45,851 nucleotides of DNA, from the NCBI GenBank assembly GCA_945891385.1, contig CAMDDJ010000023.1, positions 1 through 45,851 on the forward strand, in the 5' to 3' direction. The stretch is from Candidatus Kuenenia stuttgartensis. GTDB taxonomy: Bacteria; Planctomycetota; Planctomycetia; Pirellulales; UBA1268. Every line of letters begins with the position of its first letter. Positions within the stretch are counted from its first letter, which is position 1. Shown piece after piece: positions 1 through 45,851 of the stretch. Under the pieces are notes generated by a model that was not told the origin of the DNA, did not search any database, and worked only from the letters and a program-made list of their open reading frames with translations. The position numbers and the translations under genes were made by a program.

Positions 1-146
1 GTTTGACGGGGCGGAGGCGAAGTCATGTGGTGGGTCGGGGTCGCCCATGCCCCGTCGCCGGACGTTCGCTGCCGTTTGACGGGGCGGAGGCGACGTCATG
101 CGGTGGGTCGGTGCCGCCCATGCCCCGTCGCCGGACGTTCGCTGCG
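1..146. repeat. Tandem 73-bp repeat, two units
   Basis: Two units start at 1 and 74, each opening GTTTGACGGGGCGGAGGCGA and ending GGACGTTCGCTGC. They differ at a handful of positions. The same pair of units is present inverted at 4884-5029, so the duplication predates the copying of element A or spread with it. The window starts on the first base of a unit, so more units may lie upstream. Confidence 0.85.
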
Positions 147-546
147 CCCATCCTGGGCTTCGCTCACTCCGAGATACCTGCGCTCCGCCATCCATGGCTC
201 CGCTGGTTATCTAGGCCGGCTCGTGGGGCACGGGCGACCCCGACCGAACGACGCGTTTGAAGTGCCCAAAGCCACACCACCTCTCAGGCACGCAGCGGGC
301 AAAGCCCGCGCCGCGTGCCAGACAGTTCTCGCGCCGTCACCGCCGACCCGCGTCGGCTCCGGCTTTCAGGCACGCAGCGGGCGAAGCCCGCGCCGCGTGC
401 CATCCGGGTCGCCCCGCCTCGACGACAGTCCGCGCAGACAGGGCAACCACTCCTCGAGAGCCGCACGCCATCGGCCGCCAGGAAGGCGGCCGGCCGGGCG
501 GAGGCCCGGCTAGCTCAGCGGGGCCAGGGATGGCCCGCTGAGCGCT
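1..546 (-). repeat. Repeat element A, copy 1 (downstream of tsf)
   Basis: About 546 bp, cut by the window start. Read on the minus strand it begins GCGCTCAGCGGGCC exactly at the tsf stop codon and runs away from the gene. It is a near-identical inverted copy of 4484-5035. It contains a tandem 73-bp unit (1-73 and 74-146), two hairpins built on AGGCACGCAGCGGGC, and palindromes such as GCCGGGCCTCCGCCCGGC. Open frames cross it on both strands, but they mirror the GC-rich repeat and match no family I recognise. No transposase is present. Function unknown. Confidence 0.85.
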
Positions 547-1382
547 TAAGACAGCTTCCAGTTGTCGACGCTCACGATCTCGATGCCGGCTTGATTGGCG
601 AGCTGGCCGACGGAGAGCTTGTCGTCCTTCACGAAGGGCTGCTCGAGCAGGACGCACTGGGCGAAGAAGTTTCGCAGCCGGCCCTCGATCATCTTGGCGA
701 TGATGTTCTCGGGCTTGCCTTCCTTGCGGGCGGCTTCCGTGAGAATCTCCCGCTCCTTGTCGACGACGGCCGGGTCGAGGTCTTCTTTGCGAACCGCCTG
801 TGGGGCCAGGGCGACCACGTGCATCGCGATGTCCTTGGCGGTCTCGGCTGCAGCCGCAGCTGCGGCACCTGCGATCTCCACGATCGCAGCCTTCGAGCCG
901 TCGTGGTGGGCATAGCCGCCACAGGCCGCGTTGATCCGCTTGATCCTGGAGAGCTCGAAGACCTCCCGCATCCGATTGAAAAGATCGTCTTTGATTTCGC
1001 CGAGGGTCTTGTCTGGATGAGCCAGGCTCTTCTGGGCCAGGAGTTCCTCGGGGGTCGCCGCTCCGGGCCCGAGGGCCAGGGTCTTGGCGATGTCGTTGCA
1101 AAAGTCTTTGAAATCGGGACTGGCCGCCACCGGCGGGCTCTCACACTTCAGCTCGATGATCGCGCCGACGCCCTTGGCTGGGTCGGTGTAGACGGCCAGC
1201 CGGCCACAGGAGGTTTCGCGATCGGCCCGCATCGACTGGGTCTTGATGCCCTGCTTCCGCAGCCAGTCGACGGCCTGCTCCGTGTTGCCGCCACATTCGG
1301 CGAGAGCCTTCTTGCACTCCATCATCGGGAGTCCGGTCTTTTCCCTGAGCGCCATCACGGCGGCGGCGGTGATCTCAGCCAT
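546..1382 (-). CDS. tsf: Translation elongation factor Ts
   Basis: EF-Ts is the guanine-nucleotide exchange factor for EF-Tu. The 278-aa product is of normal length and opens with the family signature (residues 11-29, LREKTGLPMMECKKALAE), followed by the dimerisation/core domains. The ATG at 1382 is chosen over the one at 1388: AGGAG abuts the 1388 ATG but sits 6 nt from 1382, and MAEIT is the usual EF-Ts start. It lies 106 bp downstream of rpsB, the classic rpsB-tsf pair. Oddity: the nearly universal TDFV motif, which carries Asp80 and Phe81 in E. coli, reads S82-P-P-V here, while flanking sequence aligns well. Its stop abuts repeat element A. Confidence 0.96.
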   Translation of the reverse strand: MAEITAAAVMALREKTGLPMMECKKALAECGGNTEQAVDWLRKQGIKTQSMRADRETSCGRLAVYTDPAKGVGAIIELKCESPPVAASPDFKDFCNDIAKTLALGPGAATPEELLAQKSLAHPDKTLGEIKDDLFNRMREVFELSRIKRINAACGGYAHHDGSKAAIVEIAGAAAAAAAETAKDIAMHVVALAPQAVRKEDLDPAVVDKEREILTEAARKEGKPENIIAKMIEGRLRNFFAQCVLLEQPFVKDDKLSVGQLANQAGIEIVSVDNWKLS

Positions 1383-1488
1383 GGTCATCTCCTACGGGAT
1401 TGCGTGAGGGTGAGAGGAACAGACGCGAGGGCCAGGCCGGAAGAAAGCCGTCCCGTCGTCGCGGAAGTGAACGGAAGCCGAAACTGGC

Positions 1489-2295
<807 letters not shown>

Positions 2296-2334
2296 GCTCG
2301 TTGACTCTTTCGGGCTGCGAGGATTCAAAGGACG

Positions 2335-2352
2335 AAAAATCGGGTTCCCGAC
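2335..2352 (-). terminator. Terminator-like hairpin in the rpsB leader
   Basis: On the minus strand, TCGGGAACCCGA is followed directly by five T residues, inside the 73-nt leader between the predicted rpsB start site and its GTG. The stem is short (4-5 bp), so this is a weak attenuator candidate. S2 autoregulation of rpsB-tsf is known in enterobacteria, but whether this structure takes part is inference. Confidence 0.3.
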
Positions 2353-2374
2353 CGAGGCCGGGAGAGCACCGCAA

Positions 2375-2402
2375 ACTATCGGCTTTTCCGGGCGAATGTC
2401 AA
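2375..2402 (-). promoter_or_regulatory. Predicted sigma-70-type promoter of rpsB-tsf
   Basis: On the minus strand a perfect -35 box TTGACA (2402-2397) is followed after 16 nt by GATAGT (2380-2375), a 4/6 match to the -10 box. Predicted start is near 2368, giving a leader of about 73 nt before the GTG at 2295. Confidence 0.55.
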
Positions 2403-2462
2403 TCGCCGCCACCCCTCGTCCGGCCAAATCCGCCCCGCCGCCCTGGAAAAACGGGCGGAGGC

Positions 2463-2492
2463 TTGAATCGGCTGGAACGGCCGAACTAGACT
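2463..2492 (+). promoter_or_regulatory. Possible promoter of ilvN-ilvC
   Basis: TTGAAT (2463-2468), an 18-nt spacer and TAGACT (2487-2492) each match 4/6 of the consensus. Predicted start is near 2500, about 50 nt before ilvN. It diverges from the rpsB promoter about 60 bp away. Confidence 0.4.
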
Positions 2493-2550
2493 CCGCCCGG
2501 CGTTTTCAGCTTTTTCCGGCTCCGCCGCTCCCCGCCAGTGCTCCTCTTTC

Positions 2551-3102
2551 ATGCGCCACGTCATCTCGGCCACCGTGCAGAACGTTCCCGGTGTGCTCGC
2601 CCACGTCTCGGGAATGCTCGCCTCGCGGGGCTATAACATCGACAGCCTGGCGGTCGGCGAGACCGAAGACCCCGGCTTCTCCCGGATGACCTTCGTGCTC
2701 CGGGGTGATGACCGTGTGCTCGACCAGGTACGCCGTCAGCTCGAAAAAATCGTGACCGTCGTGCGGGTCGACGACATCAGCTCGCGGAACTTCGTCGAGC
2801 GGGACCTGATGCTGATCAAGGTCGCTGCCGAGGCCGGCCAGACGCGGACCGAGGTCAAGGAATTGGCCGAGATTTTCCGCGGCCGAATCGTCGACGTCGC
2901 CCCCGACAGCGTGATTGTGGAGATCTCCGGAACCGAGAAAAAACTCGAAGGCTTCATCGAACTGATGCGGCCGCACGGCATTCTCGAACTCGTCCGCACC
3001 GGCCGAATCGCGATGGTCCGGGGAAGCCCGGTAACCCGCGAGTTGACCGAGGCCGCCGACGGCCCCGCACCCGGCGAGGTCGGGGCCGAGTCGCTCGCCT
3101 GA
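2551..3102 (+). CDS. ilvN: Acetolactate synthase, small regulatory subunit
   Basis: This is the regulatory subunit of acetohydroxyacid synthase, which catalyses the first common step of Val/Leu/Ile synthesis and confers valine feedback sensitivity. The 183-aa product begins with an ACT domain ([20 protein letters not shown] near residues 11-30, then [10 protein letters not shown]), followed by the ALS_ss_C domain (roughly 80-160). Size fits the family. The catalytic subunit gene is not in this window. ilvC follows 86 bp downstream in the same direction, so the two probably form one unit. No clear Shine-Dalgarno sequence precedes the ATG. Confidence 0.95.
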
Positions 3103-3188
3103 GATCCGGCGGCGGCCGTTCCGCTCACCACGCTTCTCTGCCTTTCTCCTCCGACCTCGTTCGACACCTCTCCACGGAGCCCACGCCC

Positions 3189-4193
3189 TTGCCCGCCACG
3201 ATTTATTACGACGCCGACGCCGACCTCAAGGACCTTGCCGGCAAGACCATCGCCATCATCGGCTACGGCTCGCAGGGGCATGCCCAGGCTCAGAACCTGC
3301 GGGACAGCGGCCTGAAGGTCGTCGTGGCCCAGCGGCCTGGCGGGCCGAACTACGACCTGGCAAAGAGCCACGGCTTTGAGCCCGTCTCGGTGGAGGAAGC
3401 CGTCAAGCAGGCCGACGTGATCAACATCCTCCTGCCCGACGAACTGCAGGGGGACGTGTACAAGGCGAGCATCAAGCCGAACCTCAAGCCGGGGGCCGTG
3501 CTGATGGCGAGCCACGGCTTCAATTTCCACTTCGGGCAGGTCGAACCGCCGCCCGGCCATGACATCCTCCTCGTGGCCCCGAAGGGTCCCGGCCACCTCG
3601 TCCGCAGCGAATACGTGAAGGGGGGCGGCGTGCCCTGCCTGATCGCCCTGGGACCGGGCGCCAGCGAGCAGACCAAGAAGATCGGCCTGGCCTACGCCAA
3701 GGGCATCGGCGGTACGCGGGGCGGCGTGATCGAGACGACGATCGCCGAGGAGACCGAGACCGACCTCTTCGGTGAACAGGCCGTGCTCTGCGGTGGCGTC
3801 TCCGAATTGATCAAGGCCGGCTTCGACACGCTCGTCGAAGCGGGCTATCAGCCCGAGATGGCCTACTTCGAGTGCCTCCACGAGATGAAACTGATCGTGG
3901 ACCTCTTCTACCAGGGCGGCCTCGAATACATGCGGTACAGCGTTTCGAACACCGCCGAATACGGTGACTACACCCGCGGCAAGCGGATCATCACCGACGA
4001 GACGCGGGCCGAGATGAAGAAGATTCTGGAAGAGATCCGCTCCGGGCAGTTCGCCCGCGACTGGATCCTGGAAAACCGGGGCGGTGCCGCGATGTTCAAA
4101 TCGACCCGTCGCCGCGAGCGGGAGCACAAGCTCACCGAGACCGGCCGCCGGCTCCGTAAGATGATGAAGTGGATCGACGCCAAGGAGACGTGA
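3189..4193 (+). CDS. ilvC: Ketol-acid reductoisomerase, class I
   Basis: It converts acetolactate or acetohydroxybutyrate to the dihydroxy acid using Mg2+ and NAD(P)H, the second step of branched-chain amino acid synthesis. The 334-aa length is typical of class I. The Rossmann motif GYGSQG is at residues 25-30, His at 109, metal ligands Asp192 and Glu196 (TDLFGEQ), and Glu228/Glu232 (YFECLHEMK). The TTG start is supported by GGAG at 3176-3179, 9 nt upstream, and no in-frame ATG is near. The loop after strand 2 (RPGGPNYD, 49-56) lacks the Ser pair of typical NADPH-binding loops and ends in Asp, so cofactor preference is uncertain. Confidence 0.95.
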
Positions 4194-4200
4194 GCCGCCG

Positions 4201-4476
4201 ATGACGGGCGAAGAACTCCAATCTCGAAGGCTCTACGAGCAACTCCAGCCTGGAGATCGGGTGGAGGTCATCCACGGCGTCACCGTGGGCTCGAGCGGAT
4301 CTTGGAAGACCACGACGGTCGGCCGCGTGCTCCGCACTGAACGCCGACGACATGGCCTCCACTTCCGCCGCAACCCCGACGACAAGGTCTACAGCGACGT
4401 TCTGATCCTCGCGCGGGACGACGGCGAACTCACCACCGTCACGATCGACGAGTTCACCCGACTGAAGAAGTTCTGA
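4201..4476 (+). CDS. Small conserved-type hypothetical protein
   Basis: A 91-aa soluble protein starting 7 nt after the ilvC stop, so it is probably co-transcribed and perhaps translationally coupled. It has no signal peptide, membrane segment or Cys. The middle reads like a small beta-rich fold (PGDRVEVIHGVTVGSS, then VGRVLRTERRRHGLHFRR), with a basic patch that could bind nucleic acid; that is only an impression from composition. I do not recognise the family. AAGGAG inside the end of ilvC lies about 13 nt upstream. Repeat element A begins 7 nt after its stop. Confidence 0.7.
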   Translation: MTGEELQSRRLYEQLQPGDRVEVIHGVTVGSSGSWKTTTVGRVLRTERRRHGLHFRRNPDDKVYSDVLILARDDGELTTVTIDEFTRLKKF

Positions 4477-4789
4477 CTACTAAAGCGCTCAGCGGGCCAT
4501 CCCTGGCCCCGCTGAGCTAGCCGGGCCTCCGCCCGGCCGGCCGCCTTCCTGGCGGCCGATGGCGTGCGGCTCTCGAGGAGTGGTTGCCCTGCCTGCGCGG
4601 ATTGTCGTCGAGGCGGGGCGACCCGGATGGCACGCAGCGCGGGCTTTGCCCGCTGCGTGCCTGTAAGCCGGAGCCGACGCGGGTCGGCGGTGACGGCGCG
4701 AGAACTGTCTGCCGCGCAGCGCGGGCCTTGCCCGCTGCGTGCCTGAGAGGTGGTGTGGCTTCGGGCACTTCAAACGCTTCGTTCGGTCG

Positions 4790-4919
4790 GGGTCGCCCGT
4801 GCCCCACGAGCCGGCCTAGATAACCAGCGGAGCCATGGATGGCGGAGCGCAGGTATCTCGGAGTGAGCGGAGCCCAGGATGGGCGCAGCGAACGTCCGGC
4901 GACGGGGCATGGGCGACCC
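4790..4919 (+). other. Core structured module of element A, copy 2
   Basis: A 130-nt module whose ends pair over 16 nt with one G/T wobble. Inside are an outer stem AGATAACC/GGTATCT holding the hairpin GCCA-TGGA-TGGC (4832-4843), and the hairpin GCCCA-GGA-TGGGC (4872-4884). The module at 18020-18151 has the same plan with different stem sequences. Confidence 0.7.
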
Positions 4920-5029
4920 CGGCCCACCACATGACGTCGCCTCCGCCCCGTCAAACAGCAGCGAGCGTCCGGCGACGGGGCATGGGCGGCACCGACCCAC
5001 CGCATGACGTCGCTTCCGCCCCTGCAAAC
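4884..5029. repeat. Tandem 73-bp repeat, two units (inverted copy)
   Basis: Reading the minus strand, units start at 5029 (GTTTGCAGGGGCGGAAGCGA) and 4956 (GTTTGACGGGGCGGAGGCGA), the same 73-bp period as at 1-146. The outer unit is the more diverged. The bamA stop lies 14 bp beyond. Confidence 0.8.
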
Positions 5030-5042
5030 GGCAGATCAGGCC

Positions 5043-8000
5043 TCAGCGGGCGAAGCCGACGAAGAAGCTGAAGAGCTGCTTGCTGTCGTACGGGGCATAT
5101 GCCACCGGGACGGCGAAGTCGAGGGCGATCGGCGCCGGGCCCATCGCCGGCAGCGTGATCCGGAGGCCGAAGCCAGGCGCGACCCGCATGTTGTTGATCG
5201 AGACGTTGCTCTCGACGGTGCCGAAGTCGGTGAAGACCACGCCGCGGAGCGAGTCGTCGGCGGTGATCGGGAAGAGATACTCGACGGTGTTGAGCCACTG
5301 GAACGGACCACCCACGATCGCCAACTGGCCGTTGGGACCGGCCTGGCGGGGGCTCGCCCCGCGGAACACGAAGCCTCGGAGGGTGTTGTAGCCGCCGGCA
5401 AAGAAGTTGTCGTAGGCGGGCGTGTCGGGACCGCTCATGCCCAACACGGAGCCGACCGAAAGCACGTGTCGCCCCGAGCCGTCGGGCCGCTCATTCAAGA
5501 GGAAGTATTGCCGCCCTTCGAGGATGCCGCGGGGGTAGACGAAGGTGCCGATCACCTGCTCGAACTCGAACGTGGCGAGATGGCCCTGCGTCGGCAGGAA
5601 GGGGCTGTCGCGAGTGTCGTGGATGACGCCGCCGGAGAACCCATAGACGCCGTTGGTTCCCAGCATGTTCACGATGTCGGGCGCAAGCACCCGGGCGTCG
5701 AATACGTCGACGCTCTCGCCGCGGAAGCCGGCGTTGACCGAGAGATCGGGGGCGAACTGGAACTGATAGCCGAGTCCGATCCGGCCGCCGGTTCGCGCCT
5801 CGGCCCAGTCGAAGAAGTAGCGGGTGTAGTAGGAGGCCGACATCGACAGGCCGATGCGGGTGTCGAACAGATAGGGTTCCTGGAAGGTGGCCATGTATCG
5901 CTGCAGCTGCGTGCCGGGCGCGGCCTCGAGCCGGAACCGCTGGCCGGCGCCGCGAAAGGCGGTGCCGTTCTTGATGTCGTCCCAGCTCCGCGGCAGTCGG
6001 AGGATGTCGAAGTTCTGCTCGTCGACAACGATGTTGCCGACCAATCCGGCGTTGGAGTTCACGCCGGCCCCGATCATCAGACGGCCGGTCTGGGTCTCTT
6101 CGGCATCGACGTCGAGGATCACATACGGTTCGTTGCCGGGATACACGGGCATCCCGCCCATGGCTCCGCCACCGCCGAAGTCGGGGAGGGCCCCGGGCTG
6201 CTGAAAACCCTGGGGCTGGTTGGGATCCATCTGCGCGACCGGCAACGCGGGAAACCCGGCTGCGGGCGAAGGGACTCCCGCGACGGGCTGCTGGGCCGTG
6301 TAGGGCGTCGCGGCGGGGGCTGCCATCCGACCGTAGTCGAGGGCCTCCGGACCGGCTGGCGCCAGGGGTTGACCGCCCCAGGGCTGCCCGGGCTGTTGCT
6401 GGACGGCCGGCTGAGCCACTGCGACCGGCGCCGGCTGGTAGGGAGCAGCCTGATACGCGGGCTGCTGCTGATAGCCGGGCTGCGGATAGGCAGGCTGCTG
6501 CGGCATCACAGCCTGCGGGGCGTAGGCCTGCGGAGCCGCGGTAACCGGATAGCCTGGGCTCTGCCCGCGCCAGACCGGCTGGCCGGCGGTGGTGGTCGGA
6601 CGGGGCTTCTGCTCGCCGGGCGCCGAGGCCGGTGTGCCGGGAGACGGATCGCCTGACTGGCTGTCGCCATCGGCCGTCATCCCCTCGACCTTGTTCCATG
6701 TGGCGTCGAGCACGAGATCGATGACGGCATCGCCCGGCTCGTCGGGACTCTGTCCTCGGAAGCCCGGTCGGTCGGGATCACGGGCCATCTGGGTCGCTTC
6801 CCGGCCCTCGGGCTTCGCGAACGTGATCCGCGGTCCTTCGCCCTTGGCGGCATCGGCGGCGAACAGGCTGCTCGACTTCAGTCGCCGCTCGTCATCCCGC
6901 AACTTGCGGATGTCGAGAATGTCGCCTGGCCGCAGCGAAAGCCGGTTGAGCACGACGCTGTGACGGGTGTGGGGGTGCTCACCCCGGATGCGGACGTTGA
7001 TTTTGCCGACCCGATACCGCTGCCCCTCGGCGACGTTGTAGACGAGGTCGAGCTGACCGGGCTCCTCCAAAAACCGAGGATCAGCCCGGATGTCGGCGAA
7101 GACGAAACCGCGGCCGCCGTAGATGTCGCGGATCAGGTTGAGATCCTTGTCCATCTTGGACTGGTTGAAGTACTCGCCGCCCTTGAGTTCGAGATCCCGC
7201 TGAAGGAACTCGGTCTTGAACTTGCTGTTGCCCATGAAGGAGACGTTGCGGACCGTGTACCGCGGGCCCTCGTTGACCACGAAGGTAAGGTGCGTCCAGT
7301 CGCGGAGCCCTTCGTGCACGACGCTCACCTCGCGGCCCACCTTGGCCTGGAAGAAGCCGAGGCTGCGGTAGTAGGCCGTAAGCGCGTCGACGTCGGCGTC
7401 GATCGCCTCCCGATCGACGTCGCCGCCGATCAACCAGAAGACGCCCGGCTTGCTCTTGATCTGCGTCAGGAGCCGGGCGTCGCTGGCGATCGTGTTGCCG
7501 ACGAAGCTCGTCCAGAGAGCCTTGCGGGCGCGACCCTCGTCGATCAAGAACACGGCCCCCTTGTCGCCCGGCTTGCCGCCCTCGACGGTCGTCACGCGAG
7601 CCGCCTCGTAGCCCTTTTCGTGGTAATAGCCTTCGATTCGCCGCCGAGCCTCCTCGACGACGTAGGGATCCATCGAGTCGCCGACGTCGATCTCGGCCTT
7701 CTTGCGGAGCGTACGGGTGGTGATTCGCTGGTTGCCGACGTATTTCACGTAGCGGAGCATCGGCCGCTCCACCACCTGGAAGATCACCACCACGCCGTCG
7801 GCCACCCGGACGTACTTCGGATGGACATCCACAAACTTGCGGGAACGGTGCAGGGTCCGCACGTCCTCCTCGACGGCCTGCGGATCGAAGACCTGGCCGG
7901 CCCGCGTGGTGAGCTTCGGCAGTTTTGCGACGTCGGTGGCCTCGTTTCCCTCGATCCGTACCTCGACGATCACGTCCGCCGACGGGGCCGTGGTCGCGGC

Positions 8001-8114
8001 TGTTCCGCCGACAGCCACGGGCGGAAGCGGCTGGATCGCGGCCTGCTCCTGCCCGAGAGCGGGCGGTCCCGTCAGGGCAATCGCGAGGACCGCCAGGAAC
8101 GTAGTCCTGACCAT
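5043..8114 (-). CDS. bamA: Outer-membrane assembly factor BamA with Pro/Gln-rich insert
   Basis: BamA/Omp85 inserts beta-barrel proteins into the outer membrane. The 1023-aa product has a signal peptide (start MVRTTFLAVLAIALTG, cleavage near ALG-Q), five POTRA repeats (about 48-470; e.g. VRIEGNEATD, VKYVGNQRI, FVGNTIAS, VSFMGNSKF) and a C-terminal barrel (about 660-1023) with LRGFVFRG near 910, matching the conserved loop-6 VRGF/YRGF motif. Between POTRA5 and the barrel lies a Pro/Gln/Ala-rich stretch of about 165 residues (490-655), making it longer than typical BamA (about 800 aa). The last strand ends FFVGFAR rather than on an aromatic residue. The ATG at 8114 is chosen for the signal peptide; the frame is open further upstream. 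Confidence 0.92.
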   Translation of the reverse strand: MVRTTFLAVLAIALTGPPALGQEQAAIQPLPPVAVGGTAATTAPSADVIVEVRIEGNEATDVAKLPKLTTRAGQVFDPQAVEEDVRTLHRSRKFVDVHPKYVRVADGVVVIFQVVERPMLRYVKYVGNQRITTRTLRKKAEIDVGDSMDPYVVEEARRRIEGYYHEKGYEAARVTTVEGGKPGDKGAVFLIDEGRARKALWTSFVGNTIASDARLLTQIKSKPGVFWLIGGDVDREAIDADVDALTAYYRSLGFFQAKVGREVSVVHEGLRDWTHLTFVVNEGPRYTVRNVSFMGNSKFKTEFLQRDLELKGGEYFNQSKMDKDLNLIRDIYGGRGFVFADIRADPRFLEEPGQLDLVYNVAEGQRYRVGKINVRIRGEHPHTRHSVVLNRLSLRPGDILDIRKLRDDERRLKSSSLFAADAAKGEGPRITFAKPEGREATQMARDPDRPGFRGQSPDEPGDAVIDLVLDATWNKVEGMTADGDSQSGDPSPGTPASAPGEQKPRPTTTAGQPVWRGQSPGYPVTAAPQAYAPQAVMPQQPAYPQPGYQQQPAYQAAPYQPAPVAVAQPAVQQQPGQPWGGQPLAPAGPEALDYGRMAAPAATPYTAQQPVAGVPSPAAGFPALPVAQMDPNQPQGFQQPGALPDFGGGGAMGGMPVYPGNEPYVILDVDAEETQTGRLMIGAGVNSNAGLVGNIVVDEQNFDILRLPRSWDDIKNGTAFRGAGQRFRLEAAPGTQLQRYMATFQEPYLFDTRIGLSMSASYYTRYFFDWAEARTGGRIGLGYQFQFAPDLSVNAGFRGESVDVFDARVLAPDIVNMLGTNGVYGFSGGVIHDTRDSPFLPTQGHLATFEFEQVIGTFVYPRGILEGRQYFLLNERPDGSGRHVLSVGSVLGMSGPDTPAYDNFFAGGYNTLRGFVFRGASPRQAGPNGQLAIVGGPFQWLNTVEYLFPITADDSLRGVVFTDFGTVESNVSINNMRVAPGFGLRITLPAMGPAPIALDFAVPVAYAPYDSKQLFSFFVGFAR

Positions 8115-8291
8115 GGCGGCGGGGCAGCGGACGGTGTCGGCAGGTACAGTCAACGGTTGGGCCGCCGGAGGAATCTCTGCGAAAGCCGCGGAGAGATACC
8201 GGCCGCGAAGAGTCGCCACAAGCCGAAAAAGGCCTGCTTTCTTTCCACCCAGGTCCCCCGCGTCAACCGCTCCTTGCCCAAATCGCGATCC

Positions 8292-8321
8292 TTGACTGGC
8301 CTCCGCGCACGCAGGTAGTTT
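8292..8321 (+). promoter_or_regulatory. Possible promoter of the Sua5-like/YwlE-rpiB unit
   Basis: TTGACT (8292-8297), an 18-nt spacer and TAGTTT (8316-8321). The -35 is strong (5/6), the -10 weak (3/6). Predicted start is near 8328, just before GGGGAAAGG and the ATG at 8341. The rest of the 226-bp divergent gap holds a bulged palindrome (ATCTCTGCG/CGCGGAGAGAT, about 8174-8200). Confidence 0.4.
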
Positions 8322-8340
8322 TCCTGGGGAAAGGCGGCGA

Positions 8341-9576
8341 ATGGCCAGCGGGGTTTCGTCGGGTTTCCGCTCCAGGATTCCGGCTGCCCGAACGGCCGGC
8401 TTGTGCATGCCGCCGATGGTCATCGATCTCCGCCACACGGAAGACCGCCGAGACGTCGTCCATCGGGCCGTCCAGGCCCTGGCCGAGGGCCGGTCGGTGG
8501 CCTTTCCCACTGAAACCGATTACGTGGTCGCGGCGGCCGCCCGGGTCGGACGGGCGGTACCTCCGCTCGTGGCCTTCGCCGCGAGGCATCCCGGCGAGCC
8601 CTTGCTCTCCCTCGCCCTCAAGAGCGCCGACGAGGCCCTCGACTGGACGCCGCAGATCACTGGCGCGGGACGACGACTCGCCCGCCGGTGCTGGCCAGGA
8701 CCGGTGGCAATGATCGTGCCCGACGACCACCCGGAGAGTCTGGTGCGGCAACTCCCGGCGGTCGCCCGGGAAGCGGTCGTGGCCGCGGGACGCCTCCGGC
8801 TGCGGATTCCCGGCCATCCCATCCTCGCCGAGTGCATGCGGATGCTGGCCGGGCCGGTAATCCTGGCCGAGCCGTTGCTGGCTGGCGGACAGCCGGTGAC
8901 CGCGGCAGAACTCGAGGCGGCCACAGACGGTAGGATGGCGTTGATTCTCGATGACGGCCGGGCCCGCTACGCCCAGCCGGCCACCACAATCGAGCTGGTC
9001 GCCGGCGGGTTTCAGGTCGTTCGGCCGGGAATCGTTTCGGAGGAGACGCTGCGGCGGCTCGCCAGCCTCATGGTGCTCTTCGTCTGCACTGGCAATACCT
9101 GCCGCAGTCCCATGGCTGAGGCGTTGTTTCGCCGCCTGGCAGCCGAGCGTCTGGGCTGCGCAGCTGATGAGATCGAGAGCCGCGGCGTGGTGGTGGCGAG
9201 CGCGGGCTTGGCAGCCTGGGCCGGCGGACCGGCCAGCGGCCACGCGGTGGAAACCGTCGCCGAACTGGGGGGAGATCTCGCCGGCCACGAAAGCCAACCG
9301 CTGACCGAGTCGCTCGTCCGCCAGGCCGACGTGATCCTGACGATGACCGCCAGCCACCGGGCCGCGGTTTTGGCCCAATTCCCGGAGGCGGGCGGACGGG
9401 TCGAGATGCTTTCGCCCGACCGTCGCGACGTGATCGATCCGATCGGCGGCAGCCTCGAAACCTACCTGAATTGTGCCCTTCAGATCCGCGAGCATCTGCA
9501 GGCCAGACTCGATACACTGGGCCTGCCGTCGGGCAAAGAGTCCGACTCTGGCACCACCCCTCCCAGGAGCGGCTGA
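8341..9576 (+). CDS. Sua5/YrdC-like domain fused to YwlE-type low-MW phosphatase
   Basis: A 411-aa two-domain protein. Residues about 27-235 follow the Sua5/YrdC pattern (PTETDY 56-61, WPGPVAMI from 118, RLRIPGHP, a C-terminal VRPG), but the GTxTVYGL element, the Lys/Arg substrate motif and the SANxSG motif are degenerate, so threonylcarbamoyl-AMP synthesis is doubtful. Residues 244-411 form a low-MW phosphatase: loop C249-T-G-N-T253-C-R255-S-P and DPIGGS as acid loop. Thr253 is the signature of YwlE-type protein-arginine phosphatases; Tyr-specific enzymes usually have Ile there. rpiB follows 5 bp downstream; in Bacillus ywlC, ywlE and ywlF (rpiB) are neighbours. ATG 8341 has AAAGG upstream; 8407 and 8416 are alternatives. 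Confidence 0.88.
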   Translation: MASGVSSGFRSRIPAARTAGLCMPPMVIDLRHTEDRRDVVHRAVQALAEGRSVAFPTETDYVVAAAARVGRAVPPLVAFAARHPGEPLLSLALKSADEALDWTPQITGAGRRLARRCWPGPVAMIVPDDHPESLVRQLPAVAREAVVAAGRLRLRIPGHPILAECMRMLAGPVILAEPLLAGGQPVTAAELEAATDGRMALILDDGRARYAQPATTIELVAGGFQVVRPGIVSEETLRRLASLMVLFVCTGNTCRSPMAEALFRRLAAERLGCAADEIESRGVVVASAGLAAWAGGPASGHAVETVAELGGDLAGHESQPLTESLVRQADVILTMTASHRAAVLAQFPEAGGRVEMLSPDRRDVIDPIGGSLETYLNCALQIREHLQARLDTLGLPSGKESDSGTTPPRSG

Positions 9577-9581
9577 CTTCC

Positions 9582-10061
9582 ATGCGGATTGCGATCGGCA
9601 GCGACCATCGCGGCGTTGCGGCTCGGCAGCGACTCGCCGGACTGCTCGAACGACTCGGCCACGAGGTCGTCGATTGCGGCTCGTTTGGCGAGGATGCGGT
9701 TGATTATCCCGACGTCGCCGCCGACGTGGCCCGACGGGTAGCCGATGGCACCGCGGAGCGGGGCATTCTGCTCTGCTGCACGGGCGTCGGCATGGCGATC
9801 GCGGCCAACAAGGTCTCCGGAGTCCGAGCAGCCACCTGCCATGACGAGGTGACGGCGGAGATGAGCCGGCGGCACAACGATCTCAACGTCCTCTGCCTGG
9901 CGGCCGAGATGCTCGGAGCCGACATGCAGGAGAAGATCGTCCGCACCTGGCTCACCACGCCCTTCGACGGCGGTCGGCATGCCCGTCGGGTGGCGAAAAT
10001 TGCGGCTCTCGAGAAGGCCTGCGGGGACGGCCGGTCGTTGGAAACCCCGGCGACCCACTGA
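9582..10061 (+). CDS. rpiB: Ribose-5-phosphate isomerase B
   Basis: RpiB interconverts ribose 5-phosphate and ribulose 5-phosphate in the pentose phosphate pathway. The 159-aa product has the family hallmarks: IGSDHRG (5-11), YPD near 44-46, LLCCTGVGMAIAANK (about 64-78; the Cys before TG is the position of the catalytic base) and RRHNDLNVLCL. The ATG at 9582 has AGGAG at 9565-9569 and starts 5 nt after the preceding stop, so it is in an operon with the phosphatase fusion. Some RpiB enzymes also act on allose 6-phosphate; nothing here decides that. Confidence 0.95.
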   Translation: MRIAIGSDHRGVAARQRLAGLLERLGHEVVDCGSFGEDAVDYPDVAADVARRVADGTAERGILLCCTGVGMAIAANKVSGVRAATCHDEVTAEMSRRHNDLNVLCLAAEMLGADMQEKIVRTWLTTPFDGGRHARRVAKIAALEKACGDGRSLETPATH

Positions 10062-10210
10062 ACCGGGCAGGTTCCGGAATCGCGGCAATCTGGGCAGTCG
10101 TCACTGGCCGGCGAAGACTCGGCGGCTCGTAGGGGTCGTACCGCCGGAGCAGCTGGAAATCGCCCGTTTTTTCCGGGCCTGATTCGTTGAATGCCGGCGG
10201 AGTCCGGGTA

Positions 10211-10858
10211 ATGTCGGAGTTCAGAGGTCGCGCGATCGGCATCGGCCCGGTGCGACCCGAACCCGCTCCCCTGGAACCGACTGGCATGCCCATCGCCCGC
10301 CACCCCGAGCCAGAAGAGATTGAGTGCCTGATTCGCAACGGTGAATTGCGAACGGCGATCGAGCCGTATCTCGACGAATCGGTCTGGGAGATCGACTTCC
10401 GCTCACTGCCGACCGAGGCCGAGAACCGCTTCCTGGAATCGATGCTGGCTTGGGAGTTGGCCCCGCTCGCTCCGGTGGCCCGCTGGTTCGATCCCCCGCT
10501 GGCGATGCAGCCGGCCTGCACGCTCGACGAGGACCAGCTGCGCGAGCGGCTCTGGGAAGTCATCGAACGGCTCCACGCCAAGCGGATTGTGCTCGACTTT
10601 ACCGACCACCTTTCGGACCGGGACCTCTATTCGCTGATCCGTCGCGACATCCTCCCGGCGAAGCTGAAGCTCGTCGATCTGCCCGACAACTACGTCCACT
10701 GGGACTGCAGCGCCTCCGACGACGGCGACCCGACCGCCTGGCTCACCTACTACGCCAGTGACGAGGAGCGGGAGGACTGGCGGCTTGAAGAGGGACGCGA
10801 TCCGCCGCCTCGCGCCGTGCCGTCACACCCTCGGTCCCTGCCGGTCGCCGAAGCCTGA
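10211..10858 (+). CDS. Hypothetical protein, acidic, soluble
   Basis: 215 aa, not recognised. No signal peptide or membrane segment. The middle (EIECLIRNGELRTAIEPYLDES, then LREVIERLHAKRIVLDFT pattern) is well-formed alpha/beta sequence, and the C-terminus is rich in Asp/Glu then Pro. The single WDC motif near residue 170 and several conserved-looking Trp/Tyr suggest a real fold. The ATG at 10211 has GGCGGAG about 9 nt upstream; a TTG at 10187 is possible but has no ribosome site. It lies about 150 bp after rpiB. Function unknown. Confidence 0.7.
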   Translation: MSEFRGRAIGIGPVRPEPAPLEPTGMPIARHPEPEEIECLIRNGELRTAIEPYLDESVWEIDFRSLPTEAENRFLESMLAWELAPLAPVARWFDPPLAMQPACTLDEDQLRERLWEVIERLHAKRIVLDFTDHLSDRDLYSLIRRDILPAKLKLVDLPDNYVHWDCSASDDGDPTAWLTYYASDEEREDWRLEEGRDPPPRAVPSHPRSLPVAEA

Positions 10859-10971
10859 CGCCGCGGAGTGCTGCACTGCAGCCGGTGAAAAATTACCCGG
10901 TCGCGCACCGCCCCGAAGGATCGCCACGTATCCTGCCGGTTCCAGAGTTCGTCGACTGCGGAGCGACCGTC

Positions 10972-12063
10972 ATGCATGGTTTTTCATTGGTTGCGATCCT
11001 GGTCGCGGCCGTCCTCGTAGCTGACGCCACGGTGGCAGCGGACGCAGCCTCCGTGCGGATTTCCATCGCCAAGGCGTCGGCGTTTCTGGCGAGCCAGCAG
11101 GCGGAGGATGGGAGCTTCGCGGCCGACATCGGCCCGGCGGTGACCGGCCTGGCCGTGACGGCGCTCGTCCGCAGCGGCACGTCGCCCGACGCGGATGTCG
11201 TGCGCAAGGGCCTCGACTCACTGCTTGCGTTTCGCCAGTCCGATGGCGGCTTCTACACGCCCGGCTCACCCGTGGCCAACTACGAGACCTCGATCGCGAT
11301 GCTTGCCCTGGCCGCCTGCAATGCCGACGGCCGGCTCGATGCCGAGGTGGCCGCCGCCGTCGCCTTCGTCAAGAAACTGCAATGGGACGAGGGCGAAGGC
11401 AAGGACGAGGCCGATGCCTCCTTCGGCGGCGCCGGCTACGGCCGCCACTCCCGGCCCGACCTTTCGAATACGGCCTTCATGGTGGAGGCCCTTCGCAGCG
11501 TGGGGACGAGCGAGAACGACCCGGCGATCCAGCGGGCCCTGGTGTTCATCTCCCGCACACAGAACCTGCCCGGGCCCCACAATCCGTTGCCGTACCCAGA
11601 GAAGAATCCCGACGGCGGTTTCTACTACACGCCGGCCAACGGCGGTGAGAGCCAGGCCGGGCTGACCGAAACCGGTGGTCTCCGCAGCTACGCCTCGATG
11701 ACCTATGCCGGGCTCAAGAGCATGATCTTCGCCGGCGTTGGCCGGGACGATCCGCGAGTGGTTGCCGCCGTCGAGTGGCTGCGAAAACACTATGGCTTCG
11801 CGGAAAATCCCGGGATGGGGCAGGCCGGGCTCTTCTATTACTTCCACACCGCCTCGAAGGCGTTGGATGTCCTCGGCGAGGATTCCTTCACCGACGCCGC
11901 CGGCCAGACGCACGACTGGCGCGACGAGCTCACGACTGCCATCCTCGCCCGGCAGCGGGAGAATGGCTCCTGGGTCAACGCCAACGAGCGGTGGATGGAG
12001 AACAACGCCGTGTTGGTCACCAGCTACGCCCTGCTTGCGCTCGCCAACTGCCGCACACCCTGA
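10972..12063 (+). CDS. Secreted prenyltransferase/squalene-cyclase-type alpha-toroid protein
   Basis: 363 aa with a clear signal peptide (MHGFSLVAILVAAVLVADATVAADA), GGAG 8 nt before the ATG, and repeated alpha-alpha toroid motifs: LASQQAEDGSF, LLAFRQSDGGFY, PDGGFYYTPANGG, QRENGSWVN. This QxxDGxF/W pattern marks the prenyltransferase/squalene-oxidase repeat superfamily (terpene cyclases, protein prenyltransferases, some secreted planctomycete proteins). The cyclase DXDD acid motif is not visible, so a carbohydrate- or peptide-binding role after export is as likely as catalysis. Convergent with the DUF4254 gene, 50 bp away. Confidence 0.8.
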   Translation: MHGFSLVAILVAAVLVADATVAADAASVRISIAKASAFLASQQAEDGSFAADIGPAVTGLAVTALVRSGTSPDADVVRKGLDSLLAFRQSDGGFYTPGSPVANYETSIAMLALAACNADGRLDAEVAAAVAFVKKLQWDEGEGKDEADASFGGAGYGRHSRPDLSNTAFMVEALRSVGTSENDPAIQRALVFISRTQNLPGPHNPLPYPEKNPDGGFYYTPANGGESQAGLTETGGLRSYASMTYAGLKSMIFAGVGRDDPRVVAAVEWLRKHYGFAENPGMGQAGLFYYFHTASKALDVLGEDSFTDAAGQTHDWRDELTTAILARQRENGSWVNANERWMENNAVLVTSYALLALANCRTP

Positions 12064-12113
12064 ACCTCCGGACGCCAGCCCCGCGGCCGAAAGGATTCAG
12101 CCACGGGCTTCCC

Positions 12114-12740
12114 TCAGGCCGCCTTGCGGGCCTGGTAGAGATACGGATTCAGCGACGGGTCGTTGTACATCTTCATCTGGCGGAAGACCCGGAGCGGCCG
12201 GCGAGCGGCGTAAATCTCACCGAACAGGCGGTCGAGCGACTCGACGAGGTGATCCCGCTGAGCGTCGAGCACCTCCATCCGGGCGGCAGCCTTGACCCGG
12301 TGCTCGGCGGTAGCATCGGCCCGCTCGGCCTGCTCCCGCATGTGGTAGCGGCGGAGTTCGAGAATCGAGAGCCGGTCGATTGCGGCGCCGGGTGTCTCCG
12401 TGGCGGCCGGGGCCTGGTGCGGCGCGACGATCCCCCGTGCGGCCAGGTCTCCGATCAGCCAGTCGTCGACCTTTTCGATCGCGTCGTTGCGGGCCTGGTT
12501 GTACTTGTCGATCGCCCGTTTCACCGATGCGATCCGGGCATCGGTCACGTCGGGGGCCCGGGCGATGTCTTCCTCGTGCCAGAGCAGGAAGTTGAACCGG
12601 TGCAGGTCGCAGACCCTGCCATGAAGGCCGGCTTCCGCATGGGCCGGTTCCACGTCGTGCCACCGGGCTACGAGGTCTGCGAGCAGCCGGTCGATCTCGA
12701 TGGTAGCCGCAGGAGGAAGGTGGCAGGCAACGGTCTTCAT
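12114..12740 (-). CDS. DUF4254-family protein
   Basis: 208 aa, all-helical looking, with LHRFNFLLWHEEDIARAPD near 50 and IDKYNQARNDAIEKVDDWL near 85, and an ending VFRQMKMYNDPSLNPYLYQ; these fit the DUF4254 family, whose genes often sit beside glycosyltransferase or envelope genes. The molecular function is not known to me. The ATG at 12740 has AGAGGA about 9 nt upstream; the frame is open for another 165 nt upstream without support. It is the last gene of a minus-strand group after acp, half-KS and KS, with a 70-bp gap. Confidence 0.8.
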   Translation of the reverse strand: MKTVACHLPPAATIEIDRLLADLVARWHDVEPAHAEAGLHGRVCDLHRFNFLLWHEEDIARAPDVTDARIASVKRAIDKYNQARNDAIEKVDDWLIGDLAARGIVAPHQAPAATETPGAAIDRLSILELRRYHMREQAERADATAEHRVKAAARMEVLDAQRDHLVESLDRLFGEIYAARRPLRVFRQMKMYNDPSLNPYLYQARKAA

Positions 12741-12810
12741 GGCAAACGTCCTCTCGGGGGGTGACAGCAGATCGGAATGAATCGTCAGGTCAAGATGGGG
12801 ACAGAGCCGC

Positions 12811-14046
12811 TCAGGCGGCCCGGCGGAGTACGAGGCAGAGATTCGAGCCACCGAAGCCGAAGGAGTTGCTGAGAGCCACCTCCACCGGGTGCGGTCGGGC
12901 GACATGGGGCACGTGATCGAGCGGGCAGGCCGGGTCGGGCTCGTCGAGATTGACCGTCGGTGGCACCATCTGGCGGTCGATGGAGGCCAGGCAGACGACC
13001 GCCTCGAAGGCCGCCGCGCCGCTCACGAGGTGGCCCGACATGCTCTTGGTGGAGCTCACCGGCACTCGGTCGGTCGCCCCACCCAGCGCCATACGGATTG
13101 CACCCGCCTCGGCCACGTCGCCCACCGGCGTGCCGGCGGCATGCGCGTTGACGTAATTCACGTCGGCAGGCGCGACATCCGCATCGGTCAGTGCCGCCGA
13201 GATCGCCCGGGCGGCCTGCACCGGATCGCTGCTGGGAATCACCATATGCGCGCCGTCGCTCGACATGCCCAAGCCGGCGAGCTCTCCGCGGAGCCTCGCC
13301 CCGCGGGCAACTGCTGAAGGCCGCCGCTCGAGGAGGAAAAAGGCTCCCCCTTCGCCCATGACAAAGCCGTCACGGCTCCGGTCGAACGGGCGGGAGGCCT
13401 TGGTCGGGTCGTCGTCGCGGCGAGAGAGCGCTCGGAGGTTGTAGAAGGCGGCCAGAGACGTGGGACTGAGGATATCGCAGCCGCCGGCGAGGCAGGCATC
13501 GACCCAGCCCATGTCCAGCCATGAACGGGCCAGCGCCAGGGCGTAGCCGCTCGAGGCACACGCTGCGGCCACGGTCACCGCTGGTCCATCGATTCGGAGC
13601 CGGTGGGCCAGCCGGTGCACGAGCGCCTGGTCGCGGCGAGGTTCGAGGACGGCGGTGCCCCCACTCAGATAGTCCAGTTCCCAGCGCTTGAGATGTTCGG
13701 CACCCACGCCGAGCACGATCCCCAGCCGAAGCCCGGCTGCGGGCTCGAGCCCCGCATCCACCAGCGCGGCCGCTGCCGGCGCGAGGCACATCCGCTCCAG
13801 CCGATCGAGGCTGTCGAAGGTCTTCGAGTCGATGCCCGGCGGGTAGGGAAGCTCGGCGACAGGTGCGGCGAACTGCCGAGCCGAGCGGCCGGCTGGATCG
13901 GCATCGATCGCCCGCACGCCCGAGCGGCCCGCAAAGACCGCGTCTGCGATCTCCTCGTAGGTGCTCCCCAACGGGGAGACGGCGGCCACGCCGGTGATCA
14001 TCACAGGTTCCCGCCGCGGGCGGGCGCGAAGCCGGAGGCCGCTCAT
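12811..14046 (-). CDS. Beta-ketoacyl-ACP synthase (FabF/KS-alpha-like)
   Basis: Condenses an acyl chain with malonyl-ACP. The 411-aa protein has the complete catalytic set: nucleophile Cys163 (AAACASSGY), His302 (NAHAAGTPVGD, where FabF usually reads NAHGTGT), Lys334 and His339 (STKSMSGH), plus the C-terminal GFGGSN. Both thiolase-fold halves are present. The ATG at 14046 overlaps the stop of the preceding gene as ATGA, a sign of translational coupling. The partner encoded upstream lacks a catalytic Cys, an arrangement like KS-alpha/chain-length factor pairs. No reductase, dehydratase or malonyltransferase is nearby, so those would be supplied elsewhere. Housekeeping FabF is the alternative, but sequence deviations argue for a specialised role. 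Confidence 0.9.
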   Translation of the reverse strand: MSGLRLRARPRREPVMITGVAAVSPLGSTYEEIADAVFAGRSGVRAIDADPAGRSARQFAAPVAELPYPPGIDSKTFDSLDRLERMCLAPAAAALVDAGLEPAAGLRLGIVLGVGAEHLKRWELDYLSGGTAVLEPRRDQALVHRLAHRLRIDGPAVTVAAACASSGYALALARSWLDMGWVDACLAGGCDILSPTSLAAFYNLRALSRRDDDPTKASRPFDRSRDGFVMGEGGAFFLLERRPSAVARGARLRGELAGLGMSSDGAHMVIPSSDPVQAARAISAALTDADVAPADVNYVNAHAAGTPVGDVAEAGAIRMALGGATDRVPVSSTKSMSGHLVSGAAAFEAVVCLASIDRQMVPPTVNLDEPDPACPLDHVPHVARPHPVEVALSNSFGFGGSNLCLVLRRAA

Positions 14047-14894
14047 GCCGCTCCCCGCAGATGGAGACCGCTGGACCGGGAGCACCGCCGGCTCACGACC
14101 CGAATTTCACCACCACCCGGGCAGCCGACGGCCCACGAAGCGAGCGCACCACCCTCGCGACACATGTCGAGGGCGCGGGCCAGCGAAGCGAGCCCGCCGG
14201 TTGCAGTGGGCAGCCGAGATCCGCGAGTCAGCCCCTGCATCCTCAGGTCGAAACCGATCGCCACGTCTCGCCCGCCATCCACCGGGTCGGGAGACGGCTC
14301 CAGCAGGACGGCAAGCCCCCGACAGAGCGGGTCGCCGAGCGGGCAGCCCGCCGGATCGAGTGCTGGTTCCTCGTCCCACTCGGTCGCCACGAGCCAGACG
14401 CCCGTGCAACTCGGATCGCCTCCGCGGGCGAGCAACGAGGCGGCCGCCAGCAGGCCTTCGCCGAGCGCCTCCGGCCCGCCACCGACACCGAACTGTGGGC
14501 CGTGCATGCCGAACGCCACACTCACCGCGCCAGCCACGGAATGGAGCGAGCACTGCGGGACGACATGTGGTGAGACGGCCACACCACCACCGTCTGCGTA
14601 CGCAGCAAGGGTCTTGGCCCCCGTGATTCGCCCCGACTGACAGGGCGCCGCCACGATCCCGTGGGGACCTATCGGTGGCGGCTCGGGGTGCACGGCGAGC
14701 GCCGCGAGCACCGCGTGCATGCCGACGACCGTGTGCTCATCGGCATGGCGGAGAAATCGCGGTGGCAACGGCGGGCAGCCGGGGGGCGAGGCCCGATCCC
14801 GCAGGCTGCCGATCTCGGAGAGCCGAGCCTCCACGAGGGCATGGCAGCCGATCACAAGACCGGACTCGGGCTGGCAGCAGGCGGTGTCGTTCAT
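14043..14894 (-). CDS. Half-ketosynthase, chain-length-factor-like
   Basis: 283 aa resembling the N-terminal half of a ketosynthase (the type sometimes called beta-ketoacyl synthase N-terminal domain protein). The region HSVAGAVSVAFGMHGPQF aligns with the KS sequence before the nucleophile, but the active-site segment reads GVGGGPEALGEG where a KS has TACAS, so the Cys is lost. The second half with the His residues is missing. It is therefore probably a non-catalytic partner of the KS encoded next. ATG 14894 has AGGG about 9 nt upstream. It overlaps the KS start by 4 nt and lies 54 bp after acp. Confidence 0.8.
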   Translation of the reverse strand: MNDTACCQPESGLVIGCHALVEARLSEIGSLRDRASPPGCPPLPPRFLRHADEHTVVGMHAVLAALAVHPEPPPIGPHGIVAAPCQSGRITGAKTLAAYADGGGVAVSPHVVPQCSLHSVAGAVSVAFGMHGPQFGVGGGPEALGEGLLAAASLLARGGDPSCTGVWLVATEWDEEPALDPAGCPLGDPLCRGLAVLLEPSPDPVDGGRDVAIGFDLRMQGLTRGSRLPTATGGLASLARALDMCREGGALASWAVGCPGGGEIRVVSRRCSRSSGLHLRGAA

Positions 14895-14948
14895 CGTGGC
14901 TTCCCTGTGGCCCCGGGCACGGCTGCCGCACGCGGTGGCCCACACAAC

Positions 14949-15215
14949 TCAGGCGGCCTTGCGACCAGCCTTGGCAGCGATCTTCTCCTGGAGCACGTCG
15001 AGCATGTCGCCCACCGTGGCGATCCGCTCGAGCAGTTCAGTCTCGATCTGAATGCCGAAGCGGCTCTCCACATGGAGCACGAGTCCGGCCATGTCGAGCG
15101 AGTCGAGATTGAGACCCTCCCGGAGCGTTGTGGCTTCCGCAAGCTCGGGGTACGACTCACCGGTCTCCTTCTCGAGCAGTTCGAGCACGATGGCCGAAAG
15201 TTCCTGGCGATTCAT
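14949..15215 (-). CDS. Acyl carrier protein
   Basis: 88 aa, acidic and helical, with the phosphopantetheine site at Ser39 in LNLDSLDMAG and a helix II (LVLHVESRFGI) typical of ACPs. The last residues (KIAAKAGRKAA) add an unusual basic tail. It is the first gene of the minus-strand acp-halfKS-KS-DUF4254 group and most likely carries the growing chain for the KS encoded there. It lacks the usual housekeeping acpP context (fabG, fabF). Confidence 0.92.
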   Translation of the reverse strand: MNRQELSAIVLELLEKETGESYPELAEATTLREGLNLDSLDMAGLVLHVESRFGIQIETELLERIATVGDMLDVLQEKIAAKAGRKAA

Positions 15216-15368
15216 GGGGCGAATGTCTCCTCAGGCGTGCTGGCGTACCCTGCGGCCGGGCGCCGTGGGGAGGCGGGAAGGTAGCGACGGGGGCCAGGTG
15301 GGCGAAGAGCAAAAATGGGGCGGTTTTTTGCCCGGTTGCGGCCCGCCGGTGCGGGGGCGACACACAAT

Positions 15369-15399
15369 CGCGTCGCGGGCGTTCGCCGACCCCCGAGCC
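15369..15399 (+). repeat. Family B repeat, internally deleted copy
   Basis: Begins CGCGTCGCGGGCGTTCGCCG and ends with CCCCGAGCC. It matches both ends of the full family B copy 50 bp downstream but lacks the middle hairpin. Confidence 0.6.
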
Positions 15400-15420
15400 A
15401 ACGATCAAACGTCACACACC

Positions 15421-15498
15421 GGCTCGGGGACGGCAAAAGTCGCGTCGCGGGCGAGGATACGCCCCCATGCTCCGCGAGCGTTCGCCGATCCCCGAGCC
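15421..15498 (+). repeat. Family B repeat, full copy
   Basis: 78 bp closed by GGCTCGGGGACGGC and GCCGATCCCCGAGCC (one bulge), with an inner hairpin GGGCG-AGGATA-CGCCC (15449-15464). About 4 differences in 59 nt from the copy at 38250-38308. Confidence 0.8.
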
Positions 15499-15588
15499 TC
15501 CGCACGGGAGTTGTTCGTCCGCTGCCGCCGTTGACTAGGATTGAGCGTCTCGGCCTTGCTTCCCCCCGTCTCCGAAACACCCGCTCTC

Positions 15589-16026
15589 ATGGCCATGGCG
15601 CACTCGCCGTCTCTCAGGAGCCGTGTCTCACAGGTCCTCGCGGCGGGAGCATTGACGTACACCGGGGTGCTGGTCTTTCTCACGCACTACCCCAAACCCC
15701 AGGAGTTGCTCGGCGACGATCTACCGCCCGACAAGCTGCTCCACTTCCTGGCCTATGGAGTGCTCGGGTTCCTGGTGACGGCTGCCGTGGTCACCCGCGG
15801 GCGGTGGTCGTGGAGAACCGCCGGGCTCACGGCGCTCGCCCTGGCCGGCTTCGCTGCGATCGACGAACTGACGCAGCCGCTGTTTGGCCGCTCCGCCGAA
15901 CCACTCGACTACGCATGGGACCTGGCCGGCCTGGCCGCCGGGATCGTTGCCGTGGCCACCGGCCGCCGGCTCCTGAAGAGCCAGTTCGGCCGCCCGCTTC
16001 GGCCGACGCAGCAGCCGGCTCAGTAG
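15589..16026 (+). CDS. VanZ-like membrane protein
   Basis: 145 aa with about four hydrophobic segments and the VanZ-family pattern [14 protein letters not shown] (near 43-56) and [23 protein letters not shown] (near 88-110). VanZ confers low-level teicoplanin resistance by an unknown mechanism; most chromosomal relatives have no assigned function and may act in the envelope. ATG 15589 is chosen; 15595 or an upstream TTG at 15541 are possible, and the weak -10 box at 15536-15541 argues against the TTG. It converges on the UXS gene, whose coding end overlaps by 7 nt. Confidence 0.8.
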
Positions 16027-16994
16027 TTGGGAGTGGGAGCGCGAAAGGCGTCGAGCCTGACCGAGCGAAACCAGGCGATCGTCTTGGCGAGCCCTTCCCG
16101 CAGCGGCACCGTAGGCTCCCAGCCGAGCTGCTGCTTGGCGAGCGAGATGTCGGGCCGCCGCCGCTCAGGATCGTCCACCGGCAGCGGTTTCTCGACGAGC
16201 TGGGACGTCGACCCAGTCAGCTCCAGGGTAAGTTCGGCCAGCTCCCGGATCGTGAATTCACCCGGATTGCCGATGTTGACTGGCCCGGTGAACGAATCCG
16301 GGCCATTCATCATGCGGATCATCGCTTCGACAAGGTCGTCGCGGTAGCAGAAGCTTCGCGTCTGGTTGCCCGAGCCGAAGATCGTGATGGGTTCCCCGGC
16401 GAGCGCCTGGCGGATGAAGTTGGACACGACGCGGCCGTCGAATGGGTGCATTCGCGGGCCGTAGGTGTTGAAGATCCGCACGATCCTGACATTCACACCG
16501 TTGTGCCGGTGGTAGTCCATGAATAGGGTCTCGGCAGCCCGCTTCCCCTCGTCGTAGCAGGCACGCGGGCCGATCGGGTTGACCGAGCCGCGGTAGCTCT
16601 CAGGCTGGGGATGAACCTCCGGGTCGCCGTAGACCTCGCTCGTGGAAGCCTGGAGGATCTTGGCGCGACACCGGCGGGCCATGCCCAGCAGGTTGATCGC
16701 CCCCATCACACTCGTTTTCATCGTCTTGATGGGGTTGTATTGGTAATGGCCCGGCGAGGCCGGGCAGGCGAGGTTGTAGATCTCGTCCACCTCGAGCCAG
16801 AGCGGGTGGATGATGTCGTGGCGGATGAGTTCGAAGTTGGGAGCCGAGAGCAGGTGGGCGACGTTCGACTTCTGGCTCGTGAAGAAGTTGTCGACGCAGA
16901 CCACGTCGTGGCCCGCCGCGACCAGCCGCTCACAGAGATGACTGCCAAGGAAGCCGGCTCCACCGGTCACGAGAATCCGCTTGATCGAGGCCAT
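16020..16994 (-). CDS. UDP-glucuronate decarboxylase (UDP-xylose synthase)
   Basis: An extended SDR enzyme that oxidises and decarboxylates UDP-glucuronate to UDP-xylose or its 4-keto form, a nucleotide-sugar source for envelope glycans. The 324-aa product has GGAGFLG (11-17) for NAD+, TSE at 118-120 and Y147-x3-K151 as catalytic groups, [12 protein letters not shown] near 74-85 and [11 protein letters not shown], all characteristic of UXS. ATG 16994 has CCAGGA about 9 nt upstream. It is transcribed divergently from the hydroxypyruvate isomerase gene and overlaps the VanZ-like stop. dTDP-glucose dehydratases are the nearest alternative but lack this NLACPASP signature. Confidence 0.93.
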
Positions 16995-17105
16995 CGCGTC
17001 GTCCTGGAGTGGATCACCGGCCCGCTCCACAGGGCCGCCCTGGCGTGGTAGTGTACCGGCCCGGCATGGCCCATGCCGTTACCACGACACCAGAGGAGTT
17101 CCGTG

Positions 17106-17939
17106 ATGGCCAGATCCGCTGGCGGTATCAAGCAGTCGATCGTTCACTGGTGCTTCAACCTCTGCGGTGACAACTGGAGCACCGACCGGATCTGCCAGGT
17201 CGCCCAGGAAATCGGCTACGGCTCGATCGAACTGGCCGACCGTGCAGAGTGGCCCACAATCCTGAAGCACGGACTGGCGATCGCAATCGCTCCCAACGGC
17301 ATGCCGGGCGCGATGTTCATGAAGGGGCTCAATAATCCCGCCTACCACGCCGAGGTGATCGCCCGCACCACCGAGACCATCGACGCCTGCGCCGCCGCCG
17401 GTGTGCCCAAGGTGATCGCCTTCACCGGCTACAAGTGGCGGAATGCCGAAGACCCCACGAGCGGTGAGATCTCGGCTGCCGAGGGAGCCGATCACTGCGT
17501 CGCGGGCCTGAAGGCGCTTGCCGGCCACGCCGAGAAGCAGGGAGTCACCCTCTGCCTCGAGCACCTCAACACCCGCGACGACACGCACCCCATGAAGGGC
17601 CATCCCGGCTACCAGGGGGACGACGTCGAGTACGTGGCGAATATCGTCCGGCGGGTCGGCTCCGACCGGGTCAAGATGCTGTTCGACGTCTACCACGTGC
17701 AGGTGATGAACGGCGACGTGATCCGCCGCATCGGCCAATGCCAGGACGTGATCGGCCACATCCACACCGCCGGCTGCCCCGGCCGCGGCGAACTCGACGC
17801 GAACCAGGAGATCAACTTCCCGCCGATCATGCGGAAGCTCCTGGAGATCGGCTACGACGGCTACGTGGGTCAGGAGTTCATCCCCACCCGCGACCCGCTC
17901 TCCGGCCTCCGGGAAGCCTTCGACGTTTGCAACGTGTAG
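17106..17939 (+). CDS. Hydroxypyruvate isomerase-family TIM-barrel protein
   Basis: 277 aa of the xylose-isomerase-like TIM-barrel fold. Visible metal/catalytic positions are LCLEHLN (Glu near 151), FDVYHVQ (Asp near 193), HIHTAGCPGRGELD (near 218) and GQEF (Glu near 256), matching hydroxypyruvate isomerase (Hyi), which interconverts hydroxypyruvate and tartronate semialdehyde. Related sugar epimerases share the fold, so substrate is not certain. AGAGGAG at 17092-17098, 7 nt before the ATG, fixes the start. No signal peptide is visible. A glycerate kinase gene, which could act in the same route, lies 2.8 kb away beyond the GH25 gene. Confidence 0.88.
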   Translation: MARSAGGIKQSIVHWCFNLCGDNWSTDRICQVAQEIGYGSIELADRAEWPTILKHGLAIAIAPNGMPGAMFMKGLNNPAYHAEVIARTTETIDACAAAGVPKVIAFTGYKWRNAEDPTSGEISAAEGADHCVAGLKALAGHAEKQGVTLCLEHLNTRDDTHPMKGHPGYQGDDVEYVANIVRRVGSDRVKMLFDVYHVQVMNGDVIRRIGQCQDVIGHIHTAGCPGRGELDANQEINFPPIMRKLLEIGYDGYVGQEFIPTRDPLSGLREAFDVCNV

Positions 17940-18277
17940 CACGCCCACCCGGGCCTGGGGCCAGGTTTTCCGAGACGAGCCTGCCAACCCCTCACGTCAG
18001 GAAAAAACGTTTGCCGGGAGGGTGTTCCCATACCCCGAGAGCCGGCGTTGGCGGCAAGCAAAGGCCGGATGCCGAAAGCGCAGCCGGCATCGAGCGAGCG
18101 GAGGGCAGGATGCCCGCAGCGAGCGTCCGGCGACGGGGTATGGGAACACCCGACCCCACGACGGGTGACACCGATCGTGGCCGGACGGGCCAGCCACCGG
18201 GCTACCCTTTTCGAGGTAGCCGAGGCCCCGATGCCGATCGGGCGACCTGGACGAAACGGCGGTGTAGCATCGAAGGC
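17940..18277. other. Intergenic region with a structured element
   Basis: 338 bp between the hydroxypyruvate isomerase gene and the GH25 gene. Besides the module at 18020-18151 it has TAGCAT at 18265-18270, 7 nt before the proposed GTG start of the next gene, without a recognisable -35 box. The frame of the next gene is open through the region, but that reading covers the repeat and gives Arg/Pro-rich sequence. Confidence 0.6.
18020..18151 (+). other. 132-nt structured module related to element A
   Basis: Closed by a perfect 17-bp inverted repeat: GGGTGTTCCCATACCCC (18020-18036) and its complement (18135-18151). Inside are GATGCCG/CGGCATC and GGGCA-GGA-TGCCC (18103-18115). It shares AGCGAGCGTCCGGCGACGGGG-type sequence and layout with 4790-4919, but the closing arms differ and still pair. 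It could be an RNA domain, a terminator or a non-autonomous mobile unit. Confidence 0.65.
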
Positions 18278-20857
18278 GTGACGCCACTCCGCCTCCATCA
18301 CTGGCTCTGGGTGCCGTGCGCGCTTGTGGCGCTCACGACCGACGCGGCTGCCCAGAGTTCGGGCAACCGGGTGCTCGGGATCGACGTCTCGGCCTGGCAG
18401 GGCAACATCTCGCAGACGACGTGGAACAATCTCCGCACCGTCGACAACCGGCACTTCGTCTTCGTGCGGGCGACTCGCGGCGGCACGACGGGCGTCGACA
18501 AGCGGGCCGGCGGATTTCCCTCCTCCGACAACACGTCCTTCACGCTGTCCCAGCGATACGACGATCCTTACTTCGTCCAGAACATGAACCGGGCGACGGC
18601 GGCCGGGATGTTTGCCGGCTCCTATCACTTCGCCCGTCCCGACATCGTCTCGACCACGACGAACTCGGGCGGCATCGCCAATTCGGCCCGGGACGAGGCC
18701 GACCACTACCTGCAGATGGCAGGCGTGTTCATGCGGCCCGGCTACCTGCTTCCCACCTTCGACCTCGAGGCCGGCGACGGCATCCGGACCGACAACGAAC
18801 TCGCGCAGTATTCGATCGACTTCTCGAACAGGATCTACGAGGCGATGCAGATCCGCCCGATGATCTACATCAACGGAAACTACGCCCACAACGTGTTGGG
18901 CGGGGCGGCGGCGGCGCGGCGAGATCAGCTGGCCAAGCCCGCCGCGACGCGGCCGAGCCTTGCCGGTCCCGCCTTCAGTCAGATGTGGCTCGCGCGGTAT
19001 GTGAATCAGGCCGACCCAGATGCCATCAACGTGCAGTCGGGCCACCCCAATAGCGGGCTCTCGACGGTGTATGGCCCTTGGGACGACCACGGCAATTCCC
19101 ATCCCTGGGTGTTTTGGCAATACGCCAGCACCGGCAGGCTGGCCAGCTTTAACAACGGCAACAGCAATCTCGACTTCAACGTGCTCCAGGGCGGGATGGA
19201 GTATCTGGCCGACCAGCTCGTGCCAGCCGTCTGGTGGACCGACGCGAGCGGCGACTGGAGCACGCTTGCCAACTGGAACAGCGGGCAGAGCGTCACGGCG
19301 CCCATCCGCGCCCCGGATCAACTCGCGGCCATCGGCACCCAGACGATGCCCGTGCCCCGCCTGCCCGGGGCGGCCGGCACCGGGCCGACCTCGGGTCGCT
19401 ACGACACCGTGATTCTCGATCGGCCGAACGCCGACATCACCGTCACGCTGAGCTCGGGCACGCACGACATCCGCAAGCTCTACCTCCGTGAATCCTTCGC
19501 CATGACCGGCGGATCGCTCACCGTAAATTATGTTCCCGTGGCGGAGTCGACGCCGATGTCGGTGCAGGTTTCCGCGGCAGCGTCGATCTCCGGCGGCGGG
19601 CGGCTGGCCGCCCATACCATTCACGTCGACGCGGCCCGAACGCTCACCGCGGACGACGCAACGCTGACCTTCGAGACGCTGCGGCTCGACCGGGGCACCG
19701 CCCCCGCGACCCTCGCCGTACGAGGCGACCTTGCAGTCGTGGGCACCGCGGGCCGCACGGCCTCGATCGGCACGAGCAGCGGTTCGGCCGCCACCGGCCG
19801 GATCGATCTCACGGGCGGGGTGCGGACGATCAGCGTGGCTGAGGGGACCGCCGCGATCGATCTTGCCCTCGCCGTGCCGCTCCAAAACGGCGGGCTGACA
19901 AAGTCGGGGCTCGGCACCATGGAACTGACCGCTGCCAACACCCACACCGGCCCCACGACCGTCGCGGCGGGAACACTCCAGGTGAGCCATGCGAGCGGAC
20001 TCGGCTCCTCGCCGGTCACGGTCGCACCCGGAGCCACGCTCGCCGTCGGAGCCGGGATCAGCATCCAGACACCGTCGGTCGTCGTGAATGGCGGAACGCT
20101 ATCCGCTGCGACCCTGGCCGTGAACGACACGACCGGCATTCGGTCGCTCGCAATCAACGCCGGCACGGTGGCGGGCACGCCCACCGTTGCGATCACGACC
20201 GGCGGCCTGCTGGCCCTGGCCCCCGGTGCCCGAGTGGTCGTGGGATTGGCGGGGCTGTGGGTCGATCAGACGGTCTCCGGCGGCAGGCTCGATCTCGGGG
20301 CAGGGCAGGTCACCATCGCCGGGGGCGGCATCACGGCCGCCGATCTGCGAGCCGACCTGATCGCCGGTCGCAACGGCGGCTCCTGGAACGGTGCCACCGG
20401 GATCACGTCGGTCGCCGCCACCGCCGCGGGTGGAACCCGGGCGGTTGGGTACCTCGTCGAAGCCAACGGCGGAGCGCGGGTGTCGTTCGCTGCGTCGGGC
20501 GACGTCGACCTCAGCGGCAGCGTCGACGTCTTCGACCTCGTCACCATCAATAGCGGAGGCCGATACGGCACCGGTGCGGCAAGCATCTGGAGCCAGGGCG
20601 ACTTCAACTACGATGGCGTGACGAACGTCTTCGACCTGGTCGGCGTCAACACCTCAGGCGCCTATGGCCGCGGGGGCTACTTCCCCTCGGTACCAGCCGG
20701 AGACGGCGTCGCCGGCCTGGTGGCCGTGCCCGAGCCTCACGGGCTGGTGCTCGTCGCGCTCGCCGGGGTGCTTGCCGCGACGATCCGCAGGTCGGCCACA
20801 TTCGTGCCTGTGGGACCGGTTTCGATCAGCCCGCCCGCCGCGGCGAGCAGGGGGTAG
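18278..20857 (+). CDS. Secreted GH25 lysozyme with beta-strand repeat, dockerin-like and PEP-CTERM regions
   Basis: 859 aa. Signal peptide (about 1-25), then a GH25 muramidase domain (about 31-310) with GIDVSAWQG (Asp36), FDLEAG (Asp162, Glu164) and WQYAS, as in enzymes cleaving peptidoglycan glycan strands. The middle is beta-rich and includes an autotransporter-associated strand repeat (LTKSGLGTMELTAANTHTG, about 535-575). Residues about 741-800 hold two dockerin-like calcium loops (DVDLSGSVDVFDLV, DFNYDGVTNVFDLV). VPEP at 817-820, a hydrophobic helix and Arg-Arg form a PEP-CTERM sorting signal. A 20-residue tail after it is encoded opposite the glycerate kinase 3' end. The GTG at 18278 is the best fit for the signal peptide, but lacks a convincing ribosome site. 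Confidence 0.88.
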   Translation: MTPLRLHHWLWVPCALVALTTDAAAQSSGNRVLGIDVSAWQGNISQTTWNNLRTVDNRHFVFVRATRGGTTGVDKRAGGFPSSDNTSFTLSQRYDDPYFVQNMNRATAAGMFAGSYHFARPDIVSTTTNSGGIANSARDEADHYLQMAGVFMRPGYLLPTFDLEAGDGIRTDNELAQYSIDFSNRIYEAMQIRPMIYINGNYAHNVLGGAAAARRDQLAKPAATRPSLAGPAFSQMWLARYVNQADPDAINVQSGHPNSGLSTVYGPWDDHGNSHPWVFWQYASTGRLASFNNGNSNLDFNVLQGGMEYLADQLVPAVWWTDASGDWSTLANWNSGQSVTAPIRAPDQLAAIGTQTMPVPRLPGAAGTGPTSGRYDTVILDRPNADITVTLSSGTHDIRKLYLRESFAMTGGSLTVNYVPVAESTPMSVQVSAAASISGGGRLAAHTIHVDAARTLTADDATLTFETLRLDRGTAPATLAVRGDLAVVGTAGRTASIGTSSGSAATGRIDLTGGVRTISVAEGTAAIDLALAVPLQNGGLTKSGLGTMELTAANTHTGPTTVAAGTLQVSHASGLGSSPVTVAPGATLAVGAGISIQTPSVVVNGGTLSAATLAVNDTTGIRSLAINAGTVAGTPTVAITTGGLLALAPGARVVVGLAGLWVDQTVSGGRLDLGAGQVTIAGGGITAADLRADLIAGRNGGSWNGATGITSVAATAAGGTRAVGYLVEANGGARVSFAASGDVDLSGSVDVFDLVTINSGGRYGTGAASIWSQGDFNYDGVTNVFDLVGVNTSGAYGRGGYFPSVPAGDGVAGLVAVPEPHGLVLVALAGVLAATIRRSATFVPVGPVSISPPAAASRG

Positions 20858-22164
20858 GCGTCGCAGCGGGCGACCGCTCCGGCACGATCGAGGCGGTGCT
20901 GATCAATCGCCGCCGCCACGGTCGCGTCGACCAGTCCGCCGGCGGCGGTGGTCGGGCCGTCCTCCCCGTCGGTACCGAGGCTCGCGATGGCGAGCGGCCC
21001 CGGCCAGTCGTGGTCGAGTGCCAACAGCGCGGCGACGGCCGTCTGCTGGTTGCGGCCGCCGAGGCCGTGGTCGCTGGGCAGCCGCACGATCGCCTCGCCT
21101 CCTTCGACGAGGCATCGCGGCAGGCCGTCGGTAGCGGCTTCGTCAACGAGGCGAAGGCCAGTCTGGGCGAGCCGCACACCGACCTCGTTGGCCGTCTCGA
21201 CGGCTCCCGGCTCCGCATGGCGGACCGTCACGAGATAGCCGAGCTCACGCGCGGCCCGAGCCGCAGCCTCCACGGCCGTGGCATTGCTCCCGATCAGGAC
21301 GTGATCGACGCGGCAGCCGGCCGGGGTCGTCCACCCACCCTGTGGCGAGACCTCGACCGGGGCAGGCCGATCTCGATGCCGATCCTGCTCGAGCATGCCG
21401 ACGAGTCTGGGTGCGACGCCGGCGGCGATCGCTCCATACCTCCCGAGCACCCGCAACGCCGTGGCGGCATCATCTCCCGGCAAGCAGGGCCCCGAGGCGA
21501 TCGACTCGAGCGGATCGCCGATCACGTCGGAGAGCACGAGCGTCACGAGCCGACCTGCCGAGCAGGCTCGGGCCAGCCCGCCCCCCTTGACGTCGCTGGC
21601 CGCCCGACGAACGGCATTGAGCTCGCGGATGTCGGCCCCGGCCGCGGCGAGAAACGTCGTGACGGCGATCTTCTCGGCCAAGGGAATGCCCTGGCGTGCC
21701 GCGGCCAGGACGGCCGATCCGCCACCGCTGATCACGGCGATCACGACATCGCTCGGGCCGAGCCCGCCGACCAGGGCGAGCATCTCCCGCGTCGCGGCCT
21801 CGGCCCTGTCAGTCGGGAGATTGATGCCGGGGGGACGCGTCTCCCGAACCGCGATGCCGGGAATCGACCGGCCGGAACCTTCAGGCACGCTCACAAGCCC
21901 TGCGATCCGCTCGGCGGCCACGCCGCCGGCCACGAGCACACCCGCCACGCCCTTCGCCATCGCGGCCGCCGCCTTGCCGCCACCGACCACCAGCACCCGC
22001 GTGGCTGGACCGATGTCACAGCCCGGCTCGAGCGGCAGGCCATCCACCGTCAGCCGGCCACCAGCCAGGGCCAGCCGACGGCGGACCAGCCGCTCCGGCT
22101 CGACCGCCGCCAATCCGGCCCGGGCGATGGTATCGAGGTCGACGCGGACCAATCGCAACGGCAT
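20737..22164 (-). CDS. Glycerate 2-kinase, MOFRL family
   Basis: 475 aa of the GckA/TtuD type, which phosphorylates D-glycerate to 2-phosphoglycerate. The N-terminal DUF4147 domain shows VVGGGKAAAAMAKG (near 57-70), SVPEG and ISGGGSAVL; the C-terminal MOFRL domain shows GGRNQQTAVAALLAL, SLGTDGEDGPTTAAGG and the final TGPTGTNVADLR. The conserved part ends near 20788; the last 16 residues are low-complexity and encoded opposite the PEP-CTERM helix of the convergent gene. It starts 3 nt after the stop of the upstream gene, so the two are co-transcribed. With the nearby hydroxypyruvate isomerase it could serve glyoxylate or hydroxypyruvate assimilation. Confidence 0.93.
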   Translation of the reverse strand: MPLRLVRVDLDTIARAGLAAVEPERLVRRRLALAGGRLTVDGLPLEPGCDIGPATRVLVVGGGKAAAAMAKGVAGVLVAGGVAAERIAGLVSVPEGSGRSIPGIAVRETRPPGINLPTDRAEAATREMLALVGGLGPSDVVIAVISGGGSAVLAAARQGIPLAEKIAVTTFLAAAGADIRELNAVRRAASDVKGGGLARACSAGRLVTLVLSDVIGDPLESIASGPCLPGDDAATALRVLGRYGAIAAGVAPRLVGMLEQDRHRDRPAPVEVSPQGGWTTPAGCRVDHVLIGSNATAVEAAARAARELGYLVTVRHAEPGAVETANEVGVRLAQTGLRLVDEAATDGLPRCLVEGGEAIVRLPSDHGLGGRNQQTAVAALLALDHDWPGPLAIASLGTDGEDGPTTAAGGLVDATVAAAIDQHRLDRAGAVARCDAYPLLAAAGGLIETGPTGTNVADLRIVAASTPASATSTSP

Positions 22165-22167
22165 GGC

Positions 22168-23022
22168 TCACCCGTCACCACGGGCCGGAAAGTTCTTCGG
22201 GTCGAATCGCGACAGGTCGATGCCGCCGCGAGCTTCCTCTTCCAAGAGTTTCATGCGCATCTCCAGCCGTTCGAGCCGACGGGCGAGGAGCGCGGGGGAT
22301 TCAGCGGAGGGGGCGGCGGTCTTGACCCGTGGGATGGACGGATAGCCGAGCTGCCGCTGGAGCGCCGCGAAGAAGAAGAGCGGGTCCTTCCCTCGGTTGG
22401 CCCGGGCGATCCGCCCTTCCTTGGCACCGAACAGAATCGGGCGGTCGGGCTCGCCTCCCTCCCGGCCCGCCAGGAGCGCGTCCCGCTTTTCGAGCCGCCA
22501 ATACTCGGGGCTGCGCACGAACACGAGATCGGCCAAATCGATCAGACCGACCTGCCGGGCCACCATGCGGATCCAGTCTTTCCAGTCGGTGTTGAAGATG
22601 TCGTCGTCGGCCACGGCGGCAAGGCCGTGGGCATAGTCGAGCCGATTCCGGGAGAGGCACTCGAAGCGATAGAAGAAGAGGCCCTGCGGCGATGCCCCCT
22701 CGCTCCGATAGGCGGCCTCTCGCTCGAGGATCGCCAGCGCCGTCCGGATGTCGAACCGCCCCCCCTCCTCCTCGGCTGTCGCGATCACGAAGGTCTGAAA
22801 GGCGGTGAAGTAGTGAGGCAGGCGGGCCAGCGCGGTAGAGAATGTGCCGACGAGCTTCAACTCGCCCACGAGATAGCCGATGGCCAGAGGCAGTTTCGAC
22901 GTGGCAAGCACCTCTTCGCCGATGGCCGCCAACGCCTCCTGGGCGGCAATTCCGGCCGTAATCCGCTCCCCGAACGACCGGAACAGATAGGCCTGTTCGA
23001 TGTATTCCTCCCGGTCGAGCAT
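22168..23022 (-). CDS. Conserved-type hypothetical protein upstream of glycerate kinase
   Basis: 284 aa, soluble, not recognised. It opens MLDREEYIEQAYLFRSFGER and is rich in aromatic and charged residues, with a mid segment AVADDDIFNTDWKDWIRMVARQVG and a C-terminal coiled-coil-like stretch (LARRLERLEMRMKLLEEEA). No signal peptide or transmembrane helix. The ORF is well formed, with a good N-terminus at the only nearby ATG, and ends 3 nt before glycerate kinase, suggesting a shared transcript and perhaps related function. Its promoter region is shared with the divergent ribBA. Confidence 0.75.
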   Translation of the reverse strand: MLDREEYIEQAYLFRSFGERITAGIAAQEALAAIGEEVLATSKLPLAIGYLVGELKLVGTFSTALARLPHYFTAFQTFVIATAEEEGGRFDIRTALAILEREAAYRSEGASPQGLFFYRFECLSRNRLDYAHGLAAVADDDIFNTDWKDWIRMVARQVGLIDLADLVFVRSPEYWRLEKRDALLAGREGGEPDRPILFGAKEGRIARANRGKDPLFFFAALQRQLGYPSIPRVKTAAPSAESPALLARRLERLEMRMKLLEEEARGGIDLSRFDPKNFPARGDG

Positions 23023-23086
23023 CGGTGGCCTGCGGCGAAAATGACACGTTGCCGGCGGCCGCCGTCGGCGGCTCGCCGCTTCATCC

Positions 23087-23092
23087 TATAAT
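23087..23092 (+). promoter_or_regulatory. Consensus -10 box upstream of ribBA
   Basis: TATAAT, a perfect sigma-70 -10 hexamer in otherwise GC-rich DNA, about 55 nt before the ribBA ATG. No good -35 box lies 16-18 nt upstream. The leader then contains the palindrome CCAGGGCCCCACCCTGG (23101-23117). I do not see an FMN riboswitch. Confidence 0.5.
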
Positions 23093-23147
23093 CGAACGCA
23101 CCAGGGCCCCACCCTGGTCGTCCGCTTTGCCCCCTGGCGCCCCCCTC

Positions 23148-24353
23148 ATGTCCGGTCAATTCTCCACCATCGACGCCGCGGTGGCTGCCATCCGAAGGGG
23201 TGATGTGGTGATCGTGGTGGACGCGGAAGACCGCGAGAATGAGGGCGACTTCATCTGCGCCGCCGACGCCGTCACGCCGGAGATCGTGAACTTCATGATC
23301 ACGCACGGCCGCGGGCAGGTCTGCGTGCCGATTCTGCCGGATGTCGCCGCCCGGCTCGATCTTCCGATGATGTGCGCCGCCAACTCGTCGCCGCTGGGAA
23401 CCGCCTACACGGTGCCCGTCGATCACATCTCCGCCAAGACGGGCATCACAGCCGCCGAACGGGCCACGGCCATCGCGGCCCTCGCTGACCCGGCCAGCCA
23501 GCCGACCGACTTCGTCCGCCCCGGCCATCTCTTCCCACTGGTCGCGAAGGAAGGTGGCGTGCTCCGCCGGGCGGGCCACACCGAGGCGGCCGTCGATCTG
23601 GCCCGAATGGCCGGTCGCCCGCCGGCCGGCGTGCTCTGCGAGATCCTCGACGAATCCGGCAACCGAGCCAACCGTGAAGCGCTCTCGAAATTGGCCGCCG
23701 AGCACACACTCGAGATCATCTCGATCGAGGAGTTGATCCGGGTCCGCCGCTCGCGGGAAAAACTCGTCGAGCGGACCGCTGAGGCCGAACTACCGACCAA
23801 ATGGGGCCGATTCCGGATCATCGCCTACCAGGTGAAGTTTGAAAGCCAGCAGCCGATTGTGCTCGTGATGGGCGATCCGACTGCCGTGGCCGCGCCGCTC
23901 GTGCGGCTTCACTCTTCCTGCTTCACCGGCGACCTGCTCGACAGCCTGCGGTGCGACTGCGGCGACCAGCTTCGCCTGGCGCTCGAGATGATCGGAAGCG
24001 AAGGGACGGGCGTGCTCGTCTACCTTCCTCAGGAAGGCCGCGGGATCGGGCTCGTGGAGAAGATCAAGGCCTACGCGCTCCAAGACCAGGGGCTCGACAC
24101 CGTCGAGGCAAACCTGGCGCTCGGCTTCAAGGCCGATGCCCGTGACTACGGCATCGGAATCCAGCTCCTCAAGGATCTCGGGCTGCGGCAGGTTCGATTG
24201 TTGACCAACAATCCCAAGAAGACCGACGCCTTTATCTACGGAGGGTTCGATCTCGAAGTCGTAGACCAAGTGCCGATCCTGCCTCAGGTCCACGAGTTCA
24301 ACGAGCGGTATCTCGCCACCAAGCGGGAAAAACTCGGGCACCGCTTCCCCTGA
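23148..24353 (+). CDS. ribBA: Bifunctional DHBP synthase / GTP cyclohydrolase II
   Basis: Supplies both riboflavin precursors: dihydroxybutanone phosphate from ribulose 5-phosphate (RibB half, about 1-200) and the pyrimidine from GTP (RibA half, about 205-401). RibB motifs are EDRENEGD at 27-34 and RRAGHTEAAVDLARMAG. RibA shows the zinc ligands C258, C269 and C271 (SSCFTGDLLDSLRCDCG), QEGRGIGL, and TNNPKK near the end. The 401-aa length is normal for a fusion. The ATG at 23148 gives the standard N-terminus, although no clear Shine-Dalgarno sequence is present. It is transcribed alone, between a divergent hypothetical gene and the ABC importer operon. Confidence 0.96.
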   Translation: MSGQFSTIDAAVAAIRRGDVVIVVDAEDRENEGDFICAADAVTPEIVNFMITHGRGQVCVPILPDVAARLDLPMMCAANSSPLGTAYTVPVDHISAKTGITAAERATAIAALADPASQPTDFVRPGHLFPLVAKEGGVLRRAGHTEAAVDLARMAGRPPAGVLCEILDESGNRANREALSKLAAEHTLEIISIEELIRVRRSREKLVERTAEAELPTKWGRFRIIAYQVKFESQQPIVLVMGDPTAVAAPLVRLHSSCFTGDLLDSLRCDCGDQLRLALEMIGSEGTGVLVYLPQEGRGIGLVEKIKAYALQDQGLDTVEANLALGFKADARDYGIGIQLLKDLGLRQVRLLTNNPKKTDAFIYGGFDLEVVDQVPILPQVHEFNERYLATKREKLGHRFP

Positions 24354-24361
24354 CCTTCCGG

Positions 24362-24391
24362 TTGACCCGACCGTGGCGATCGCCGTAGCAT
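24362..24391 (+). promoter_or_regulatory. Predicted promoter of the peptide ABC operon
   Basis: TTGACC (24362-24367, 5/6), an 18-nt spacer and TAGCAT (24386-24391, 4/6). Start near 24399 would leave a leader of about 30 nt with GGGAG (24417-24421) placed 6 nt before the ATG at 24428. Confidence 0.55.
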
Positions 24392-24427
24392 CCGAGGTTT
24401 TCCGGCCGAAATCCTCGGGAGACCGGC

Positions 24428-26404
24428 ATGCAGGCCCCTCGTTCCACCCTCCTGCGTCTTGGTTGTTCGGCCGGCATGGCTCTCTGGCTGGCTTCCGGCT
24501 GTAGCCCGAAGCCGGCCGAACCGCCGCTCAAGCCCGAGCCTGTACTCACGCCGCCGGCCGCCCAGGCCACGGATGCCGCTGCAGCCGAGTCCACCGAACC
24601 GGCCGTCGAGGACCCGCCGAGCACGCCCTTCGAGCCGCCGCCACTCGAGTTGCTCGAACGGGACGCGAAGTGGATCGATCGGCCCGTACGGGATGCCCTG
24701 GCCGATCTGGCGGCCGAACTCGCCAAGGAACCCCCCCTGGCCACCTCCGCCGAGGCCCTCGCCCTCGAGAACGACTCGGCCGAGGCCAACGCCGCGATCC
24801 TCTCGGCCCTCGGCCGACTCCCAGCCGGGGGCGAGGCCGACGAATCGGCCCGCTGCAACCGCCACCTGGCGGTGGATCTCAACAGCACCAATCCGATTCT
24901 CATCAGCTCCGCTGCCGAGAGCGACGTGCTCGGGCTGACGAGCTTCGGGCTGTTCTCCTTCGACCGGCGGATGGAGCCGTTCGCCGCGGCGGAGACCGTG
25001 TCGTCCTGGCAGACGAGCGTCGACAGCATGCTCGACAAGGTCGTGATCCGTGATGACCTCCGCTGGAGCGATGGCCGCCCGATCACCGCCCACGACGTGG
25101 CCTTCAGCTACAGAGTGATCATGGACGAACGGGTGCCCGTGCCGGCGGTCCGTAGCGGCACCGACCAGCTCCGTGGCGTGCATGCCTACGACGACCGGAC
25201 GGTCGTCTTTTTCCACCGCGAGCCCTTCGCGACCAACGTCTGGAACATCAACTTCCCGGTGATCCCACGGCACGTCTACGAGAACACCTGGGAGGACGAT
25301 CCCACCCTCAAGGACAGCCCAGAGCATGTCGAACTCGAGGCCCGGCCGGTCTGCGGCGGGCCCTACGAGATCGTCACCCGGATTCGCGGTCAGGAGATCA
25401 TGCTCCGCGCCCGGGAAGGCTGGCATACCGTGGGGGACAAGCAGGTGCGAGACAAGCCATTCTTCCACGAGATCCGGTTCCGGATCCTCGAGGATCCAAA
25501 CACCGCACTGCTCGCGCTCAAGAAGGGAGAGATCGACGAGATGGCCCTGACGCCCGAGCAGTGGACGACCCAGACCACGGGCGGTGACTACTACGCCAAG
25601 AACACGAAGGCGACGGCGCCGGAGTGGGTGTCGTTCCACTTCGCGTGGAATACGAAGAGCCCGTTCTTTACCGATCGCCGGGTGCGGCGGGCGATGAGCC
25701 ACGCCTTCGACCATGAGCGGATGCTGGAGACGATCTGCCATGGGCTGTACACGCCCTGCACGGGCGTCTTCCATCCAACCGCCTGGATGGCGACGAAGAA
25801 GCCGCTCGAGGCATACCGCCAGGACCTCGACCGGGCCGAGGCCCTGCTCGACGAAGCGGGCTGGATCGACCGCGACAACGACGGCCTCCGGGATCGGGAG
25901 ATCGACGGCCGGAGCGTGCCCTTTGAATTTACGGTGGTCTGCTCCCAGCAGCCGATGGCACAAGACATCTGCACGCTCCTCCAGCAGAGCCTCGACCGCA
26001 TCGGTGTGCGAGTGAACGTCAAGCCGACGGAGTTCACAGTGCTCCAGCAACTGCTTCTGGAGAAGCGGTTCGACGCCGCCTTCGGTGGCTGGGGCACCGG
26101 CACCGACCCCGACACCTCGGAAAACATCTGGGCCACGGGAGCCGGTCGCAACTTCGGCAGTTATTCCAACCCGGAGGTCGACCGGTTGTTCGTGGAGGGC
26201 CGTACCGAGGTCGACCGGGCCCAGCGGGCCGAAAAATATGCCCGGATCCACGAACTGCTCTGGGAGGACCAGCCCTACACCTGGCTCTACTGGCGGAACA
26301 GTTTCTACGGCTTCTCCAAGGAGCTTCGCGGCTACGTCTTCAGCCCCCGCGGCCCCTTCCACTACTCCCCTGGCTTCGGCAGCCTTTGGAAGCCCGTGCC
26401 ATGA
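24428..26404 (+). CDS. Peptide ABC importer, substrate-binding lipoprotein
   Basis: 658 aa, family 5 solute-binding protein (Opp/Dpp type). A lipobox LASGC gives Cys25 as lipid anchor, followed by a Pro-rich linker and a region of about 100 residues not usual in these proteins, then the SBP_bac_5 domain (from about 150): WSDGRPITAHDVAFSYRV, RVRRAMSHAFDHERML, and YARIHELLWEDQPYTWLY near the end. It would capture peptides or similar compounds outside the inner membrane. Its stop overlaps the next start as ATGA. Substrate cannot be told from sequence; nickel or glycan peptides are alternatives. Confidence 0.93.
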   Translation: MQAPRSTLLRLGCSAGMALWLASGCSPKPAEPPLKPEPVLTPPAAQATDAAAAESTEPAVEDPPSTPFEPPPLELLERDAKWIDRPVRDALADLAAELAKEPPLATSAEALALENDSAEANAAILSALGRLPAGGEADESARCNRHLAVDLNSTNPILISSAAESDVLGLTSFGLFSFDRRMEPFAAAETVSSWQTSVDSMLDKVVIRDDLRWSDGRPITAHDVAFSYRVIMDERVPVPAVRSGTDQLRGVHAYDDRTVVFFHREPFATNVWNINFPVIPRHVYENTWEDDPTLKDSPEHVELEARPVCGGPYEIVTRIRGQEIMLRAREGWHTVGDKQVRDKPFFHEIRFRILEDPNTALLALKKGEIDEMALTPEQWTTQTTGGDYYAKNTKATAPEWVSFHFAWNTKSPFFTDRRVRRAMSHAFDHERMLETICHGLYTPCTGVFHPTAWMATKKPLEAYRQDLDRAEALLDEAGWIDRDNDGLRDREIDGRSVPFEFTVVCSQQPMAQDICTLLQQSLDRIGVRVNVKPTEFTVLQQLLLEKRFDAAFGGWGTGTDPDTSENIWATGAGRNFGSYSNPEVDRLFVEGRTEVDRAQRAEKYARIHELLWEDQPYTWLYWRNSFYGFSKELRGYVFSPRGPFHYSPGFGSLWKPVP

Positions 26405-27390
26405 TCCACCATCTCCTGCGTCGGCTGGCGCTGGGGCTGGTCACGCTGCTCTTGATCTCGTTTCTGGTCTACGGGCTGATCCGTTCGATCCCCGGGACGC
26501 CGCTCACAGTGGCCGTGGCCCAGACCGATCCCAGCCGCCGGCTCAATCCCGCCGACCTCGAGCGGATGAAGGCGGCTTACGGCCTCGACAAGCCCTGGTA
26601 TCAGGCCTACTTCATCTGGCTCTCGAACGTGGCCCGCGGAGACCTCGGCCGGAGCATCTCCCGCAAGGCACCGGTTACTCAGCTGATCGGCGAGCGAATC
26701 GGCCCCACCCTGGCTCTCTCGGCCGCCAGCATGTTCCTCACCTGGGCGATCTCGATTCCGTTGGGGCTTTACGCCGCGGCCCGCAGCGGCCGGCTCGACG
26801 AGCGGGCCGTCAGCCTCGGGCTCTACACGCTCTATTCCGTGCCCACCTTCGTGGCGGCGCTCGCATTGCAGGTGATCTTCTCCGTACGGGCGGAGGGCAC
26901 GGCCTGGGAGCTGCCGCTGTTCGGCATGACGAGCGGCCTGCCGCACGCCACCACGCTCGGCTGGCTGGCCGACGTGGCCCGGCACGCGATCCTGCCCCTG
27001 ATCTGCATGACCTACGTGAGCCTGGCCTGGTACACGCGGTTCATCAACACGAACCTCCAGGAGGTGCTTCGGCAGGACTACATCCGGACCGCCCGCGCCA
27101 AAGGCGCGGGCCCGATCCGGGTGCTGGTTCACCACGCCTTTCGCAACACGCTGATTCCGCTTGCCACGCTGCTCGGGCTCTCGTTACCCGCGCTGCTCGG
27201 CGGCTCGGTGATCATCGAACAGATCTTTACCTGGCCGGGGATGGGGCGGCTGTTCTTCGAGAGCCTTCGCGAGCGGGACTATCCCACGATCATGGGTCTC
27301 ACGCTCCTGTTCAGCCTGTTGACGCTCGCAGGACAACTGCTGGCCGACTTCCTCTATGCGTGGGTCGATCCCCGGGTGAGCCTGGAATGA
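26401..27390 (+). CDS. Peptide ABC importer, permease 1 (DppB/OppB-like)
   Basis: 329 aa with about six membrane helices. The N-terminus (RRLALGLVTLLLISFLVYGLIR) and PGTPL motif match the DppB/OppB family; the EAA loop that docks to the ATPase reads DYIRTARAKGAGPIRVLVHHAFRN with its Gly, and the final part (LLGGSVIIEQIFTWPGMGRL) is typical. The ATG at 26401 overlaps the binding-protein stop by 4 nt; a TTG 15 nt earlier would also be in frame but is unneeded. The stop overlaps the next start as ATGA, so translation of the three genes is probably coupled. Confidence 0.95.
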   Translation: MIHHLLRRLALGLVTLLLISFLVYGLIRSIPGTPLTVAVAQTDPSRRLNPADLERMKAAYGLDKPWYQAYFIWLSNVARGDLGRSISRKAPVTQLIGERIGPTLALSAASMFLTWAISIPLGLYAAARSGRLDERAVSLGLYTLYSVPTFVAALALQVIFSVRAEGTAWELPLFGMTSGLPHATTLGWLADVARHAILPLICMTYVSLAWYTRFINTNLQEVLRQDYIRTARAKGAGPIRVLVHHAFRNTLIPLATLLGLSLPALLGGSVIIEQIFTWPGMGRLFFESLRERDYPTIMGLTLLFSLLTLAGQLLADFLYAWVDPRVSLE

Positions 27391-28484
27391 ACGAGGCGAT
27401 GGCCGACACCGACCGGAGGCCCACGCCGGCCCGCGGCTTCTGGGCCGAGGCCTGGGCCCGCTACCGGCGGATGCCCCTGGCCATGGCGGCGCTGGTGTTC
27501 GTGGGCTGCCTGGGGCTGGTGGCCCTGCTCGCCCCTGCGATCGTCGGAACCAAACCGGTGGTCTGTCGCTACAAGGGCCAGATCTATTTTCCCTGCCTGG
27601 CCTATTACTCCCGCGACCTCGAGCCGGTGATCTTCTCCCGGGACAAATTTCGCGGTGAGTATCCGAAGAACCTGGCGGCGAAGGATCCCGAGAGTTGGGC
27701 GGTCTGGCCGCTGGTGTTTCAGGATCCGTACCGGGCCGTCCGTGCCGACGAATGGCCAGGGCGACCCGCCAATCCGGCCCGCGACCAGGGCCGGCCGAGT
27801 CGTTGGAACCTGATGGGCACCAACCAGAACGGCGTCGACGTGTTTGCAAAAATGGTGCATGGAACGCTCGTGGCCCTGCTCGTCGGCTTCGTCTCGATGG
27901 GCATCGCCGCCACGATCGGAGTCACGGTCGGCGCCTTGGCCGGGTATTTCGGTGGCTGGGTGGACGTGATCGTCAGCCGGATCACTGAGGTCGTGATGTG
28001 CATTCCGACACTCGTGCTGATCTTGGCGCTCTTGGCGATCGTGGAGAAACCCACGATCTGGAAGATGATGACGGTGCTCGGCCTGACGGGCTGGCCCGGC
28101 ATCTCCCGGCTGATGCGGGCCGAGTTTCTCCGCCTCAAGTCGGCGGAGTTCGTGACCGCGGCCCGAGCGGTCGGGGCGGGCCCGGGCAGGATCATCCTCC
28201 GCCACGTTCTCCCCAACGCCCTGGCACCGGTGATGGTGCCGATCACCTTCGGTATCGCCGCCGCGATCCTCACCGAGAGTGGCCTGTCGTTTCTGGGGTT
28301 CGGCCAGCCCCCCCCGTCGGCCAGTTGGGGCTCGCTGCTCAACGACGCCCGCTCCAATCTCCGCATGTGGTGGCTCGTGTTCTTCCCCGGCACCGCCATC
28401 TTCTTGACCGTGCTAGCCTTCAACCTCGTGGGCGAGGGGCTGCAGAAGGCGACCGACCCCAGGCTGCGGGAGGCGCGGAAGTAG
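27387..28484 (+). CDS. Peptide ABC importer, permease 2 (DppC/OppC-like)
   Basis: 365 aa. One N-terminal membrane helix (MAALVFVGCLGLVALLAPAI) is followed by an extracytoplasmic insert of about 90 residues with two Cys (VVCRYKGQIYFPC), longer than in most DppC proteins, then five helices with the EAA loop EFVTAARAVGAGPGRIILRHVLPN and SGLSFLGFGQPPPSASWG, diagnostic of the family. The ATG at 27387 is preferred to the much longer open frame extending back to 26085, which runs through the preceding two genes in another frame. The next gene begins directly after its stop. Confidence 0.94.
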   Translation: MNEAMADTDRRPTPARGFWAEAWARYRRMPLAMAALVFVGCLGLVALLAPAIVGTKPVVCRYKGQIYFPCLAYYSRDLEPVIFSRDKFRGEYPKNLAAKDPESWAVWPLVFQDPYRAVRADEWPGRPANPARDQGRPSRWNLMGTNQNGVDVFAKMVHGTLVALLVGFVSMGIAATIGVTVGALAGYFGGWVDVIVSRITEVVMCIPTLVLILALLAIVEKPTIWKMMTVLGLTGWPGISRLMRAEFLRLKSAEFVTAARAVGAGPGRIILRHVLPNALAPVMVPITFGIAAAILTESGLSFLGFGQPPPSASWGSLLNDARSNLRMWWLVFFPGTAIFLTVLAFNLVGEGLQKATDPRLREARK

Positions 28485-29501
28485 ATGGCCCTCCTCGAAA
28501 TCCAGGATCTCGTCACGGCTTTTCACACACCTGGAGGCCGGGTGCCGGCCGTGGACGGCGTGTCGCTCTCGATCGAGAGGGGCACCACGCTCGGCCTCGT
28601 CGGTGAGAGTGGCTGCGGCAAGAGCGTGACCGCCATGAGCGTGCTCGGACTGGTCGCCGCTCCCGGCCGGATCGAGCGGGGCCGGATCCTGCTCGAGATC
28701 GACGGCGATCCGGTCAACCTCGTGACCCTGCCCGAGCGGCGGCTTCGGAAGATCCGGGGCGGACGCGTCGGCATGATCTTCCAGGAGCCGATGACGAGCC
28801 TCAATCCGGTGTTCACGATCGGCGACCAGGTGTCAGAAGCGGTGCGGCTCCACCGCCGGGTCGGCCGCGCGGAGGCCCGCGGCCGGGCGCTCGAACTGCT
28901 CCGACTCGTGCGGATCGCCGACCCTGAGCGGCGGCTTGATGAATATCCCCATCAGCTCTCCGGTGGCATGCGGCAGCGGATCATGATTGCGATCGCACTG
29001 GCCTGCGAACCAGAACTCCTGATCGCCGATGAGCCGACCACCGCGCTCGACGTCACGATCCAGGCGCAAATCCTCGACCTGCTCGCCGACCTCCGGCGCC
29101 GGCTCGGGATGGCGATCCTGCTGATCACCCACGACCTCGGAGTGGTGGCGGAAACCTGCGACCAGGTGGCTGTCATGTACGCCGGCCGGATCGTGGAGCA
29201 GGCGCCGGCAGCGGAACTCTTCGCACACCCGCTCCACCCCTACACGATCGGGCTGCTGGCCGCGCGGCCCGAGCATCGGCCAATCGGAGATGGTCCGCTC
29301 GCGGCCATCCCCGGCATGGTGCCGCAGCCACGGGATTTCCCCGCGGGCTGCCGATTCCACCCGCGCTGCATCCACGCCCGGGAGCCCTGGTGCCAGGCCG
29401 AGCAGCCGCAGTTGCGGGAACTCGCGCCGAAGCATCTCGTCGCCTGCCACTTTGCGGGAGAACTCGAGGCGGACCGGCCCCCGGAGGCTCGTGGGCGATG
29501 A
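28485..29501 (+). CDS. Peptide ABC importer, ATPase 1 (DppD/OppD-like)
   Basis: 338 aa nucleotide-binding subunit. Walker A GESGCGKS at 40-47, Q-loop [12 protein letters not shown], signature LSGGMRQR near 160, Walker [13 protein letters not shown] near 180, H-loop THD. The C-terminal oligopeptide-transporter extension carries four Cys ([15 protein letters not shown] ... ACHF), the pattern for the Fe-S or zinc-like site of these ATPases. It starts on the base after the permease stop and overlaps the next gene as ATGA. Confidence 0.96.
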
Positions 29502-30553
29502 GCGAACCGGACGCCGAATTCGTGGCCGTGACGGATCTGGAGACCTGGTTTCCGATTCGCCGCGGACTCTTCCGACAGGTCGTGGGGCAGGTGCGAGCCG
29601 TGGACGGGGTGTCGTTCCAGATCGGCCGCGGCCGCACGCTTGGCCTCGTGGGAGAGAGCGGCTGCGGCAAGACGACGGTGGGCCGCAGCCTGCTCCGACT
29701 GGTCGAACCCACCGGTGGCAGCGTGCGTTTCGCCGGGCACGACATCCGCACGGCAACAGCCGTCGACCTCCGCGGTCTGCGGCGCCGGATGCAGATCGTG
29801 TTTCAGGATCCCTACGGCTCGCTCAACCCACGGCTCACCGTGCGGGCGATCCTCGAGGAAGGACTCGTCGTGCATCGACTCGGCGAAGGTCCCGAGCGGC
29901 TGCGGAGGATGACGGCGGCGTTGGATCGGACCGGGATGCCGGTCGCGGCGCTGGCCCGCTATCCGCACGAGTTCTCCGGCGGGCAGCGGCAGCGGATCGC
30001 GATCGCCCGCGCCCTCGTACTCGAACCCGACTTCCTCGTACTCGACGAACCGATCTCGGCACTCGACGTGTCGATCCAGGCGCAGGTGGTGAATCTCCTC
30101 GCGGAACTCCGCCGGGAGTTGGGACTCACGTACCTCTTCATCTCCCATGATCTCTCCGTCGTGGAATACATCTCCGACGAGGTGGCGGTGATGTACTTGG
30201 GGCGGATCGTGGAGCATGCGGCTGCTCGCGATCTCTACGCCGCGCCACTGCACCCCTACACCCACGCCTTGTTCTCAGCGATCCCGAGCGTCGAGCCGGC
30301 CCGCCGCCCGAGCCGGATCGTGTTACCGGGCGACGTGCCGAGCCCCGCACATCCACCCCGCGGCTGCCGCTTCCACCCGCGTTGTCCGCTAGCCGAGGCC
30401 GTGTGCCGTGAGCAGGATCCGCCCGCGACGCTCGTCGGCGAGCATCGCGTGCACTGCCACGTCGCCGCCCGCGAACTTGCCTCGGGCGACGCCGCCACCA
30501 CCTCCGCCCGGATCGCCGCAGCCTTGGCAGGGACTGCCTCACCTTGTCCGTAA
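29498..30553 (+). CDS. Peptide ABC importer, ATPase 2 (DppF/OppF-like)
   Basis: 351 aa partner ATPase. Walker A GESGCGKT from 52, Q-loop [11 protein letters not shown], signature [15 protein letters not shown], Walker [14 protein letters not shown]-loop SHD. The C-terminal extension again has the four-Cys pattern ([14 protein letters not shown] ... HCHV). The ATG at 29498 overlaps the previous stop by 4 nt; the frame is open for a further 108 nt upstream, inside the other ATPase gene. With the other ATPase it would drive import through the heterodimeric permease. It ends the five-gene unit; I see no terminator after it. Confidence 0.96.
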
Positions 30554-30634
30554 AGACCCTGGCGTGGCCATCGGCTGCGGCGGTAGACTCGAAAGACCGT
30601 ACCGCTGGAGCCGCGACTGCTCGCGGGAACCGCC

Positions 30635-31567
30635 ATGCTTTGCCCACCGAACCGCCATGCTCGAACCGTCTATCGCGGAATCGGCCTCTCGCTGGCCATC
30701 GGGCTCAGCGGCGCCGATCTGGCCCCGGGGCAGTTGCCGGGGGCGGGGCCGTCGCCCCGAACCGGGTTCACCCGCGAAGAGTTGACCCGCTCCTGGGATC
30801 TCGATGGTGACGGCACGATCAGCAAGTCCGAAGCGGAAGTGGCCAAGGCCCGAATGAAGCGAGAGCGAATGGAATTGCACCTCGGCCCGGGCAGCGACCC
30901 CGTCACGGGTCTGCCCCGCGTGGCCGACGAAGCGCCTGCCGAGGACTACCAGCCGGGGGACGAACCCGAGTTCCGCCTGCCCCCGGAAGAGCCGCTGCTG
31001 CCGCCCTCCCGCGGGATGGGAGCCGCCGTGCCCGGGACTGGTTCTCGATCGATCACACCGCCCGTCATCCGAGCGCCGATGCCGTCGACCGGTCGTGCGC
31101 CGGTGCCCTCTCCGACGGTGCCGCGTCTCGATCCCTCGCGGCCGAGCTCGGATGTGCCTGGAACCGGATCAACCCAGGGACGTTCGACCGGAGCCTCGTG
31201 GCTCTCGCCCGGCTCCCGTGGCTCGGCGCTGACTGGTGGCGTCAGGGCGGGCGCGCCGGCTGCTGCAGCAGGCTACGGCTCCGGTCCCTGGTCCGATCTC
31301 AACGCTGCCCGCTACCGCTACGCGCCAACCCCAGTCGATCTGCCCAGAGCAGGGGCGGCTGGTCTCGGGGTGAGCGGGGTGGGGGCGTCTGGCCGCCGTA
31401 CGGGCTCGATCCTGCTTCCCAACGGCGGCATGATTCCTCAGCCGGGCCTGCCAGGGCCGATGGGCCGGCCGACGCCCTCGCTCCCATCGGTCTCGCAGCC
31501 CATGGCTCCGCCGCCGCCGACCATTCCGGCTCCACGAATCTCGGCAGACGAGATCGGCGGGTATTGA
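30635..31567 (+). CDS. Secreted Pro-rich protein with one EF-hand
   Basis: 310 aa. The N-terminus looks like a signal or anchor (GIGLSLAIGLSGADLAPGQ), then one canonical calcium loop DLDGDGTISKSE (near 54-65), then about 230 residues rich in Pro, Gly and Ser with no recognisable fold (PPEEPLLPPSRG, PGLPGPMGRPTPSLP). Single EF-hand proteins with disordered tails are common in planctomycetes; a calcium-responsive or structural envelope role is inference. Its TGA is 2 nt before the GTG of the next frame, so the two may be coupled. A TAGACT box is at 30584-30589, with no good -35. Confidence 0.72.
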   Translation: MLCPPNRHARTVYRGIGLSLAIGLSGADLAPGQLPGAGPSPRTGFTREELTRSWDLDGDGTISKSEAEVAKARMKRERMELHLGPGSDPVTGLPRVADEAPAEDYQPGDEPEFRLPPEEPLLPPSRGMGAAVPGTGSRSITPPVIRAPMPSTGRAPVPSPTVPRLDPSRPSSDVPGTGSTQGRSTGASWLSPGSRGSALTGGVRAGAPAAAAGYGSGPWSDLNAARYRYAPTPVDLPRAGAAGLGVSGVGASGRRTGSILLPNGGMIPQPGLPGPMGRPTPSLPSVSQPMAPPPPTIPAPRISADEIGGY

Positions 31568-31569
31568 GC

Positions 31570-31860
31570 GTGTCGCCCGCCGCTGCCTTGGCCGGTGTTT
31601 TAGGGCCCGTGCTCGTGCTCGCCGACAACCGGGCCATCGCGGCCGCCGCACCCCGCTGGGCGGCAGCTTTCGCGGCGGCCGGGCATCTCCACCGCGTGCG
31701 ACTCGTCGATCGAGCCTCGGAGCGGGAAGTCGAGGCCGTGCTCGCCGAGGCCCAAAACCTGGCCGCGGCCACGATCCTGGCCGCGGGCTCCGGTTCACCG
31801 CTGGCAGTCGGACAGGCCGTCGCCAGCCGACTCGGACTCCCGCTGCTGCCGGCACCGTGA
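31570..31860 (+). CDS. Short Rossmann-like protein of 96 residues
   Basis: Starts with GTG 2 nt after the EF-hand gene and runs 96 aa. The sequence LGPVLVLADNRAIAAAAPRW ... TILAAGSGSPLAVGQAVASRLGLPLLPAP reads like the N-terminal half of iron-alcohol-dehydrogenase or glycerol-1-phosphate dehydrogenase folds (VVADxxTY ... AVGSGxxxDxAKxxA...PxxxVPTA), but the catalytic half is missing and the residues after GSG do not match. It could be a remnant, a small stand-alone nucleotide-binding protein, or chance. The following gene starts 57 nt later. Confidence 0.45.
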   Translation: MSPAAALAGVLGPVLVLADNRAIAAAAPRWAAAFAAAGHLHRVRLVDRASEREVEAVLAEAQNLAAATILAAGSGSPLAVGQAVASRLGLPLLPAP

Positions 31861-31916
31861 CCCTGCGGCCGGCATCGGTACACTGCTGCGCACCGCCATC
31901 CGTTCGGAGTACACCC

Positions 31917-34502
31917 ATGCACCGCATGTCTCGCCCGCTTGAATCTCACGCTCTGAGAGGCATCCTCGCCGCGACACTTGTTGTGGGATTCGCCCCACGG
32001 ATCCTGGCTGAGCAGGCGACCGAATTGCCGCCGGCCCCCACCGTTGATCAGGCCCCAGATGTGTTTCTCGGGTCGGGAGTCCGCGACACGTTCGCGCCGG
32101 TGCGAGAAGCGATTGCGGCTGTCAAGCAAGAAACCGGTCGTGATTACCGCGTCGTCGTCGTCAAGGAGGGAACCGGCGCTGCCAAGCTCCTGCGGCAGCT
32201 GGTGGAACGATGGCGGGAAGAGGCGGGCGAAGGGGGTGGCTTCAACCCCGCCGGCGACGTCACGATCGTGCTCGACACCGGTGACCGCAGTCTCGCGATG
32301 GACGTGCCCTGGGCCGTCGAGGCCACTGCCGGACTCGACCAGGCCACGCTTGAAAAAGAACTGATCACGAAGGCGTTCGTACCCCGGGCCAAGGACGGAC
32401 TCTACGCGGACGGATTGGCGGAGCTCGTCCGCGGCACCGAACGATGGATCAAGGAGCGGCAGTCGGCCACGGCCCGGCGGGCCGAGGCCGCTCGGATCTT
32501 CAAGACTCGAACGCTGCCGCTCGGTGCGCTCGCCGCAGTCGCGACCGGCCTGATCGGCTGGTTGGCTGTGCGGTGGGCGCGGCACGGAAGCCGTGTTCGG
32601 GAGGCGAGACAGAAGCTCGCTGCCTTCAAGGCCGACGTCGTCGCACTCTCCGATCTTCTCGACAGCCAGCAGGAGCGGCACAGGATGCTGCCCCACGCCG
32701 ATCCCGACTTCCTCACTCCGATGCAAGGCATGACCCGTGACACGTATGACGCGGTGCAGGATGCGATCGGCCGCTACCGGGAGCGGTGGCTGGGGCTGAT
32801 GGATGTCTGGGAGCGAGCCCAAGACCGGCTCGCCGGAGAATGGTTTCTGGGAACGAAGGCCAGCGAGGACGTGATCCATATGCTCGACTCGGCCGAGGCC
32901 CGGCCGCCGCTCGACGAGGTGGCCGCCGCCTGCCGAGCGCCGCTCGAAGCGCTCGAGAACGCACACGAGAAGGCCCGTGACCTGACCACCGAGGTGGAGC
33001 GGGAACTCGCCGAGGCGAGGCTACGACTCGACCGCCTGGCCGCCCGCGGCCGCTCGACGGCGAGCCTGGAGCCGGCGATCGCGAGCGTGGCTCGGGATCG
33101 TGAACTCGGCAGTGCCGACGTCGAATCCGACCCGGTCGCCGCCCGCGGCCGGTTCGAGGAGGCGCGGTCGCGGCTCGAGGCCGCGATGACGAAGGCCGGG
33201 GAGATCGAGGCCGCGGACGATCGCCGGCAGCGGGCGATCGAGCGGGCCGATGAGATCCGCCGCCGGGTCGCCGAGCGGCGAGCCGAAGGCTGGCTCTTGG
33301 CCGAACCCGGCGCCGTCCCCGAGCCGATGCTCGCCACGGCCGATCGGGAAGCCGACCTCGCCGCCCGGCTGCTCGACGACGGAGAAGCCGAAACAGCGCT
33401 GACCCATATCGAGAAGGCCGAGGCCGCCGTGGCCGAGGTGGCGACGCTGCTCGAGAACGTGGCGGCTGCCAAGAGCCGAACGGCGGAATTGATCCCGGCC
33501 GTCGCGGCCCGACTCGAGGCGATCGCCGCCGAACGGCCGGCCGCCGATGGCCATCTCCGCCACCTGGCCACCGCCTATGCTGACTCGGCCTGGCGGGACG
33601 TCGCCGACAACCTCGCCAAGGCCGAGGAAGGACTCGGCCGGGCCCGCACGCTGCTGCTGGAAGGCCAGGCGGCCGCCGATGCCACTCGGCAGTACTATTT
33701 TCGTGCCGTGGCGGTTTTGGAAGAGGCGACTCGACAGGAGGACTGGGCCGCCTCCTGCCTCGCTGGGATCACCGACCGCCGGCGGGAACTCGACGACTTG
33801 TATCAGGCGCTCCCCGCTGCCTTTGCGACTGCCCGCGACCATACCCAGTCACTCGGCCAGCGACTCCAGCGGCAGCGGACCGATCGACCCCGAGCCCATG
33901 AGCGGCTTCGGGAGGCCGGCCGGCTGCTCGAAGTCGCGGAACAGCTGCTGCGCGAATCCCAGCCTGATCCCCGCAAGACGACGCAGGTCGTCCAGGCGGC
34001 TGACCAGGCCGCGGCCCGCGGCAACGAACTCGCCGACGAGGATGAACGGCTGGCCCGCCAAGCGGCGGCGGACCTGGACGAGGCAGACGCGACAATCCGC
34101 CGGATCGCGGCCTGGTATGCGGAAGGTCTGCAGGCCGACGTCCGGGGAGCCCGAGGCAAGCTCGATGCCGCCCGCGGCGAGTTTTCTCGGCAGCGGTATG
34201 AAGCTGCAATTCAGGCGGCGGCAGAAGCCACTCAGCAGGCCCGCGTGGCCTACGCTACCGCGACCGCCGAGGCCGAGCAGCGGCGAATCCGCAGACAACA
34301 GGAGATCCGTCGCCGGCAGTTGGAGGAATCCTTCGCGCGGACGTCGCGGGGCGCCGGGCCATGGGTGATCAATCTGCCCGGCGGCACCTTCACCGGCCCG
34401 ACGCCGTGGCGGTCGCTCGGCTCTCCGAGCCGCTCCGCCGGTCATGGCTCCCGCCCCGCAGGCGGAAGCTGGTCGGACGGCGTGGCGGAAGTCCGCTGGT
34501 GA
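31917..34502 (+). CDS. TPM-domain protein with long coiled coil
   Basis: 861 aa. Signal peptide (HALRGILAATLVVGFAPRILAE), TPM domain about 40-180 (VFLGSGVRDTFAPVREAI, GRDYRVVVVKEG, DVTIVLDTGDRSLAMDVPW), one transmembrane helix near 190-210 (TLPLGALAAVATGLIGWLAVRWA), then about 600 residues of charged, Ala/Glu/Arg-rich coiled coil and a Gly/Ser-rich end. In such proteins the TPM domain lies outside the inner membrane and the coiled coil in the cytoplasm, a layout resembling EzrA-like septation proteins in shape though not in sequence. TPM domains act as acid phosphatases or assembly factors in photosystem II repair; function here is open. GGAG at 31906-31909 decides the start. Confidence 0.82.
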   Translation: MHRMSRPLESHALRGILAATLVVGFAPRILAEQATELPPAPTVDQAPDVFLGSGVRDTFAPVREAIAAVKQETGRDYRVVVVKEGTGAAKLLRQLVERWREEAGEGGGFNPAGDVTIVLDTGDRSLAMDVPWAVEATAGLDQATLEKELITKAFVPRAKDGLYADGLAELVRGTERWIKERQSATARRAEAARIFKTRTLPLGALAAVATGLIGWLAVRWARHGSRVREARQKLAAFKADVVALSDLLDSQQERHRMLPHADPDFLTPMQGMTRDTYDAVQDAIGRYRERWLGLMDVWERAQDRLAGEWFLGTKASEDVIHMLDSAEARPPLDEVAAACRAPLEALENAHEKARDLTTEVERELAEARLRLDRLAARGRSTASLEPAIASVARDRELGSADVESDPVAARGRFEEARSRLEAAMTKAGEIEAADDRRQRAIERADEIRRRVAERRAEGWLLAEPGAVPEPMLATADREADLAARLLDDGEAETALTHIEKAEAAVAEVATLLENVAAAKSRTAELIPAVAARLEAIAAERPAADGHLRHLATAYADSAWRDVADNLAKAEEGLGRARTLLLEGQAAADATRQYYFRAVAVLEEATRQEDWAASCLAGITDRRRELDDLYQALPAAFATARDHTQSLGQRLQRQRTDRPRAHERLREAGRLLEVAEQLLRESQPDPRKTTQVVQAADQAAARGNELADEDERLARQAAADLDEADATIRRIAAWYAEGLQADVRGARGKLDAARGEFSRQRYEAAIQAAAEATQQARVAYATATAEAEQRRIRRQQEIRRRQLEESFARTSRGAGPWVINLPGGTFTGPTPWRSLGSPSRSAGHGSRPAGGSWSDGVAEVRW

Positions 34503-34568
34503 GCTTGACGGCATGATGACGCCGGGAGGGGCGGCGGACGCTGGCAGGCCCGGCTGCCTCAGAGGTTC

Positions 34569-34574
34569 TATACT
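34569..34574 (+). promoter_or_regulatory. Possible -10 box of the potassium channel gene
   Basis: TATACT, a 5/6 match, ends 8 nt before the ATG at 34583. A start 7 nt downstream would fall at about 34581-34583, so the mRNA could be leaderless. No convincing -35 box lies 16-18 nt upstream. Confidence 0.4.
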
Positions 34575-34582
34575 CGGATGCC

Positions 34583-35797
34583 ATGGGTGCCGTCATCGTC
34601 TGCGGGCTTGGCCGATTCGGTCTGCAAGTCGTCGAGTCGCTCCGTTCCTGTGGCTGCACGGTCACCGTTCTTTCTGATGGCGGTACCAGCTCCGAGCGGA
34701 TCGAGCGTGCGGAAGCCGCGGGCGCCCGGTTCGTGCAGGGCGACTTTCGCGCCCCGTCGGCCCGCCGCGAGGCCGCCCTCGCCCAGGCACTTGCCGTCGT
34801 GCTCACGACCGCCAGCGATGTCGACAACCTCGAGGCGGCCCTGGAGATTCGCGGAGAGACCCCGGATGTCCGCATCGTCATGCGGCACTCTCAGCCCCGG
34901 CTCTCGCGGCGGTTCGCGGCGGACTTTGGCATCACCGCCCTGACTCCGGCCGAACTCGCTGCAGACGCGTTCGTCGAAGCGGCCCTGGCCGAGTCGGTCG
35001 GGTCGAGACCGCGACAGGTGGCCCGTCAAAGGCTGCCACTTCCCCGGCGGCCCATCCGGCTGGAGTTTCTCCTGGTGCCGTCGCTGCTGGCCGGGATGTA
35101 CGCCGCCGCGATCGTCGTTTTTCGCTCCACGCTCGATCTGTCCTGGATCGACGCCACGTATTTCACCACGACGGTGGTCACGACCGTCGGCTTCGGCGAC
35201 ATCAATCTCCACCAGGCTCCGGCCTGGGTGAAGCTCTTCGGCGTCGTGCTGATGTTCGCTGGCGTGCTGCTGATCGCCATGACGGCCTCGCTCCTGGCGG
35301 TGTTCATTCTCACCGGCACCGCCGACCACATGCGGAATGAGTTTCGAGCCCGTCGCCTCCGCAACCATGTGGTCGTCTGCGGCCTGGGGTCGGTCGGCAC
35401 GGCCGTCGCCCGTGACCTGCACGACCGTGGCATCGAGGTCGTGGTGGTCGATCCCCAGGCCGACGACGAGCTGCATCGCGAAACAAATCCACGCTGCCCG
35501 GTGATCGTCGGGGATGCGACCAGACCCGTGATCCTGCACCGAGCCGGTATCGAACGGGCCCGGGCGGTGGTCGCCTGCACGAGTAACGACGCGCTCAATA
35601 TCGAAATCGGACTCACGGCCCAATCACTTGCCGAAGGCCGCCCGCTCGGGCGGCCACTGAGGCTGGTGCTCCGCTGTTTCGACGCGGATCTGGCCCGTCG
35701 AGTCCACGCGGTCTCCAACGACTACACGCTGCTCTCGGAGGCCGCGATCGCCGCGGAGGTTTTCGTCCGACGGGCCGTGGGCGATCCGGCGGCCTGA
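34583..35797 (+). CDS. Potassium channel with two flanking TrkA-N/RCK domains
   Basis: 404 aa. An N-terminal Rossmann RCK domain (GLGRFG 8-13), a two-helix pore with selectivity filter TTVVTTVGFGD near 195-205 between hydrophobic segments (LLVPSLLAGMYAAAIVVF and LFGVVLMFAGVLLIAMTASLLAVF), then a second RCK domain (CGLGSVG near 265-271; VVVDPQ). TVGFGD is the K+ filter with Phe in place of Tyr, as in several channels. RCK domains gate channels through bound nucleotides or ions. Usual bacterial channels carry RCK after the pore only, so the leading domain is notable. There is no ribosome site upstream; see the -10 box at 34569. Confidence 0.9.
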   Translation: MGAVIVCGLGRFGLQVVESLRSCGCTVTVLSDGGTSSERIERAEAAGARFVQGDFRAPSARREAALAQALAVVLTTASDVDNLEAALEIRGETPDVRIVMRHSQPRLSRRFAADFGITALTPAELAADAFVEAALAESVGSRPRQVARQRLPLPRRPIRLEFLLVPSLLAGMYAAAIVVFRSTLDLSWIDATYFTTTVVTTVGFGDINLHQAPAWVKLFGVVLMFAGVLLIAMTASLLAVFILTGTADHMRNEFRARRLRNHVVVCGLGSVGTAVARDLHDRGIEVVVVDPQADDELHRETNPRCPVIVGDATRPVILHRAGIERARAVVACTSNDALNIEIGLTAQSLAEGRPLGRPLRLVLRCFDADLARRVHAVSNDYTLLSEAAIAAEVFVRRAVGDPAA

Positions 35798-35825
35798 CGG
35801 ACGCCGCGAGCACGGTCGAGGACAC

Positions 35826-36806
35826 TCATCGGAGTTCGACGGGCGGCACGTTCAGCTGCCCGATCCGGGTGGCTGGGGAGGATGCCGAGTCGGCCTCGGC
35901 CGTCGCCGAAGCGGGCACGACGCGGGTCTCAGCGGTGACCGGCGGCGGTTCGAGGAGTTTCTCCATGTCGGCGACCCGGTCCCGGATCGCCACCGGCACC
36001 CGATTGCGATCCTCCACGGCATCGATCCCGCCCTGAAACACGATCCGGCCGGTCGCATCGGTGACGGAGAGCCAGGTATCTTCGCCACGGCTGAGCCGGA
36101 TCTCGAAGTCTGGATCGTTGCGGACCAACGTTTCATCGCTCAACCGTCGCAGACCACCCCCCGTCGCATTCGACGGTCGTGGGGTCGGAGTGACGATCGC
36201 CAGCGAGGAGGCGGTAGGCCGCAGACCGCCATTGGGCCGGGGCATCGGCAGCGATGACCGGGGGCCGCGGGCCTCGACCGCCTGATGCTGGGCAGGTGCC
36301 GGGCTGCCGAGTGAAATCACGACCTCCCGCCCTCCGCGGAGCACGGTGCAGGCCAAGGCATCGTTGGGGTGGGCCGATTCGAGCAGGGCGTCGAACTGCT
36401 CAGGCAGCACCAGAATCTGATCATCGAGCCGCACGAGTACGTCGTGCTGGAGGAACCCGACGCGGGCAGCGGCAGAGCCCGGCTTGACGCTGTCGGCCAC
36501 GAGCCCCGCGCCCCGCTCGAGCCCGAGCTGCCGCCGCAGGACTGCGGTGGCCCGAGAGAGCGTCACGCCCATGCCCTGGGCCGAGGCCGGCGATCCGGCG
36601 ATCTCCGCCACGGACTGGAGGTGGGCCCGGGGCTTCGCATTCGGCTCAGCCCCGAGGCAGATCGTTTCCTGCGTCGCCAAGGCCAGCAGGCCGGCGGTGA
36701 CGACGGTCCGGACTGGCCACGACCAGTGCGGCATCCGAACGTCGGGGGCGTTGGTCAGTGAATGGCGATCGAACCGCTGCGACACCGGTGAAGGACGGGT
36801 CTTCAT
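35826..36806 (-). CDS. Secreted PDZ-domain protein
   Basis: 326 aa from the ATG at 36806, or 302 aa from 36734, which would give a cleaner signal peptide (MPHWSWPVRTVVTAGLLALATQETICLGA); neither start has a Shine-Dalgarno match. A PDZ-like domain (about 80-170: GMGVTLSRATAVLRRQLGL, PGSAAARVGFLQHDVLVRLDDQ, VLRGGREVVISL) is followed by a Pro-rich linker and a C-terminal region of about 100 residues with FEIRLSRGEDTWLSVTDATGR. No protease triad is present, so it is not a HtrA-type enzyme by itself; PDZ here is probably a binding module in the periplasm. It ends 29 bp from the convergent potassium channel gene. Confidence 0.75.
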   Translation of the reverse strand: MKTRPSPVSQRFDRHSLTNAPDVRMPHWSWPVRTVVTAGLLALATQETICLGAEPNAKPRAHLQSVAEIAGSPASAQGMGVTLSRATAVLRRQLGLERGAGLVADSVKPGSAAARVGFLQHDVLVRLDDQILVLPEQFDALLESAHPNDALACTVLRGGREVVISLGSPAPAQHQAVEARGPRSSLPMPRPNGGLRPTASSLAIVTPTPRPSNATGGGLRRLSDETLVRNDPDFEIRLSRGEDTWLSVTDATGRIVFQGGIDAVEDRNRVPVAIRDRVADMEKLLEPPPVTAETRVVPASATAEADSASSPATRIGQLNVPPVELR

Positions 36807-37149
36807 GACGCTGAGGCCGGGGGTGAATGGGGGCGGAGGCTCACCTGACCTGGCCAGCCACCGCGAAACAGAACGACTCGCAGGAGGGTATGTGACGTTT
36901 TCCGACGGGGAACGCCAGATGAATCCCACCCGGTCGGAATCCGCGGTGGAAGCTGGGCAAGGAGCGGGTTCCCGAGAGTCCCCGCCGTCCGCGTGCCGCA
37001 GGGGAGCCGGGGAGGGCACGGTGGGGGGCGCGGCACAAACCGCTCGTTTCGTGCGGGACGTTTGCTCTGGCCGATACCAGCCGTGCAGTGACAGGCCGCG
37101 GGATCGTCCGCGTGGTCGGGCAACACACGCACACTCGAGGGTTTCCACC
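36807..37149. other. Divergent intergenic region
   Basis: 343 bp between the PDZ gene and the following secreted-protein gene, presumably holding both promoters. I see no convincing -35/-10 pair, repeat or hairpin. The open frames that cross it are not supported. GAGGG 8 nt before the 37150 ATG is the ribosome site of the next gene. Confidence 0.5.
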
Positions 37150-38226
37150 ATGACGACTCGCTTGCTTCGGGCCGCCGCCCTGTCGGCGACCTATCTGTGC
37201 CTCGTGTGGAGCGGTTCCCGCACCGTCGACGCCGCTCCGGCCTGGCGGCTGGGCAAACTGCTCAGCGGCACCGCGAATCAACCCAGCGGCAAGGTGGCAG
37301 GCCCGGTCCCCGACCGGCCGCCGCTCGTGCCCGGCACCGGCACGCTCGTGAAGAACGTCGTCGACGACTTCGAGGCTGAAACCTGGAAGTGGAATTACAA
37401 CCATCCCAAGAGCTCGGAAGAGCAGGACAAGCGGATGCGCGGACCGCTCGGCAAGAGCACGAACGGCAAATGGTTCGAGGGTCCGAAGCGGGGCACCCCC
37501 GACGTGGTCAAGCGAGTCGAACTCCCCGCCCCCGGACTCGAGGGCAGCAGCTACGGCCTGCTGCTTGCCACGCTCCATGCCGGCGTGCCAGGTCGGGTCA
37601 GCTACGAAATGCAGCAGGACGACTTCGTATTCAACCTGGGCAAATTCGCCGGCCGGGGCATGTCGGTCGCCGACAGTCCGAGCGTCGTCGTCCGCGTCTA
37701 CATGCCCCCCTTCGAGCAGTGGGAGAACCGAAGCGGTCCTAGTTTCGGCTTCCGGGCCGGCTGCTTCACCCACGCCGTCATCACCGGCGACGACCATCCC
37801 GACGAAGGCAGGTATGGTCTCGAAGAGTATTGGCCCGGCATGTTCGTCTGCTTCGAGAGCAGCCACGACGGCAAGTTCAAGGAAGACGGTGCGTACATCC
37901 GGGTTCGCAGCGGCCGCAACGGCGGCGAGATTCGCGGCCCCAAGGTCGAGCAACTCGGCTGGTGGACGCTCGGGCTCTCGTTCTCCCCGGATGGCGTCGT
38001 GCACTACTTCGCCAGCCCCGGTGTCGATGACCTCACCGCCGAGGATCACATCAGTTCGCAGTATCCCTACGCCTACCGCACCGAGTGGCTGAAGACCTTC
38101 TTCTTCAATGTCTGCACCCACGACGACGGTAAGACCTGGAGCACCCCCTGGGTGATCGACGACCCCAAGGTGTTCTTCGTCAAGCGGCAGCAGATGGCCG
38201 AGAACCCCACGCCCGCGAAGCGGTAA
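37150..38226 (+). CDS. Secreted protein of unrecognised family
   Basis: 358 aa with a signal peptide (MTTRLLRAAALSATYLCLVWSGSRTVDAAPAW). The mature part is rich in Gly, Trp and aromatic residues and looks like an all-beta, jelly-roll type fold (FEAETWKWNYNHPKSSEEQD, VVVRVYMPPFEQWENRSG, WPGMFVCFESSHDGKF, WWTLGLSFSPDGVVHYFASPG). Such folds in planctomycetes often bind or cut carbohydrates, but no catalytic motif is clear, so I give no function. GAGGG at 37137-37141 supports the start; the frame is open for 222 codons upstream without signal. A family B hairpin lies between it and the convergent lipoprotein gene. Confidence 0.72.
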   Translation: MTTRLLRAAALSATYLCLVWSGSRTVDAAPAWRLGKLLSGTANQPSGKVAGPVPDRPPLVPGTGTLVKNVVDDFEAETWKWNYNHPKSSEEQDKRMRGPLGKSTNGKWFEGPKRGTPDVVKRVELPAPGLEGSSYGLLLATLHAGVPGRVSYEMQQDDFVFNLGKFAGRGMSVADSPSVVVRVYMPPFEQWENRSGPSFGFRAGCFTHAVITGDDHPDEGRYGLEEYWPGMFVCFESSHDGKFKEDGAYIRVRSGRNGGEIRGPKVEQLGWWTLGLSFSPDGVVHYFASPGVDDLTAEDHISSQYPYAYRTEWLKTFFFNVCTHDDGKTWSTPWVIDDPKVFFVKRQQMAENPTPAKR

Positions 38227-38232
38227 GGGCAC

Positions 38233-38308
38233 CTCGGGGGCTGAAAGAGTCGCGTCGCGGGCGACGATACGCCCCGATGCTCCGCGAGCGTTCGCCGTCC
38301 CCCGAGCC
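38233..38308 (+). repeat. Family B repeat, full copy between convergent genes
   Basis: 76 bp closed by CTCGGGGGC-type and CCCCCGAG arms, with an inner hairpin GGGCG-ACGATA-CGCCC (38259-38274). It lies 7 bp after one stop codon and about 50 bp before the other, where a bidirectional terminator would be expected. Confidence 0.8.
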
Positions 38309-38358
38309 TCGCGTATGGTCAGTCGGCTCGGTTGCGTTGCACCTGCTCGAGCGGCGGT

Positions 38359-39630
38359 CTATCGGGCGGTTCGGCTGAAGCCGCAGGCCGGAGGCAGGAG
38401 GCCGTCGAGGGCGTCTCCGTCGCACTCGACGACGTAGCCATCGGGACCGTCGGTGAGCAGCGAGCAGCGAACTTCGCGGCCGCTATCGGCGCCGCGGCCC
38501 TCGACGAGCACGACCCAGCCTGTGCCGTCCGGCTGCCACGTCGCTTCGGCAAACCGACCGTCGGAAGAGAAGATCCAGGAGCGAATCGACTCCCGATCCG
38601 GATCCCACCCGATGAGTTCCGTCACGTCGACCGGCTGGGACGGACCGGCCTGCAGGAGGCGAGGAATTCGTTCATCGCCCGTCCGCGGCAGCGTGGCGGG
38701 CTGACTGTCGGGAGCTACCGTGTGGTGCCGCAGGAGAAAGCCCTGCCCGGGCGTCCAATCGCACCGTGTGCCCGCCGTCACGCCCTCGCCCTCGTCCTCC
38801 CAGAAGCCGACCAGCCAGGCCAGGTCGGCAAGTGGATGCAGCCGCCGTGCGGGAGCCGCAGCGGCGGTCTCCCGCATGCTCTGCAGCAACCAGCGATCAT
38901 GCTCGCGAACCACGACCGCCGAAAACCTGGTGGCCGCCGCGAGACCCGCGGAAGACTCGATACGGGCCGTGCCGTCGATCACGGCCACATCGGCTCGGAC
39001 GGGTCGAATCTCCTCCAAGTCAATCGCGAGGGTCGCTTCCGGCTCCGATGCGAACAGACCGGCGAACACGTCTCGAACTGCCTCGCGACCGAGCGTCCGC
39101 TCACCCGAATCGAGGTTCAAGCTCTCGCCGTCAGCGGCCCAGTGGCCTGCCATCGCGTCCGCGTCCCGCCGGTTGAAGGCCTGGAGATAGCCGGTCACCA
39201 TGTCACGAATTTCAGCCACCGACGGACGGGCTGCTTCGCTCGCTCCGACCGGCGGCAACTCAGCCGGTTCCGGGAGCGGCTCGACAGCCGCCACGGGTTG
39301 CACGTGGCTCGTGGTGGCGGCCCGGGTCGCAGCGGCAACGGCGGCCGGCGGCCGTAGCCGTGCCGGCTCGTTCGGGCCGAGATCGGCGACGCGGAACGGC
39401 CGCGGGGACCGAATCACCCGCGGAACGTCGGCAGGCCGCTCAGACGATCGCCGGGACGCGATGCCCGACGGCAATTCTGGCTCCACGGCGAGCGACCTGA
39501 GCCGGGCCTCGCCGGAACCGCCCGAGGAACAGCCTGCCAGCACGATCAGGCCCAGCCACACCATGCAGCTCGATTGCCGGCCAGTTCGCGGAGAGCCATT
39601 CGCCACCGTTTCCGACGTCGCGCGCACCAC
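38359..39630 (-). CDS. NTF2/SnoaL-like lipoprotein
   Basis: 423 aa. A lipobox VLAGC (Cys near 34) follows a hydrophobic stretch (MVWLGLIVLAGC). A Pro-rich linker leads to an NTF2/SnoaL-like domain about 140-250 (EIRDMVTGYLQAFNRRDADAMAGHW, AVRDVFAGLFASEPEATLAIDLEEIRP), then a C-terminal domain (WLVGFWEDEGEGVTAGTRCDWTPG, ELIGWDPDRESIRSWIFSSDGRF) like the SnoaL-associated DUF1579-type fold. The start is fixed by a strong AAGGAGG on the minus strand 6-9 nt before tandem GTG codons at 39630 and 39627; the inner ATG at 39564 has no ribosome site. SnoaL-like domains range from ketosteroid-isomerase-type enzymes to binding proteins, so no reaction is assigned. Confidence 0.82.
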   Translation of the reverse strand: MVRATSETVANGSPRTGRQSSCMVWLGLIVLAGCSSGGSGEARLRSLAVEPELPSGIASRRSSERPADVPRVIRSPRPFRVADLGPNEPARLRPPAAVAAATRAATTSHVQPVAAVEPLPEPAELPPVGASEAARPSVAEIRDMVTGYLQAFNRRDADAMAGHWAADGESLNLDSGERTLGREAVRDVFAGLFASEPEATLAIDLEEIRPVRADVAVIDGTARIESSAGLAAATRFSAVVVREHDRWLLQSMRETAAAAPARRLHPLADLAWLVGFWEDEGEGVTAGTRCDWTPGQGFLLRHHTVAPDSQPATLPRTGDERIPRLLQAGPSQPVDVTELIGWDPDRESIRSWIFSSDGRFAEATWQPDGTGWVVLVEGRGADSGREVRCSLLTDGPDGYVVECDGDALDGLLPPACGFSRTAR

Positions 39631-39709
39631 CGGGAACCTCCTTGCTTCGGGGCCATCCCCCGCGGCAGCCGCGCCGCAGATACCGTGAAAAGTCTATCGC
39701 TCCCCGCCG

Positions 39710-39733
39710 CTCCTCCGCAAAGGCGCGGAGGAG
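39710..39733. terminator. Hairpin after the sialate O-acetylesterase gene
   Basis: CTCCTCCGC and GCGGAGGAG form a 9-bp stem with a 6-nt loop, 22 bp after the stop of the minus-strand gene. There is no T run on either strand, so termination would be weak. A short family B piece (39731-39754) joins it directly. Confidence 0.4.
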
Positions 39734-39754
39734 GCTCGGGGGTCGGCGAACGCC
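39731..39754 (-). repeat. Family B fragment abutting a stop codon
   Basis: Reverse complement of the end of family B (GAGGCTCGGGGGTCGGCGAA here). It ends on the base next to the stop codon at 39755. Confidence 0.6.
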
Positions 39755-41332
39755 TCACTCCTTGCCAACCGTCACCCCGGGAAAGTCATCGGTGCGGAAC
39801 GGTGTCAGCGGCAGGCCGGCGGCCGAGTACATGTTGCAGACCGGGTTGTCGGCCCAGGCATAGCGGACGGCGACGGGCTCGGCGACCGCATCGCTCCAGA
39901 CCGCGATCCGGCCGTCCTTCTGGATCTCCGCCTGCGCCGGCACGAACTTCCGATCGCTTCCGGCGACCGTGAACCCCACCGGCTCCGCCACGTCGAACGG
40001 TCGCCAGCCACCGGCGACGTCGGTGAACGACAGAAGCACCCGGGTCCCTTCCTTCTCCATCGCCTGGTAGCGTGGGCTGCGACAGGCGATGCCTTCGCGG
40101 CCGTAGGTCTCGGCCAAGGCCCAGCGGGCCAGCCGCTTGGCCACGTCCTGCTTATTGCGGGGATGGATGTCCTTGCCCTCGCCCAGATCGACGATCACCG
40201 CCTGGCCGACGTTGGGCAGGGCGTCGAGGGTCATGGTCTGGGCCTCGCGGAGTTCCGCCCAGTCGCTCTCCCCCGGCTCCGCCGCCTCGGCCTTGAAATC
40301 GGCCAGTTGCACCCAGAAGAAGGGGAAATCATGGTTGTCGGCCAGCTTCCACTCCTCCCGCCACGACTCGATCATGGCGGGGAAGAGGGTGCGATACTGA
40401 TGGGCCCGCCCGGCGTTCGACTCACCCTGATACCAGATCACGCCGCGGATTCCGTAGCCGATCGAGGGCGTGAGCACGCCGGCGTGAATGTTGCCCGGCC
40501 GCTGATTGCCCTTCATCGGCCCGTCGGGGCTGGTGGGTGGCTTCGGTGCCGGCTTGCCGTCTGCCTTCGCCTGCCGTTCGGCGGCCTTCCAATCGGCCAG
40601 CTTCTTTTCGAACTCCTGCATGGCAGCGGGCATCGCCGCTTCCATCTTCATCCACCGGTCGTGAATGGCGTTCAGGGTCGGATGGGCTGCGATCTTTTCC
40701 CGCTGAACCCAGGCCTCGGCGGCGCTGCCGCCCCAGGCGTTGTCGATCAAGCCGACCGGCACGCCGAGGGTCTGGTGGAGCTGCCGGCCGAAGAAGTAGC
40801 CGACGGCCGAGAAGTCGCCGACGGTCGCGGGCGAGCAGATCTGCCACCGACCCTCGAAGTTTGCCTGCGGTTCCTGGGTGCCGACCTGCGGCACGGAGAC
40901 GAAGCGGATCGCCGGAAAATTCGCCGCGGCCTTCTCAAGATCGGGATCGTTCGCCTGGTTGACCGCCCACTGCATGTTCGATTGACCAGAGCAGATCCAG
41001 ACCTCGCCGATCATGACATCGTTGAACGTGATCGTGTTCTTCCCCGTCACGGTCAACGCATGCGGGCCGCCATACTCCGCCACCGGATCGAGGAGCACCT
41101 CCCAACGACCACCGGCGTCGGCCGTCGCCCCATGCGACTGCCCGGCGAAGGCCACCGTGACCGCCTCGCCCGCCGCCGCCGTGCCCCAGACCCGGTTGTG
41201 AATGCCCTGCTGCAAGACCATGTGGTCGCCGAACATGTTGTTCAGCGAGACGTCGGCCCGGACCCCAAATACCACCAGGCAGGAACCTCCGAAGAGCAGG
41301 GTGAGAGCACGCACCGCACGAACGACGTTCAT
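39755..41332 (-). CDS. Sialate O-acetylesterase-family protein
   Basis: 525 aa of the SASA superfamily. Motifs: the nucleophile block GEVWICSGQSNMQW (Ser in SGQSN), the VIWYQGESN block and the distal GKDIHPRNKQDVAKRLA with catalytic Asp/His. A lysine-rich insert (KLADWKAAERQAKADGKPAPKPP, near 230-250) is not usual. An N-terminal hydrophobic segment (VRALTLLFGGSCLVVFGVRAD) is a probable signal peptide. Such secreted enzymes remove O-acetyl groups from sialic acids or other glycans; planctomycetes often carry many for marine polysaccharides, so the substrate is not certain. ATG 41332 has GGAG about 8 nt upstream. The frame extends further upstream without support. Confidence 0.92.
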   Translation of the reverse strand: MNVVRAVRALTLLFGGSCLVVFGVRADVSLNNMFGDHMVLQQGIHNRVWGTAAAGEAVTVAFAGQSHGATADAGGRWEVLLDPVAEYGGPHALTVTGKNTITFNDVMIGEVWICSGQSNMQWAVNQANDPDLEKAAANFPAIRFVSVPQVGTQEPQANFEGRWQICSPATVGDFSAVGYFFGRQLHQTLGVPVGLIDNAWGGSAAEAWVQREKIAAHPTLNAIHDRWMKMEAAMPAAMQEFEKKLADWKAAERQAKADGKPAPKPPTSPDGPMKGNQRPGNIHAGVLTPSIGYGIRGVIWYQGESNAGRAHQYRTLFPAMIESWREEWKLADNHDFPFFWVQLADFKAEAAEPGESDWAELREAQTMTLDALPNVGQAVIVDLGEGKDIHPRNKQDVAKRLARWALAETYGREGIACRSPRYQAMEKEGTRVLLSFTDVAGGWRPFDVAEPVGFTVAGSDRKFVPAQAEIQKDGRIAVWSDAVAEPVAVRYAWADNPVCNMYSAAGLPLTPFRTDDFPGVTVGKE

Positions 41333-41548
41333 GAACAGGACTCCGAGGCCGGGGAGGGATGAGATGCCGCCGGCGGGGAGCCGATCGTCCGACCGCTCCC
41401 CCCACGGGCCGCAGAAGCCTACCAAACCGACAGGGCGATCCGCTCAGCTCGCCCGGCGACTCGCCGACCGCCCCGGCACCGGGTAAGGTTTGGAAGAGGC
41501 GGTGCGGATCGCCACGCCCTTCGGCCATTCCGTCGCATTGGATTTTCC

Positions 41549-42718
41549 ATGCAGGATCAACCCTCGCAGCCCGACCACGACACCCCGCAGCCGGCCCACC
41601 AACCCGGGCCGAGTTTCGCCTCGGCCGTCGCCGTTCCGTTGCTCGCGCTCGGGCTGCTGGGAGCGGCCGTCTGGATCGGATCGATGCCGTCGTGGCGGAC
41701 GGAGCGGCCGACCAAGCCCTCGTCGGCACCGGGAAAGCTAGCGGTTGCCCCAGTCGATCCGCTCCCCTCGTGGCGGGCCGGTCTGAACAAACAAGCGATC
41801 CTCGATTTCGTGGCTGCGGTGACCGATCCAGACGGCTCGGAGTTCGTCCCTCCGGCCGAGCGCATCGCCGTCTTCGACCACGACGGCACCCTGGCCTGCG
41901 AACGGCCGCTGCTCAACGGCCTGTTCATCATCGATCGGGTCCGCGACCTCGTGGCCCGCGATCCGACGCTCGCCTCCGAGGAGCCCTATGCCACACTGCT
42001 CTCGGGTGACCTGGAGTTCATGCGACGGCTCGGCACCCGTTTTCTGAATGACGTACTGGCCGTGACCCTCGACGGTGTGCCGGAGTCGGAACTCGACGCC
42101 GATGTGCGGGAGTTTCTCCAAGCGACCCGCCACCCGCTCTTCGATGTCCCACTCCAGTCGACCACCTACGAGCCGATGCAGGAACTGCTCGGGTTTCTGC
42201 GACGGCACGACTTTTCAATCTGGATCTGTTCGGGGAGCAGCGTCCATTTCATGCGGCCCCTCGCCGAGGCCTGGTATGGCATCGGCCCGGAACAAGTCAT
42301 CGGGTCGCGGCCCCGGGCCGTGATGGTGGAGGCGGCTTCCGAGCCAGACGCGGCTGAGACCCGGATCGACATCGTGCTGCTGCCCGAACTCGAGGTGCTC
42401 AACGATGGCCCGCAGAAGCCGGTCAGCATCGCCACCCACATCGGCCGCCAACCGATTCTCGCCGTCGGGAACATCGGCGGGGGCGACCAGGAAATGCTCC
42501 GCTGGTCACAATCCTGTCCACGGCCAAACCTTCAACTCCTCGTGCTGCACGACGACGGGGCTCGCGAACTCTCGTATGGAGAGCCAGCCGACGTCGATGC
42601 TGCTCGTGCCGCAGGCTGGCATGTGGTCAGCATGGAGTCTGATTGGAATCGGGTGTTCCGCGAACCACTGCGGGCGACGGTCAGAGCGGCTGACCCGGAA
42701 GCGGCCGCGGCTCCCTGA
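41549..42718 (+). CDS. Membrane-anchored HAD phosphatase, phosphoserine-phosphatase-like
   Basis: 389 aa. An N-terminal membrane helix (AVPLLALGLLGAAVWIGSM) precedes a HAD domain: motif I FDHDGT (Asp110, Asp112 approx.), motif II ICSGSS, motif III Lys in GPQKPVS and motif IV GNIGGGDQEML, where family members often read GNSxxD. This matches SerB-like haloacid-dehalogenase phosphatases, which hydrolyse a phosphoester through an aspartyl phosphate. The substrate is unknown; phosphoserine is only one option. The domain would be extracytoplasmic if the helix inserts N-in, unusual for SerB. Its stop codon and that of the convergent CBS gene are both inside one inverted repeat. Confidence 0.85.
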   Translation: MQDQPSQPDHDTPQPAHQPGPSFASAVAVPLLALGLLGAAVWIGSMPSWRTERPTKPSSAPGKLAVAPVDPLPSWRAGLNKQAILDFVAAVTDPDGSEFVPPAERIAVFDHDGTLACERPLLNGLFIIDRVRDLVARDPTLASEEPYATLLSGDLEFMRRLGTRFLNDVLAVTLDGVPESELDADVREFLQATRHPLFDVPLQSTTYEPMQELLGFLRRHDFSIWICSGSSVHFMRPLAEAWYGIGPEQVIGSRPRAVMVEAASEPDAAETRIDIVLLPELEVLNDGPQKPVSIATHIGRQPILAVGNIGGGDQEMLRWSQSCPRPNLQLLVLHDDGARELSYGEPADVDAARAAGWHVVSMESDWNRVFREPLRATVRAADPEAAAAP

Positions 42719-42768
42719 GCCGTGCCCTCGGCCTTGAAAAAGCGTTCCTGCAGGCGGGCCGGCTCAGG
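42714..42768. terminator. Inverted repeat spanning both convergent stop codons
   Basis: CCTGAGCCG (42714-42722) and CGGCTCAGG (42760-42768) are perfect complements; with one bulge the stem extends by GCCC/GGGC. It covers both stop codons and could form a hairpin on either transcript. The loop is long (about 30 nt) and no T run follows, so termination is not certain. Confidence 0.4.
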
Positions 42769-43201
42769 CGCGGCCCATGATGTAGTCGCGGACCTGCACG
42801 AGTTCGGTCGCGCAGACGCTGAATCGGTACGCATTGATGTCGCCGATCGACACGAGTCCCACCAACACCTGGTGATCGTCGAGGATCGGCACGTGACGCA
42901 CGCGGCGGCGGCGCATCACGTCCGCCACCTCGTCGATGCTCGACTCGGGCGAGCAACAGACGACGTCGACCGTCATCACGTCACCGACCGGTGTCATGTC
43001 GGGCGAGCGACCATCGGCCACGATCCGTCGCAGCACGTCCCGCTCGGTGAAAATGCCCACCAGTCGGCCGCGGCTCGTCACGAGAAGCGAGCCGATGCCG
43101 TGCTCGTTCATCAGTCGCGTCGCCTGACGAACGGTCGACTCGGGCGCGGTGCAGACCAGCCGAGCAACTTTCCCCTGGATCAAATCGCCGACGGAATCCA
43201 T
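42764..43201 (-). CDS. Two-CBS-domain protein
   Basis: 145 aa consisting almost entirely of two CBS domains: VARLVCTAPESTVRQATRLMNEHGIGSLLVT...GRLVGIFTERDVLRRIV (about 10-70), and DVVCCSPESSIDEVADVMRRRRVRHVPILDDHQVLVGLVSIGDI (about 75-130). Such stand-alone pairs bind adenine nucleotides and regulate partners. The ATG at 43201 has GGGAGG about 9 nt upstream; an in-frame extension to 43375 exists without a ribosome site. Confidence 0.9.
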   Translation of the reverse strand: MDSVGDLIQGKVARLVCTAPESTVRQATRLMNEHGIGSLLVTSRGRLVGIFTERDVLRRIVADGRSPDMTPVGDVMTVDVVCCSPESSIDEVADVMRRRRVRHVPILDDHQVLVGLVSIGDINAYRFSVCATELVQVRDYIMGRA

Positions 43202-43599
43202 GACAGATGCCCTCCCAAAGCGATGAGCAGGTTTTCCCCGGAAACCCCGCTCACACAATTCTACGAGTCCGCCGCTGCGGCGGCAAAATCGCTGCGAACC
43301 CGGGAAATTTTGGCGATTTCCCCCGGCAAACGCTCCGAACAGCAGCGTGCCTTTCCCAGAAACCGGATCCCCCACGAGCCGTCGAATCCCTCGGAAAGAG
43401 GGATTTTCTGCGGTTTCCGGGTTTTCCGTGATCCGGCGACTTGCATGCCGTTTTAGTCAACGTAATCTATCCATCTTATCAGGCGGCCGAGTTGTTCGGT
43501 CGTCGCAGAGAAGAAGGTTCTCTTCGACCGACCGGTGTTCGGGCGCGTTCGAGAAAAGCCTGTTTGTTTCCTTGTCTTTCCCCTTTTCCGGAGGTTCGC
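43202..43599. other. Long divergent intergenic region before the YTV gene
   Basis: 398 bp between the CBS gene and the YTV gene. It contains inverted repeats CCGGGAAAT/ATTTCCCCCGG (43300-43326) and AATCCCTC-GGAAA-GAGGGATT (43385-43405, followed by TTCT), then an AT-rich island (about 43439-43480; TTGCAT, TAATCT) likely to hold a promoter, and a pyrimidine tract up to GGAGG at 43590-43594. No gene is visible. Confidence 0.6.
43385..43405. promoter_or_regulatory. Hairpin upstream of the YTV gene
   Basis: An 8-bp stem AATCCCTC/GAGGGATT with loop GGAAA, followed on the plus strand by TTCT. It could insulate the divergent units or be a leader structure if transcription begins upstream. Confidence 0.35.
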
Positions 43600-45447
43600 G
43601 TGATTCGCAAGATTCTGTTCAGCGTCCTGCCGGCGTTCGCGGTCGTCGCCCTGTGCACCAGCACCTGGGCTTCCGACTGCGGTGCCTGCGGTGGCGGCTG
43701 CGAGGGTGGCTGTGAAGGCGCCGTCAGCAGCGATTGTGGTTCTGGTGGATGCGGTGAGGCTGCTGCCTGTGGCACGAAGACCGTGTACCAGAAGCAGATG
43801 GTCACCGAGATGAAGACCGTCACGTCGACGGAGTACACGACCGAGACCCGCGAGCGGACCTACACGGTCAACAAGCAGGTTCCGCGGACCGAAACGAAGA
43901 CTCGTTCGGTCACGGTCATGGTTCCCGAAACCCGTTCGAAGACCGTGAACTACACGGTCAACAAGAACGTCACGGAGACCAAGACGGCCGAGTACACCGT
44001 CCAGGTGCCCTACACCGAGTCGGTCGAGCAGACCTACACGGTGAGCGTGCCGGTGCAGGAGGAGAAGACCTCCACCTACACCGTCATGGTGCCGAAGTCG
44101 GAGGAGCGGACCTCGACCTACACCGTCATGGTGCCCTACACCGAGCAGGTCGAGCAGACCTACACGGTGAGCGTGCCGGTGCAGGAAGAGAAGACTTCCA
44201 CCTACACGGTTCAGGTGCCCTACACCGAGTCGGTCGAGCAGACCTACACGGTGAGCGTGCCGGTGCAGGAGGAGAAGACCTCCACCTACACCGTCATGGT
44301 GCCCTACACCGAGGAGAAGGTCTCGACCTACACCGTGAGCGTGCCCTACACCGAGCAGGTCGAGCAGACCTACACGGTGAACGTGCCCTACACCGAGCAG
44401 ATGACCGGCAGCCGGACCGTGCAGAAGCGGGTTCCGGTGCAGGCCACCCGTACGGTGCAGGTCCGCGGCGGCTCGTGGCAGACCGAGATGGTCGAGGTTG
44501 CCGGCGGCACCGACGCCTGCGGCTGCCCCTGCCCCCCGAAGCAGTGCTGCAAGCGGGTCTGGGTTCCCACCTGTGAGACGAAGGAGGTCCCCTACACGAC
44601 CTACCAGTGTGTCACGGAAGAGGTTCCCTACACCTACTCGGTCTCGAAGTGCCGCCAGGAGCAGCGCTCCCGGATGGTCAACGTGACCAAGCACCGCAGC
44701 GAGGAGCGGACTCGGACCTACACGGTCACGAAGTGCCGTCCCGAAGAGCGGACCCGGACCTACACGGTCACCAAGTACGTTCCGGAGACGAAGACCCGCT
44801 CGGTCAACGTCACCAAGTACCGCTCTGAGGAGCGGACTCGGAACTACACCGTGACCAAGTACGTCCCCGAGACGAAGACCCGCATGGTCACCGTCAACAA
44901 GTGCCGATCCGAGGAGCGGACCCGCAACTACACCGTCACCACCTGCGTGCCGGAAGAGCGGACCCGCACCTACACGGTCACCAAGATGGTGCCGGAGACG
45001 AAGACCCGTTCGGTCAACGTCACCAAGTACAAGAGCGAGACCCGTACTCGTGAGTACACCGTGACCAAGTGCGTGCCGGAGACGATGACCAAGGAAGTTT
45101 CCTACACGGTCATGGTTCCCCAGCAGAAGGAAGAGTCCTACACGGTCACCGTGTATGACTGCGTCCCCGAGACCAAGACGTCGACCTACACGGTCCGCGT
45201 TCCGGTTCAGGTGACGAAGGAAGTGCCCGTCACCAAGTGCGTCACGGTTGCCGTCGAGGTGCCCGTCGAGTCGTGCGGTGGCTGCGGTGAGGGTGCCAGC
45301 GGCGACGCCGGTGCCTGCGGCAGCTGCGGTGACGCCGGTGCCGGCTGTGGCGACTCGAGCGAGGCTTCGGCCTGCGGCTGCGAGTCGGCCCCGGCCGCCT
45401 GCAGCTCCTGCGGTGGCCGTCGTCATGGCTGCCGTCGGTGCCGCTGA
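43600..45447 (+). CDS. YTV-repeat cell-surface protein with Cys-rich ends
   Basis: 615 aa. Signal peptide (VIRKILFSVLPAFAVVALCTSTWAS), a Cys/Gly-rich N-terminal segment (DCGACGGGCEGGCEG), a first block of repeats with consensus YTVxVPYTExVEQTYTVSVPVQ (about 60-290), a central Cys cluster (CGCPCPPKQCC, near 307), a second block of YTVTKxxPExKTRxVNVTKYRSEERTR repeats (about 340-540), and a Cys-rich tail (from about 560). YTV repeats are a planctomycete family associated with the protein-based cell wall; the Cys ends could crosslink through disulfides. GTG start with strong GGAGG 5 nt upstream. It is followed by the best terminator in the window, consistent with high expression. Confidence 0.9.
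   Translation: MIRKILFSVLPAFAVVALCTSTWASDCGACGGGCEGGCEGAVSSDCGSGGCGEAAACGTKTVYQKQMVTEMKTVTSTEYTTETRERTYTVNKQVPRTETKTRSVTVMVPETRSKTVNYTVNKNVTETKTAEYTVQVPYTESVEQTYTVSVPVQEEKTSTYTVMVPKSEERTSTYTVMVPYTEQVEQTYTVSVPVQEEKTSTYTVQVPYTESVEQTYTVSVPVQEEKTSTYTVMVPYTEEKVSTYTVSVPYTEQVEQTYTVNVPYTEQMTGSRTVQKRVPVQATRTVQVRGGSWQTEMVEVAGGTDACGCPCPPKQCCKRVWVPTCETKEVPYTTYQCVTEEVPYTYSVSKCRQEQRSRMVNVTKHRSEERTRTYTVTKCRPEERTRTYTVTKYVPETKTRSVNVTKYRSEERTRNYTVTKYVPETKTRMVTVNKCRSEERTRNYTVTTCVPEERTRTYTVTKMVPETKTRSVNVTKYKSETRTREYTVTKCVPETMTKEVSYTVMVPQQKEESYTVTVYDCVPETKTSTYTVRVPVQVTKEVPVTKCVTVAVEVPVESCGGCGEGASGDAGACGSCGDAGAGCGDSSEASACGCESAPAACSSCGGRRHGCRRCR
44002..44303 (+). repeat. Near-perfect internal DNA repeat in the YTV gene
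   Basis: The 92 bp at 44002-44093 are identical to 44212-44303, a shift of exactly 210 bp (70 codons), opening CAGGTGCCCTACACCGAGTC. Silent differences are absent, pointing to a recent duplication or gene conversion within the repeat array. Confidence 0.8.
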
Positions 45448-45486
45448 GCACTGACTGCTTCCTGAAGAAGCACGTGTGTTGAAACC

Positions 45487-45524
45487 CAGGGGGCCGGACG
45501 AAAGTCCGGCCCCCTGCTTTTTTT
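45487..45524 (+). terminator. Rho-independent terminator of the YTV gene
   Basis: CAGGGGGCCGGAC and GTCCGGCCCCCTG form a 13-bp stem with a GAAA loop (45487-45516), followed by C and seven T residues (45518-45524). It starts 40 bp after the stop codon. Confidence 0.93.
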
Positions 45525-45851
45525 GCGCCCGGCGGGCCATCCCTGGCCCCGGCGGGCTTGCCGGGCCTCCGCCCGGCCGGCCGCCTTCCGGGCGGCCGAT
45601 GGCGTGCGGCCTGCGCGGAGTGGTGGCCCTGTCTGTGCGGAGTGACGTCGAGGCGGGGCGACCCGGATGGCACGCTGCGCGAGGCTGCGCCTCGCTGCGT
45701 GCCTGGTGGTTGAGGCCGCTTCGGACACTTCAAGCCCGCGTTCGGTCGGGGTTGCCCGTGCCCCGGAGCCGGCGTATGCAGACGAGCGCAGCAAGGATTG
45801 CGGAGCGACGTCTGCATCCGAGTGAGCGAAGGGCATGGATGCCCGCAGCGA
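45525..45851 (+). repeat. Repeat element A, copy 3 (truncated by window end)
   Basis: Begins GCGCCCGGCGGGCC immediately after the YTV terminator, same orientation as the gene and as copy 2. It keeps the palindromes GCCGGGCCTCCGCCCGGC and GGCCGCCTTCCGGGCGGCC and the long hairpin at 45669-45703, then an outer stem ATGCAGACG/CGTCTGCAT (45776-45817) holding GCAA-GGA-TTGC, and GGGCA-TGGA-TGCCC. It lacks the second long hairpin (4714-4744 in copy 2). The far end lies outside the window. Confidence 0.88.

Follow-up and report, generated by a model that had tools for sequence, protein, structure and literature searches.

A modular folded repeat of one planctomycete family, frequent near gene 3' ends and oriented with replication

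The structured repeat described here is probably a modular, non-autonomous interspersed mobile repeat of the REP/BIME/BOX class, a reading to which we assign a probability of roughly 0.6, and its widely conserved unit is a core of 145 nt. It resembles the REP and BOX repeats of other bacteria and appears to be a relative of theirs that has not been described before. Its orientation to the replication strand is a firmer rule than its orientation to genes. The element's position near gene ends is not new in kind; it is set apart from known repeats by the size of its fold, covariation on one strand, the strength of its replication polarity and the lack of the usual enzyme. No report of this repeat family was found in the open-licence literature.

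Results

Copies in the window

The window, i.e., the whole stretch of 45,851 nucleotides that was analysed, is the entire contig C23 of a source genome of 3.77 Mb (150 contigs, 93.9% complete). As claimed in the original prediction, it holds three long copies of one family, whose 5' ends lie at gene 3' ends: behind tsf, behind a small gene (4201-4476) and behind a YTV gene, where the copy begins right past the T-run of the terminator, 76 nt beyond the stop. The names tsf and YTV were read off the sequence rather than obtained from a family search, and are what we take these genes to be. The copies at 1-546 (-) and 4484-5035 (+) are 95% identical. Each long copy contains several inverted repeats, and the tandem 73-nt unit is present as described, the third copy stopping ahead of the tandem part. 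The claim that no coding sequence can be supported also stands: the three open reading frames tested inside or across the copies yielded no Pfam match above cut-off.

The features are presented in Table 1. In this genome, the long form carries M1 and the GGCACGCAGCG hairpins upstream of the core and the 73-nt unit downstream; there are core-only copies as well, including the one at 18015-18159. In other genomes of the genus, most of the matches listed span element positions ~306-438, which points to the core.

Table 1. Repeat copies in the window and their parts.
Feature	Position	Strand	Remark
Long copy: M1, hairpin modules, core, tandem tail	4484-5035	+	7 nt after small-gene stop
Module M1: three strong hairpins adjoining stop codon	4484-4583	+	
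GGCACGCAGCG-type hairpins, between M1 and core	4629-4749	+	
Conserved 145-nt core: terminal stem and three-way junction	4784-4928	+	model R1, 153.1 bits
73-nt tandem unit repeating core 3' part	4885-5030	+	88% between units
Second long copy, directly 3' of tsf stop, cut by contig end	1-546	-	
Second-copy core	102-246	-	152.8 bits
Second-copy 73-nt tandem unit	1-145 (units 1-72/74-145)	-	94% between units
Third copy, past YTV terminator, cut by contig end	45525-45851	+	
Third-copy core, truncated (model positions 1-108)	45743-45851	+	81.7 bits
Core-only copy, absent from the original prediction	18015-18159	+	131.4 bits

Copy number and distribution

A model search of the genome and its relatives, as had been proposed, revealed a family dispersed genome-wide. 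With a full copy as query and 40 of 199 candidates scored, at least 60 matches were obtained in the genome, far more than chance would give; the core model yielded at least 99 (150 of 5265 scored). Eight contigs (735,507 bases) hold 31 cores and nine more (703,055 bases) hold 19; extrapolating from these 50 cores in 1,438,562 bases gives about 130 per genome, a rough figure given the contigs were picked as the longest or for known matches. Several copies lie at contig ends, as is the case with repeats that break assemblies.

When 60 genomes were searched with stricter filters and at most 53 candidates scored per genome, the core turned up in 34 of the 37 members of one planctomycete family and in none of the 23 genomes from other families of the order. 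In a phylum-wide draw of 293 other genomes, at least two of which also belong to the 60-genome set, no core was found with stricter filters and 10 candidates scored per genome. An exact core pattern occurs in at least 109 stretches of GTDB contigs; among the 80 matches listed, every record carries a planctomycete name, and many have a sample name of lake type. As far as searched, the repeat is restricted to one Planctomycetota family known from lake MAGs. Several repeat-bearing MAGs (L128, L131, L137 and others) are named Candidatus Kuenenia stuttgartiensis or Planctomicrobium piriforme and may be mislabelled. Viral carriage was considered and rejected, since one exact core pattern had no match among viral contigs.

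Core fold and constrained strand

The core consists of a long terminal stem that closes a three-way junction with two arms, usually GGA-capped (GGA is present in 110 of 119 uninterrupted arm-2 loops). Among 42 cores, 24 of the 37 predicted pairs present compensatory changes, and the motif CGTC is invariant in all 42, located internally at the foot of arm 2. Among 123 cores aligned by the model (alignment A2), covariation extends to 29 of 37 pairs, and 96.1% of cells are paired, against 34.6-43.8% with slid partners; none of 500 shuffles reaches any of five pairing measures. Both A2 and a further alignment, A3, were fitted to model R1. Helix 1, the terminal inverted repeat, has 17 pairs with 97.0% of cells paired, and the internal arms covary as well as the core ends. 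The ends are sharp when compared with random flanks (79 cores of the related genome G016).

The fold is constrained on one strand. Cells with G-U outnumber cells with A-C by 183 to 25 in the 123 cores, and by 218 to 23 in 109 cores of G016 and a second related genome, G005. Given an A-C cell on this strand is a G-U cell on the complement, the constraint lies on the strand read here, barring a strong strand bias in mutation itself. With RNA parameters, 209 of 215 cores are predicted to fold more strongly on the sense strand, and with DNA parameters 211 of 215, a predicted bias that fits RNA and single-stranded DNA alike.

Orientation to replication

Within contigs of the source genome, 58 of 73 core pairs share a strand, against 36.8 expected (p 1e-4). 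The replication strand was judged by GC skew at third codon positions; the values for plus and minus genes were averaged, so that gene strand had no influence. In the eight contigs, the C-rich strand carries 28 of 31 cores, while the majority gene strand matches the core strand in 22 of 31. For the nine further contigs, the C-rich strand was predicted beforehand, with core strands known in advance and the skew alone unseen, and it carries 17 of 19 cores. Pooled, 45 of 50 cores are on the C-rich strand (p 4e-9), and all 16 contigs with a majority agree on it, one being tied.

In the same strand comparison, genes yielded 531 of 1090. A control hairpin repeat, which has no replication polarity, yielded 38 of 83; this is a second hairpin family (CTCGGGG...CCCCGAG), present in the window at 15423-15500 and 38233-38310 and in 83 copies in 17 contigs of the source genome. 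Another repeat, with 9 of 9 in the control comparison, is a module preceding some cores and hence no independent control. Of 17 M1 copies, 13 are on the C-rich strand, below the figure for the cores.

On contig C1, the G-rich plus strand carries the ribosomal L2 gene, and the five cores all lie on the minus strand. The folded strand thus appears to run against the leading strand, an assignment anchored by this one L2 gene. In other species, where 3-8 kb flanks were used, the direction is the same and weaker (53/79, 20/30, 55/90 and 18/29); these sets overlap, as the published set includes the assembly that G016 appears to be. Core strands within contigs agree in 58 of 91 pairs for G016 (p 0.02) and in 1 of 3 for G005. 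A 2014 paper reportedly dealt with how replication affects the orientation of transposable elements in bacteria.

Position relative to genes

Module M1 was found 24 times in sequence pieces chosen for holding cores. In the 20 copies with a called upstream gene, it is always in the sense of that gene, and when distance to the nearest stop codon was scored, as originally suggested, M1 began at a median of 4 nt from the stop, with 14 of 20 copies at 15 nt or less. Of the 15 M1 copies with both neighbours in the 17 whole contigs, 10 are tandem-sense and five convergent. Gene calls came from a home-made codon model and, at many loci, relied on short pieces of sequence.

For the cores, 89 of the 99 matches in the source genome entered the context analysis, 83 were placed and 74 had both neighbours; the ten left out were mostly fragments or at contig ends. 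The 178 cores pooled from the source genome, G005 and G016 comprise 71 convergent, 12 divergent, 59 tandem-sense and 36 tandem-antisense cases, so that 166 lie between convergent or tandem genes. The expected fractions are 14.7% convergent and 28.6% divergent, those of the source genome being applied to G005 and G016 too. A permutation on the eight contigs agrees (11 convergent vs 4.1 expected, 2 divergent vs 8.0 expected). Published-set loci of other species include 29 convergent, 5 divergent, 18 tandem-sense and 13 tandem-antisense cases, and the same-genus set 9, 2, 6 and 4, respectively. The nine later contigs by themselves show no convergent bias (1 convergent, 4 divergent, 7 tandem-sense, 6 tandem-antisense and 1 with one neighbour), and there the upstream gene is on the core's strand 8 times and on the opposite strand 11 times.

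The copies are hence non-random relative to genes, the long form being close 3' of stops and the pooled cores favoring convergent spacers. The fixed orientation to genes that had been predicted holds for the M1 long form, yet is not supported for the family as a whole, since over a third of the pooled tandem cores are antisense; outside the M1 form, the gene-sense bias of the cores is modest. The control repeat is likewise enriched between convergent genes (32 of 76), which indicates the 3' location bias is not special to the core element. The 3' location of the cores is thus real when pooled and general to repeats in this genome.

Site turnover and sequence change

None of 21 other genomes of the genus has a core immediately after tsf; the next gene there, by our reading of the sequence, is presumably pyrH-like. 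In four of these genomes (L310, L313, L315 and L321), a core is located 0.9-1.0 kb further past tsf, in the same sense. The tsf protein ends in LGG in 20 of the 21 relatives and in LGE in one, and in KLS here (window 546-560), as if the insertion had replaced the last tsf codons. The tsf-pyrH junction of the relatives is broken here by the repeat at the contig end. Near the orthologue of the small gene, no core was found at 21 loci in 20 other genomes. Insertions differ between species, and the two tested sites lack the copy in the other genomes.

G005 and G016 are about 91% identical near tsf. When the 30 cores of G005 were compared with the 79 of G016, six pairs shared both flanks and the others matched on just one side, which would follow from recombination of cores or rearrangement of flanks. 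At L332, L392 and L419, a single G005 core has an upstream flank matching that of one G016 core and a downstream flank matching that of a different one, a pattern suggestive of rearrangement at cores.

In five orthologous pairs, the core differs by ~6% with no gaps, the coding flanks by ~9%, and the spacer by ~15% with 150 gap columns; these figures were summed by hand, and the sixth both-flank pair aligned badly outside the core. Over all ten pairs, four of which are homologous on one side only, the values are 7.2% for the core, 15.9% for coding and 22.4% for spacer. Purifying selection or gene conversion could each account for the core being better conserved than the spacer. In the six orthologous pairs, 24 of 439 paired columns changed vs 13 of 323 unpaired ones, i.e., stems are no slower, a result that argues against the individual folds being under strong selection where they stand. 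An earlier pair (L144/L180) presented the opposite trend, with 2 of 37 pairs and 8 of 70 unpaired columns changed.

At one orthologous site (L370:1501-1672 vs L353:1501-1646), a hairpin of 26 extra nt is present in the arm-1 loop in one species only, and the rest of that core shows no change at 74 paired positions and one at 42 unpaired positions. In alignment A2, arm-loop inserts of ~27 nt occur in 8 of 123 cores and of ~75 nt in 2 of 123. Given hairpins are found inserted in arm loops, the element also grows by hairpins entering loops.

Mobilising machinery and database identity

Neither a Y1 transposase (PF01797) nor a reverse transcriptase (RVT_1) was matched in the source genome at its 93.9% completeness, and mobilisation within this genome by Y1/RAYT or by reverse transcription was rejected on these grounds. 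Among the 34 core-bearing genomes of the family, many of them incomplete, PF01797 is absent from 20 and RVT_1 is present in 5. A search for target-site duplication on 109 cores gave best offsets barely above or within those of shuffled pairing. No Rfam 15 family scored above its gathering threshold in the window, so a known Rfam family was rejected; the best weak match is RsmW, antisense over M1, with 25.8 bits vs a threshold of 52. CsrA, which prefers GGA hairpins, is present in 60 of 60 genomes of the order, and this universality neither supports nor excludes a role for it.

Discussion

Comparison with known repeats

ERIC and bcr1 repeats are palindromic, intergenic, folded repeats of ~130-155 bp, and by description resemble the present element in size, palindromy, intergenic site and fold; they differ in being from other taxa, and no target duplication was found for the core here. 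REP/BIME repeats of the GTAG- and CGTC-tagged superfamilies are palindromic, intergenic, multicopy elements near gene 3' ends, mostly in convergent and tandem spacers and close to stops, as here; GTAG REPs often supply the TAG stop, CGTC REPs have no dedicated transposase, and REPs are reported in Planctomycetes too (PMC3733652). A REP is a single hairpin of 20-40 bp with a terminal tag, whereas the present core is a three-way junction with extra modules, its CGTC is invariant but internal, its replication polarity is strong, and, unlike GTAG REPs with their associated RAYT (Y1) transposase, it had no match to such an enzyme in its own genome. GTAG-type hairpins exist in these genomes as well: one lies past the small-gene stop in L287, overlapping the TAG stop of that gene in G011, and others adjoin several G016 cores.

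BOX elements are defined by boxA-boxB(n)-boxC sequence modules. Those of Streptococcus pneumoniae are modular, 67-637 bp long, and can encode the stop codon of the preceding gene (PMC3049150). They share a modular, dispersed and structured nature with the present repeat, but belong to an unrelated organism, and the likeness is one of modular organisation. IS200/IS605 elements have folded ends that act single-stranded, use the lagging-strand template and insert in a manner tied to the replication fork (PMC6006769). The likeness lies in the replication-set orientation and lack of target duplication found here; the difference is that no Y1 transposase was matched in this genome and that the constrained strand seems to lie opposite the leading one.

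Alternative explanations

Several points count against the mobile-repeat reading. No Y1 transposase, nor enzyme of any kind, was identified in the source genome; the nine later contigs show no convergent bias, and polarity in relatives is weak when judged from short flanks. The better conservation of the core than of the spacer at shared sites could mean function in place. Moreover, insertion into the lagging-strand template in the IS200/IS605 manner, by itself, would make the active strand the opposite of the one that appears to bear the fold. A possible alternative is a cis-acting 3'-UTR RNA family kept per site, in which each copy serves its gene by protecting the transcript end, by termination, or by recruiting a protein such as CsrA via two GGA hairpins. 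The strong one-strand covariation, the GGA loops, the gap-free cores of the five orthologous pairs and the presence of CsrA would all fit. We nevertheless consider it unlikely: sites turn over at the tsf and small-gene loci, paired columns are no slower than unpaired ones, the gene-sense bias of the cores is modest, CsrA is uninformative by its universality, and gene conversion would equally explain the conservation of the core.

Mobility of another type, that of a conventional MITE moved by a DDE transposase via a terminal inverted repeat of 20-odd bp, is in line with the near-perfect terminal repeat of the core and with its copy number and dispersal, but the absence of a clear target-site duplication in the 109 cores and the covariation of the internal arms, as good as that of the ends, make it improbable. 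The polarity itself, seen both in the C-rich strand counts and in the same-strand pairs, might instead mark a polar DNA signal of chromosome architecture selected for its orientation to replication. KOPS-like and AIMS sequences, which are signals of this kind, are far shorter and less structured than the core; this, together with the core's absence from three genomes of the same family and the weaker polarity in relatives, leaves such a role more doubtful still. Least credible by far is a coding gene or one recent segmental duplication, the latter having been named in the original prediction as what could undo it. The two long copies do contain open reading frames of equal length (162 and 94 aa) and are nearly identical to each other, but the reading frames match no Pfam family above cut-off, changes follow the stem pairing, and the remaining copies are dispersed and 73-91% identical.

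Proposed mechanism and significance

Under the mobile-repeat reading, new copies would come from a transposition step linked to the replication fork, and this coupling would set their orientation. The survivors would be found mainly in 3'-flanking DNA, as genes and promoters would be cleared of insertions, and the copies there would be carried in mRNA 3' ends. By analogy with the REPs of E. coli, an M1 hairpin about 4 nt past the stop should slow ribosomes there or shield the mRNA end; one study reports that E. coli REPs at most 15 nt from a stop codon stall ribosomes (PMC12306157). We also put forward, tentatively and at well under even odds, a more specific proposal: the fold would be held on one replication strand by a fork-coupled mechanism that needs no host Y1 or reverse transcriptase, would grow by loop hairpins, and on the same strand would act as an mRNA 3'-end element, thus serving both its spread and the host.

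REP-class repeats are common, and the present family bears on how they spread without a RAYT gene and on whether their fold serves spread or host. Its many copies per genome, the differing sites of related species, the strand-specific covariation and the orientation tied to replication make both questions testable, and the long form supplies naturally occurring hairpins close enough to stop codons for the ribosome stalling reported for REPs.
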